Shown in pieces: positions 1 to 64,000 of a stretch of DNA of 64,000 nt; within the stretch, counting starts at the first letter, position 1; every line of letters begins with the position of its first letter. The stretch is from positions 4,282,501-4,346,500 of the forward strand of contig JAQPZY010001695.1 in assembly GCA_029931535.1 (NCBI GenBank), read 5' to 3'. The notes beneath the pieces are model-generated. The model had not been told where the DNA came from and did no database searches. It saw nothing but the letters and a program-made list of their open reading frames with translations. The stretch is from Margaritifera margaritifera. Lineage: Eukaryota > Mollusca > Bivalvia > Unionida > Margaritiferidae. Both the position numbers and the translations under genes were made by a program.

Positions 1-525
1 TTATCTATCTAGTCACGATTTTATTTTCGGTTGTTTTATTCAGTATCAAACATAATTTCATAGATCAAATTTTTGCCATAAAGTGTGTAACATGTATTTC
101 TGCGTCCCCTTAACCTAAATGTGAATTACTTTTCAAACGTTCCTTGGAGTTTTATTTTTTATTTTCGGTAACATTGAAAACGAAAGTGATGGAAAGTTAA
201 GAAACTTACACGTGAAATTTTTTGAACATGTACGTAAATATTTGGACCTCAACTTTATGATCAGACACTGAGACGGAACATTTGTACATGAAAAAATTCT
301 GCAATCAACTTTGATATGAAAACACGGTGTTTAGAAATTATAAGGACGACGAATTGTGTGTACTTGCGTGTTTCTTTAGGGTTAATTAATAAATAACTAT
401 CACTGATATCATGATCATTTCGCTTTGATCCTTTTACAAAAAGATTGAGAATTTTTATAATATCCTCCCTCTGGCCACTATTCTGTATTCGTTACTCTGT
501 CTACTAAACCACCGGTTGGAAATTG

Positions 526-610
526 ACTAAACTTGTCCATATGCAACAGGGATATTTTAACTAGACTAAACTTGCCCATATGCAACAGGGATATTGTAAC
601 TGGATTCTTC
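526..610 (+). repeat. 39-bp minisatellite, two units
   Basis: Two units built around ACTTGTCCATATGCAACAGG, followed by ATATTTTAACTAG. The equivalent site in the second duplication copy (13,597-13,790) has five units. The unit is 13 codons long and has no stop in some frames, which produces false open frames in the longer copy. Confidence 0.9.
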
Positions 611-1083
611 TTTAATTGTGTCCCTGACACACGAGTCAAATTGTCAATAGTTCAAAATTTTAAATATAACATATTTTAAACTTAGTTTTGACAGAAACAT
701 TGTATTAATGTGATTCTGTAAACTGTACCAATAACCGCTGATTTGAAAAACATCTACAAATGGCGAATTTACGATGTATAGAATTTAAATTTTAATATTT
801 CTCGTTGAATATTATAAACTGAATTTTCTTCTTTTAAAACCGATTAGCAGTGACATTGTACTATATTATACCTCCCTTGTGCGATGACTCCCTCTTTTAG
901 ACAAGATATCATAAATAAGCCCCCCTCCCCCCTCTCTCTCTCTCTTAGGGTTTGTTGCCATTTTTGCATCTCGTTGGTAGAAACGTATGAAACTAATATT
1001 CATGTGATGCGACAGCCCAAATAGTATTCTCAGGTGGTAGTATCAGCTTAATCCTTAACAAAATGTATGTTTATTCCCCTTAC

Positions 1084-1128
<45 letters not shown>

Positions 1129-1129
1129 T
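1084..1129 (+). repeat. AAT trinucleotide microsatellite
   Basis: About 15 uninterrupted AAT units. The equivalent tract at about 14,278-14,318 in the second duplication copy is slightly shorter. Confidence 0.95.
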
Positions 1130-1346
1130 GTTTACAATTAATACAGGTCTTGGCTGTCGCTCAACTCGAGAATCCTCTCACCCAAACACTTGACCCCGTT
1201 CATTAGGAGAAATTACATTGCTTACGTGAATGTCCAATACATCCTTGTCGGTGGCTAAAAACAATACACTTCCTTTAACGTTGAATATTTGAGTAAAACT
1301 CCCATACATACATTACGGTTCCATAAAAACTACTTTATATTTTGCG

Positions 1347-1354
1347 CATAAATA
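1347..1354 (+). promoter_or_regulatory. Decayed TATA box of the lectin pseudogene
   Basis: CATAAATA lies in the same context (ACTACTTTATAT, then TTGCG, then TATA-like) as the TATAAATA box of the intact lectin at 61,174. It differs from that box by T to C at the first base. It sits about 130 bp upstream of the recognisable lectin homology, matching the spacing in the intact gene. Confidence 0.5.
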
Positions 1355-1479
1355 TTGGGAATGAGTAACACGAATTAAGAGGATGCGCCCCAACTAGTGA
1401 TAAAGGAATCAAGTATTGTTGTCTCTACAGCTGCTAGTTAGATCCGACATAAAAACTAGTATATAAAATTCGTTCACAC

Positions 1480-2037
1480 TTTTTACATATATATTTGGGT
1501 AGATTCTTATTTGATTCATTCGCATTTCATTTGGAGTATCCCATGCAACATCCACTGTATAACGTGCCGACAATGCCCGGCCAGATAGAAAACGAGGACT
1601 CGTGTCACTTTTTCTCCAACTGGAAATTGACTTGCTGAAAGCAAAGAACACATGCGAAAACATCTTGTTTCCGTGGAGACATTCTTTGAAGAAATATTTG
1701 CATCGTACTGTCTGAGAAAAATATAAAATCGCTTGTCAGGTGTAAATTACACATGGATGACTTGTTCCGATTTGGAGAAAAGAAGGGCAATGGGTTTTGG
1801 TGACTAGTTAGGCGTTCTCTTACACCAATAGACTGGTTCCGTGAATTTATTTTTGGCTATACAGACGCAGGTGAAATAATCTATTACACCAATTGGAGAC
1901 AAGGAGGATCAAACTGACAAGTTCAGACTCTGGACAATTTAGAGGCACGGAACACTACCTTGCTCGGAGAAAAGGGTGGAATGACAATAACTATAATAAA
2001 AAGTACCATTTTCTTTGTGAAAAGGATTTGTCTGTAA
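1480..2037 (+). pseudogene. C-type lectin pseudogene (duplication copy 1)
   Basis: Read across frames, this stretch aligns along its length with the intact lectins at 12,149 and 61,174. The signal-peptide end (GVSHAT-like), the three-cysteine region with CPA, the SCHFFS block, the TCENI block, the TNWRQGGSN block, the ExxC-like block and the final YHFLCEKDLSV are all recognisable. Reading is interrupted by several in-frame stops and frameshifts. An extra segment around 1,795-1,880 also repeats the 'TNW'-type region. It cannot encode a lectin. The last codon block ends in TAA here and TAG in the other duplication copy, so the two copies have begun to drift separately. Confidence 0.85.
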
Positions 2038-2398
2038 CAAATGACGTGAACAATATGCTAAATAATAATTTCATTATGCAGTCATACGTGTTAAAATGTA
2101 TAATTGCATGATAACACAAGCAATATCTATATTCTCCATGATGAATAAAATGTTGAAAAAATATTTCATTTTGAAGGATAATGAGCTCTGGATCACTGAT
2201 CAAACAAATATTTAGAAGTAAACATTCAAACTTGACCAAAACAAAGGACATATTTAACTATGACAGCCTATGGAATCTAATGAAATGCTGTTACAAATTA
2301 GGCGATATATAAAAAGCGAGGGAATGTGTGATGACAAGGAAAATAAATTGATCTGGTTATATTTGTTTAAAATAATGAACCTACTGATGAAAATATAC

Positions 2399-2399
<1 letters not shown>

Positions 2400-2458
<59 letters not shown>
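2400..2458 (+). repeat. AT dinucleotide microsatellite
   Basis: About 29 AT units. The equivalent tract in the second duplication copy is at 15,590-15,648. Confidence 0.95.
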
Positions 2459-2462
<4 letters not shown>

Positions 2463-2574
2463 GTTCTGAATCTTATGAAGAGCTGTACACGAAGATGTCC
2501 TAAAATCCTAACTCTTGCAACAGGAGGTAAACCGTAAAGTGGCCGTGTAAACTACGCCAGAAATAGTTGTTTTG

Positions 2575-2625
2575 AAAACCATGTATACATACCAATAAAA
2601 AACCATGTATACATACCAATAAAAA
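2575..2625 (+). repeat. 24-bp direct repeat, two units
   Basis: Two adjacent units containing AAACCATGTATACATACC and a short A run. The same pair is present in the second duplication copy near 15,766-15,816, so it predates the duplication. Confidence 0.85.
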
Positions 2626-2735
2626 AAGCTTTACTCGTGTAATACTTTCAAAATTACGTATATTTACATCGCATGTGCCATAACTTCGTCATTAATACAC
2701 GCCAAAATGAATACTCTCTCTCTCTCTCTCTCTAT

Positions 2736-4280
2736 CAGAGTAAAGTTGACTGTATTAACTACGCCTGCTGACGAGGTGATAATATCAGAGTAAAGTTGAC
2801 TGTATTAACTACATCTGCTGACGAGGTGATAATATCAGAGTAAAGTTGAATGTATTAACTACATCTGCTGACGAGGTGATAATATCAGAGTAAAGTTGAC
2901 TGTATTAACTACGCCTGCTGACGAGGTGATAATATCAGAGTAAAGTTGACTGTATTAACTACGCCTGCTGACGAGGTGATAATATCAGAGTAAAGTCTAC
3001 TGTATTAACTACGCCTGCTGACGAGGTGATAATATCAGAGTAAAGTTGACTGTATTAACTACGCCTGCTGACGAGGTGATAATATCAGAGTAAAGTTGAC
3101 TGTATTAACTACGCCTGCTGACGAGGTGATAATATCAGAGTAAAGTTGACTGTATTAACTACACCTGCTGACGAGGTGATAATACCAGAGTAAAGTCTAC
3201 TGTAATAACTACACCTGCTGACGAGGTGATAATACCAGAGTAAAGTCTACTGTAATAACTACATCTGCTGACGAGGTGATAATATCAGAGTAAAGTTGAC
3301 TGTATTAACTACATCTGCTGACGAGGTGATAATATCAGAGTAAAGTTGACTGTATTAACTACATCTGCTGACGAGGTGATAATACCAGAGTAAAGTCTAC
3401 TGTAATAACTACATCTGCTGACGAGGTGATAATATCAGAGTAAAGTTGACTGTATTAACTACGCCTGCTGACGAGGTGATAATATCAGAGTAAAGTTGAC
3501 TGTATTAACTACACCTGCTGACGAGGTGATAATACCAGAGTAAAGTTGACTGTAATAACTACATCTGCTGACGAGGTGATAATACCAGAGTAAAGTCTAC
3601 TGTAATAACTACATCTGCTGACGAGGTGATAATATCAGAGTAAAGTTGACTGTATTAACTACGCCTGCTGACGAGGTGATAATATCAGAGTAAAGTTGAC
3701 TGTATTAACTACATCTGCTGACGAGGTGATAATATCAGAGTAAAGTTGACTGTATTAACTACACCTGCTGACGAGGTGATAATATCAGAGTAAAGTTGAC
3801 TGTATTAACTACGCCTGCTGACGAGGTGATAATATCAGAGTAAAGTTGACTGTATTAACTACACCTGCTGACGAGGTGATAATATCAGAGTAAAGTTGAC
3901 TGTATTAACTACGCCTGCTGACGAGGTGATAATATCAGAGTAAAGTTGACTGTATTAACTACGCCTGCTGACGAGGTGATAATACCAGAGTAAAGTCTAC
4001 TGTAATAACTACACCTGTTCACTAGGGGATAATATAAGAGCAAAGTCTACTGTATTAACAACACCTATCGACGAGAGGATAATATCAGCGCAAAGTCTAC
4101 AGTCATAACTACACCTGTTGGCGAAAGGATAATATCAGAGTAAAGTCTACTGTCGTAACTACACCTGTTGGCGAAAGGATACTATCAGAGTAAAGTTTAC
4201 TATAATAACTGCACCCGTTGACAAGGGGATAATATCAGAGTATTAACTACACCTGCTGACGAGGTGATAAGACCAGAGTA
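2736..4280 (+). repeat. 50-bp minisatellite array, about 30 units
   Basis: A 50-bp unit containing TAACTACGCCTGCTGACGAG and GTATTAACT repeats head to tail. Phase is exact from 2,761 to about 4,010 (about 25 units), then about five increasingly divergent units follow. Variant units (TTGACTGTATT against CTACTGTAATA, and ACGCC/ACATC/ACACC) recur in blocks, which suggests multi-unit amplification. I see no coding potential. Confidence 0.97.
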
Positions 4281-4284
4281 AAGC

Positions 4285-5095
4285 CTAATGTTTACAACTC
4301 GTCTGAACGAGTCTAAATCTCTTTTTAACGAATTTAGAACTAGTTTTAGCTAGTTTTCAACTCGTTTTGAAGGAGATTAAGAGTCCTTTGAACAAGCTTA
4401 CAACTCTTTTAAACGAGTTTAAAAGTCGCTTGAACTACTCTAGGACACGTTTCAGCGACTTCAAAAGTCGTTCGAAGTACTTTAATGTCACTTGAATTAC
4501 TTTTGAAATGTGTTTGAACGACTTTTAAATTCGTTTGAACGAGTTTAAATGCCGTTTGATTGAGATTTTAACGCGTTTGAACAAGTTTAAAAACTCATTA
4601 AAACGAATTCATTAACTCGATTGAACGAGTTTCAAAGTCTTTTCAACGAAACATGCACTTTCATCAGAATACCACAGAAGTCCATTTAGGACATCAAACA
4701 AATTAAAAGTTATTTTGAAAGAGTGTACAAATCGTTTGAATGAGTTTGAAAGCCCTTTGAACGAGTTTAGAGCTCGTTTAAAAGAGTTTTGATTTTGTTT
4801 AAACGAGTGTATAATTAGTTTGACGCTTTTATAAATTCATTTTTGAAAGAGATTATAAGTCGTGGGACCGAGATAAAAAGTTATTTTTACGAGTTTAAAG
4901 TCATTTGAGCAACTGTATAACTCCTTTGAAAGAGTTTAAAGTCATTTAGCGACATTAATCTCATGTTAACGACTTTTAAAACACGTTAGAACGAATTTAG
5001 AAGTATTTTTTAAAGAGATGAGAACATAACTTGTTTGAAGTAGGTTAGAAACTCATTTAAACGAGTTGATAAGTTTTTGGAGCAAAACCTATAAT
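4285..5095. repeat. Decayed 21-bp tandem repeat with a palindromic core
   Basis: The stretch resolves into about 38 units of roughly 21 bp with the consensus CTCGTTTGAACGAGTTTAAA plus A. Each unit has the inverted-repeat core CTCGTT-TG-AACGAG followed by an A/T spacer. Individual units differ by several bases, but the spacing is kept from about 4,290 to about 5,050. It adjoins the 50-bp array directly. No function can be assigned. Confidence 0.8.
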
Positions 5096-5850
5096 TTAAT
5101 CAGATCTGCAATCAGAAAACAGCTCGATCAGAAGATCTAAAAAGCAGTAAGTAATTTAAAGTGCTTATACTCCTTAACTGAATACTACCTTGTTGAACAC
5201 TTTGAAAATAACCATGATACTTCTACAATTTAATCTATGGTTGTGTTCGGGTGCTTGGTGTGTTTGTGTGATAAACCTTTAGTTGTAAAGTTAACGTTTA
5301 AATCACTTTGGTACAATTCAATTTATTACAGGAAAGAAAACACAGTGTACACTGTACTAAGACAAATGTTCATTCTATAATTGATACAACTACCAGCAGC
5401 ATGCAACATTCAGGATTAAGGGAAAAAGTACACCGGGTTGGGAGTGGGGGAGGGGAGTGTGAAAGCAGGCACGTAAAGTAGGCATTTATTTTTACTTATT
5501 ATTGACTCGTGTGCTTGTTATATTGTTTTCGGAGACAATTTTGGAAGCTACCTTTCTTAAAATTTATTTGAACAAGTTTCAATGGAGATATTGCCTGTTT
5601 TTTTTTTACATCCAAATAAACTTCATCGAAAGCTGCTACGAAAATTTTGAGAATTCTCACTGTTATAGACACTGTTGCATTTACTTTAGTTTTAAGTAGA
5701 AGAATCTACATACTAAATGATTTTGTAAATATACATTATCTAGTTTAAGAACATGCATTTATTAATGAAAAGCGAGTGTGTTTACTTTATATGGGTATAA
5801 AGTATAAGTTCAACGGGACTTACTTTTATCCATCCGTTCGTTCTTTCTTT
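5096..5850. other. Intergenic, nothing recognised
   Basis: AT-rich single-copy-looking DNA with no gene, no obvious repeat and no long frame of credible composition. A G-rich patch lies near 5,435-5,460. Confidence 0.6.
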
Positions 5851-6385
5851 CATGAAGTGGTACATGATGATAGGTCTTGAGTATCTGTATTCATGAAATG
5901 GTACTTAAAGATACGTCTTGAGTATCTGTACGCATGAAATGGTACTTAAAGATACGTCTTGAGTATCTGTACGCATGAAATGGTTCTTAAAGATAGGTCT
6001 TGAGTATCTGTACTCATGAAGTGGTACTTAAGGGTAAGTCTTGAGTATCTGTATCCATGAAATGGTACTTAATGATAGGTATTGAGTATCTGTACTCATA
6101 AAGTTGTACATTACGATAGGTCTTGAGTATCTGTACTCCTGAAGTGGTACATCACGCTAGGTATTGAGTATCTGTACTCATGAAATGGTACTTAAAGATA
6201 GGTCTTGAGTATATGCACTCATGAAGTGGTGCTTAACGATAGGTCTTGTGTATCCATACTTATGAAATGGCACATCACGAGAGGTATTGAGTATCTGTAC
6301 TCATGAAGAGGTACTTAAAGATAGGTATTGAGTATCATTACTCATGAAGTGGTACTTCATGACAGGTCTTGAGTATCTGTACAAG
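5851..6385 (+). repeat. 41-bp minisatellite, about 12 units
   Basis: A unit of about 41 bp with CATGAAATGGTACTTAAAGA and TCTTGAGTATCTGTAC. Exact 41-bp spacing is seen at 5,892, 5,933 and 5,974. Later units carry substitutions and small indels. Confidence 0.95.
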
Positions 6386-8190
6386 ATCTTTATAATTTTT
6401 CTAACACAACCAGCTCTTATGGATTTACAGGTCAATGTCTAAACCAATGCTTACATTCGATACCTGGAGGAAATATGACCGTCAAAGAGACTTGCAATCT
6501 TAGGTAATATAATTACACGAAGTGTTGCTAGTCCTGCACACTGAAAATGATTGGAACTTATTTATAGACACTCATATTATACCTTCTATATCAAGAATGC
6601 GATTTTTTTTCCAATGACGATAAAGAGGGTATTCGATATCAATGTATCGGTATTCGAACGATTTTTTTTCAATGATGATAAAGAGGGTATTCGATATCAA
6701 TGTATCGGTATTCGAAGGAAAGCGAGTGGATGCCTTTAGAGCTATTTTTCTGAGTACAAAAGGATCTCTACGTCCATTCATCGGTGGGGAAGCAATTTAT
6801 TTACATTGTAAATAAATACTGAAATGTGTTTATTGTTTAAGTACAGACTACTTTCAACCATCTGTGAATATTTTACATGTCAGTTTCGAACCTGGTCAGA
6901 ATAGACAAGACACCAGACAGCGCATGTCAAACCTTTATGAAAACAATATATACAGAAGGGTTCCACGTAAAGAGGTGTGTGTAATTGCATGTATTATTAT
7001 CCATTCAAGTCTGTCATACAACGATCGGTGTAACAGACACTTAGCATGAAATGAAAAATATAACATGAAGTTGATTACATGTTGCTTCAAACCAGAAAAG
7101 TTTGAAAATAGGGCCCTGTTTATATTAATCTTTAGTACATTCTGATTCCTTCATTTTGAAGGACGTTTGTCTTTTCTTCGTAGGCGTATTTTTAGTAATA
7201 TTATCAGTAGATTATTTTAACAAAATGGTGCCTGTGTATCAAAATTGTTTTTGTATCGTACAAGAACGTGTGAAAGTTTTTTTCTTCTTCTCAAATTCAT
7301 TTTTAAAAAAGTCAGTTTTAAGAAAGAATATGTGATTTCTATTCCTAATAAAATTCTAATTAATAAAAAATGTTGCAATTAGACTTTCATATTTATTTTT
7401 TAGAGTTGGGCTTCTTCTTAGAAAACCTAAGTTTATCTATCCATAGTTCGAACTTAATACGTGCAAACTTTCCATAAAATATATTAGGTGGTGTTAATGT
7501 CCAGGTTGTCCTATTGTCGAGGACAAAACGTCGCAGGAATTGGATGGCCTATGTTCAATGTAGGCTTATTTTCGAGGTCGGTTTCAATTCGAATTGTTTT
7601 GGTACTTATGTGGAATACTAATGACATGTCATGCATCCAAAAGGGTTCAGTAAGAATTACTTTACACTGCGAGGGGTAAACACATGTATAAGTAAGCTGA
7701 CCCAAGTTTCACTAAACATCTAAAACTTTTCTTCCTCATATTGAGATTTTTTTAATATCTTTCTTATTGCATGGTTGGACAGTGTGAATTGTTTTTTGCA
7801 CAACATATTCGGCTAACATCAGGAATTAAACAAACATTCAAGCAATCTTGAGTTTTACTCTGTCTTTGAGGAAATTTGTAGGATTCCTTGGATTTGAAAA
7901 ATTCCCCAACTCTTTTCTTCAAGAATTAAAGGTTTCCGTGTCTTAAATTTTGAACTAAACAGTGATTCTGCATCATTTCTGTTATCTCTACCTCTGACAA
8001 ACATATTGTTTTTATCTGAGTATCATAAACATGAAATGTAAAATCTCAATTTTAGAAGACATTTTGACAATTTTAGAGACACCAGGGTATAAATAAGACT
8101 GGGGGACCTCAATTGTTGAACAAAGAAAGTTTGAAAGAGTGTATTTGTGTGCAATACTAAAAAAAGAATTGCATACTTAGGTTAGGAGTT
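6386..8190. other. Intergenic with one 57-60 bp tandem duplication
   Basis: AT-rich DNA without a gene. At about 6,600-6,720 two adjacent copies of a segment with AATGATGATAAAGAGGGTAT and CGATATCAATGTATCGG occur. The core of each copy is self-complementary (GATATC and CGATA/TATCG). Nothing else is recognised. Confidence 0.6.
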
Positions 8191-8299
8191 GATAAGAACT
8201 ACTTTATATCCTGCTGATTAACACGCAGATTATCAGCATGAATCAGGAGAGTGTAACTATATTTGTGATAGAGGTATCTACCGCAACTAGTTAGATCCG

Positions 8300-9045
8300 A
8301 AAAACTTGTGTTTAAAATTCGTTCACTCTTGATATGTAAATTCTACACACAACGCTTCTTCGCCTCTTTGGGATCTCATTGGGAGTTTCCATACAGCACA
8401 AAATTGTACAAGGTGCCGAGAATGCGCATCCTGATGGCCTAGTGAAGAAAACTCGTGCTACTTCTCTATCTAAGCTGAATTGGTTTAAGATTTGGTTCTG
8501 GTCGGTTTTAACATCACGTTCAGCACAGTAGTGACTATACCATGCCGAGGAAATGGGAGCTAAGTTCCCTTCCAAAAGACACACGAAGGCAGCCGACCCG
8601 AGCCGAATTGGGTGGGTATTGAATCTGTGGCCATTGAATTACTAGTCCGACGCTCTACCAACTGAGGTACCGCGGCTTCCCAAATTGGTTTAAGAAAAAG
8701 AACACACGAGAAAACGTTGTGAGTCGTCTTGTTACCTTTGAGACATTCCTCAAAGATGGATTTGTATCGAGCTACCTGAGAAAAATACAAAATCAAAAAT
8801 GGTGTAAATTATATATGGATCGGATGTTAGATTTGGACCAAGAAAGGCAACAGTTGCAGGTAAGTGGTGAGCCATTCTCATGCACCAACAGGAGATAAGC
8901 GGGAGCAAACGGACACGTTCAGACTCTGGACCATTTCATAGGTATAGAGCACTGCCTAGATTGGATTAGCGGACGAAATGACAATGACTGTAACCATATG
9001 TACCACATTCTTTGTGGAACAAGTTTTTGTCTGCACATAATGACA
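8300..9045 (+). pseudogene. C-type lectin pseudogene split by a SINE
   Basis: Lectin homology begins with an N-terminal block near 8,375-8,470 (GVS-like, then NCTRCRECA, then a truncated SC-F block). It resumes after 8,683 with the TFE/AF/SSYLRKIQN block, the GEPFS-TN region and EHCLDW-SGRNDNDC, with the CxxK-like tail near 9,000-9,040. Between the halves is a 192-bp insertion flanked by a perfect 13-bp duplication of lectin sequence (AATTGGTTTAAGA). Independent frameshifts and stops show it was also decaying by point mutation. It lies about 3.1 kb upstream of the intact gene at 12,149. Confidence 0.85.
8491..8682 (-). mobile_element. tRNA-derived SINE inserted in a lectin pseudogene
   Basis: Read on the minus strand, the insert starts with GGAAGCCGCGGTACC and an A-box-like TACCTCAGTTGGTAGAGCG. 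A B-box-like GATTCAATACC follows at RNA polymerase III spacing, and it ends with a tail of the type GTGCTGAACGTGATGTTAAA. It is flanked by a perfect 13-bp target-site duplication, AATTGGTTTAAGA, at 8,478-8,490 and 8,683-8,695. The TSD and pol III promoter boxes together are diagnostic of a SINE. Its tail resembles those of the elements at 17,694 and 18,154. Confidence 0.92.
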
Positions 9046-9775
9046 TCAGGAAACCGTAAAATACAAATTTCATCAGTTTCAACAGTAAGATACACTCTTG
9101 ACGATATATGAAGAACACTTACTTCTTACGCAATACATGTGTATTAACATAGAATTTGCATGCTAATGAAAGCTATATCTATATTTTCTACGAAAAACAA
9201 ACTGCTGAAAGTATTTTGATTTTAAGGCTAGTAAGCTCTAGATTGTTGGTACTACATCTATTTAGAACCAAAGCTTCAAAATTGACCAAAACAAAAAAAT
9301 ATAAATCTGTGAAATGCTAGGAGATAATTTCCAATATGAATGGTATCATAAAATATGTCTGGAAAACATCTAACTTCGGTAGTCATACGAGATATCCACT
9401 TTGACTCTGAAATGTAAATCAGAGTGTGTTTGTTTGGGCTAAATAGAGATTTTCTTCTTCGACAATAACGGAACATAATCATAGAATGCACGGAGCTTAT
9501 ACTTGCGCAAATTAAATAACACCAGACTATTCAGATGTAGTTTTAACAATCTCAAATTAAAACAGAAAACACGAATAAAACACAGAAAACAAACAAACAT
9601 AAAATAGCGCACGTTTGGAAAACATCTAGCAGAAACATTTAAACAAAGATTGTATCTTTCTGCACACTTTTTGTTTAAGTAGAATTATATGACTGACACG
9701 TTTACATTTTTATGAACTACTGAACCTATATGGGTCTGAAAATATATTTGTTTTACATTTTCATCTCATACTTAA
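9046..9775. other. Lectin 3' flank and intergenic DNA
   Basis: The first about 250 bp resemble the 3' flanks of the other lectin copies: a motif near 9,185-9,300 with GCTGAAA, AGCTCTAGATTG and GACCAAAACAAA is also seen after 2,150 and 15,340. No gene is recognised. Confidence 0.55.
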
Positions 9776-9860
9776 AGAAAGGGTTTAAAAAGTCCCAGCG
9801 TTAATAAAGGGTTTGAAAAGTTCCAGCGTTAATAAAGGGTTTAAAAAGTCCCAGCGTTAC
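9776..9860 (+). repeat. Short tandem repeat, three units of about 31 bp
   Basis: Three units of about 31 bp beginning AAAGGGTTTAAAAAGTCCC and AGCGTTA, the last one degenerate. Confidence 0.85.
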
Positions 9861-9897
9861 AAAATCAGAGGAGGGAATAGTCCAAATTCTCCATTGC

Positions 9898-10165
9898 CAG
9901 TGGCGGATCTAGAAATATCGTTGAGGGGGAGCGTAAACAAGTGGGCGAGGGATCTGTGGAACGGAATCCCCGGTGTGTTCTAAGACACATATGGTGCACG
10001 TTTTTCAAACTAAATATCAATCATAAAATAAGACTATAACAATCTGGAGAGGCCTTGAAAAAAAATAATCTATGTATATCATAATTTACTACCTCCTTTG
10101 GTTTTTAACAATTTTATGAAAGGGGAGGGGGGCGCAGGCTCGCCCTCACCCCCAATCCGTTCCTG
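9898..10165. mobile_element. Possible short inverted-repeat transposon (MITE)
   Basis: The segment begins CAGTGGCGGATCTAG and ends, read in reverse complement, CAGGAACGGATTGGG. The ends are therefore weakly inverted and start like known CAGTGGCGGAT-type elements. G+C-rich patches at both ends contrast with the surroundings. I cannot see a matching target-site duplication, so the call is tentative. Confidence 0.35.
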
Positions 10166-10410
10166 ATACTACAGTATCATTTATTTCGCTAAACGCCAGT
10201 CTCTCAAGAAAATATATGTGGCTAACGACAACTGTATGTGTAATGCAAAATAAACTTTTATGTAATGAATGGAGGAATAAAGAAAATTTGATTTCGTTGC
10301 TCGGGCATAACAAAACAATACCAATCATAAATTAGGACCATAACACCCTGGAGAGGCCTTGAAAATAAATAATCTTTATATATCATAATTTACTACCTCC
10401 TTAGGTTTAT
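10018..10410 (+). repeat. About 90-bp direct repeat pair
   Basis: A segment at about 10,018-10,105 (CTGGAGAGGCCTTGAAAA and ATCATAATTTACTACCTCC) recurs at about 10,322-10,410 in the same orientation. The first copy is inside the possible MITE at 9,898-10,165 and the second is outside it, so part of that element may be duplicated. Confidence 0.8.
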
Positions 10411-11990
10411 GATTTTGCACTGAATTGTTTAACAAGCCTCTTAAAAATTATGCAAACATTGATTGAAGGGAGGTGGACTGTGTACATTGTTAACTCACCT
10501 CAAATAAGCGAGTTGGGTTTTATATAAAACAATTCTCAAAGTCGTTTAGTGACCCAGCAATTTTATTGTGAAAAGCATCAACGAATGCTTTCTATGTTTT
10601 GGTTGGCGTTTTCGTATCGCTTCTTCTAGTTGCTATTTCATCACCATATTGCTTTTGATTCATTAAGTATATCTTACTGACGAATTCAAGTGTCATTAAA
10701 CTGAACTTTCTATAAGACTTCTTCTAAAGTATTTGTCATTCGCAGTTCCCGGGTTAAAATCTTGCGTCGTGTTTTCCTGTGGTTTCAACAGTTACTGCGT
10801 ACTGATGTATATTTTCAAGCAAGATTTTCCGAAACCTTTACTTATAGTTTCAGAATACTTATACAGTTCTTTGTTCATTCTCAGTGGAATCATTATTATT
10901 AGCGAAACAAGTTGTTGGGATTTAACAGAGAGAGAGAGAGAGAGAGAGCATATGGGTCTTGAGCATCTTGCATTAGCGGGTGTGACCTGTAGCTAAAAGC
11001 AAATTAAAGATAGAAGCTTGAATCAAACCGAAACCCAAGCCAAAAGACACAGACAGGTCATGGGCCACATTTGGGCCTATCGGGTATTGTTTAACAGAAA
11101 TAAATGGTTATTAAAACAAGGTGCAATCATATGCAATAATACACTTCCACGAGACACACGTGTCAAATCTATACGTTAAGTTTTTTTGACAACACAGCAC
11201 TCACCTGCTTTAAGTTACTCTGAGGTCGATGTGACTTTAAAATATAAAGATTGTCTATGATAACGAGAATAGTTTGAAAGACAGGAAACATGCCTGGATT
11301 AAAGAGTACTTTCAGAAATTACAACTGTAAGTATGGTATAAACTATGTCTGGGTTTGAGTTGAATAAAACATAAAATTATTTATTTATGATTGATTTTGA
11401 AAATGACAAGAAAAAATATTACAATATTTCTAAATAGCATTTATGGTCCAGCATATTACTTAGGCCGTAATTTGTGGCTAAAATTTCAATATTGACATCA
11501 AAGAAAAACTGAGACTTGACTGTGCACCTCATTGTTTAAACATTTGTATGTAAAAGACTGATGACCTGAACGAGTACTTCTTAGTCACATCTCACTAAGG
11601 GTGACGTATGCAAGTAATTGCTGTAAAATCTGATTACGTCAAGGGAAAGGCCAAGTAGTGGGATAGGCTTAAACACTTCACAAATTACAAATGAATTTCC
11701 TCATCCAAATGTATAATAATGGTATATGTGTAATACAATAGCGATAGTAGATCCTAGTTGTTGCTTAAATGATGGATCTCCTATACTTGACATTAGACAT
11801 CGAGTATTTTGATAAAGGACTTTGCTAACTAAATAAATGTGCAATAAGGAAGTGTTGAATTGCGTAGGAATACAAAGGAAGAACGTGTGAATTACAAAGA
11901 AAAGCACTTGGGAAACAGTTCATCTAAAGGTGTGGAACAAAGTTTGAAATCTGAAAATTGTGAATAACATGTTTGTATGGCACACTGAAG
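10411..11990. other. Intergenic, nothing recognised
   Basis: AT-rich DNA with an AG microsatellite at about 10,925-10,948. The 87-codon frame at 10,733-10,996 runs into that AG tract and has no recognisable domain; I do not regard it as a gene. Confidence 0.6.
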
Positions 11991-12001
11991 GAGAGTTTCT
12001 A

Positions 12002-12009
12002 TATAAATA
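12002..12009 (+). promoter_or_regulatory. TATA box of the lectin gene at 12,149
   Basis: A perfect TATAAATA lies 139 bp before the ATG, the same sequence and nearly the same distance as in the intact lectin at 61,174. With no splice signal needed between it and the coding region, it supports a compact single-exon gene. Confidence 0.65.
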
Positions 12010-12148
12010 TCAGCATTCGTTAGGCACCTTTTAGTATCTCTCACAGTGGAACTGAGATTAACTACGTGAGAAAAGGGAGTGACTCAATTTGTTAAAAAAG
12101 GAACAAAGTATATTGTCTATATCACTTCTGGATAGATCTAAAACGAAC

Positions 12149-12679
12149 ATGTTTGAAAACCGTTCCTACTTGTTATCTACAAAGTACACAGTACTTTTCT
12201 GCATCTTTTCCATCTTACTGGAAATATCCCATGCGGCTGAAAATTGTACAACGTGCCAAGAATGTCCCGCCGGATGGCCTGGAATTGGTGACTCTTGCTA
12301 CTTTTTCTCCGTCTTGAAAGTAAACTGGTTCCGTGCAAAGAACGCATGCGAGAACATGGGCAGTCATCTTGCTACCTTGGAAACATTCACGGAAGATATG
12401 TTTGTATCGATCTATTTGAGAAACATTCAAAATCACCTACCAGGCGCAAACTACATATGGATGGGCGGTTCCGATTTGGACAAAGAAGGCCAGTGGAAGT
12501 GGGTTACTGGTGAGCCATTTTCTTACACCAACTGGAGAAAAGGAGGAACAAACGGACAAGTTCAGGCTCCAGACAATCACATGGGCTTGGAACACTGTCT
12601 AGATTGGAGCAATGGATGGAATGACAACAAATGTTATGCCGAGTACCACTTTATCTGCGAAAAGGATATTTGTGTATAA
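12149..12679 (+). CDS. Secreted C-type lectin, intact, single exon
   Basis: A 176-residue protein. Residues 1-29 form a signal peptide (hydrophobic core YTVLFCIFSILL, cleavage likely after SHA). A short Cys-rich linker (C33, C36, C39) leads into one C-type lectin domain, about 39-176. Expected disulphides are C39-C50, C67-C170 and C150-C162; C33, C36 and C175 remain and could link chains. Landmarks are SHLATL (72-77), WMGG (104-107), GQWKW (114-118), GEPFSYTNW (121-129), a QAPDN variant of the QPD sugar/calcium motif (139-143), EHCLDW (148-153) and WND (157-159). From the family, such proteins bind sugars in a calcium-dependent way and serve immunity or shell/mucus matrices; the ligand cannot be read here. 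The first ATG with a signal peptide is chosen over an upstream non-ATG extension. No intron is needed. Five broken relatives and one intact relative lie in the window. Confidence 0.95.
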   Translation: MFENRSYLLSTKYTVLFCIFSILLEISHAAENCTTCQECPAGWPGIGDSCYFFSVLKVNWFRAKNACENMGSHLATLETFTEDMFVSIYLRNIQNHLPGANYIWMGGSDLDKEGQWKWVTGEPFSYTNWRKGGTNGQVQAPDNHMGLEHCLDWSNGWNDNKCYAEYHFICEKDICV

Positions 12680-13071
12680 CAAATGAAATGAAAAAGAAAT
12701 GAAAATGGCTGTGATACAATTGTGATACAAATAAGTGGGCGTGACAAAATCTGAGTATAATGTAATATATCCGTGACTTGGACAAGAAGCATGTGTTAAC
12801 TGTATAGTAGAATGCAGAATATAGATGTACTTGTATTTTTATTATAAATGTTAAGAATTGTTTCATTATGAAGTATATGGTGCCCTGGATCGTTTGGTAC
12901 AAAAGCTATATACAGGTAAGAATTCAAACCCAACCTAAGCAGAGGACACACCAGACTGTGCCTGCCTACAGTGCATGAGTGTAAATAATTATATGAATAT
13001 TCTACACATGATAACATCATTATACCAGTTGTGAGGATGAAGACTAAAAAAGTGTCTGCAAACTCAGTATT
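12680..13071. other. 3' flank of the lectin gene
   Basis: AT-rich flank resembling the 3' flanks of the other lectin copies (a GAATTCAAAC-type block near 12,920 preceded by a TGGTGCCCTGGATC block). No AATAAA signal is visible in the first 400 bases, so the polyadenylation site is undefined. Confidence 0.5.
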
Positions 13072-13596
13072 TTATCTATCTAGTCACGATTTTATTTTCG
13101 GTTGTTTTATTCAGTATCAAACATAATTTCAGAGATCAAATTTTTGCCATAAAGTGTGTAACATGTATTTCTGCGTCCCCTTAACCTGAATGTGAATTAC
13201 TTTTCAAACGTTCATTGGAGTTTTATTTTTTATTTTCGGTAACATTGAAAACGAAAGTGATGGAAAGTTAAGAAACTTACACGTGAAATTTTTTGAACAT
13301 GTACGTAAATATTTGGACCTCAACTTTATGATCAAACACTGAGACGGAACATTTGTACATGAAAAAATTCTGCAATCAACTTTGATATGAAAACACGGTG
13401 TTTAGAAATTATAAGGACGACGAATTGTGTGTACTTGCGTGTTTCTTTAGGGTTAATTAATAAATAACTATCACTGATATCATGATCATTTCGCTTTGAT
13501 CTTTTTACAAAAAGATTGAGAATTTTTATAATATCCTCCCTCTGGCCACCATTCTGTATTCGTTACTCTGTCTACTAAACCACCGGTTGGAAATTG

Positions 13597-13790
13597 ACTA
13601 AACTTGTCCATATGCAACAGGGATATTTTAACTAGACTAAACTTGTCCATATGCAACAGGGATATTTTAACTGGACTAAACTTGTCCATATGCAACAGGG
13701 ATATTTTAACTAGACTAAACTTGTCTATATGCAACAGGGATATTTTAACTAGACTAAACTTGTCCATATGCAACAGGGATATTGTAACTG
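13597..13790 (+). repeat. 39-bp minisatellite, five units
   Basis: Five tandem 39-bp units at the site where duplication copy 1 has two. The unit is a multiple of three, so both strands show frames with a 13-residue repeated peptide; these are not genes. Confidence 0.95.
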
Positions 13791-14278
13791 GATTCTTCTT
13801 TAATTGTGTCCCTGACACACGAGTCAAATTGTCAATAGTTCAAAATTTTAAATATAACATATTTTAAACTTAGTTTTGACAGAAACATTGTATTAATGTG
13901 ATTCTGTAAACTGTACCAATAACCGCTGATTTGAAAAACATCTACAAATGGCGAATTTGCGATGTATAGAATTTAAAATTTTAATATTTCTCGTTGAATA
14001 TTATAAACTGAATTTTCTTCTTTTAAAACCGATTAGCAGTGACATTGTACTATATTATACCTCCCTTGTGCGATAACTCCCTCTTTTAGACAAGATATCA
14101 TAAATAAGCCCCCCTCCCCCCCCCCCCTCTCTCTCTCTCTTAGGGTTTGTTGCCATTTTTGCATCTCGTTGGTAGAAACGTATGAAACTAATATTCATGT
14201 GATGCGACAGCCCAAATAGTATTATCAGGTGGTGGTATCAGCTTAATCCTTAACAAAATGTATGTTTATTCCCCTTCC

Positions 14279-14317
<39 letters not shown>

Positions 14318-14669
14318 TGTTTACAATTAATACAGGTCTTGGCTGTCGCTCAGTTCGAGAATCCTCTCACCCAAACACTTGACCCCGTTCATTAGGAGAA
14401 ATTACATTGCTTACGTGAATGTCCAATACATCCTTGTCGGTGGCTAAAAACAATACACTTCCTTTAACGTTGAATATTTGAGTAAAACTCCCATACATAC
14501 ATTACGGTTCCATAAAAACTACTTTATATTTTGCGCATAAATATTGGGAATGAGTAACACGAATTAAGAGGATGCGCCCCAACTAGTGATAGAGGAATCA
14601 AGTATTGTTGTCTCTACAGCTGCTAGTTAGATCCGACATAAAAACTAGTATACAAAATTCGTTCACACT

Positions 14670-15227
14670 TTTTACATATATATTTGGGTAGATTCTTATT
14701 TGATTCATTCGCATTTCATTTGGAGTATCCCATGCAACATCCACTGTATAACGTGCCGACAATGCCCGGCCAGATAGAAAACTAGGACTCGTGTCACTTT
14801 TTCTCCAACTGGAAATTGACTTGCTGAAAGCAAAGAACACATGCGAAAACATCTTGTTTCCGTGGAGACATTCTTTGAAGAAATATTTGCATCGTGCTGT
14901 CTGAGAAAAATATAAAATCGCTTGTCAGGTGTAAATTACACATGGATGACTGGTTCCGATTTGGAGAAAGGAAGGGCAATGGGTTTTGGTGACTAGTTAG
15001 GCGTTCTCTTACACCAATAGACTGGTTCCGTGAATTTATTTTTGGCTATACAGACGCAGGTGAAATAATCTATTACACCAATTGGAGACAAGGAGGATCA
15101 AACTGACAAGTTCAGACTCTGGACAATTTAGAGGCACGGAACACTACCTTGCTCGGAGAAAAGGGTGGAATGACAATAACTATAATAAAAAGTACCACTT
15201 TCTTTGTGAAAAGGATTTGTCTGTAGC
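14670..15227 (+). pseudogene. C-type lectin pseudogene (duplication copy 2)
   Basis: Essentially the same broken lectin as at 1,480-2,037, with the same frameshifts and premature stops, so it was already dead when the segment duplicated. A few private differences exist, such as the terminal stop TAG in place of TAA and a GGTTCCG in place of TGTTCCG in the domain core. The YHFLCEKDLSV end is clear. Confidence 0.85.
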
Positions 15228-15587
15228 AAATGACGTGAACAATATGCTAAATAATAATTTAATTATGCAGTCATACGTGTTAAAATGTATAATTGCATGA
15301 TAACACAAGCAATATCTATATTCTCCATGATGAATAAAATGTTGAAAAAATATTTCATTTTGAAGGATAATGAGCTCTGGATCACTGATCAAACAAATAT
15401 TTAGAAGTAAACATTCAAACTTGACCAAAACAAAGGACATATTTAACTATGACAGCCTATGGAATCTAATGAAATGCTGTTACAAATTAGGCGATATATA
15501 AAAAGCGAGGGAATGTGTGATGACAAGGAAAATAAATTGATCTGGTTATATTTGTTTAAAATAATGCACCTACTGATGAAAATATAC

Positions 15588-15589
<2 letters not shown>

Positions 15590-15648
<59 letters not shown>
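15590..15648 (+). repeat. AT dinucleotide microsatellite
   Basis: AT tract equivalent to that at 2,400-2,458. Confidence 0.95.
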
Positions 15649-15653
<5 letters not shown>

Positions 15654-15900
15654 GTTCTGAATCTTATGAAGAGCTGTACACGAAGATGTCCTAAAATCCT
15701 AACTCTTGCAAAAGGAGGTAAACCGTAAAGTGGCCCTGTAAACTACGCCAGAAATAGTTGTTTTGAAAACCATGTATACATACCAATAAAAAACCATGTA
15801 TACATACCAATAAAAAAAGCTTTACTCGTGTAATACTTTCAAAATTACGTATATTTACATCGCATGTGCCATAACTTCGTCATTAATACACGCCAAAATG

Positions 15901-15903
<3 letters not shown>

Positions 15904-15963
<60 letters not shown>
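15904..15963 (+). repeat. CT dinucleotide microsatellite at a duplication boundary
   Basis: About 30 CT units. Homology with the first duplication copy ends inside this tract, so the tract marks the breakpoint. Confidence 0.9.
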
Positions 15964-15967
<4 letters not shown>

Positions 15968-16069
15968 AACTATATTTCCGTCTGCAGGTGAATATTAACT
16001 ACGACGCTTATACATTATTTGCACAACTAAGAAGATAGCTTGGATAATTTTACTAAAATGATGACAGAA

Positions 16070-16520
16070 CAATTATTTGATAAAGATAGTCTATTGAAGT
16101 AGTTATTTATACCTAAAGTCAATAATATACAAGATAATCTATTGAAGTAGTTATAGATACCTAAAGTCAATAATATACAAGATTGTCTATTGAAGTAGTA
16201 ATAGATGCCTAAAGTCAATAATATACAAGATTGTCTATGGACGTAGTTATAGATACCTAAAGTCAATAATATACAAGATAATCTATTGAAGTAGTTATAG
16301 ATACCTAAAGTCAATAATATACAAGATAATCTATTGAAGTAGTTATAGATACCTAAAGTCAATAATATACAAGATTGTCTATTGAAGTTGTTATTGGTAC
16401 CTAAATCAATAATATAAAAGATTGTCTATTAAAGTAATTATAGATACCTAAATCAATAATATAAAAGATTGTCTATTTAAGTAATTATAGATACCTAAAG
16501 TCAATAGTATACAAGATTCA
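16070..16520 (+). repeat. 48-bp minisatellite, about nine units
   Basis: A 48-bp unit with ATTGAAGTAGTTATAGATAC and CAATAATATACAAGAT. Successive starts at 16,141 and 16,189 show the period; the last three units are more divergent. Confidence 0.95.
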
Positions 16521-17693
16521 AGTGCTATCTTAGATTTGTGATAATAATAATTTCAATTTTATAACGTTCCCTATTTCATTTTGCTAGAGGAGGAATTTCT
16601 CATGTGTCGCAAAACAAAATTCTGCCATCCTTTCTATTTATCTCAACTTTTGAAAAGCCTACATTCAGTCAATTTTAAGAAATACAATATTATTTATCAT
16701 TTGAAGACAGGCTATTTAGTAACGTATTATTTCCTATTTAAAGTCTACTTCTGTATTATAAAACACAGACATGAAAGTGCAATTAAATTCCAATTTTATT
16801 TTTTATTTCACTGTTGACTCTGTTCTGACGTAATAAACTCTGCACAAAAAGAAAAATAAAGGAAAGAAAAACGGCAACAACAATAAATCAAATTACAAAT
16901 CTCTTGTGAACCATAAATCACAAGCCGTAATAAAATGTAGTTTTCTTTCATTGCGCACCTCATCAATTTGTGGTTTAATATATGTGACGTCAACAAAAGA
17001 CATTAAAAACACCAACGTACGTACCAAGAAAACAACAATAAGGCTGTATTTATTTTATTATCGATCTGATAAGAGGGTGTATGAAGTGACCTGTATATGG
17101 TATTGAATTATGTTTTGATAAGTAAAACCATGGCCATGGAATCTCCTTCAAGAAAATATCGCTTTTATCATAAAAATACCACTAATCGCAAAGATACCAC
17201 TAATCGCAATGATATCACTAATCGCAATGAGATAGATACCACTAATGAGATAGAATATACGTGTGAAGACTGTAACTACCATCAATTATCTAAATAACAA
17301 TTTGTCCAACAAAATTAAAGCTGATGAACGTGCTTTTCTTTTAGTTTGACCATAAAAAGGTATAAAGAAAGTTTATTAATCTAACTTGGCTTCCGAGTCG
17401 GAATCAGCGTTGCTTAAACGTCTCTACCTGCCTCGCTATCTGTCTACCTACCTAACCACATATATGTACCGATCTACATACATATTATGCTAAGCGCCGT
17501 TTTGCAACAGTGCGTCGCTTCGAAATAGCCCGGTGCAGTTTTGCGACCTTTGCCTGGTATAAAACAGAGAACACACCAGACTTTCATGTTGGCGTCGACC
17601 ATTGGCTTTAATTTGTACCTGCCTACCTACCTACCTACATACATACATATATACCTATACGTACCTACCTAACTGCGTACATACATACTCAAA
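16521..17693. other. Intergenic, nothing recognised
   Basis: AT-rich. Contains small repeats only: CACTAATCGCAA-type triplets near 17,185-17,240 and ACCT/ACAT runs near 17,615-17,690. Short open frames here lack recognisable domains. Confidence 0.6.
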
Positions 17694-17880
17694 GCCGCGG
17701 TGGGTCAGTGGTTAAGACGTTGGAATCATGATCAGAAGGGTGCAGATTATATTCCAACCATCAGATCAGCCCCGATCGACTACTATGGTGTTTCCTTGGC
17801 CAGAATATTTTATTCTACTTGCCTCGACGCTGTATAACTTTCAAAGTGCTGTTGTGCCGTAAAAAAAACGAAAACCAAGA
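17694..17880 (+). mobile_element. tRNA-derived SINE
   Basis: Starts AAAGCCGCGGTGGGTCAG with an A-box-like GGGTCAGTGGTTAAGACG. A B-box-like region (GCAGATTATATTCCAACC) follows about 35 bp on, and the tail is of the type GTGCTGTTGTGCCGTAAA. The head and tail match the family seen at 8,491 and 18,154. It is followed by a CATA-rich microsatellite. Confidence 0.8.
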
Positions 17881-18153
17881 CATGCATACATATATACATA
17901 TATGCATGCATACATACGTACGTACATACATACATATATGCATGCTACATGTATACATGCACAGATACATACAAGTATTAAAAGGGCGAAATGTCGCAGG
18001 TCGCGAAAAGGCACACAATAAATACACTAATTAGTAGGTAGATAGTTGTGCTTAAACTGTTTGTTTTCCAATGTGTGGAACCCTTTTACAAATAGTCCAT
18101 GAGATAGGTCAGTTAGTATAACTTTAAGCTACAAGACGACTCTTCAATGGAGG

Positions 18154-18305
18154 TTCCGCGGTTACTATATAGCCAGGATTGTGCTGACGTGCCGTTAAAC
18201 CCGACCTATACATACATACATACATACATACATACATACATACATACATACATACATACATACATACCTACCTACATACATACATACATACACACATACA
18301 TACAC
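18154..18305 (+). mobile_element. 3' SINE fragment followed by a (CATA)n tract
   Basis: About 50 bp of the SINE tail (GTGCTGACGTGCCGTTAAAC) preceded by a truncated head, then about 100 bp of CATA repeats with CCTA variants. A tRNA-like promoter half is not intact here. Confidence 0.7.
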
Positions 18306-19082
18306 CGGATCCGTAGCCTATACAATTCTCTCCATCTCGTAGTACTAAACATGGTTAAACGTACCGTACTGATACAAGTATATTGATCAATCTCAAAATG
18401 CATTTTGCGAATAATATAGCCAGTACATGTAATTATGTTTTGAAGATAGACAAATACAATGCGGCACACATGCTACTTTTGTGAAAGATTTGTTTGCATT
18501 TTATCATTTTCATAACGACGAGAGAAAGAAAGAGCAAAACATTGCCAGTGTTCCTTCTTTACTGTACTAGTATATATTTCTAACAATACATATATTTACT
18601 ATGCATTAAACTAATTAATTTCAGAACAGTCAAGCAGATTAAAAAGTTATTCAAAGCAAGTTTGAAGCTCTGCCAGTTAAATGTAAATTCCTTGACATGA
18701 TTGATAGGAATAACCATAAAAAAGAAAAAGAAACGAATAACTCAACACATAAAAAAATTCTAAAAATTTACCTTGGTGATATATATCTCCCTGACATCAA
18801 GGAAAGTTGTACTAACGCTGAAAACAAATACTTCATCATATATAGTGAAATATGTTTGTTTAAGCACATTAATGTTTGTTCATACTATGTTTTTAATTGT
18901 TGCAATATATGTGCCTAATTTTATTGATACAATTGTCATATCCAGTAAGTTGAATTTTTGACAGTAAATATTTTATCTTCTATCTTTTTGGGAGAAAATG
19001 TAATATGTTGTTTGTTTAATCAGTCAATGAAGGAAACTATTTGTAAAAAAAATGTAATACAAGAACCTCATGTTATTTTGCG
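18306..19082. other. Intergenic, nothing recognised
   Basis: AT-rich; the short frames at 18,697-18,961 overlap in two phases and lack any domain. Confidence 0.6.
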
Positions 19083-19198
19083 GAACCCCAAAATAGTTCC
19101 AAGGTGATGCTGAACCCCAAAATAGTCCCTAGGTGATGCTGAACCCCAAAATAGTTCCTAGGTGATGCTGAACCCAAAAATAGTTCCTAGGTGAAAAC
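19083..19198 (+). repeat. 29-bp tandem repeat, four units
   Basis: Four units of GAACCCCAAAATAGTTCC followed by TAGGTGATGCT. Confidence 0.95.
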
Positions 19199-19747
19199 CA
19201 AACCAATTTTATTATACTCATTAAGACTGACTGTGATATCTTCATGTGAGAAAAAGCAAACATGCAAAGCAAGTACTCGGCATCTTTACTACTAACACTA
19301 CTACCAGTAATATTAAGTTATTTTTTAAAAGTACTAAATTAATTCCATAGCACACAGTAATGCTCTAAATCATTTTCTTATCTAACTTTATGAAAATAAG
19401 TAGTAATCATGCAGTTATCAAACTTTATCGGGAGTATATCTCCAACAAATTCCAAGAGACATCAATAAATGAAGTTCTTAATTTTCTTATAGCAACTCTG
19501 TGAGAACTGCATGACAATCATTAACCATGCAATTATCTCACTTGAGTTTGCGAACTGTTGCCATATTTCCGGACAGAACAACTAATGTAAAGATGTATAT
19601 AAAGTAGTTTTCTATTGAGTGCTTCATGTTAAGCGGTGACTATATATCGCAATCCGACTCGTCTTTTGAGATCACTACGATATTTTCTGTTGCAAAAGAG
19701 AACGTCATGTTGTTCCCTAAGGAAACTAGGTGAATAGTTCGTGCTCA
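19199..19747. other. Intergenic, nothing recognised
   Basis: AT-rich spacer between two arrays. A possible TATATAAAG lies near 19,597 but no gene follows. Confidence 0.5.
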
Positions 19748-20331
19748 GCAATAAATATGCAGGTAATATCAGATTTACAAAGCAATAAATATGCAGGTAA
19801 TATCAGATTTACAAAGCAATAAATATGCAGGTAATATCAGATTTACAAAACAATAAATATGCAGGAAATATCACATTTACAAAACAATAAATATGCAGAT
19901 AATATCAGATTTACAAAGCAATAAGAATGCAGAAAATATCAGATTTACAAAGCAATAAATATGCAGATAATATCAGATTTACAAAGCAATACGAATGCAG
20001 AAAATATCAGATTTACAAAGCAATAAATATGCAGATAATATCAGATTTACAAAGCAATAAATATGCAGGTAATATAAGATTTACAAAGCAATAAATATGC
20101 AGGTAATATCAGATTTACAAAGCAATAAATATGCAGGTAATATCAGATTTACAAAACAATAAATATGCAGATACTATCAGACTTACAAAGCAATAAATAT
20201 GCAGATAATATCAGATTTACAAAGCAATAAATATGCAGGTAATATCAGATTTACAAAGCAATAAATATGCAGAAAATATCAGATTTACAAAGCAATAAAT
20301 ATGCAGGTAATATCAGATTTACAAAGCAATT
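19748..20331 (+). repeat. 34-bp minisatellite, about 17 units
   Basis: Unit AATAAATATGCAGGTAATAT followed by CAGATTTACAAAGC, 34 bp. Variants GGTAA/GATAA/GAAAA alternate. Confidence 0.97.
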
Positions 20332-20370
20332 TTATATTTGTTTTATGAATTAGTAAAATAGTATCAGAAT

Positions 20371-20372
20371 AG

Positions 20373-20462
<90 letters not shown>
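20371..20462 (+). repeat. AC then AT compound microsatellite
   Basis: About 40 bp of AC followed directly by about 52 bp of AT. Confidence 0.95.
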
Positions 20463-20466
<4 letters not shown>

Positions 20467-20469
20467 TAG

Positions 20470-21420
20470 CACTCACAATAATGTTAAGATAATTAAATGC
20501 GACCTCTATATTCTTTTGCTTAAGAATATCATTTAATATTCCTCAAAATTCTTGAATAAATATACATTTCCAAATAGATGCATTCAAGTTTCTTTAATCA
20601 TATTTTAAAAATCACACAATGAGGAGGATTGTATTTTAGAGAGAAAGGTACTAATTATTATTATTCTCATGATGTATATATACCGTCATTATCTCAGTTT
20701 AGTGTCTGATGTACATTTGAAAAGGAAAATGATGTATCGTTTAAGATTACAGTGTTAAAAATCTTATGCAAATATTTAATGGAATTTTTAATATGGTTTT
20801 GCTTTCTTCTTATATTATGTCTACTGTGTTCATTATTAAAAAAATAAACTGAAAAAAATACTCTGGTACACTTTCAGCCGTGATTATCTAGGATAGTAAG
20901 ATAGTACTTTGTATTGTTACCAAATTTGTCTCTTATTTTAGAAATTCATAGAGAATTATCAGGTCATAATTTTTATACATGTTTTAAAACGAGCACTTGT
21001 TTTTATTTAAATAAATAAATAAATAAATATAACAGGATGCCTAGAATATCATTATGAAAAATGAAAGTCTTTTGGAAAATGTCCTGTGGTAGATATTCAC
21101 CTCCCAAAGGAAGGGAGACAATTCTGTTGACTGTCTCAATAAAATGCAGAAAGTTGTATAACTTCTCACCAGACTGATAGACTCCATGAAATTAGATTAT
21201 ACAGTTATTAAGGAAGACATCATACAATCATAAAAACCTGATATTGTAACAAATTCATAATTCAAAATAATACATTTTAAAACATATTACAGGCGATTAT
21301 GCAATATTAAAATAATATCAAACATTTATTTGATCTTGAGTCAGGTAAGGGTCTTCTTTAATTTGGGTGATACTACAGTATTATGACTTTAATTCTGCCT
21401 TCTATTTACTACAAGTAACA
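20470..21420 (+). repeat. Duplicated segment, copy 1 (pair with 39,516-41,600)
   Basis: Shares long homology with 39,516-41,600: blocks with GACCTCTATATTCTTTTGC, TTCAGAAATTCAT-like, and ATAAAATGCAGAAAGTTGTA occur in the same order. This copy has one unit of the 27-bp motif (20,695-20,725) that forms an array in the other copy. It also has the empty site (near 21,365) of a MITE present in the other copy. Confidence 0.9.
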
Positions 21421-21958
21421 TTCTTCACTGGTTAGCATACGCCAGAAAAAATCAGCGAAAAAAATATTAATAACTTTCTTAAGGACTAAAATAGGCATGC
21501 AATAACAGCTGACTGGCCCAGTTAATGTGGTGATAACTAAAAGAGTTGACAAAACTTAAACCTATTTGATAAATCTGTTTTTTCTTTATCTGTAGCAACA
21601 CTGAAGTGCAACTGTCAAGTTCGGCATTTGCCCAAGTGTGGTTTGCTCCAGTGTTCAATTCATTTTCAAGACAACGGTATAAGTGGACGGTCATGTCATG
21701 CCACAGATTATAAATATTATGTCCAGAAAACTAAAACTCAGGTACCACACTCAGCTAGTTACGATGCAGTTTTACAAATACAAGATATGACCATTTATTC
21801 CTCAAATCTCCACCCATGTTGTTGCTTTGGAAGTAAACTGCACCCTGAACGTTTAAAATGGAAGACAGTGCATCTAAGGTGAAATGTAGGAAGTTTTTAG
21901 ATCCAATGGCTATATCCGAAAATGAAAAACCGCCTATATATTAGTGACCTTAACATTG
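21421..21958. other. Intergenic, no gene supported
   Basis: A frame of 84 codons at 21,628-21,882 is cysteine-containing but matches no domain I know and has no promoter or splice context. I leave it uncalled. Confidence 0.5.
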
Positions 21959-23166
21959 CCATACACACTATGGTATCATACATTGTATGCCATACACACT
22001 GTTGTATCATACATTGTATGCCATGCACACTATGGTATCATACATTGTATGCCATACACACTGTGGTATCATACATTGTATGCCATACACACTGTGGTGT
22101 CATACATTGTATGCCATACACACTATGGTATCATACATTGTATGCCATACACACTGTGGTATCATACATTGTATGCCATACACACTGTGGTATCATACAT
22201 TGTATGCCATACACACTGTGGTATCATACATTGATTGCCATACACACTATGGTATCATACATTGTATGCCATACACACTGTGGTATCATACATTGTATGC
22301 CATACACACTGTGGTATCATACATTGTATGCCATACACACTGTGGTATCATACATTGTATGCCATACACACTCTGGTATCATACATTGTATGCCATACAC
22401 ACTGTGGTATCATACATTATATGCCACACACACTGTGGTATCATATATTGTATGCCATACACACTGTGGTATCATACATTGTATGCCATACACACTATGG
22501 TATCATACATTGTATGCCATACACACTGTGGTATCATACATTGTATGCCATACACACTGTGCTATCATACATTGTATGCCATACACACTATGGTATCATA
22601 CATTGTATGCCATACACACTGTGGTATCATACATTGTATGCCATACACACTGTGGTATCATACATTGTATGCCATACACACTGTGGTATCATACATTGAT
22701 TGCCATACACACTATGGTATCATACATTGTATGCCATACACACTGTGGTATCATACATTGTATGCCATACACACTGTGGTATCATACATTGTATGCCATA
22801 CACACTGTGGTATCATACATTGTATGCCATACACACTCTGGTATCATACATTGTATGCCATACACACTGTGGTATCATACATTGTATGCCATACACACTA
22901 TGGTATCATACATTGTATGCCATACACACTGTGGTATCATACATTGTATGCCATACACACTGTGCTATCATACATTGTATGCCATACACACTATGGTATC
23001 ATACATTGTATGCCATACACACTGTGGTATCATACATTATATGCCATACACACTGTGGTATCATACATTGTATGCCATACACACTGTGGTATCATACATT
23101 GTATGCCATACACACTATGGTATCATACATTGTATGCCATACACACTGTGGTATCATACATTGTAT
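21959..23166 (+). repeat. 31-bp satellite array, about 39 units
   Basis: Unit CATACACACTGTGGTATCAT followed by ACATTGTATGC, 31 bp. The unit contains no stop in any phase and 31 is not a multiple of three, so all three forward frames stay open for about 1.2 kb and each reads the same peptide cycle. This is an artefact, not a 448-residue protein. Marker variants (a GATTGCC unit at 22,231 and again at 22,696) show a 465-bp higher-order duplication of 15 units. Confidence 0.97.
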
Positions 23167-24534
23167 CATAAACTCGTGTCCATGTTGATTTCCAATTGTC
23201 GCAATATATGTAAACTGTTGCGAATGGTGAATTATAAAATTGTATGCCTTCAGAGCCATCACAATTAAACAGACGACTATCCTCTGTGTATGCCTTAACT
23301 TAGCTCTCTGTCTCATCTCGAATGGACAGATTAAACTATTTTCCAGAGAAATGGTCAAGGAGTTTCTGAGTTCATAATTTTTTCAAGACAGTCTAAGCAT
23401 TAGTGTAGTTATGGCACCAGTGAAATCAAAAGGTTACCATGGTCCCTGTTACGACTCTATGGTCTTAAAATAATGTAACAGAAAGATAGTGAAACAAACA
23501 ATGTATGTAAAATCCAAAAACAATTTATTTTGGGATAATTAAAATGAAAATCAAAAGACACTTACAGTAACGTGAATTAAAATCCAAATATTCCAATAAG
23601 TGTCCTATTCACAAGTTCTAAATATAGAATGTTCTGAATGAATGAATGTTCCGAGTGAATGAATGTTCTGAATGAACGAATCATCCGAGTGAATGAAAGT
23701 TCCGAAAGAATGGGTAGTCTGAAGTGTCCTGATGTACCCCAATAATGTAATCCAGATCATCTTTGAGAATGCCCACAAGTATCCAAAAATCATATATTTA
23801 AATCCAAAGGTTGATGTAAGCACTTTAGGTAACTCCAATGAATGTTCCAATAAATAATTCCTTTTGAATTATGTATACAGCAATACAGTATTACGGCATT
23901 ACAGTTCTTCAAGGTTACATCACAACTATTATTCCAAACAATCTGATGATTCCAAAAGACTGATAATAAAAAATCAAGAATGTTTTCAACACAAGATTTA
24001 AAATTGGAATGGAATCTTGTTTGCCAAATGCTGTATAAATATAAGACTAGTCACACGACAGAATGTTCGAGAATATTAATAGGTGTGTTTGACTTTTAAC
24101 ACATAACTCTAAGGAAATTCTGGTTTTATCTGTACCAAAAATCAACCTTGACATCAAACTGAATCAACGACTTGTTTACCAAAATTATCCTTGAACTAAA
24201 ATATTAAGTAAACAACCTAATTCAAGGACAATAGTTAACCATGTGGACCTTACACCCAACATTAAGGTTTGAGCAAATATTAAAGTCAAGAAACATTTAT
24301 AATTTCCTAATATTATATAAACATTATACATCACACCCCTCAAATTGGAAGAACCTAACAACACGTTTCTGTCCTATTCACAATGAAGAAATCAAGTTAC
24401 ATTAAAAATTAAACCTTTGTAACACATGATGCAACTATGTGAAAACTTAATGTGTGCAGTAGATGCATTTGAAATCTTGTCTAAATCTGAAGCTTCCTAC
24501 AAGTTTAAAAAAAGATATCTTTCTCAACATAGCA
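23167..24534. other. Intergenic with weak GAATGTTC(C/T)GA repeats
   Basis: At 23,620-23,720 short imperfect repeats of GAATGAATGTTC occur. Otherwise AT-rich DNA without a gene. Confidence 0.6.
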
Positions 24535-24996
24535 TTGTTCAAATATACACCAAATAAATGATCAATTTACTTCTTTCACTTAATTAGCTATCAACGCACC
24601 CGGTATGCCAAATTATCCACTATGGATTTTCTGTTTATGCTATTCCTGGTATTGCTACAAAACGTCACTCCCAAGTTTATCCTGAAAACTGAAACTGATA
24701 AATGTGCGCCCATCCTAAATCGCCAATACTAGTACTTTTTGTTAGAGATCGGTTAAGTTTCTTCTGACTTTAGAGATGACCACTTCGTTAATTACGAATA
24801 AAGAGATAAGCAAATACCTGGCCTAAATCTAAGGTTTCTTCCTCTGGTGCAGTTGACAATTTCAGCACCTAGATCAGCCTGGCAGATTTAGATCGTTACA
24901 CTACTTAAAGAATCTAAGTTATACATCTTACTCTGGCAGGAAGAAAGGAGTTAAAATGAGGAACATCTTAGCAAATACAGCAGAGAAGTATTTCCC

Positions 24997-25001
<5 letters not shown>

Positions 25002-25072
<71 letters not shown>
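25002..25072 (+). repeat. AT dinucleotide microsatellite
   Basis: About 35 AT units at a position where copy B has no such tract. Confidence 0.95.
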
Positions 25073-25074
<2 letters not shown>

Positions 25075-26990
25075 TAATCATGGAAATGTCTGATGTTAAT
25101 TCAATTTTGTTTTCTCGACAATTTAATTGTATATAGCCCAGTTCTGTTCACTTCATTTTACAAACATCCTTGAGGTTAGTGTATAATTTCTCTGCAATGT
25201 CAATCTAACTTTGACATAATCTTAGAAAATTAATGGTAATGTGCACTAGTTATTTACAGAAGACAGTTTTTATTTCAACTATATATTAGGTATATGTTGC
25301 TAGAAGGTAAATATGTGAATTTGATTCATAACGTAATCATTTCCTAATGAATCAAGTTTTTGAATGAGGGATATAATCTCTTTTAAAAATATCCCTCAGA
25401 TTTCACATGATTGGGCAGACATGATAGGATGAGCACTGAGCCCAAAAGATGACTGATTCTTTTATTATTTGCGTAACACACTATGGCAAGATAGGCCCAC
25501 ATACGTGAGCAAGTTTTAAATCTTTTGTACGTTCGTTGAATAAATGGGGGGTGGGGGGGGGGCACTACTCTTTTTCTGCGTGTTTGAATTCATCCCAAAA
25601 CTGGAGTATAAATTCCTTTCTGTATGCGTCATATTACGCTGAGGTACTTGATGAAAAGAAAGCTTGTATAAGGACGCATGATCACTTATTAATTGTTTTA
25701 AAAGCTGGTCTGCCTTGTTTAACTGAAAAAGTGCATTTCTTCTAATAAGACCGTATGGACAAGTGTCTCACAATGGGCTGTAAAGAAATACCTGAAAAAT
25801 AAAATGATCAATGTTACTAAACCAAGAGACAATTGGTAAAGCCTTAAACAATCACGGCTATATATTTGAAGCTTGTTTTCTGTACTATTATTACTCAGCA
25901 CAGACACCAAATTGTATGATGTCAGGAGATAAAAAGTATTCCACATTCAGTCTTTTGAGTCTATGATTCATTTTTCATAGTGTTTTATCATCACTTGTGG
26001 AATACTTCTGATATAACTTGGATAGATGCAGAGACAATATCCCAGACACTTTCTAATCATTGCTTCCTCTGGACAGCTTGGTTGTTATGGTAATTGTCCA
26101 CGCCACTCTTCTGAACATAACTCTTGTACAAAATCACACACAGAGTTTCCCTTGTCCGTTAGTCCAACGGTCTGTCACAATATATGTTTTTGCGTTTAGG
26201 TTAGTTTTCGAGCACTACAATGGGGTATCTGTGCTCCATGAACACATATCTAGTTTTCTTCTTTTTTTTTCTATTTTTTTTTTCTTCTTCTTTTTTTCTA
26301 CCTAAATCTTTATATGCAATGTAAAAATCATGCGATACATCTTTATTTTGATATTACATAATTTAAACATTTTGTACTTTATCACGTTTTACATGATTAA
26401 CAAATTACTGAAATATCTGAGCTAGTTTTCAAATCTCTCAGTGAATTGGTACGGTCTATACAAAGGATTTAATGCAAGTGGATTATACTGTATGATTCTG
26501 AAATGTTGACTGTTAAACTTTAACTTAATTGATAATTCAGTCTAGTGCACATATACAGTTCTATTTAATGCAAAATATGTAACTGATAGACTTCATGACT
26601 TGCATGAAGTTTATACGCAAGGCCAAAGTAATGGAATTTTCTTACTTCTTCTATGCAATACCTTTGAAATCCCAACATTGAAAATAGTTGAAAATTTGTA
26701 TACAGGTAATGTGATGGATAAGGTGGCTCCTGTTTCTTCTTTGTTTGATGCATCATCTTTCCCTGACATTTCACCTCGTAAATTTTCAGAAATGAGTTCC
26801 AGATGTTGATGTACAAATGCAATGCATCATCAGGTCGGCGGAACACATTAGTGTCAAAATGTGTAACATGCAAAAAATTGGATTTTGTAAAAAAGTGACA
26901 TAAGAAAAGAAGCTCTTCAAAAATTAGTAAAAGAGATTTGATTTTACCCCACAAAATTTTGAAAACTTTGTTTAGTTGGAATATTAAACT

Positions 26991-27116
<126 letters not shown>

Positions 27117-27326
27117 TTATATAAAAACAACTTTATATACTGTGGATTGACGAAGAAAATAATGTGATCAGAACGATATGAACTACTTTATTTGTTGCGT
27201 ATTAATACAGAGAATAGTGACGCAAAAAAGGGTGTGTGGCTCTGCTTATTAAATACGGAATCACGTATACTTACCTAACACTGCCAGATTGGTTTACGTA
27301 AACTTAGCTCTTACTTCTTAACTAAC

Positions 27327-27816
27327 ATGTACACAATTCTTCTTTGTACCTTCTGCGTCACTTTGGGAGTGTCATATGCTACTAATAATTGTACGTCGTG
27401 CTGAGAATGGATGGACTAGAAATGGTAAATCGTGTTACTTTTTCTCCATAGACAAGGAAACTTGAATCCGTGTAAAGAAAGCCTGCGAGAAAATTGGCAG
27501 CCATCTTGCTACTTTGGCAACATTCACTGAAGATGCATTTGTATCGAGCTATTTGAAAAACATTGAAAATCATCTATCAGATGGAAAATACATATGGCTT
27601 GGCGGTTTTGATTTGTTCTCTGAAGGAAAATGGAAATGGGTAACTGATGAGACATGTTTATATACCCACTTGGCAAATGGAGGAGAAAATGGACAAGTTT
27701 AGAATCCAGAGAATGCTATGGGAATGGAACACTGCCTAGATTGGAGTAATGGATGGAATGACAACATATGTCATCACAAACACCATTGTTTATGTGAAAA
27801 TGATCTTTGTGCTTAG
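27327..27816 (+). pseudogene. C-type lectin pseudogene in duplication copy A
   Basis: Paralogue of the intact lectin at 61,174, with the same ATG and signal peptide. It is disabled by a CGA-to-TGA stop (27,412-27,414), an 8-bp deletion just after 27,419 that removes the CPPG region and shifts frame, a TGG-to-TGA stop (27,463-27,465) and a stop before the NPDN-type motif (about 27,700). The C-terminal EHCLDWSNGWNDNIC block and LCENDLC end are otherwise well kept. Its TATA box reads TATTAATA. The good conservation suggests loss was recent. Confidence 0.93.
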
Positions 27817-28311
27817 CAAATGACACGAGTAAGCATCAACATGACAATCCTGTCTATTACAAAAACATGAACACAAAATAAATATAATGAAGAATCCGTG
27901 TGTTAACTTCACCACCGCATGCTGAGCAAAGTAATATCTCCATTTTTCATTATGAATAACATGCTGAAAAAAGTATTCCATCTGAATAATGCCATTCTAT
28001 TTACAATCAACAACGATATTGTAGACATAGCAAATATAAATATTAAACCTGGTATAGACAGAGAGCACACTGCTCATAGCCTGGCATCAAAGTAAATATT
28101 TAGATAAACAGATAGGCACATAAATACCCATAGTGAAGAGAACCAGTAAATTATCTCTATTCTGTACTTTTATATCTCTATCTCTGGATTTTAACATGTA
28201 TAAATGAACTGATATCTGATGAAAAGAAAAAACGATAAGTGAATCAAAAATTTGTTTTAATTGTATTCATGGACTTGATCCAACAAATAATTGTAATGCA
28301 TTGTCGTATAG

Positions 28312-28464
28312 CAGTGGCGTAACTTCAAATTTTGGGCAACCTGCAAAAATTAACAAATCCCCTCCCTGCCCCCAATGTAAAAACTTGGGATTTTGAGTCC
28401 CTTCTCGAATGGGACCACCACCACCCGAAATGCAAGGGCCCCGGGGGCGGTAGTTACGCAACTG
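28312..28464. mobile_element. hAT-like MITE, 153 bp
   Basis: Ends are CAGTGGCGTAACT at left and, in reverse complement, CAGTTGCGTAACT at right. G+C-rich interior. It is absent from duplication copy B, where the corresponding site reads TTCTCGTAGAGGTC (about 62,513); flanks here (TCGTATAG and AGCTAGAG) fit an 8-bp duplication of TCGTAGAG with mutations. An 8-bp duplication suggests the hAT superfamily, but no transposase is present. Confidence 0.75.
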
Positions 28465-28493
28465 AGCTAGAGGCTAAGAGGCTATTTATATAA

Positions 28494-28496
<3 letters not shown>

Positions 28497-28570
<74 letters not shown>
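28497..28570 (+). repeat. AT dinucleotide microsatellite
   Basis: About 36 AT units; copy B lacks a comparable tract. Confidence 0.95.
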
Positions 28571-28574
<4 letters not shown>

Positions 28575-29040
28575 CTGAACAAGGTATTCAGAGAGGAAAT
28601 GTTTGTATTTTTATCTTTTCTTACTTTTCTTGTTTGTTTCTCTGTTATGAAAACCACTAAGCTGAGAGAAGCATTGTAAAAACCCATTATCTAAACAAAA
28701 TAGTATAAAATAATAGACATGTGAAATCTACAAAGATAACCTTAATATGAGAACCTCCGAAAATGATGAGAGCAAATTAATTTAAAACATATAATAGTTT
28801 GTTTTTCGCTCCCTTTTTTTGTCCAATATCCAATAATAAAAAACAACATTTCAAGGTAAACAACCACCCGATTGTTCCATAATTATACTCCTTGACAGAA
28901 TAAGTTGAGACGAATTTGGATTTTTATTTATTTCTGAAATGCAAACTTTATATATACTGTATTTTCCTATTTGTTGACACCTATCAAAGTGCACTTGACA
29001 ATCCAGTTAAAAAAAAAAAAAAAGGTTTGACATTTACGTA

Positions 29041-29230
29041 AAAATGTATGTGTACATGTATATATGTATGTATATGTGCTGTTATGTATTTATTTATGGA
29101 TCCCAAAATGAAAATTATCCTCCGTCTGGCTATATGTGCCTTTTTGTATGTATGCGTTTACGTAAGTATGCATGTATGCATGGATTGATGGATGCATGGA
29201 TGGATGGATGGATGGGTATGTATGTCGTTC
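29041..29230 (+). repeat. ATGT and GATG simple repeats
   Basis: Degenerate TATG/TGTATG repeats, then GGAT/GATG repeats (29,180-29,220). The open frame across them is a repeat artefact. Confidence 0.7.
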
Positions 29231-29397
29231 AGCGTATTCAGTTTTTCATTTCATGCCTTTAATTATATAGCTGTTAAAGATTGGACGGATGAAACTTGGT
29301 AAATGAATGTGTCTCTACATGAGGATGTCAGGTAGAAGAATCTATGTCATACCTTCAAGATCAAGGTCACATACAAAACTGGCATTACTGTATTTCC

Positions 29398-29672
29398 TCA
29401 ACATGCCAGACGGAAAATAGACAGCACAGACTTTGTAGGTTCAGAGTTTTCCACGAACACATCATCAGCAGAAAGGTCCATATTCGTGGAATAAGTGCAC
29501 GCCTTATCCACGTAGTATGAGTGACCCAATGATCCACGCGCTAAGGTCCGCGTTGGAGGAGATAAATAATCCATGCGCTGCTCTGACGATCCAGTGTCGA
29601 TTTTAGCGACGTCGTTCTTTTTGCAGCAAAGTAGCACTAACTTTATTTCAACACCAATTATTTTCAAGAAAT
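29398..29672 (-). CDS. Possible isolated 3' exon, product unknown
   Basis: On the minus strand an open stretch follows a splice-acceptor-like TCAGTTACAG at about 29,672. It encodes a short hydrophobic segment (KIIGVEIKLVLLCC), then a polar tail rich in Ser/Thr/Asp, ending in a stop after IFRLAC at 29,398. Its base composition and varied residues (blocks such as KIDTGSSEQRMDYLSPPTR) look more like coding sequence than anything else outside the lectins and the Polinton. One reading is the last exon of a membrane protein with a cytoplasmic tail. No upstream exon, donor site or domain is recognised within the window, so it may equally be a stranded or dead exon. Confidence 0.35.
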
Positions 29673-30124
29673 ATTGTAACCTGTAACTGATTTTCTTTTA
29701 AAATTGTATGAATAAATAAAACTCGTTTACACATTTCTTCCTTATGATTGAGAATTGAGTGGCATTGTTTTTTAACTTTTAATGTGCGGTATGCAGTCAG
29801 TACTAGTTACTTTTACAGTCAAAAAGATTTACTCTGTTAAAGTTGTATTTATTTACCTTGAATGGATTGATTTGTATTTCCACTTGTGGACTCCCAGTTT
29901 TCTAACCAAGACTTGCAATCTTCTCATGTGTACCTCATTTTTCTGAAGACTGAAGGTTCGTGACTTTCTATGTCAAAAGGCTACAGGGAACTCTGTACTG
30001 GGATGACACTAACAGACGGAGATTAGTCTGCTTGTCTGACAGTCTGCCCTTTCCTTTCCGGGTTGTACATCCGATATTACTATACCGATTGAAATCAGAA
30101 TTGCATATTGATTGCATCCAGAGA
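29673..30124. other. Intergenic, nothing recognised
   Basis: AT-rich DNA; no repeat or gene seen. Confidence 0.55.
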
Positions 30125-30545
30125 TAAAGGTGTGTCGTTCAACAAGATATGGTGTGTCGTGCACCAAGAAGTGGTGTGTCATGTACCAAGACACGGTGTG
30201 TCGTGTACCAAGAAAGGGTTGTCATGACACATCTCTCAAGATATATTGATTGCATCCTGAGATGAAGGTGTGTCGTGCACCAAGACATAGTTGTTGTGAC
30301 GTGCCTCCCAAGACATGTTGATTCCATCCTGAGATGAAGGTGTGTCGTGCACCAAGACATGGTTCTTTTTTGTGACTTGCCTCCCAAGACATGTCGATTG
30401 CATTCCGAGATGAAGGTGTGTCCTGCACAAAGAGATGGTTGTTGTGATGTATCTTCGAAGACATATCGACTGCATCCTGAGACGAAGCTGTGTCGTGCAC
30501 CAAGACATGGTGTTTGTGACGTACCTCCCAAGATATATTGAAGAA
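30125..30545 (+). repeat. Nested minisatellite: 22-bp units then 71-77 bp units
   Basis: From about 30,130 to 30,235 four units of about 22 bp (GTGTGTCGTGCACCAAGA type) repeat directly. From about 30,240 the same 22-bp module sits inside larger units with GCATCCTGAGATGAAGG starting at 30,261, 30,332, 30,409 and 30,481. The 180-codon minus-strand frame and its neighbours are produced by this array and are not genes. Confidence 0.9.
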
Positions 30546-30699
30546 TAAAACTTGCTAAAATAAATAAATCTTTACTCTGTGAATCACAAATCGCCAGCCA
30601 TACGAAACATCTTATTTTCCATTGATTGTCTACCGACAATGTCATTATGTTGTCTATTGTGACGACGCCACAAAGATACATGTAAGATTCATCAGATGC

Positions 30700-30742
30700 A
30701 GTGTGTGTGTGTGTGTGTCTGTCTGTCTGTGTGTGTGTGTGT

Positions 30743-30788
<46 letters not shown>
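30700..30788 (+). repeat. GT dinucleotide microsatellite
   Basis: GT tract of about 88 bp with CTGT and GCGT interruptions. Confidence 0.95.
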
Positions 30789-30790
<2 letters not shown>

Positions 30791-31389
30791 AAACCTCATT
30801 GACACAAACAACCATCACTTAAACGTTCGGCACTGTGGATAAAACTTGACTTCTTTGTTTCATGATAAATTAAATGGTGACCATGAAATTCTCTTTATGG
30901 AAAAGATGGTCTTCATATGAGAATTGAATATCAATGCAATGTTGAAAAAAACAATAAAAACTTAAACTTTGCAACATTCATCAGTGTCCAGATAACAATA
31001 TTTCCATCAAAGATAACAATATTTCCGTCAAAAGAAACTGGTGCACATTTTTTTTTTCTTCAGCTCAACGATTCGAAGAAAACAGTTTGCTTGAGGGCAT
31101 TTTCGTACAATTACTGTATCTTCTCCTGTTATATATTTCTGGTAAAATAATCTTCCTTTGCATACATCTATTTTGAATAATCTTTAAATAGGCTTTAAAA
31201 CGATTCATTCAGAGAAAGTTATTGCAGTTCTAAGCAGAGCACTAACGCTTGTAATAAAAATAGGTCTCTGTGATCTAATAATTTATGAACTTAAGATCTT
31301 GTGACATTTTACATTATAGTTGTGTATTGGAGAGTAATGGCGGTAGAGTTATGTAACTTGATGAGGTGAGACATCTCTTTGAGTACATC
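30789..31389. other. Intergenic, nothing recognised
   Basis: AT-rich; a 15-bp duplication (ATCAAAGATAACAATATTTCC) lies near 30,990-31,030. Confidence 0.55.
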
Positions 31390-32225
31390 CTTTTTTTTTT
31401 TTTTAGCTTACCAAGTCGTAAGGACAAGTGGGCTTATGGTATGATCCTTCGTCTGTCGTGTCATCGTCCGTCATCACTTTCATCTTCTTCTCCAAACTTG
31501 CTGGACAGAATTCAAACAATTTTCACAGGCGGCATCCTGATGTGAGTCTTTCTCAAGTGTTGTACAAATTATTCTGACCCGCCATCAAACATGATCACCT
31601 TTACTAAAAACAAAAAAGTAAATACTTCAAACAATTTATTCTTGAAAACTACTCAACAAAATATGACAAAACTTGACACAATGACTCGTGGCATATAGGG
31701 GTTTTAAATTTTAAAATTAATGCCAATCTGCTCTCCAATATGGACACCGTTAATAAAATTAGAAAAAGATTTAAACGACTTCTCCTTAAAAACCGCTAAA
31801 CAGAATTCCTTCCATAGAAATTTCAGGTTTGTGAAAAATAGAAAAATTTTTAAACGACTTCTTCTCAGAGTTGAAGAAAAAGCATTTTGTCATACAGAAC
31901 ATTGAAGTTTATACAAACGATGTCGCTCTGACATCAAAATATGGTCGCCGTTGCTACAAACATATATTTTTAATTAAAATGACTTATTGTCAAAAAACTG
32001 CTCAACAGAATGTGACGAAATTTGAAAGAGAGCATCCTGGCTTAAAGGCCTTTCAATCAATTATTACTAATGGTGCCTGTTTACCATATAATTTGGCCGC
32101 TGTTACTCAAAACATAGCAACATTTCAAGGACGTTTAAAAAAAAAACACGCTAGACAGAACTTGTAAAAACTGACCGAAAACATTCTTGAATAAAGGGCT
32201 TTCACATTTTTACAAATGGTGATCC
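31390..32225 (+). repeat. Dispersed repeat of a mollusc-type family with internal subrepeats
   Basis: Begins after a T run with TAGCTTACCAAGTCGTAAGG and GTGGGCTTATGG, then GTCC/GTC-rich DNA and GCTGGACAGAATTC. This layout resembles a very common dispersed repeat in bivalve genomes (recalled, not searched). Imperfect subrepeats of about 130-150 bp (CTGCTCAACAGAATGTGAC, CCGCTAAACAGAATTCC, ACTACTCAACAAAATATGAC) follow to about 32,200. The open frames inside have no gene-like context. Confidence 0.6.
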
Positions 32226-32227
32226 AT

Positions 32228-33509
32228 TGATTCTGAGTCAGAACTGTAATCATGTTTGGGAATCATGAATCGGGTTGGTGGTTGATTCTGGGTGAATAAT
32301 CAATTGTGATTCATGACCATAAGCATGACGTTTGTGATCACTCGGGAACGAGTGATTTTCGGAGGCGTGGGTGATATAACACACCTATAGTATGTGCTAT
32401 TTGTAGTAACGTCATCGTTTATAGCTTTCTTAGATTTTAGTGCTAATTTGTTTGATTATGGGAAGACAGTGTTGTGAAGATATTTCTACAACCGAGTAAT
32501 ACTAAGAGCTGACGTCATAATGTGCAGTGTTCACGAGACTTTATGGTAGCATAGATTAGTTTCCTAAAATGGACCCTCCATAATTTCTTAACAAAAGGAA
32601 TTCTCGGGATATTTTCACATATAAGTGTTTAGTAAATTGAGATAGGAATAATTCTTTGTATTAAGTGTTTGGGCCGTGTTCCGTGCTGCGTGGCGTGAAG
32701 TCTACGGCTTAGAAAAGCGTACTGATAAATCATACAAATGTGAAGAATGAAAAGCCATACAAGTGTTAAATTAGGGTGTCGTGAATGAATGTGTCATTAG
32801 TTGATTAGAGGAAAATTATTTATGATACTTGCGCGTTTAAGAACCCTTCAGTTGACAACGACTGTCGTCTTGAGGTCATTAGAAATAGCGGAAACATTGA
32901 CTTCACGCCTGACTCACGCAGGTGTTGCTTCATTCGATCGGCAGTGTGACCCCTTGCGTGTTACAAGATTTTCTGGTGGTATCGGTGGTATAGTGGATAG
33001 TTGTGTGATAGTTTTTTTATTTGTTCGCTTGTTTATTTTTTTCAGTTGAAGTCAGGTTATCTTACATGGCAACTGGTGCGAAACGCGTACTCGTAATTGA
33101 AGTTCTCTACTAGTAACATATTATCAGAGTGATGTCTTTTATTGTATAAGAGAACTTATTGTTTTTATTTTCGTGTCTGTTTAAAGGTGAGCAGATATAT
33201 ATCTTTATGAGGCAATGCTCTTGTATTGTGTTACCAGTAGGATATAATTTTGGGGTGGAGTGGAGAATGTTTTGATCTTCCTAAAAGTGGGTCAGTGAAA
33301 GACGATTTTTCCCCCCAAAATCAGGCCAGTTGAACTGCATTTTCAGTTAGAAAAAAATTATTAAAAACCTCATAATCTCTCATGGGTAAATTAAAATTAC
33401 AAAAATGGTTTTGTAATGAGTTCCTTTCCAGTCATGATTCATGAATTTAATATTTTAGAGTGCTGATTGACAAAAAAAGAATCTTCTGACAGACTGTTTC
33501 TAAATATTG

Positions 33510-33574
<65 letters not shown>

Positions 33575-35552
33575 GTGCCCATACTCTTTTACTCTTGAAT
33601 AGTAATCATTAGTAGGCAAAATAATAGCAATTGTTTTCACAACACGAAAATTCACGTAAGAGTGGGGAATCGTTGGGTCCCCGTGGCAGTTGAATAGTTG
33701 GGTTAAGGACGGCCATTGCTGTCAAACTCGTTGGATTAACAAAGTCGCACGGATAATTCAGATACCTACCTGCACTATTGTTGCTATATATATTTGTATA
33801 ATTATTTTATTTGATCGCGATGGCATATGCCTCCTTTTTTTTCTTGGTAAATTGTTTCCGATTAATCAAGTGCAATATTAACTTGCGTAAGCATTGGTCA
33901 GAAGTCGTTTGTTTCATGCTTTGAGCAAGATTTATGAAAATTAGGATTGGTTTGTGTGTTTTTGGAGAAACAGTTATAAATAACGTCATAAATTGTTAAA
34001 GAACTGGTTAGTGTCAATCGCTTAGCGAGCTTTGGCGTAAGATTTTGCCTTTGGAGTTAGCTGTAAGGGTAAAATGTTAAATTTTAAATTGTTGTTGTTT
34101 AGATGTTGGTGAATGGGATTATGACGCTGTCGCACTTGTGTTATCGTAGTGATGCAGATATGAGGATGCAATGTCAGCTAGCATTGTCTGATGACAACAA
34201 TGAATTTGTCGCTGTTTAGTATGGTGCTGAGAAGCTTGTGCTTTAGTTTCATTTGAAAACCGTTGGGTACCAACACAGCATCGGTGATTGTCTACTATGG
34301 TTTTCATCATGCACAGATTGAAGAATTAGCTTGCGAAAGTCAGTGTTTATTGGTGAATCGCTGAAAGACTGCTCTTATTACAGGAAAATGAATTAGCAAC
34401 ATTGATAGACAGACAATCGCAATGACATCATTAGAACTGGTTTGTTGATGCGATGGAAGAGGTAATACTGCATATCCTTAATTATTTGTACTCATTTGTT
34501 TGATAGTGTTCGAACTGTGCTCTGTGGCTTAAGGCTTCTGGGTTCCGCCGCAGAATAACCGAATCCATTTGTGATTCGGCTTGGATAACTGCGAGCGTGT
34601 GAGGCTCTCTTTTGGAAATACCTCCCGAAGTGACATATAGTATTAAGAGTGTTGATGGTACTGATGCTGGTAGGAAGGGGTCAACTTCCTGAGGAAGTTT
34701 CTTAGCTGTCATGGTAACGTGCGTTTATATATGTGATCTGTAGTGTAACCTTACATTATCTGAAGCCAACAAAGTGTTTTGCGTGCTGTTTTATGTGGGA
34801 ACCCCGGGTTTCTTTGTCGCCATGTTGGGTCAACTCGTGGCTGCTATAATGGATGTGATGCTGGAGACTTGTCAACAGTAGGAAGTTGTCACTGTGCGAC
34901 GGTTTATGTGAAAACTGTCGGGCAGTCAATAAGAATCGATATAACTCTACCTGCAATTTCTTCGACATGGTAACAGGATGCCTGCGTGTTTGACCAGTCG
35001 TTGGTGGTGTGCTCGGTGTACGAGAAATATTCGATGCATAGGAGTTGTAGCAGCAGCGATAAGCTGTCATTTTGCTTTAGTTTTCTTAGGCGATTGTTGA
35101 TGAGCTAGTAAGAGACTGGAGTTACTCAGTGGCTATAGTCGTATTTAATTGAGCTTGCTTGAGAAGATCCTGATACATTTGAATGGACTTGCAACCTGTT
35201 ATTAGTACACGAACGTTTGCAGCTGTGAGAGCCCAATCAATGCAGTGTCATGTTTGTTTGAACTAAGTTTCTTGTTGTTTTTTTTTATATCATTTTTATT
35301 CTTAAGCAATGAGTGATTATGCTTTACCGTTAGTTTGATGGAGAGTGGCGAATCTAGGGGATCAGATTATTTTGATTTTGAGTCAGAGCTGTAATCATGT
35401 TTTGGGAATCATGAATCGTGTTGGTGGTTTATTCCGGGTGAATGATCACTCGTGATTCATGACCACAAGTATGACGTTTGTGATCACTCAGAGACGGGTG
35501 ATTTTGTAAGACCTGGGTAATGTAACAAACCTAAGGCATGTGTTATTTGATT
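32228..35552 (+). mobile_element. Possible element bounded by about 180-bp direct repeats
   Basis: A segment starting TGATTCTGAGTCAGAACTG at 32,228-32,405 recurs as 35,373-35,552 in the same orientation (blocks GGGAATCATGAATCG, GTGATTCATGACCA, ATGACGTTTGTGATCACTC). The 3.0 kb between carries no recognisable protein. Terminal direct repeats around non-coding DNA suggest a non-autonomous LTR element, but I cannot confirm a target-site duplication, primer-binding site or polypurine tract. Part of the interior (about 32,515-32,965) recurs inverted at about 45,400-45,865. Confidence 0.45.
33516..33573 (+). repeat. AG dinucleotide microsatellite
   Basis: About 29 AG units. Confidence 0.95.
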
Positions 35553-36173
35553 TTAGTGATTATTTTTATATGACATAATTTGAATGTCACAATTATATCA
35601 AGTTTTACACGTAAATGTGATTACTCAAATTTCTGAATAGTTTGTAATCTTTGTGTATAAAAAAAAAAACACTTAATGCAAATTCCGTTTTACTAAATAA
35701 TTTTAAAATGTTGACTGTAAAACTTTAAGCTAATTGACAATCCAGTCTAGAGTCTACAACGCACCTGTTCAGTTCAGTTCAGTACAAAATGTTTAGCTGG
35801 TAGACTTTATTACATTTGAATGATGGCTATATGCAAAAGCAACGTGATGGAATGTTTTTACTTCTTCCATGCAATACCTTTGGAATCCCCAACATGTAAA
35901 ATATGTTGAAAATTTGTATACAGGTAATATGATAAATAAGAAAGATCCTCGTTTGTTCTTTGTTTGATGCATCATTTTTCCCTGACATTTCACCTCGTAG
36001 TTTTCCAGAAATAAGTTTCATCCGCATATGTACAAGTGCAACTAGATCCATCAAATTGGCAAAAGAAAGGATTTTTAAGTAATATAATAAAAAAAATCTT
36101 CAAACCTTTGGAAGACAGATTTGATTTAAGTAAAAACCTTTAGACAACTTTTTAGGTTGGAATACTAAATAAA

Positions 36174-36176
<3 letters not shown>

Positions 36177-36248
<72 letters not shown>

Positions 36249-36265
36249 AATTAACGTAGATCTTA

Positions 36266-36298
<33 letters not shown>
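36177..36298 (+). repeat. AC/AT compound microsatellite with a duplicated flank
   Basis: AC tract, AT tract, then TTAACGTAGATCTTACTT occurs twice, separated by a second AT tract (about 36,250-36,315). The pair suggests slippage duplicating the AT tract with its flank. Confidence 0.9.
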
Positions 36299-36301
<3 letters not shown>

Positions 36302-36309
36302 CGTAGATC

Positions 36310-36462
36310 TTACTTCTTGTCCAAAATTTTCAAAATTCTTCTTTGTATTTTCTGCATGAGGTTGCAAGTATCATATGCCGTTAATAGGTGTACGATATGC
36401 TGAGAATGTCACACTGGAAGGGTTAAAAACGTAGATTTGTGTTACTATTTTCCTGTCAGATA
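36310..36462 (+). pseudogene. 5' fragment of a C-type lectin pseudogene
   Basis: About 150 bp align with the start of the lectin at 61,174: signal peptide (AVNRCT-like junction), the CxxC region and the CYYFPV block. The start codon ATG reads ATT (36,326-36,328), the Arg codon before ECP is a TGA stop, and homology stops at about 36,462 where unrelated AT-rich DNA begins. About two thirds of the gene are missing. Confidence 0.85.
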
Positions 36463-36654
36463 ACTAACAAATTTAAAAATTAAAGGATAACCTCTTTTAA
36501 AATAATAATATTATTAAGGGTTTTTTCTTCTGAAATCTAAAATATTTATCGGGAAAATAATTTTCTTAGTACTAATGTTTTATGTTACTTATACCTAAAT
36601 GACTTTTAAGTATTTTTTGCAACATTCTATTTCTGCAAGGAACTGATCTAAACT

Positions 36655-39182
36655 TGACCCCATACTCCAAACATCTTCACCCCATACTCTAAATACTTTA
36701 AAAATCTTCATTCCATATTCTAAATACTCCAAATATATTCACCCCATATTCTAAATACTCTAAACATCTTCACCCCATACTCTAAATACTCCAAAAATAT
36801 TCACCCCATATTCTAAATACTCCAAAAATATTCACCCCATATTCTAAATACTCTAAACATCTTCACCCCATATTCTAACTACTCCAATCATCTTCACACC
36901 ATACTCCAAATATCTTCAGCCCATTCTCTAAATACTCTAAACATCTTCGCCCCATATTCTAAATACTCTAAACATCTTCAGCCCATTCTCTAAATACTCG
37001 AAACATCTTAACCCCATATCCTAAATACTCTAAACATCTTCATCCCATATTATAAATACTCTAAACATCTTCATCCAATATTCTAAATCCTCCAAACATC
37101 TTTACCCCATTCTCCAAATATCTTCAGCCCATTCTCTAAATACTCTAAACATCTTCACCCCATATTCTAAATACTCTAAACATCTTCACATCATACTCCA
37201 AATATCTTCACCCCATTCTCTAAATACTCTAAACATCTTCACCCCATATTCTAAATACTCCAAATATCTTCTCCCCATACTCTAAACATCTTCACCCCAT
37301 ACTCCAAACATCTTCACCCCATATTCTAAATACTCTAAATATTTTCACTCAATATTCTGAATACTCCAAATATCTTCACCCCATACTCCAAATATCTTCG
37401 ATCCATATTCTAAATACTCCAAACATCTTCACCCCATATTCGAAATACTCCAAACATCTTCAAGCCATACTCCAAACATCTTCACGCCATATTCTAAATA
37501 CTCCAAACATCTTCACGCCATATTCTAAATACTCCAAACATCTTCACGCCATATTCGAAATACTCCAAACATCTTCAAGCCATACTCCAAACATCTTCAC
37601 GCCATATTCTAAATACTCCAAACATCTTCACCCCATATTCGAAATACTCCAAACATCTTCAAGCCATACTCCAAACATCTTCACGCCATATTCTAAATAC
37701 TCCAAACATCTTCACGCCATATTCTAAATACTCCAAACATCTTCACGCCATATTCTAAATACTCCAAACATCTTCACGCCATATTCTAAATACTCCAAAC
37801 ATCTTCACGCCATATTCTAAATACTCCAAACATCTTCACGCCATATTCTAAATACTCTAAACATCATCACCTCATACTCCAAACATCTTCACGCCATATT
37901 CTAAATACTCTAAACATCTTCACGCCATATTCTAAATACTCTAAACATCTTCACGCCATATTCTAAATACTCCAAACATCTTCACCCCATATTCTAAATA
38001 CTCCAAACATCTTCACCCCATATTCTAAATACTCTAAACATCTTCACGCCATATTCTAAATACTCCAAACATCTTCACGCCATATTCTAAATACTCTAAA
38101 CATCTTCACGCCATATTCTAAATACTCTAAACATCTTCACCCCATATTCTAAATACTCTAAACATCTTCACCCCATATTCTAAATACTCCAAACATCTTC
38201 ACGCCATATTCTAAATACTCTAAACATCTTCACGCCATATTCTAAATACTCCAAACATCTTCACCCCATATTCTAAATACTCCAAACATCTTCACGCCAT
38301 ATTCTAAATACTCTAAACATCTTCACCCCATACTCCAAATATCTTCACCCCATATTCTAAATACTCCAAACATCTTCACCCCATATTCGAAATACTCTAA
38401 ACATCATCACCTCATACTCCAAACATCTTCACCCCATATTCTAAATACTCTAAACATCTTCACCCAGTACTCCAAATATCTTCACCCCATATTCTAAATA
38501 CTCTAAACATCTTCACCCCATATTCTAAATACTCTAAACATCATCACCCCATACTCCAAATATCTTCACCCCATATTCTAAATACTCTAAACATCTTCAC
38601 CCCATATTCTAAATACTCTAAACATCTTCACTTCATACTCCAAACATCTTCACCCCATATTCTAATACTCTAAATGTCTTCACCCAATATTCTAAATACT
38701 CTAAACATCTTCACCTCATACTCCAAACATCTTCACCCCATATTCTAAATACTCTAAACATCTTCACCTCATACTCCAAACATCTTCACCCCATACTCCA
38801 AATATCTTCACCCCATACTCCAAATATCTTCACCCCATACTCCAAACATCTTCACCCCATATTCTAAATACTCGCAACATCTTCACCCCATATTCTAAAT
38901 AATCTAAACATCTTCACTCCATATTCTAAATACTCCAAATATCTTCACCCCATACTCCAAACATCTTCACCCCATTCTCTAAATACTCTAAACATCTTCA
39001 CCTCATATTCTAAATACTCTAAACATCTTCACTACATATTCTAAATACTCCAAATATCTTCACCCCATATTCCAAACATCTTCACCGCATTCTCTAAATA
39101 CACTTAACATCTTCTCCCCATACTCGAATACTCTAAACATCTTCACCCCATATTCTAAATACTCCAAATATCTTCACCCCAT
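36655..39182 (+). repeat. 31/21-bp satellite array, about 2.5 kb
   Basis: The main unit is CCATATTCTAAATACTCCAA followed by ACATCTTCACG (31 bp). Interspersed short units CCATACTCCAAACATCTTCAC lack a 10-bp internal piece (21 bp). The long form is most regular between 37,480 and 38,330; both ends are more divergent. More than 80 units in total. Confidence 0.97.
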
Positions 39183-39515
39183 GCTCAAGTACACTTTTCT
39201 GCACAAATGGTTAAATAAAAAGATCTAATTACATAGAGAAAAATAACAGATGTCATGCTTTGCAAGCGAAAGGAAGAAGTATTATTTACACAAAGAGATA
39301 GTTGATATTTGAGAAAAAAAGACAAATATTTGAAATATAATCTCAAAACTAAAGCATAAATCAAAATGATCATCTAATTTTTTACAAAAAGTTTTCTAAT
39401 TTATTTTTATTCAAGCCGATAATTACTTCTGTATATTTTCTTTGTTTGGGGATCATTTTAGGATTAGTACAGCTATAAATAGTATTACAATAGTTACATG
39501 TATAGACATATTGTG
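39183..39515. other. Intergenic, nothing recognised
   Basis: AT-rich spacer. Confidence 0.5.
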
Positions 39516-39746
39516 TAACAACTCAAAATAATGTTAAGAAAAATAAATATGACCTCTATATTCTTTTGCTTAAGAAAATCATTTACTTTTCCCCCCAAAT
39601 CTTGTATAAATATACATTTGAAAAATAGATGCAGTAAAGTTTCTTTTGTCATATTTCAAAATTCACACAATGAGAAGGTTTGCATTTTTAAGAGAAAGGT
39701 ATTAATTGTTGATATTCGCATGATTTATCTAAACTGAAATTCTCTC

Positions 39747-40592
39747 AGTTTAGTGTCTAGTGTATATTTGAAAGGTTTAGTGTCTGGTGTACATTTGAAA
39801 GGTTGAGTGTCTGGTGTACATTTGGAAGGTTTAGTGTCTAGTGTATATTTGAAAGGTTTAGTGTCTGGTGTATATTTGAAGGGTTTGGTGTCTGGTGTAT
39901 ATTTGAAAGGTTTAGTGTCTGGTGTACATTTGGAAGGTTTAGTGTCTAGTGTATATTTGAAAGGTTTAGTGTCTGGTGTACATTTGAAAGGTTTAGTGTC
40001 TGGTGTACATTTGAAAGGTTTAGTGTCTAGTGTATATTTGAAAGGTTTAGTGTCTGGTGTACATTTGGAAGGTTTAGTGTCTAGTGTATATTTGAAAGGT
40101 TTAGTGTCTGGTGTACATTTGAAAGGTTTAGTGTCTGGTGTACATTTGAAAGGTTTAGTGTCTGGTGAATATTTGAAAGGTTTAGTGTCTAGTGTACATT
40201 TGAAACGTTTAGTGTCTGGTGTACATTTGAAAACATAAAGGTTAAACTGTTTTTAAAGGAAACTTCTACAAATATCTATTGCAGTTTTTTAAAATATCAT
40301 TCTGCTTTCTCTTTGTATTATGTATTAATTCTTCATTTAAAAAAATAAAAAATAAACGGAAAAAATACTCTGGCACACTTTAAGTCGTGATTATTTTGGA
40401 AAGGTTTAGTGTCTGGTTTACATTTGGAAGGTTTAGTGTCTAGTGTATATTTGAAAGGTTAAGTGTCTGATGTATATTTGAAAGGTTTAGTGTCTGGTGT
40501 ACATTTGGAAGGTTTAGTGTCTAGTGTATATTTGAAAGGTTTAGTGTCTTGTGTATATTTGAAGGGTTTAGTGTCTGGTGTACATTTGAAAG
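39747..40592 (+). repeat. 27-bp minisatellite in two arrays
   Basis: Unit TTTAGTGTCTGGTGTACATT followed by TGAAAGG, 27 bp. About 18 units at 39,747-40,233 and seven at 40,404-40,592, separated by about 167 bp of unique DNA that is itself repeated after the second array (40,594-40,762). The 143-codon frame here is the array (nine-residue repeat LVSGVHLKG), not a gene. Confidence 0.97.
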
Positions 40593-40872
40593 CACAAAGG
40601 TTAAACTGTTTTTATAGGAACCTTCTACAAATATCTATTGCAGATTTTTAAAAATATGTTTCTGGTTTCTCTTTGTATTATGTATAAATTCTTCATTTAA
40701 AAAAATAAAAAATAAACGGAAAATATACTCTGGCACACTTTAAGTCGTGATTATTTTGGAAAGTCAGATCGTATATTTATTGTACAAGATTTGTCTCTTT
40801 TTTCAGAAATTCATGGAGAATTGCCAAGTCATAATCTTTATACATGCTTCAAACCGAACACTCATTTATATT

Positions 40873-40875
<3 letters not shown>

Positions 40876-40943
<68 letters not shown>
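40876..40943 (+). repeat. AT dinucleotide microsatellite
   Basis: About 34 AT units. Confidence 0.95.
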
Positions 40944-40945
<2 letters not shown>

Positions 40946-41356
40946 TGATGCCTAGAATACCATGAGAAAAACAAAACGAAAATCCTTTGCAAACTCTCTT
41001 TTGATTGAGTAAGATTTAGTTTGGAAAAAAGTGGAGTCACCTTCTAAAGCAAGGGAGATCATTCTGGTGACTGTTTCAATAAAATGCAGAAAGTTGTATA
41101 ATTTCTCACCTAACTGATAAACTCCATGATATCAGATTATACTGTTATGGTGCCGACTTGATTATACAATGTTTGTATGCGGAGGAAGTCATCATACAAT
41201 TTTTAAAAAAATGATTTTGTTCGAATTCAAAATTCAATTTTTTTTTTAAATATTGGAGGATATTACAATAATTTGATGAAAACAATATTGTGATATTAAA
41301 ATAATTTGAAACATTTGTTTGATCCTGGGCCAAGTTATAGTAATCTTCAATTTTGG

Positions 41357-41512
41357 CAGTAGCGTACTAAGAAGGGGGGGGGGACGGGGCGGTTGCCCCG
41401 GGCGCCAGAGGTCTTGGGGCGCAAAACAGCTGATAAAAATTAGGGCCTTGTATTCCGGCCCTTTGGGCAATAATAGTCACCCCGGGCACCATTTACCCTT
41501 AGTACGCCACTG
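41357..41512. mobile_element. hAT-like MITE, 156 bp, with an empty paralogous site
   Basis: Left end CAGTAGCGTACTAAG, right end in reverse complement CAGTGGCGTACTAAG. Flanks AATTTTGG (41,349-41,356) and AATTTGGG (41,513-41,520) are an 8-bp target duplication with one mismatch. The paralogous site near 21,365 reads CTTTAATTTGGGTGA without the element. The interior is strongly G+C rich and non-coding. Confidence 0.9.
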
Positions 41513-41524
41513 AATTTGGGTGAG

Positions 41525-41615
41525 ATTAAATTATTGTGACGACAGCTAATTAGTCTTAAATTATTGTGACGACAGCTAATTAATCTTAAATTATTGTGAC
41601 GACAGCTAATTAGTA
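41525..41615 (+). repeat. 30-bp tandem repeat, three units
   Basis: Three units of TTAAATTATTGTGACGACAG followed by CTAATTAGTC. Confidence 0.95.
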
Positions 41616-42252
41616 TTATCTAAGGAGTGAACTGCACATATTTGCCTTATTTTCTCGTCATGTGAAGCATACATTATCATCGGAGAGACTACCAAATTCA
41701 GACTCTAAAACTTTGACCAAAATAAGTGGGGAGAAAATCTTAACCCCTGAAGCTAATTAAGAAATTCTGTATTAATTGCATATAACTTGGTTCGTCTTTC
41801 AGTAAAGAAGAAAAATTCTTCCTCTCCCTAAAGGCAACAGAAGTATTTAAATTGTATATCTTTCAGATTTCACGTGGTCAAGGATGATGTCAGTTGTTTT
41901 GTTTTTTACATGTTACCATCCTCTGTGATATATAAATAGTTCTTATAATCTTTTTTAAAAATTTGTTCTTCTACAGCTGCAATACGGTATTTCAGCAAGA
42001 AAAAAAAAAAAAACAATAAAGAAGACAAAATTAAAAATCGGCCTAAAAACGGGTAAACTACATATCTATATTATGCTGTCATCAGCCCAACAAAGTTGTG
42101 TAAAAAAAAATTCAAACAAGTTATTTATCGTGCCTATCACGCAGAGGACCAGTGTGATTTGCCCTAATTCCAGGATGGGAACAAATTACTGACGCAATGC
42201 GCGGCGAAAAATCAACGCTATCATCAAAATGTGCAAAAGACTTAAAATAAAG

Positions 42253-42336
<84 letters not shown>

Positions 42337-43104
42337 CTTCATTTTCAGTCATTATTCTTTACTCAGACAAAATGTTGGAAGATAAATACATTTCAAAGTT
42401 TGGTGTGTAACATGTACTAATGCTAACTAATTTAAGCTGGAAGTTTAAGGCATGACTGGCATTGGATGGACATATATGTTTCATATTGTAGTGGTCCAGG
42501 AGTTAAAGCGGTAAGTTTATTAATACAATGAATACATAAGAGATCTCAATGATCTAAATAACATTTCCTTCATCAATATCAATCTGGTTTAATTAATTAT
42601 TTATTAAATTACTGTTCAACTAAATGTTCTCCCCACCCCCATTTCCAGATCTGTTCTTTTTGGTTATCACACAATAACTTTAGTTTTGGACCATGTACCT
42701 TGACATAACTTTTCTATAATAAATTACTTGCCCTTGAAAAAGAGAAAACGACCTACTGATATAGGGCTCAACATTTCAAATGTCCAGGCCAAGAGAAGGA
42801 AGATGCTTTTTGCATTGACTTTGCTGATTTTTTTTAAAAGCACAGTGCATAGGAATAAAATAATGTGTATGCTTCGTGTTCTTGTTTCATAATGTTACGA
42901 GTTAATAATCATTTTCATAAAACTTTAAGAAGTGATTCAGTCAAGCCTTGGATCATGAACAGGATATTTATTTGTATAATGTGTTTTCTCCTTTGAATTT
43001 AAAAAGATATATAAATATAAATAAGAGAAGAAACTATAGGAAAGGAAGGCACATTACACAAGCCCATCTATAGAGTTTAATAATAATAATAATAATAATA
43101 ATAT

Positions 43105-43140
<36 letters not shown>

Positions 43141-44804
43141 TTCAGATGCTCTCAAGTATTTCCCAAGGGAACTACATATATATCTCGATCCCGTCTCTCC
43201 CGATATCGTCGCAAGCCACGGGCGATAATCCGCTAGGCACCTTTATCACCCGTGGCTGCCTCTGCTGAGATTTCCTCGTTTTGAATAAGTGTGCATAAAC
43301 AAAAATACGTCATCAACAACATCATGTAACAATCGCCTCCACATCAATGAAAGTGCCCGTTTTATTGATCGATAAGTGACTGTCCTTGGAAAAGGAACTT
43401 AATTGGCTCCATTCAAACAGCGTGAAAGGCCATGTTAGCTCACAATGGCGAGAAAAATTTATTCGCGCTGGCAGTGATTGGTTAAGCAGGTTTATGCATA
43501 TTCATGAGAAATATCGACTATATTTTTTGTTCTATTAAAGTAAAACTAAATTAAGTCATTGTCAGGGACATTTATAATTCAAATTGTTTGCAATTTAGGC
43601 CACTCGTGCTACATAAAAAAGCGCTGGCTTGGTTTTGTAGTATATATAGGATAAGAAAAAATTACAACGGTACGATTTCTTTTATTCCTTTTCGAAGAAA
43701 TATGAGCCTAAGAAGTATATGAACTTGATAAATCTTGTCTTCCACTACATTTTCAACTGTACATCAATCGTATTGCCTGAAATACATAGTTTCTTCATCA
43801 TAAGTTACTCATGGTTAAAGAATTCTGATACATTTTTAAAAAAATTAATTGACAAGGAATGAATGTGGGCGAATGTTCCTCGTTGTATACAAATTTAAAT
43901 TTAAATGTTTCTCTTCCTAGCAATATTTAAAGCAATGTAACATATTCTTTTTTAATATTGCACAATCATATGGGTTATTTTCAGATTTTCCAACTGTGGA
44001 TTAAATTACATAACTTTCATTAGTGATTTTGTATTCTTGCAAGTTTAAATACTTGATGGATAGAGAGATGGAGAGATGGACATATAAAAGGTTTGGAACT
44101 GTTCTTATACTGTTTTGTGTTAGTTAAAATTCAAAGATCTAATGCTTTGTTTTTTTTTGTTTTTTTTTTGGTAAAATACTTTCAGCCTTTTTCAAGACAA
44201 CCCCACTCCTAAATGTACAGATTATGTTATAGGTAAGGACAAACAAGAAATAGATGGGGTTCACACATACCATATCTTTTATTGTTATAAAGCCAATTGA
44301 TTCTATTTCCTCAATGATAATCAAGATATTATTAGACACATAATAAATTGTAAATGATAAATTGCTACATGATGATAATCATATTTCTGTATTAGGTAAG
44401 TGAAGAGGTTTAATATACTTTGTTTTCTTTCTATTTCCTTGATAAACCGATCTGGCTACAGTATGTACGCCATAAATCAGCGTTATGGGGGTGTGAACTA
44501 AACTAATTTAGTAACAAACTGTTTTAATTATTTTGGAATATATTTAATCAGCTAATGAAATAAGTCCAGCTATTGTATTTGTTTTCTGACCAACTGCATA
44601 AATTAAATGTATACTGTGGACCACTAGGGACACTTTTTTCTAATAATTAAGATTATTGTCCACGAATTACTGGAAACATTTTACAACCAGCTTCAGGTGT
44701 TCAAAAGAGCGTGTGTTCTGTAGAACTAATATAATTCTTTGTAAAAGAAGAACTAGTTAAGCCGTCCAGTTGTATGTAGTCCATTCACAAATAAGCATTT
44801 ATCA
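41616..44804. other. Intergenic with microsatellites, no gene seen
   Basis: Contains an AT tract (42,257-42,332) whose flanks AAGTAATTATATA/TATATAATTACTT are also inverted, and AAT tracts (43,078-43,141). A hairpin lies at 43,214-43,257. The region 43,190-43,560 is less AT-rich than its surroundings, with a run near 43,440-43,500 containing GCAGTGATTGGTTAAGCAGG that may be an old repeat. No gene is supported. Confidence 0.6.
43214..43257. repeat. 15-bp inverted repeat (hairpin)
   Basis: AGCCACGGGCGATAA pairs with TTATCACCCGTGGCT across a 14-bp loop, with one mismatch. GC-rich stem in AT-rich DNA. A CTGA follows about 10 bases later, a layout that also occurs at Helitron 3' ends, but no other Helitron evidence is seen. 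Confidence 0.7.
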
Positions 44805-44812
44805 ATCCATCT

Positions 44813-44951
44813 CACTGGCGTAGCAACCTTCCAAGCGACCCCGCAGTAGTTGGGGGGGGGGGGGGCGGGGGGGGGGGCGAAATTCCCTTCAAACAACTTT
44901 TTTATTAAGGGCGGAGGGGGTGGCGGGCTAGAATTTCTTGCTTCGCCACTG
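44813..44951. mobile_element. hAT-like MITE, 139 bp
   Basis: Left end CACTGGCGTAGCAAC, right end in reverse complement CAGTGGCGAAGCAAG. Flanks ATCCATCT (44,805-44,812) and ATCCATCC (44,952-44,959) match at seven of eight bases. The interior has a long G run (44,850-44,877). Confidence 0.85.
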
Positions 44952-45007
44952 ATCCATCCGTCTGTTTCTATTTGTCTGTCTTATTTTCTCTCGATTATAC
45001 AATCAGT

Positions 45008-45048
<41 letters not shown>
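45008..45048 (+). repeat. GT dinucleotide microsatellite
   Basis: About 20 GT units. Confidence 0.95.
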
Positions 45049-45399
45049 ATTAGGTGTGTTGATTAAACTCTGGGTATTATATATATAAATAGACTACGTA
45101 AACAATCTGACGCCTTTTTAAAAACAAATTATCAGAAATTCTTCTTGATGGATTTGTAAACCAAAATGTGGTTTGATAACTTGAATATCAAAATTTATTT
45201 TGATCTCCGGCAAATCCAAATAAATTCCCTATTGCAGTTCACAGAGGTGTTTGTTTAGATCTCAGATTGCAATTCGGCTAAGGCTCTATAAATATACTGT
45301 AAGGGACTGACTCGAGTGGAGGGGAGGCGGAAGGGGATTCCATATTCCACCACCCACTACCCCCCGAAAATTAAATTTTTCGGTCTCTAACACGCCAGG

Positions 45400-45865
45400 A
45401 GTCTGACAGAACCTCATTACCGAGCAAATAAACAATGTCGAACACCTGCGTCAGGCTGGCTTGAGGTCTCTGTGTAACCCCTCTTTCCAAGTACCTCACG
45501 ACAACAGTCGTTGTCAATTGAAGGGTTCGTAAACGCGCAAAATCACACACAAGTTTCCTCTAATCAAACTAATGACCGCGTATTCGCGAGATCTAATTTC
45601 ACACTTGCATCGTTGTTCTTACTTCACATTCATGTCATTTATCAATACGCTTATCAAAGCCTACGATCGGTATTTCATGCCACGTACTACAAAACACGAC
45701 CCAAACGCCTAATACACAGAATTATACCTATCTCAAATTACTAACACTTAAATAGTGAGAATATCCTGAGAATCCCTTATATTAAGAAATGATGGGCCAA
45801 TTTACGGAACTAATCCGAGTTACCATAAAGTTTCGTGAATACTGTACATTATGATGTCTGTTCCT
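45400..45865 (-). repeat. Inverted copy of part of the 32.2-35.5 kb segment
   Basis: In reverse complement this stretch matches about 32,515-32,965 (ACGAAACTTTATGGTA, TTTGGGTCGTGTT, TTGATTAGAGGAAA, GACAACGACTGT and CTGACGCAGGTGTT in order). It shows a dispersed family. The 77-codon frame inside is not conserved as an open frame in the other copy. Confidence 0.85.
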
Positions 45866-46225
45866 GTTAATTGGCTAATTACTCGGAGAGGGTAGAGGGG
45901 TTGGGGTATATCTGCGTAAAAATGTCATGCTATGATGCTGTGGATGCAATATCCTTCATCGTGCTGAACACACGGATGTGGAAGGTTTATATTCCAGTGG
46001 TTAAGCGGTTATTTACTTTCGGTCACAAAAGTTCCCCTAGGAACAAGTCAGCGTAACAGCGTAACAAACTTCCATCTGCTGCAATCGAACCCTATTCCAT
46101 TCTCATCAAATCAGGTGAATAGTGTAATCCCTAAGCATTATGAAATATAATGTTAAATATATAAATACTTTAGGTTCTTGTACCACACCTAATTCACGGG
46201 AATATCTTTTGTAGAATGTTGTGTA
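45866..46225. other. Intergenic, nothing certain
   Basis: Contains a possible tRNA-like fragment (GTGGTTAAGCGG near 46,000 and GGGTTCGATTGC on the minus strand near 46,090), but the two boxes are on opposite strands, so I do not call a SINE. Confidence 0.4.
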
Positions 46226-46497
46226 ATAAAGAAATGTTGAGTTTTATGTAATAACGAAATGTGGAGTTTTATGTAATAAAGAAATATAGAGTTTTAGGTA
46301 ATAAAGAAATGTGAAGTTTTATGCAATAAAGAAATATTGAGTTTTACGTAATAAAGAAATATGGAGTTGTATGCAATAAAGAAATATGGAGTTGTATGCA
46401 ATAAAGAAATGTGGAGTTGTATGCAATAAAGAAATGTGAAGTTGTATGTAATAAAGAAGTATACAGTTTTATGTAATAAAGAAATGTGGAGTTTTTA
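46226..46497 (+). repeat. 25-bp minisatellite, about 11 units
   Basis: Unit AATAAAGAAATGTGGAGTTT followed by TATGT, 25 bp. Each unit contains AATAAA, so the array offers about 11 polyadenylation-signal-like hexamers. Confidence 0.97.
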
Positions 46498-48541
46498 GGT
46501 ATCATGTACTTTGCTTATTAAATAATGTGTATTTATTATCATTATTCGCCATTTTGTTAGATCACCAGTCCAGTGAATACCACCTCCTTGGTGAGAACCG
46601 AAAAAAACATAATAAATGTTTTGCGACATGATTACAAATTACTGAGTCCAGTACATTCGGAATTCTAAATCAAGTGCCACCACCTGAACTGTGTGACGGA
46701 ACTGGATTCAGCAGTATGCGGTCAAACTAACGCAAATTTTAATTACAGAAACTCGAAATTCTGAGGTGATAATTCCGCATATTCGGCGATAGCGAGAGAG
46801 AAATGGAGATTAGAGCTGTTTGCGTCTAGTATCTTTTATCGCAAAATATGTATCATGATCGGGTATTCGAAGAGCGATTCACGCTTTCGAGGCTAGCATA
46901 CGCGATCTAGAGAGAACTCGTGTGACTAAAGCCAACTTCGACTTGCTGTCTCGAGATTGCGTATTCGAGCTTCAAGAACGCGCATTCCTATTTTTTTTTC
47001 CAATACGTTATCGTGTAATTTTAACGACTATTTGTATTGGCTCACTCAAGGGCGTGTGTTCGAGCTTTGAGAACGCGCATTTATTGTGTATAGAATATAT
47101 GATCATGTGATTCAGAAGTCTTTTCCTATTGACTCTCTCGAGATCGCGTATTCGAGCTTTGAATTAGCTTATTCGAGCTGCAAGATTGCGAAACTTTTCA
47201 TGTTATAGCCCTTTTGGCCTACGAGGACGTTCAATCGCTCGAAAAGGGATTATTGAAAACTCCATTGCACGTAATGGAGAGCTCGATTAAGTAAATTACA
47301 GATGTGATTGAAAAGTATCTTCTGATTGGCTGTCTCAAGTTAGGGTAATAGCCCTTATGGCTTGCCATAGACTAGGGATGTTAGCGTCATATTAACTTGG
47401 AACTGACCAATCAAATTCGACGGATTTTTTCTGTAGTGTGACAAACATGCATACATAGAGATAGTGACATGGATACAGATAACGATAGCTAATTAAAGGT
47501 AGGTAAACCGGTAACTGTGTAGTAGTAGTAATGCTGTTTTTAATGAGGGTAGCTCAATTAGAGTACAACATGATCTACTTACTAAATATTCATCTACATA
47601 CTAACAATATATATGTATGTGTATGGAAAAAAGTTCACACTATTGAACAAAGTAACAATTAAATGTTATGTCTCTACATTACTCTGAAATATCAACCATT
47701 TTTAACACACTTAAAACACCGATGTGAATGCACAAAGGCAAAACTGTTGATAAAGAAACAGGAATTTTACAACAATATAATGACTTGTAGAAATCGTTCA
47801 AAATCAAGCTTCAAATATTGTAGATATTTTTCCTTACAACTTTCAACAGAAGTGGCTGATGTGACTGATGAAGTCAAAAAATGTAACATCCTTACTACAT
47901 GTAACATCCTTACTACAGCTAAATTGTTCAGCATTGGGTTTTGCAAGTTTAATGGGGCCATGTGAGGTTGACCGTAAACCCAAGGGCCCACGATTTTCAT
48001 CAAATAGTTCTTTTTGTAACCTGACATTAAATTTATACATTTGTGTGTACACCTTTTGAAAGTGTATTCTGTCATTTATTAGTAGGGAAGTAGGTATGCA
48101 TATCTTTTCGCTGTATGTAACCTTAAAAACACACACAAGAAAAGATATTATCGATATCCGAATAACATGACAAATATTTATCTGAAAAAATTACCACCTT
48201 TATAAAATAGACAATTTTCTTACATAGATGTATTCTTACGCACTTGCTTTGACAATGGAAAAAATGACCAGTAATATTACCCATAGGGAAAAACCAGCAA
48301 TGTTGTTGAAATGTACTTAAAGACCCGTTTGTAACGCTACTCGAACCAATGATTCATGAGCTGATTGGGTATGAAAACATAGATCTGAAGTCAATTTAGA
48401 GGCATAAATTATCATTGATCATGTCTGGATCAGCATGAAGGACAGTGCCAGGGAAAGTTGATCTCTGCATATTCGTCAAGTTATTGGATATTCATTCATA
48501 AAATCGGATTATTACACGACAACGTCGATATGACGTTATTT
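46498..48541. other. Intergenic with weak TTCGAGCTT repeats
   Basis: At about 46,860-47,190 the motif GCGTATTCGAGCTT plus AAGAACGCGCATT recurs about every 90 bp, degenerate. An 18-bp unit (ATGTAACATCCTTACTAC) is doubled at 47,880-47,918. No gene is supported; overlapping frames near 47,660-48,140 on both strands have no domain. Confidence 0.55.
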
Positions 48542-48547
48542 GGCGGC
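48542..48547 (+). repeat. Left target-site duplication of the Polinton
   Basis: GGCGGC immediately before the AGTAGTAATGC terminus. The identical hexamer follows the right terminus at 57,620-57,625. Six bases is the characteristic Polinton/Maverick duplication length. Confidence 0.9.
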
Positions 48548-48862
48548 AGTAGTAATGCAACTGTGGGGGTAAGAAAACACTATTGGCATTTTCTATGATC
48601 ACTCGTCCTCGACCTGGTAAAATGCCAATAGTGTTTTGACCCCGCCCACATTTGCATTACTACCTACAGTTATAATTTGCTTTTTTGCCAGCTTCGCGGA
48701 AATATTTGGCACAGGAGTTACCTCTCCTTGCTTGCTGAAATATTTGAAACAGGCGTACATGAGCTACCTCCCTTGCTGGCGTACATGAGTTACTTCCCTT
48801 TACTGTAATCTATTTTTAGTAACAGTCAAATATGCAAATTTGCTTGTCAATGTAATATAGTA

Positions 48863-48917
<55 letters not shown>

Positions 48918-49232
48918 AAGTGAATTATATGTATAGATAGATGTAGAAAGGCAGGTATCTCATAAAGTCGACCAATCTTGTCTTGATATTCATGCTTTGA
49001 TGATGCAGTCAGAGGCACAGTGATATAAATTAATGACCTATGATAATGACAACCTAGCTTCCGATGTGAACACGACTAACTCAAGTTGTCAGGAACCTAG
49101 GTTACAAACCCTCGAAGCCGTTCACACAAGCGACCGGGTGCAAGGGTAATGCGATTTCCAAATGTTCCTTAGCTGCTGATGAACTAAAATATTCAACACG
49201 GCTAGCACTCAGTCCGAGACAGGGCTTCCATA
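48548..49232 (+). repeat. Left terminal inverted repeat of the Polinton
   Basis: Aligns in reverse complement with 57,001-57,619 over its length, from AGTAGTAATGCAACTGT to the block GTCCGAGACAGGG. An AT microsatellite (48,866-48,914) has expanded here at the place where the right repeat has only a short TATATATAT. The substitutions and small indels between the two ends imply an old insertion. Confidence 0.95.
48549..48662. repeat. Foldback palindrome at the left Polinton terminus
   Basis: GTAGTAATGCAACTGTGGG and AAAACACTATTGGCATTTT on the outer arm are followed, after a loop of about 25 bp, by AAAATGCCAATAGTGTTTT and CCCACATTTGCATTACTAC. The stem is about 45 bp with few mismatches. Confidence 0.92.
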
Positions 49233-49826
49233 AGTTGCTTATGGCCAGTAAACAAGCAGGAAACTTTGGTACAGAGGTTGGTAATGAAATTACTGAAATA
49301 TATCATCTGCTTCAGCAAAGTTTACTTAAGTAATGCCGATTACAGAGTTTTTTTTACAATGATTTGATATAGTCATGTCGCAAACTTTTCTCTTTGATTC
49401 CATCTTGGCTCAAGGAAGCAGTAGTAATTTTACTGTCAGGAATATGGAATTCATTTCATAATGTTACAACCAGCAACAACAAGTTCAGATATCTTACTTC
49501 TGCTAGTGATGCATGAACATAGGAGGGTATTTATCAACGCTGTTTTCAAATATTTCTAGGATAGTGCCAGACATAGTCAGACGAATTGCTCCACTCGTCA
49601 GAAGCGCTTCGGGACCGCCAGCGCTGCAGCTGCCTGTTGGAGCCCATCAAAGAAATCCCGCCAGCAAAAGAAGCTGAGCATGTGATGACTAGTAGAGCCA
49701 AAAAATTATTTGTCCAAGCGTTGCCAAGAAATTATAAATGAACACGATATGAGATTGGCGCCAAAATAATTACCTAACCTGTGAAATATTATGGCGGGCG
49801 CTGGTCTAAAGAGAATATTAGTGTAA
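49233..49826 (+). other. Polinton interior without a clear gene
   Basis: Between the left repeat and the capsid relic. Around 49,575-49,690 one phase gives a short basic, Ala/Arg/Lys-rich peptide (IVRRIAPLVRSASG, then a Lys-rich part after a phase change), which might be the remains of a small DNA-binding or core protein. No domain is certain. Confidence 0.35.
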
Positions 49827-51280
49827 CGAGGATTTATAAACGCGCTGTCTAGATTTACCCAAGAGTTTTTAAATCTCTTTGATGAAGCTCTAATTGACGA
49901 ATCAACAACTGAGTACGAATATGTTGAATATTTGGACAAGGACTCACATGAAATGAACAAACCTGGAACAAGAATTGTTGATACGCGAGATGAAAACGTT
50001 TACATGTTGCCTCATAAAGCTTTTCTTGAAGTCAGAGGTTATTTGCAGACAACTGCTGCTCAGCCTGCCAATTTTGCTGCTGGTGCACAGATAGCGCTAA
50101 CAAACAATGGCTGGAGTCTGTTAAAGACTGCGCGATATAAACTTAATAATCAGACAGTTGTGGACAGCTGTCAGCATCATCATGAATTTGATTTCGATGA
50201 GCGATGACCACAGTAGAAGTTCATTTCTGGTACAAGGATACGAGCAATGCAGCAGATAGCAAAAAGCATAGGCAAGGTATTGCAGTTCTGATGCTGTTTC
50301 TGCTATGCCTGGACCAACTGCAGCTGAAATTCGTACGGTCATTCGCAATGTTTTTATAGATCCAGAAATTCCTGATTATAATCTTGGCTTTGCAACTTGG
50401 GGCGCTATTACAGACGGCCACAATGAAGTGTGCATGATGTTGCCACTAAGCTCCATTTTTGGTTTTTGCCGAGACATTGATACAGCGTTTAGAGGCGTCA
50501 AGCACACGCTAGTTTTGAAGAGAGCCGATCCTACTGCGTACATGCACCATAAAGCTGGTGGTGCTGACGGACAATTTTATTTGTTTTACAAAATTATCGC
50601 TGTGGATGCCAAAGATAACGCCTTCTATTTGTCACGCGCGAGAACTGAATAATATTTTGTCCAGGTTTAGCAAGAAATTGTATTTTGAGCAAATGCGCGT
50701 CTACAAAAGTGTTACGTATTTACCAGCGCAATTATCTGCGAACTGGAGAATAGCTACATTTCCAGGCAGTGAACTTCCAAGACACATATTTATAGCTCTT
50801 CAAACCACATCACGAGATGCTGACCAAGAGACAAGTAGCCAGGTATTTGACAAAATGGGACTGACTCGCATTGCTGTCAGAGTCAATAGCAGACAAAATC
50901 CCGAGCGTGAACTTGAGTGTAATTTTGCACCACTTAGTAAAAACTATTCGCGAGCGTATCATCTGCTTCAGGAGGCTATGCAAAATTATCAGGATGTTGA
51001 TACATGAACACAAATATCTCTAGATGAATTTGAAAGGCTGTGTACTATTTATCACTTTGATGTTTCGAAGCATTTGGAACGCAAAAAAGCTGCCATTGTA
51101 GATGTTAAAGTCAAGTGGACTCTTCAACCTATAGTACCAGCAGTAGCCATACCAAACTATCATGTTTATGCTGTAATTACCGCTGACAGATTTGTGACAT
51201 TGGATGCTCTTAGCGGCAAGATGACCTTTAATCGTCTAGAAGAAACTGATCTAGATAGTTTGTCTAAGGATATCATATAA
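49827..51280 (+). pseudogene. Polinton major capsid protein relic (double jelly-roll type)
   Basis: Across three phases the region keeps the order of landmarks of Polinton/adintovirus hexon-type capsid proteins. These are an acidic N-terminal strand block, the GAQIALTNNGWSLLKTARYK block (about 50,082-50,141), MLPLSSIFGFCRDI (about 50,440-50,480), TLVLKRADP, a PRHIFIALQTTS block (about 50,779-50,820) and a C-terminal YHVYAVITADRFVTLD block. The protein would form the capsid shell. It is broken by a stop at 50,205-50,207 and phase changes before 50,305, a phase change near 50,650 and a TGA at 51,005-51,007. The last stop abuts the ATG of the next relic at 51,281. The family call rests on motif pattern; a structural comparison was not possible. 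Confidence 0.75.
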
Positions 51281-51716
51281 ATGAGCTACTACTCGACAAA
51301 AGTGATTTTGACGCCGTCACAGCAACAAGCAATTGCATCTGCTCATGGAAAGCGTGCTAGCATTTCAATCAAACTTGGAAACAACCAACTGTATTAAGGA
51401 CAACACGTTCTTACGCTTACAAAAAAAGCATTTAAAGTTTATTAATGCAAAGCATAATGGCAAGGGCTTAACTTTAAAATGATCTGCTAAGTAGTTGTCT
51501 TCCAATAGGAGGCGTTTTATCAGCGATCTTACCCCCTCTTACAGGATACGGACCAACAATATTATCTGTACTTGGCTCGCTAGGAATGAAAAAATAAAAA
51601 TATGTTTGCTTAAGTTGCAGACAAATGTTGCTGACAAAAAGTTTACTGAACCTCCTGACACTTAACCAGCTGCTTGACCTCTGGAAAGAGTTTTGTCTAA
51701 TCATCTTAAATTGAAA
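51281..51716 (+). pseudogene. Relic of a hydrophobic Polinton core protein, first copy
   Basis: Begins ATG at 51,281, directly after the capsid stop, with a block LTPSQQQAIASA and IKLGNNQL, then a TAA at about 51,395. In other phases the blocks LTLTKKAF, GLTLKM and PPLTGYG follow to about 51,590. The same LT-Q-I / GKGLTL / QL pattern recurs in the next relic, so the two genes look like duplicates. Small hydrophobic proteins of this kind are typical in adintoviruses next to the capsid gene, and are suspected to act on membranes or as internal capsid proteins; function here is inferred only. Confidence 0.6.
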
Positions 51717-52547
51717 ATGCCATATCAGTCAATTAGTTTTTCTCTGTCTGAGGCTCAACGTAAAAAAATTGCAGCGGCCACTTCAAGAGGCAGTCCAATG
51801 TCATAAAGTTTATTACCAAAGCAGTTGTCATCTGGCAACGACAAGCTTATGCTAACAAAGCGCCAACATGAACAAATTAGAAAACAGAGCGCAGCAGGGA
51901 AAGGTCTCACACTTGATTTGGCCGCATCGCAGCTTAAGAAACAAGGTGGAATCTTACATCTGCTGCCCATGCTTGCTGCTGGTGCTGTTGGCATATTTTT
52001 ACCTAAACTTCTTGGCGGTTTCTTTGGGAGAGGTGTTGGTGGTAAAAAAAAACAAAAAGAGAGCGCAAGGATGGCAATACCCCGGAACACAGCGCCGCTA
52101 AGCAGTTTTGACATTGAGAAAGATATAAAATCATTTCGAGGTGTCTTTTCCAAATATCGGATGCCAGAAAAAATCAGAGCCAATGAAAGCTGCGCTATAA
52201 ACATAGAGAATTATTTTGATGGATCTGGAACACATTGGGTTGTCGTTGTAAACATGCCAGATAATAGCGACGATGAATATTTAGACTCGTTTGATCTGCC
52301 ACCATGTAACACTATTAAAAAATATGTTTCTGGCGCTGAGATAGTCTGCGTTTCTAACTCAACACAAATTCAGCGTGTGATTAGTTCAGCTTGTGGTCTT
52401 TACAGTATTTATTTCATCAGATCACGTTGTAAAGGAAATTCCGCATTAGATATCTTACTGGAATTTAACCAGCTACTAACTCTAGACAATGACACGTTAG
52501 TTTATAGTAAACTTAATAAGCAGAAACAAGTGTGTTTTTTCAAGTGA
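51717..52547 (+). pseudogene. Hydrophobic core protein joined to an adenain-like cysteine protease
   Basis: From ATG 51,717 one phase is open to 52,547 apart from a TAA at about 51,804. Codons after that stop encode LTKRQ, GKGLTLDLAASQL and a glycine-rich hydrophobic helix (LPMLAAGAVGIFLPKLLGGF), then a Lys-rich stretch. From about 52,090 an adenovirus-protease-like domain begins (PLSSFDIEKDI). Its catalytic residues are visible: His in GTHW (52,233-52,235), Asp in LDSFD (52,293-52,295), Gln in TQIQ and Cys in SACGLY (52,392-52,394). Proteases of this family process capsid proteins. The two parts are usually separate genes, so the fusion may come from an indel or from reading through. The protease part itself is the best preserved gene of the element. 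Confidence 0.85.
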
Positions 52548-52789
52548 ACCAAGCATGTTTTTCCAGGTATGTTTTGTGTAAATGCCAGATATAATGACAG
52601 CTTCGTGGTGCTTAAAAGAATACCGACAGTCTTGAAGAAACTTCATCTCAGACTAAAAATGGACGCTCTGTAGTGTAATCTGTATGTGCTGAATGCAGTA
52701 AAAGAATATCCAGATAGATTGGTTAAGGCAATCTCTTGTGGTTGTGCTGACGCCCATCCTATTATCGTACTTGACACATAATATTTTAT
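52548..52789 (+). pseudogene. Unrecognised Polinton gene fragment
   Basis: A short run with blocks VVLKRIPTVLKKLHL and LNAVKEYPDRLVKAI in one phase, with a TAG in between near 52,670. It looks coding-derived but I do not recognise the family. Confidence 0.4.
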
Positions 52790-53335
52790 GTTTACTCGTT
52801 ATATATGCATGTCTGCGGTGACAATATTTGTATTCAAGGGAATACAATTGTTGGACACTGTTCTGGTTGTAAGCGCCGTAAAATATATGGCAGCGCTCTT
52901 GATCTTCATACTCTCATTGGAAAACTTCCTAGACCAAAAGGCGGCTGGACTCTTTATACTGGTCCGTGGAATCCTCTGGATAAACAATTTGACGCAAATG
53001 ATCATCCGCTTCCTGGTCAACAACCCTATAACCAACTGGATGCCACAGCAATACGGCATGACATTTTCTACAGAGATCATCCAGAAAAAACCGCTGTAAA
53101 TAAATTATGCTTGATGAGTTAGCCGCGACAAAATCAAAAGGGATGAGAGAAAATATTGACAGAACTTTTGTCAGAGGCGCCTTCGGACTCAAATATAAAC
53201 TAGGTGTTGGCACTAAACCAGCGGCTAGAAGTAGCCGCAAACCAGTGGCTAAATGTTTTCAAACAAAAGCCATCAAACTAGTCGTCAAACAACATCCAGC
53301 AAACCAGCGAATAAAAAGACAGCCAAGATGATATA
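52790..53335 (+). pseudogene. Phospholipase A2-domain protein relic (parvovirus VP1-like type)
   Basis: The phase starting at 52,805 encodes a Cys-containing N-terminus, PRPKGGWTL, a calcium-loop-like YTGPWNPLD and the catalytic-type block LDATAIRHDIFY with the His-Asp pair at residues 85-86. This arrangement (Y-GP-NPL, then D--A--HD--Y) is that of the phospholipase A2 domain in parvovirus VP1 and some invertebrate DNA viruses, where it helps particles leave endosomes. After a phase change near 53,105 the tail continues (LDELAATKSKG, FGLKYKLG) and ends in basic residues. Its place between protease and integrase shows it is part of the element. Confidence 0.75.
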
Positions 53336-54175
53336 ATAGCAGAAGAATTACATAAGCCAGCAAAAAAAACGTTTTCCAGGCGCAGAGTTGTTGCTAATGG
53401 TGTTGATGGCATCTGGTCTTCTGATCTTGTAGACATGCAGGAATATTCCAGAAATAATGGCGGCGTCAAGCAAGTATGAAAGGAGCTTGCCATTATAAAA
53501 TAAAACTGGCGCAGCTATCAAAGACGCGTTTGCAAATATGACAACATCATTAGACAACAAAAGCAAACCAGCAAAACTTTGGGTGGACCATGGCGACGAA
53601 TTTTACAATAGTGCGTTTGAGAACTGGCTTGAAGAAAAATAAAATTTATAAGTATTCCACGTCCAATGAAAGCGAAGCAGTTCTCGTTGAAAGATTCAAT
53701 CGCACGCTAAAAATTGCGACGTAAAACGCTTTACAAAAATCAAACGAGTAAATATGTAAATGTGCTGCAGTCGCTAACAATACGAAGCATACAAGCAAAA
53801 TCCAGACAGCGTGTCAAACAGACTATTTTTTAGACAAAGGTTTAATGTGGCGAACCGGGTCAGGACTTCCAGAATAAAATAAATGTTTGATAAAGATCAT
53901 ACAGCAAACTGGACCGAAGAAGTGTTTACAGTGACAGATGTATTATAAACAATTCCTGTAACGTATAAGATCGCAGACCTTAATGGCGAACCTGTTTCAT
54001 GAGTCTTCTATGAGCAGGAGTTACAAAAAACAGAGCAAAATGTCTTTAGAATAGAGCATTTAATCAAAACTCGCGGAAACAAGTCGCTTGTGAAATAGAG
54101 CGGCTGCTCTGATGCTTTTAATTCCTGGGTTCGGACACCTTTGGTGTCTACTTCAAGTATTGAGAAATAATTCTG
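53336..54175 (+). pseudogene. Polinton integrase relic with chromodomain
   Basis: A retroviral-type integrase broken into many pieces. The first catalytic Asp lies in GIWSSDLVDM (about 53,400-53,435). The second is in LWVDHGDEFYNSAF (about 53,577-53,620). The Glu of the DD(35)E triad is in LVERFNRTLK (about 53,690-53,720). Downstream are NWTEEVFTV and TYKIADLNGEP (about 53,905-54,000), then a C-terminal chromodomain-like block FRIEHLIKTRG-SLVKWSG (about 54,045-54,110). Polinton integrases insert the element into host DNA and make the 6-bp duplication seen at its ends. Several stops and phase changes make it inactive. Confidence 0.85.
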
Positions 54176-54332
54176 TCGTGCTCTGCTAATATTTTTTTGC
54201 TAGCAACAGGCTTGCACATGGCCGCCTTGTCTGGCAGATCTAGCAGCAGAAATAATTTTTGGAAGATATAATCAAGCTTAAAACATTTCTGTTCTTCTGG
54301 CAGCAGCCAGACTTGCTTTTTATGTTGTCAAG
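54176..54332 (+). other. Polinton interior, nothing recognised
   Basis: Spacer between integrase and polymerase relics. Confidence 0.4.
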
Positions 54333-56850
54333 TTGCTGCATGAAAATCCTGAATCATATACTAATTTGGTTCTCACTATGATATCAGAAAATGACTCTTC
54401 TGGAGCAGACAATTTGTTTAAAATACGGATTCAGCTTACGGACGAGCAAAGACAACTACTTAATAAACATGACATAATGAACATTAGCTATGACAGAAAC
54501 TTGCTGACGCGTCATAGCGTATCATGCGTCAGCCGAGATGCCAGATTGATGCCGCTTGATGTTTTTTTACAAAGACTGTTGAACCTAGCATAAAACAGAT
54601 TTTTTCCAAGGAGCTGCAACTGCATCGTGGCAAAATAGCATTGATAACTTTCAACGAGAAGGCTCTCGTTGAACTTTAGAATGTGTCACAAAATGTATCA
54701 TTAACACCGTCAAGAACAATCCGCTGCGAGGAAAATCGTATTTGGAATTACCAGCTAAAATTAGAAGAAGTCAAAGTTGCGTTAACGTGCAAAATAAGGA
54801 CAATAAATGTTTCGTGTGGTCTGCATTATCTGCTCTTTATCCAGCTGCAACAAATCCTAAACGAGTTAGCAATCATAAGGACGTCCTATAATTTTGCTGG
54901 CATGATGTTCCCAGTTTAGATTAAGGACGTTCCAAAATTTGAGCGACAAATTAATGTCTCTGTCAACGTATTTGGTGTAGATGTCAGGCTTGCAAAGTAT
55001 CCACTACATATTTTATCATTTACCAGCGATGTTGGTAACATTGATCTGTTTTACATTCATGGCGAAACTAACGATGGCCACTACTGCTGGATAAAAAGTT
55101 TTCTGCAATTATGTACGGCCAGGACAGCAAACATAAGCCCAAGTTATATTTTTGCAGCATACATCTTCATGGCTACACCACAGAAAATTACTTGCTGTTC
55201 ATTGACTAGATTGTGTTGACGTTGCAAAAAGTATTATGTCAGACAAAAAGCATGATAAGATACCATTTTACAACTTCTGTAATATAGCCCGGGTTCCTTT
55301 CATAATTTATGCTGATTTCGAATCACTGCTGATTCCTGTCGAGGGTGCAGATAACGATGAAAAATCTTGTACAAGAAAATATCAGGAGCATGTTCGATGC
55401 GGCAACGCACAAAGTTGTTTTCGTTAACAACGCGCTAAGTAAATTGTGGCGAATTTTTATACAGAGTCTGCTTAAAGAAATTAACAACATTCATGGAATC
55501 AACTCAGCAAGAATGATTTTTAGTGAACAGGACCAAGAAGACTTTTCTCAGGCTAAATTATGTTGGATCTGTAATCAGAATATTGGCAACGACAGAGTTC
55601 GAGATCATTGTCATTACACTGGCAGATATCGTGGTGCTGCTCATAACATGTGCAATCTGAAATTAAGACGACATGAATTTGTTCCGATAGTATTTCATAA
55701 TCTGTGAGGCTGTGATTCGCATCTCATCGTAAAGCACTTTGGCAAGTTCAAGAAAAGCATTACCTGGATTCCAAATAAAATGGAAAAGTACATGTCATTT
55801 TCTCTTGGCAATCTGCGTTGTATCGACAGCTTTCAGTTCATGCCTGAGTCGCTAGACTAACTTGTTAATAATGTTAGAAATTCGGCCCAGAGTAATTTAG
55901 CTGGCGTTTTTCAAATATTCTGCAGAAGAGTTTAATGTCAATAAACTTTATCTTGTTACTATTAAAAGGGTATATCTTTACGAGTACGAGTACAAATCAT
56001 CTTCGGGTAAATCTGATGAGACGTCGCTGCCACAACAAGAAGATTTATACAGCCATTTGAGCGGCACTAATTTTTCTGATGCTGATTACGAGCACGCCAA
56101 AAATGTTTGGAATAAATACAATATGAGAAACATGGGCGACTATCATGACCTGTACATGAAGACCGATGTGCTGCTGCTTACAGATGTATTCCAAAACTTC
56201 AGAGACTTCTGCTTGTCATATTACAAACTAGATCTTGTCGCATATCACTCCTGCCCTGGTTTTTCCTAGGACTCAGCTCTTAAAATGACTGAGGTTAATC
56301 TGGAGCTGCTGACAGATGTTGACATGCATAATTTCTTTGAGAAGAGAATCAGAGGTGGTATCTCAGTAATCACACACAGGCATTATGTAGCTAATAACAA
56401 ATATCTACCTGGCTACGATCTGAAAAAAGAAACGAAGTATATTACCTATCTTCACACCAATAGTCTTTATGATTATGCGATGAAGCAGAAGCTACCTGTT
56501 GGCTACTTTAAGACGTACTTGAACTGTCAAAATATCACATGTACCGATTTCACTATGGCATAATCAAAAAGTAATATGCTGACCGAGCCAAGATTCTGCT
56601 TACTGACACTGATTTTTTTGCTATGCTACGAAATGAAAACAGATTATGCGTACGAGGACATGTTTCCTAGGAAAGAGCATTCTGACTTTTCTGAATACCC
56701 TGAACAAGATAGCAAACTCAGTAAATTTTAGAGCTGTTGTTATTCTGATTTTTAGAAAGAATCTTTCTACGCAAAATGTGTCCGATGTCACCATCTTCAT
56801 TCGTTTCGTACAAATTGTGGGTGGGATGATCATAATATATAAGTACATTT
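54333..56850 (+). pseudogene. Family B (protein-primed type) DNA polymerase relic of the Polinton
   Basis: N-terminal blocks (FAGMMFPV, then PKFERQINVSVNVFG near 54,925-54,980, and GETNDGHYCWIKSF) match the Polinton polymerase leader. The exonuclease follows: Exo I in YADFESLL (about 55,300), Exo II near VFHNL, broken by a TGA at 55,705-55,707, and Exo III in YMKTDVLLL (about 56,150). A zinc motif of endonuclease-VII type (CWIC plus DHCHYTGRYRGAAHNMCN, about 55,565-55,655) lies inside. Polymerase motif A reads YLHTNSLYDYAM (about 56,449-56,485), His replacing the catalytic Asp. Motif C-like LLTDTDFF (56,597-56,620) follows about 120 bp later, so motif B and most of the palm/fingers are deleted. 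The thumb is missing. There are at least five phase changes. It would have replicated the element. Confidence 0.9.
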
Positions 56851-57000
56851 TATATATCTAATAAAAATGTAAGCAACGTTTTGTGTAAAATAATTACATA
56901 AAGGATAGAGAGCACGACTGCATAAAAATCATCAAGCTTCATTTTTGTTTAATCTCATTGTATAATGGCAAAAGAAAAATTTAAAAAAAAAATATAAAAA
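56851..57000. other. Polinton interior next to the right inverted repeat
   Basis: AT-rich stretch with an A-rich run (56,975-57,000); no gene. Confidence 0.5.
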
Positions 57001-57619
57001 AACCCTGTATCGGACCGGGTGCTAATCCTTCTGAATATTTTAGTTCCTCAGCAGCTAATTAACATCTGAATCGCATTTACCACTGCAACCGGTAGCATTT
57101 ACCACTGCAACCGGTAGCTTGTGTGAACGGCTTCGAGGGCTCTTAACCTAACTTCCTGACAACTTGGAAGCTAGGTCGTCGTCATGATAGGTCGCTAAGT
57201 TATATCAGCGTGCTTCTGACGGCATCAAAGATTGACCAACTCTCTGAAATACCTTCCTTTCTACAGCTAACTTTACATGGAATTCACTTTGTATATATAT
57301 CATACTATATTACGTTGACAAATTTACGGTTAGGCCAATTTGCATATTTGACTAATACTAAAAATAGATTTGCATGTCATAAATCAAGGGGAGTTAACTC
57401 ATGTACTCCAAATATTTCCAGAAGCAAGGGGAGGTAACTCGTGCCAAATATTTCCACCAAGCTGGCAAAAAAGCTAATTATATTTGTAGGTAGTAATACA
57501 AATGTGGGCCGGATGAAAACACTATTGGCATTTTACCAGGTCGAGGACGAGCGATAGCGAGTACCTGACCATAGAAAATGCCAATAGTGTTTTCATACCC
57601 CTACAGTTGCATTACTACT
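57001..57619 (-). repeat. Right terminal inverted repeat of the Polinton
   Basis: Reverse complement of 48,548-49,232. A 23-24 bp unit (GCATTTACCACTGCAACCGG) is doubled at 57,072-57,117, a change not seen in the left repeat. The right end reads GCATTACTACT. Confidence 0.95.
57490..57618. repeat. Foldback palindrome at the right Polinton terminus
   Basis: GTAGTAATACAAATGTGGG and AAAACACTATTGGCATTTT pair with AAAATGCCAATAGTGTTTT and CTACAGTTGCATTACTAC across a loop of about 40 bp. It mirrors the left-end palindrome. Confidence 0.92.
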
Positions 57620-57625
57620 GGCGGC
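57620..57625 (+). repeat. Right target-site duplication of the Polinton
   Basis: GGCGGC directly after the ACT terminus, identical to 48,542-48,547. Confidence 0.9.
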
Positions 57626-58051
57626 CTGTTTTAGATATTTAACCCCGCGCTTTTAAAAAAGGAAAAAAGATGGAGATTATGTCGTTCTGCCCGTCTGTAC
57701 TTCCGTTTGTAAGTCCGTCCGTTAATAATGTGCTGTCTCTCCTCCTCAAGATGCAATCTTGAAACTTTGGTATATGACTGGTATGACTCGGGTAATGTGT
57801 CGATCAGAACAATAGTTATACAATTTTGATATCATCCTCGGGGGTGGGAATAGACGGTGGTTGATATTTTTAATAATATCAAACAACATTTCCTTAAGTT
57901 CTGAAAATATAGATCTGAAAATCGGCGCGCCATCATCGAGACCAGAGTATAAAATGTTACACACTTTTAGATACACCATCATGTCTTGCTCCAGGGTCTG
58001 GGGAATGTTGCCTCAGGTCGTAACTCGGAAAATGTTGAGATGCCCATCCTA

Positions 58052-58056
<5 letters not shown>
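57626..58056. other. Intergenic, possibly an old dispersed repeat
   Basis: Contains GTCTGTACTTCCGTTTGT and a GTCCGTCCGTT-type run, then a block with ATCTTGAAACTTTGGTATAT. The style resembles dispersed mollusc repeats with GTCC-rich starts. The sequence resumes the flank interrupted by the Polinton at 48,547. Confidence 0.5.
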
Positions 58057-58115
<59 letters not shown>

Positions 58116-58120
58116 TAGAT

Positions 58121-58159
<39 letters not shown>

Positions 58160-58192
58160 TAGATAGATAGATAGATAGGTAGGTAGGTAGGT
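58057..58192 (+). repeat. AT, GATA and GTAG compound microsatellite
   Basis: Two AT tracts separated and followed by AGAT and GTAG tetranucleotides. Confidence 0.95.
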
Positions 58193-58430
58193 AAGTTAGT
58201 TGTATAATATATTGTATATTTCAACATATATTCTTAAAATATGCACCAAATAATTGATTTATTTGCATCTTTCACTTACATGCATAAAATAATTAGTTAT
58301 GAACGCACCCAGTATGCCAAATTATTCACCATGGATTTTCTGTTTATGCTATTCCTGGTATTGCTACAAAACGTAATTCCCAAGTTTATCCTGAAAACTA
58401 CAGCTGATAAATGTACGCCCATCCTAAATC

Positions 58431-58640
58431 GCCTATACTAGTACTTTTTGTTATAGAGCGGTTACGCCTATACTAGTACTTTTTGTTATAGAGCGGTTAC
58501 GCCTATACTAGTACTTTTTGTTATAGAGCGGTTACGCCTATACTAGTACTTTTTGTTATAGAGCGGTTACCCCTATACTAGTACTTTTTGTTATAGAGCG
58601 GTTACGCCTATCTATACTAGTACTTTTTGTTAGAGAGCGG
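58431..58640 (+). repeat. 35-bp minisatellite, six units
   Basis: Unit GCCTATACTAGTACTTTTTG followed by TTATAGAGCGGTTAC, 35 bp. Copy A has a single unit at about 24,722-24,757. Confidence 0.95.
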
Positions 58641-58821
58641 TTAGTTTTCTTCAGACTTTAAACATGTCTACTTCGTACCAATATTTAAGAAAGGAGAGAA
58701 GTAAATACCTGGCCTAAATCTTAGGTTGTTTCTCTTGGTGTCGTTGGCAATTTGATAATGCACCTAGTTCAGTCTGGCAGACTTAGATTGGAACACTACT
58801 TATATAGTCTTAGTCATACAT

Positions 58822-59032
58822 CTGACTATGGCAGGGAAGAAACGAGTTAAAATGAGAAACATCTGACTATGGCAGGGAAGAAACGAGTTAAAATGAGAAA
58901 CATCTGACTATGGCACGGAAGAAACGAGTTAAAATGAGAAACATCTGACTATGGCAGGGAAGAAACGAGTTAAAATGAGAAACATCTGACTATGGCAGGG
59001 AAGAAACGAGTTAAAATGAGAAACATCTGAGC
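58822..59032 (+). repeat. 41-bp minisatellite, five units
   Basis: Unit GACTATGGCAGGGAAGAAAC followed by GAGTTAAAATGAGAAACATCT, 41 bp. In copy A one unit lies between two ACATCTTA octamers (24,923 and 24,963). Confidence 0.97.
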
Positions 59033-60914
59033 AAATACAGTCAAGAAGTATTTCCCTGGATAAATAAATAATCTTGAAAATTTCTGATGTGAATTTAGCT
59101 TTGTTTTATTGACAATTTAATCGTATATAGCTCAATTCTGTTTGCCTCATTGTACACACATCCTTGAGGGTAGTGTATAATTTATCTGCAGTCTCATTTT
59201 TGACATTTGCCAAATAATATTAACTTTGACGTATTGTTTGGAAAATTAATATATATATGAGACAAATATGTCAATTTGATTCATAAGGAACATTATCTTT
59301 TCCTAATGAATCAAGTTTCGAATCAGGGATTTTATCTCTTTAAAAATAGGAATCGTAGTAAATCATATTCAGCACGTGAAGTTGAAAATCTCCTTCAGAT
59401 TTGACTGATTGAGCAGACATGATAAAATGAGCACTGAGCCCAAAAGAAGATTGATTCTTTTATTATTTGCGTAACATAATGTGGCAAGTTATCAATCTTT
59501 TATCTTCGTTGATTAAATTGAAGGGAAAAATACTAATCATTATCTGCGTGTTTAAATTCATCCCAAAACTGGTGTATAAATTACTTTCTGTTAGCGTCAT
59601 ATTACGTTCAGAAATTTTATAAAAACAATGCTTATGTAAGCATGAGTGATTACATATTAATGTTTTTTTTAAAGCTGTCCTGCATTGTTTAACTAAAAAA
59701 GCGTATTTCTTCTAACAAGACCGTATGGGCAAATGTATCACAACGGGAAGTAAAAGAAACTCCTGTAAAATAAAATGATCAAAGTTACTGCACCAAAAGA
59801 CAATTGGTAAATCCTAAAACAACAATAGCTGAATGTTTGAAATTGGTTTCTGTGCCACTATTACCCAGCGTAGATACCAAATTGTATGACGCCATGAGAT
59901 AAAAAGTATTGCACATTCAGTCTTTTGAATCTATGATTCATTTTTCGTAGTGTTTTATCATCACTTGGGGAATACTTCCGATATAACTTGGGTAGATGCA
60001 AAGACAATATCCCAGACCCTTTCTAATCATTGCTTCCTCTGGACAGCTTGATTGTTATGGTAATTGTCCACTCCACTCATCTGAACATAACTCTTGTACA
60101 AAATCACAAAGTGTGTTACCCTTGCCCGTCAGTCCAACCGTCTGTCACAATTTATGTTTTTTGCGTTTAGGTTAGTTTTTGAGCACTATGCTAGGGTATC
60201 TGTGTTCCATGAACACATATCAAGTTTTATTTTTTTTTATTTTCTACCTAAATCTTTATATGCAATGTAAAAATCATGAGATACATCGTTACATAATTTG
60301 AATATTTCGTGCTTTATCACGTTTCAAATGCTAATCAAATTATTCAAAATTGTGGGATTGTTTTCAATATGCGGCAAATTTCTACGGTTTTATGCCCTTA
60401 CTGCATGATTTTCAGATGTTGACTGTAAAACTTTAAGCTAAAGGACAATCCAATATAGTGCCTGTATCTCACTACACAGTTTGATTTAGTGCAAGATGCA
60501 TAGCTGATAGACTTCATGGCTTCTGTGATGCTTATATGCAAGAGCAACGAGATGGAATTTTCTTACTTTTTCCATACAATGCCTTTGGAAACCCCAACAT
60601 GAAAAATATGCTGAAAATTGTATACAGGTAAAGTGACAAATAAGGTAGATCATGTTTGTTTTTCTTTGTTTGATGCATCCTGTTTCCTCGACATTTCACC
60701 TCATAAATTTTCATAAACGAGTTCCATTCATTTATGTACAAATGCAATAAATCCATTAGATTGGCTGAACACATTATGGTCAGAATGTGTAACAGGCAAA
60801 AAATGGAATTTCCTTTAAGTAACATAAGAAGAAAAAAACTCTTCAAAAATTAGGAAGACAGATTTGATTTTAGCACAACTTTCATCTCTTTATCTATCTC
60901 TATATCTATCTATC

Positions 60915-60952
<38 letters not shown>

Positions 60953-61028
60953 CGTGTCAAAGTTATATAAAAACTACTTTATATACTGCGGATTGACGCA
61001 GAGACTAATGTGATCAGAACGATAAGAA
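59033..61028. other. Duplication copy B interior upstream of the lectin, no gene
   Basis: Non-coding DNA homologous to 24,970-27,180. The frame at 60,532-60,846 (minus) is the counterpart of one at 26,565-26,954. Their shared blocks reflect duplicated DNA; the frame is interrupted in the third copy near 35,830-36,050, which argues against a conserved gene. Confidence 0.6.
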
Positions 61029-61053
61029 CTACTTTATATATTGCGTATAAATA
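61029..61053 (+). promoter_or_regulatory. Lectin proximal promoter module with TATA box
   Basis: ACTACTTTATATATTGCG followed by TATAAATA (61,046-61,053), 121 bp before the ATG. A related copy of the first part lies just upstream (CTACTTTATATACTGCGG, about 60,977). Similar modules precede the other lectin copies (about 1,330, 8,200, 14,519 and 27,183). Confidence 0.65.
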
Positions 61054-61173
61054 CAGAGAATAGTGACACAAAGAAGGGGGTGTGGCTCTGCTTATTAAAA
61101 ACGGGAATCACCTATACTTACCTAACACTGCCAGATTGGTTTACGTAAACTCAGCTCTTACTTCTTATCTAAA

Positions 61174-61668
61174 ATGTACACAATTCTTCTTTGTACCCTC
61201 TGCATCACTTTGGGAGTGTCATATGCTGCTAATAATTGTACATCGTGCCGAGAATGTCCTCCTGGATGGACTAGAAATAGTAAATCGTGTTACTTTTTCT
61301 CCATTTCCGAGGAAACCTGGATCCGTGCAAAGAAAGCCTGCGAGAACATGGGCAGCCATCTTGCTACTTTGGCAACATTCACCGAAGACGCATTCGTATC
61401 GAGCTATTTGAAAAACATTCAAAATCATCTATCAGATGGAAAGTACACATGGATTGGCGGTTTTGATTTGTTCTCTGAAGGACAATGGAAATGGGTAACT
61501 GGTGAGACATTTTCATATACCAACTGGAGGAAAGGAGAAGAAAACGGAGTTCAAAATCCAGACAATGCTATGGGAATGGAACACTGTCTAGATTGGAGTA
61601 ATGGATGGAATGACAACATATGTCATCACAAGCACCACTTTTTATGTGAAAATGATCTTTGTGTGTAG
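61174..61668 (+). CDS. Secreted C-type lectin, intact, single exon
   Basis: A 164-residue protein. Residues 1-18 form a signal peptide (MYTILLCTLCITLGVSYA), then three closely spaced cysteines (C22, C25, C28) and one C-type lectin domain to the end. Expected disulphides are C28-C39, C56-C158 and C138-C150; C22, C25 and C163 are extra. Landmarks are SHLATL (61-66), WIGG (93-96), GQWKW (103-107), GETFSYTNW (110-118), QNPDN (127-131), EHCLDW (136-141) and WND (145-147). Compared with the lectin at 12,149 it has a shorter N-terminus and ET for EP in the first calcium-site region. Family knowledge suggests calcium-dependent sugar binding outside the cell; the sugar is unknown. Its paralogue in duplication copy A is dead, so this is the surviving member of that pair. 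Confidence 0.95.
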   Translation: MYTILLCTLCITLGVSYAANNCTSCRECPPGWTRNSKSCYFFSISEETWIRAKKACENMGSHLATLATFTEDAFVSSYLKNIQNHLSDGKYTWIGGFDLFSEGQWKWVTGETFSYTNWRKGEENGVQNPDNAMGMEHCLDWSNGWNDNICHHKHHFLCENDLCV

Positions 61669-62062
61669 CAAATCACACGAGCAAGTATCAACATTATCAT
61701 CTTATCTATTACAGAAAAATGAGGAACAAATCAATATCATGTAGAATTCCTATTAAGTGTGAAACATTTATTTTTCACACAGAGACCGTGTGCTAACTTC
61801 ACTATTGCATGCTGAAGAAGTAATATCTCCATTTTCCATTATGAATAACATGCTGAACAAAGTCTTCCATTTGGATAATTCCATTCTATTTCCATTCTAG
61901 TGACATTCTAATCCCATTCGAGTTACCATCAAGAACGACACTGTAGACATTATATATGTCAATATTTAACCCGGCCAAGACAGAGCGCACACTGGTTAGA
62001 GTAGGGCATAAAAGTAAACATTTTTATATTTAGACAGACACAGAAATAGGCATTGTTAGGAG
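61669..62062. other. 3' flank of the lectin gene
   Basis: AT-rich flank homologous to 27,817-28,139. A short tandem block CCATTCTATTTCCATTCTAG with CATTCTAATCCCATTCGAG lies near 61,880-61,925. No AATAAA is seen before about 62,420. Confidence 0.5.
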
Positions 62063-62390
62063 AACCAGTAAATGATCTTCATTCTGTACTTATATATTTC
62101 TGGATTTTAACCAGTAAATGATCTTCATTCTGTACTTATATATTTCTGGATTTTAACCAGTAAATGATCTTCATTCTGTACTTATATATTTCTGGATTTT
62201 AACCAGTAAATGATCTTCATTCTGTACTTATATATTTCTGGATTTTAACCAGTAAATGATCTTCATTCTGTACTTATATATTTCTGGATTTTAACCAGTA
62301 AATGATCTTCATTCTGTACTTATATATTTCTGGATTTTAACCAGTAAATGATCTTCATTCTGTACTTATATATTTCTGGATTTTAACCTG
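62063..62390 (+). repeat. 46-bp minisatellite, seven units
   Basis: Unit AACCAGTAAATGATCTTCAT followed by a stretch with CTTATATATTTCTGGATTTT, 46 bp, very homogeneous. Copy A has one unit at about 28,141-28,192. Confidence 0.97.
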
Positions 62391-63165
62391 TATAGTTGAA
62401 CTGATACCTGTTGAAAAGCAATAAACTATAAGTGAATCAAACATTTTTATTAAAAAATGTAGACATGTACGATATCCTGTGCATGGACTTTATCCAACAA
62501 ATTATTGTATAATTCTCGTAGAGGTCATTTATAAAATGATCATCGTAATATATTTAACTTGTTCTGAACAAAGTATTAAGGGTGAAAATGTTTTTACTTG
62601 CATATTTTCTTTATTTAGTTTTTCTTTGTGATGAATAGAGCTACAATGAGGGAAGAATTGTCAAAACCTAGTATCTAAACAAAATAGTATGAATTAATAG
62701 GCATATGAAAACTACAAGGACAACCTTAATGTAAGAACCTCCGAAAATGAGAAGAAACTAATTGTAAAAACATATAATGATTTGTTTTTAGCTCCTTTTT
62801 TTTTTTTTTTTTTTTTTTTCCGATAGGTAAAAAACCATCTGATTGTTCATTAAGTATGCTCCGCGTATGATTATTTCATCGATAAAGCAAGGTGAGTTGA
62901 ATTTGGATTTTGATTTCTTGGTGAAATGCAAACTTTATATTTACTGTATTTTCCTATTTGTTAAGGTCTATCACTGTGCACTTGACAGTCCAGTAAAAAA
63001 AGACGGTTTGACAAGTTATATTTATTACGCTACTGACAGAACTTCCTTGCATAGACAAGGGCTGAGAGTTAGTATTTCCTGAGTGAAAACAAAACAGGAG
63101 GCATCGCTAAAATGTTTGGCAAGACCTCATTAGAGTAATATAGTTCTAGTTGTCTAATTTAATTT

Positions 63166-63510
63166 ATATACAAATATATGATATACATATGATAAATTAT
63201 TGGTCATGACCATCACAAGTTATTTATATACCAATATATGATAAATTATTGGTCATGACCATCACAAGTTATTTATACACCAATATATGATAAATTATTG
63301 GTCATGACCATCACAAGTTATTTATATACCAATATATGATAAATTATTGGTCATGACCATCATAAGTTATTTATATACCAATATATGATATAGTATTGGT
63401 CATGACCATCATAAATAATTTATGTAGCAATATATCATATATTAGACTGACCATCATAAGTTATTATAAACCAGTATATGATATATTATAGGTCCCGACC
63501 ATTATAAGTT
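63166..63510 (+). repeat. 48-49 bp minisatellite, about seven units
   Basis: Unit AAGTTATTTATATACCAATA followed by TATGATAAATTATTGGTCATGACCATCAC in parts; the TGGTCATGACCA core is a perfect palindrome. The last two units are degenerate. It lies just beyond the end of duplication copy B. Confidence 0.95.
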
Positions 63511-63636
63511 ACGATGTTTCATGTGTCCTGCAGAAAGCTTTGTTGGAGTGTATAAAAGAAATGTAATTTGAATTATCTAATACTTCCTGTTGATCTCTCG
63601 AATCGAGATTGTTTGGTCGGGTCACAAAACAAAGAT

Positions 63637-63814
63637 ACCGTTATCAGGGCCGTCGTAAGGGGCGGGCGATACGCGCGACGGCCCGGGACGCCAAGCCTTG
63701 TGGGTCGCCATTTCGCAGAGTTTACCGTTTTTTTCCAAGGGGGTGCGCCGAAGGCGACGCTCGCCCGGGGCGCCGTTTCGTCCAGCGCAAACTTGCGACA
63801 GCCCTGACCGTTAT
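63637..63814. mobile_element. hAT-like MITE with a perfect 8-bp target duplication
   Basis: The element occupies 63,645-63,806 (162 bp). Left end CAGGGCCGTCGTAAGG, right end in reverse complement CAGGGCTGTCGCAAG. It is flanked by perfect ACCGTTAT at 63,637-63,644 and 63,807-63,814. The interior is very G+C rich. The two overlapping open frames across it are not genes. The 8-bp duplication points to hAT. Confidence 0.93.
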
Positions 63815-64000
63815 TAATGAGGAAGAGCTATGTTGAAGATTTTCGACTATTTAAAGTATAACAACAATCAAAATAAACATACCAATATTTAGTATTATTA
63901 GTATGTGAAAAATACACTTTAAACTGAGCAAAATGTGCTTCTTTGTTTCCCTTGCAGCCTTCATGTTCGTTTGCGATCTATTGTGATGGTGCAAACACAG
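63815..64000. other. Window end, nothing recognised
   Basis: AT-rich single-copy-looking DNA to the window edge. Confidence 0.5.

Follow-up and report, generated by a model that had tools for sequence, protein, structure and literature searches.

A probable fossil Polinton/Maverick with predicted terminal hairpins in the bivalve Margaritifera margaritifera

What kind of element occupies a short, gene-bearing stretch of the Margaritifera margaritifera genome, and why is it so small? The stretch lies in 64,000 nucleotides of contig JAQPZY010001695.1 (the window) as a single insertion of 9,072 bp, positions 48548–57619. It starts with AGTAGT, ends with ACTACT and is flanked on both sides by GGCGGC, a hexamer found five times on the plus strand of the 64 kb, both flanking copies counted, and once on the minus strand. 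Alignment of the two terminal inverted repeats (TIRs) gave 501 identical bases in 568 ungapped columns, with a K2P distance of 0.129 and 18 gap events. A preliminary description had reported AG...CT ends, a GGCGGC duplication and inverted repeats, all confirmed here by position and by the TIR alignment. Its claim of one insertion event is also supported, as the same hexamer flanks complete ends that carry TIRs.

Long TIRs, AG...CT ends and a 6-bp target-site duplication (TSD) are the end structures of Polinton/Mavericks, and all are present. The element resembles vertebrate Mavericks in its AGT-repeat ends, 6-bp TSD and long TIRs; in the accessible part of PMC8097293, (AGT)2//(ACT)2 with a 6-bp TSD is their commonest end motif, and their TIRs range from 46 to 1,447 bp. 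Together with the gene relics (Table 1), the ends, TSD and TIRs support the Polinton identity proposed earlier. Very probably, the element is a Polinton/Maverick (a DNA virus-transposon in its integrated state) surviving as an old, dead copy.

Table 1. Features of the element and its flanks, in window positions
Feature	Position	Strand	Basis or remark
Target-site duplication GGCGGC, left copy	48542..48547	.	directly outside left end
Left TIR (TA microsatellite within)	48548..49227	+	680 bp, 88.2% identical to right TIR
Left terminal hairpin, 119 nt	48548..48666	+	predicted fold -37.2 kcal/mol, z -11.3
Small-ORF relic upstream of capsid gene	49510..49741	+	Pfam scan of pieces: no credible family match
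Major capsid protein (double jelly-roll) relic	49827..51280	+	PF21738; frame changes and one stop
Minor-virion-protein-like domain, first copy, broken (pX/pVI-like by eye)	51281..51600	+	P0001 match
Second minor-virion-protein-like domain fused to adenain-type cysteine protease	51678..52547	+	P0001, protease relatives
PLA2 (parvovirus-type) gene relic	52775..53331	+	frame change near 53.1 kb; Cys motif upstream partly kept
rve-type integrase relic, at least three frames	53315..53877	+	PF00665 and motifs by eye; weakest assignment
Open piece adjoining PolB upstream, possibly PolB N-terminal part	54282..54593	+	Pfam-scanned piece
Protein-primed DNA polymerase B (PolB) relic	54640..56625	+	blocks collinear with L004 PolB
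Right TIR	57000..57619	-	620 bp, aligned to left TIR
Right terminal hairpin, 132 nt	57488..57619	-	predicted fold -39.9 kcal/mol, z -12.2
Target-site duplication GGCGGC, right copy	57620..57625	.	directly outside right end

Both termini are predicted to fold into hairpins, with the outermost ~45 bp duplicated in inverted orientation at each end. In a fold-stability scan of 6,387 positions, the right hairpin ranked first and the left hairpin second. The four hairpin arms share a core of 19 bp without a single difference. Identity across the arms (41–42 of 52) is lower than identity between left and right (49/52 and 51/55), and the palindrome was therefore already imperfect at insertion. The two ends differ at 7 of 117 sites in the hairpin part and at 60 of 451 sites in the remaining TIR (Fisher p 0.035, post hoc and unadjusted). 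The terminal hairpins were absent from the preliminary description and were added by the present analysis. A second terminal motif at 28.4 kb of the window, raised by the fold ranking, was rejected as a TA microsatellite with a chance prefix, and the one match of a 185-kb contig in a scan for the 19-bp core was taken as chance. In the portion of the Polinton, Maverick and adintovirus literature consulted, no report of hairpin ends was seen, and we do not claim them as unreported.

The hairpins would be an inheritance from the live element, in which their most likely role was in replication or integration, either as binding sites in inverted orientation or as ends that fold back. That they are functionless, whether as a MITE of palindromic structure taken up into the TIRs or as an accident of fold-back copying, is a serious possibility and is favored by the low identity across the arms relative to that between the ends. 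However, the palindromes sit exactly at both termini, adjoining the TSD, their core is invariant across the four arms, and the hairpin part is less diverged than the rest of the TIR, all of which argue against such an origin. Going further, the element may represent an animal Polinton lineage with true hairpin termini, in which a ~45-bp inverted duplication at each end was maintained by selection in the live element, where it primed synthesis by folding back or offered integrase or terminal protein a pair of sites. The shared core of the four arms is the point tied to selection, and we regard this proposal as rather unlikely.

The recognised gene relics all lie on the plus strand, in an order running from capsid to PolB, and all except the protease stretch are interrupted by stops or frame changes. 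The double-jelly-roll capsid usual in Polinton/Mavericks is represented by PF21738 matches in three consecutive pieces, with E values of 0.17, 1.4e-5 and 0.048; they are collinear with the profile (positions 48–100, 162–251 and 261–316), and none reaches the curated cut-off of 27 bits. The first piece of the capsid relic as a whole, 49827–50204, gave no family match and was placed by position and by eye. Residues 2–66 of P0001 matched 51287–51481 (E 1.2e-5 in a 521-bp database), and residues 2–285 aligned at 51723–52502, across the second minor-virion-protein-like domain and the protease. Relatives have the same fusion, which was dropped as a novelty. An adenovirus-like cysteine protease, as in Polinton/Mavericks, is present: the protease has 15 relatives (best E 4e-33), whose family profile matched adenovirus protease 1avp at E 9e-5, and the window piece alone reached Peptidase_C5 at E 0.13. 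From 51807 this stretch stays open for 246 codons, beyond the longest run in 200 mononucleotide shuffles (175 codons), and decay has therefore been uneven.

The PLA2 relic matched PF08398 at E 1.4e-4, scoring 22.5 bits where the cut-off is 23.9, and has five relatives at 54–62% identity. Since PLA2 is present in relatives and PLA2-like lipases are reported for some Polintons in the available text of PMC4642659, it was dropped as a novelty. The integrase region gave one weak rve match (PF00665, E 0.14, 53499–53639), and D/D/E-like motifs were seen by eye in three of its pieces. NCBIfam, PHROGs and PDB searches yielded nothing useful for the integrase; the PDB matches of one piece were unrelated proteins. 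From the gene set listed in the preliminary description, capsid, protease, phospholipase and polymerase stand, and the integrase is weak.

PolB was compared with the intact 1286-aa PolB of L004, a metagenomic Polinton-type contig (IMGVR_UViG_3300028392_002905) found by profile scan. Nine collinear blocks aligned (E 0.002 to 3e-57), and the reversed query used as a control gave five matches, the best no better than E 0.14. The homology includes an Endonuclease_7 match within the relic (E 3e-6) that is likewise found in L004 PolB, and one PolB piece has 13 relatives. L004 residues ~878–1097, about 220 in all, are missing across 17 bp of the element (about 56498–56514). Residues 1–215 of L004 PolB were unmatched, and the PolB C-terminus of the element is probably lost as well. 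In L004, by contrast, PolB is intact and genes for an A32-type ATPase and an rve integrase are present; no TIR was seen in the 14,169 of its 17,398 bp examined, one contig end lying outside that part.

The element shares PolB, protease and double-jelly-roll capsid, and putatively the integrase, with animal Polinton/Mavericks, whose genomic copies are mostly degraded. It differs from them in its PLA2 gene, its strong terminal palindromes and the lack of a detected ATPase or penton. In those elements, the genes usually, though not always, form two oppositely oriented modules, whereas the recognised relics here occupy one strand. Adintoviruses have the same gene classes, and the combination of adenain-type protease and double-jelly-roll capsid with relics of PolB and, putatively, an rve integrase makes a decayed adintovirus in the strict sense possible, if doubtful. 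According to the accessible part of PMC11071296, strict adintoviruses have a PolB with an OTU-like N-terminus, an integrase with a chromodomain and a hexon recognisable by BLASTp. Against this assignment, neither chromodomain nor OTU was matched in the Pfam-scanned pieces, including for the chromodomain three pieces of 53.75–54.1 kb, a badly broken region, and the PolB N-terminus was unmatched in the L004 comparison. Three Drosophila-associated adintoviruses measure 13.3–14.6 kb, compared with 9.07 kb here; in the part of PMC8363768 available, FtsK is named in the first, and the second has an almost identical gene set.

The FtsK/HerA-type packaging ATPase usual for Polinton/Mavericks was not found. 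An ATPase is identifiable in 83% of Polintons, and is thus usual rather than universal, according to the portion of PMC4028283 consulted. A Walker A motif is absent from all six frames, no packaging ATPase family was matched among 40 of the open pieces, those scanned with Pfam, and the three ATPases of L002–L004 gave no tblastn match in the window at E 0.05. L002 and L003 also came from profile scans and appear by eye to be distant Polinton-like viruses. The single-jelly-roll penton, a small divergent protein, likewise had no Pfam match in the 40 pieces, and 49.2–49.8 kb is unassigned; two penton-like proteins, labelled by eye in L002 and L003, had no tblastn match in the window. These searches agree with the earlier remark that neither gene is visible. 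At the same threshold, the L004 integrase and the capsids of L002–L004 also lacked window matches. IMG/VR scans with single protease, PLA2, capsid and PolB pieces gave nothing usable, and a capsid match to a further contig, L001, was rejected because it covered only 14 residues and the contig's ORFs were phage-like by eye.

The element is indeed unusually compact, as had been noted, at 9,072 bp compared with 12,723–24,620 bp for intact vertebrate Mavericks in the accessible part of PMC8097293. The preliminary description left two alternatives, a deleted copy or a small-genome lineage; our reading of the sequence favors deletion, and the second is not supported. Deletion is favored because ~220 codons are gone from the interior of PolB and its C-terminus is probably missing too, because the recognised genes apart from the protease stretch are broken, and because the relative L004 has an intact PolB, rve integrase and A32-type ATPase. 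The PolB gap indicates that the small size is at least partly due to deletion. A compact non-autonomous lineage, in which the deletion predates insertion and a complete relative supplied the functions that moved the ~9-kb form in trans, seems improbable. In its favor, the TSD and the two ends are complete, which would be compatible with integration of an already shortened molecule, and the order from capsid to PolB is otherwise tidy, on one strand throughout. However, the gap removes the middle of a gene and not a module, the broken genes resemble ordinary decay, and no second copy lies within the window. A parvovirus or bidnavirus insertion, suggested by PLA2, was rejected, because relics of PolB, protease and capsid occur together in a single insertion and the Pfam matches of the 40 open pieces include neither a parvovirus replicase nor a parvovirus capsid family.

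For the favored deleted Polinton/Maverick, the habits of the family suggest a history. The live element would have been linear DNA copied by PolB via protein priming, with virions built by the capsid and protease and entry aided by PLA2. At a target site cut with the strands offset by 6 bp, its rve integrase would have linked the element's two ends to the host DNA. Judging from the decay, the losses, which may have come before or after insertion, would comprise the ATPase, a portion of PolB and probably the penton, and frameshifts and stops would have accumulated in the genes. The weak integrase, the sub-cut-off capsid and PLA2 matches, the ATPase and penton not found, the open protease stretch and the missing window matches to the L002–L004 proteins named above were counted against this explanation.

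Parvoviruses have hairpin termini. The element resembles them in its predicted hairpins and in a PLA2 domain like that of parvovirus capsids (PF08398); it differs in lacking Pfam matches to a parvovirus replicase or capsid and in joining the host through a 6-bp TSD. As a fossil Polinton, the element is ordinary. If its hairpins are common to other copies, they would bear on how Polinton ends are replicated and recognised by integrase, for which we know of no experimental demonstration. They would also bear on the proposed parvovirus–Polinton gene exchange behind bidnaviruses, on which the available part of PMC4061559 sets the hairpins of parvoviruses against the ends of bidnaviruses, which form no hairpin. 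Should a lineage with true hairpin termini exist, it would combine, in one protein-primed virus, ends built like those of parvoviruses with a parvovirus-type PLA2.

The element, a decayed Polinton/Maverick insertion of 9,072 bp (window 48548-57619), terminates in AGTAGTAATG at one end and CATTACTACT at the other, and GGCGGC directly flanks it on both outer sides. Its terminal inverted repeats (TIRs), 680 and 620 bp long, are identical at 501 of 568 ungapped columns (K2P 0.129, 18 gap events). The AG...CT ends, GGCGGC duplication and inverted repeats reported in the preliminary description are therefore borne out. This combination of end motif and 6-bp duplication is given as the commonest type among vertebrate Mavericks (PMC8097293). 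If the two TIRs started out the same, their divergence marks this as an old copy, without any rate being assumed. TIR divergence is lower on the outer side (3/60 and 4/60 differences in the first two 60-bp bins, 0.05-0.07) and, across the innermost six of the twelve bins, higher and uneven (0.12-0.20). Because the outer parts have diverged less than the inner, the two TIRs may already have differed when the element inserted. A perfect 22-bp tandem duplication lies within the right TIR at 57073-57116, with no copy listed for the left.

Features of the element and its neighbourhood (window positions)
Feature	Position	Strand	Remarks
C-type lectin ORF	12083-12679	+	Lectin_C E 1e-18
Left TIR	48548-49227	+	terminal hairpin 48548-48666
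Capsid relic	49827-51280	+	PF21738 matched in three collinear pieces, each short of the curated cut-off
Minor-virion-protein-like domain, first copy	51281-51600 (match 51287-51481)	+	alone
Minor-virion-protein-like domain, second copy	51723-51956	+	fused to protease
Protease open stretch	51807-52547	+	246 codons
PLA2 relic	52775-53331	+	relatives carry PF08398
Integrase relic	53315-53877	+	single rve match, E 0.14; remainder motifs by eye
Right TIR	57000-57619	-	terminal hairpin 57488-57619
C-type lectin ORF	61126-61668	+	Lectin_C E 1e-19

All recognised gene relics lie on the + strand, and successive pieces switch among three reading frames, with the protease stretch as the exception. The first piece of the capsid relic had no match in the Pfam scan. 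The minor-virion-like domain is present twice in tandem, and the protease fusion of the second copy recurs in a relative protein, P0001. Alone, the protease piece matched Peptidase_C5 at E 0.13 only. In the PDB, a profile of 13 family members, including the window, matched ASFV S273R at E 1.5e-7 and the protease of adenovirus at E 9e-5, and eight of the 13 match Peptidase_C5 at E <= 1. Its 246 open codons exceed every open run in 200 mononucleotide shuffles (maximum 175). Of eleven columns that hardly vary in the family, the window departs from three (L172, F212 and G216, P0001 numbering), and it lacks a short stretch, both read by eye; these losses argue against selection on the open stretch. 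Among the PLA2 relatives, PF08398 occurs in 5/5 and PF18930 also in 3/5, the Cys pairs of the latter being partly kept in the window. PLA2-like lipases are noted in some Polintons, and a role at entry is proposed by analogy with parvoviruses (PMC4642659).

For PolB, 13 relatives were recovered with one 122-aa piece, and an intact protein of 1286 aa was found in L004, a metagenomic Polinton-type contig (IMG/VR IMGVR_UViG_3300028392_002905). In ungapped tblastn against window 53000-57200, this PolB gave nine collinear blocks, starting with residues 216-281 at 54640-54837; the reversed query gave five matches (best E 0.14). Residues 1-215 and 1135-1286 had no match in that range. Block 704-877 (55976-56497) nearly abuts the last block, 1098-1134 (56515-56625), so the 17 bp between them stand in place of ~220 residues. 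In L004 the segment absent here is bracketed by DANNLYG (863) and TDTDS (1127) and contains NNAVFGKT (1031); we take these three to be polymerase motifs A, C and B, respectively. Only 374 bp separate the last block from the right TIR. An 'ABC exporter' Pfam match on a PolB piece (E 0.25) is at chance level.

As in the preliminary description, no packaging ATPase or penton gene was seen: all six frames of the element lack a Walker A motif, and the Pfam hits for 40 of its open pieces included neither family. L004 encodes an ATPase of the A32 type (E 5.6e-11) as well as an rve integrase (E 6.4e-8), and the smallest intact vertebrate Maverick is reported at 12.7 kb (PMC8097293). Together with the PolB gap, these observations make deletion, before or after insertion, a better reading than the compact lineage offered as its alternative.

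The element is flanked, some way off, by two similar C-type lectin ORFs, one to each side, which are probably paralogous host genes; they make an animal host most likely, perhaps a mollusc. A GC-rich 162-bp element (63645-63806; ends CAGGGCCGTCG/CGACAGCCCTG) is flanked by an 8-bp duplication, ACCGTTAT (63637-63644 and 63807-63814), and is by its anatomy presumably a hAT-type MITE. A 31-bp minisatellite of 39 copies (21957-23166) has two frames that stay open, for 455 and 405 codons. Two further minisatellite fields (36662-40592) have units of 31 and 27 bp, and GC skew in 2-kb bins is extreme at 36001-38000 (-0.68) and 38001-40000 (-0.50).

Both element termini are predicted to fold strongly as ssDNA: -37.2 kcal/mol for the left 119 nt (z -11.3) and -39.9 kcal/mol for the right 132 nt (z -12.2), with 0/200 shuffles as good in either case. 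Among 6,387 window positions (130 nt, every 10 bases), the termini were the two most stable, at -37.3 and -36.6, with a TA microsatellite close behind at -35.0. In each hairpin the terminal ~45 bp are repeated in inverted orientation. Cross-arm pairs agree at 41-42/52 sites and left-right pairs at 49/52 and 51/55, and a 19-bp core, identical in all four arms, is explained as well by inverted binding sites as by a hairpin. Left and right TIRs differ at 7/117 sites in the hairpin part and 60/451 in the remainder (Fisher p 0.035, a single post hoc test).

From family knowledge, the integrase would have joined the linear element into its target with a 6-bp stagger, PolB would have replicated it by protein priming, and capsid and protease would have built virions. 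A role for the terminal hairpins is something we only infer; their blockwise conservation, in this single insertion, suggests a function in the live element.
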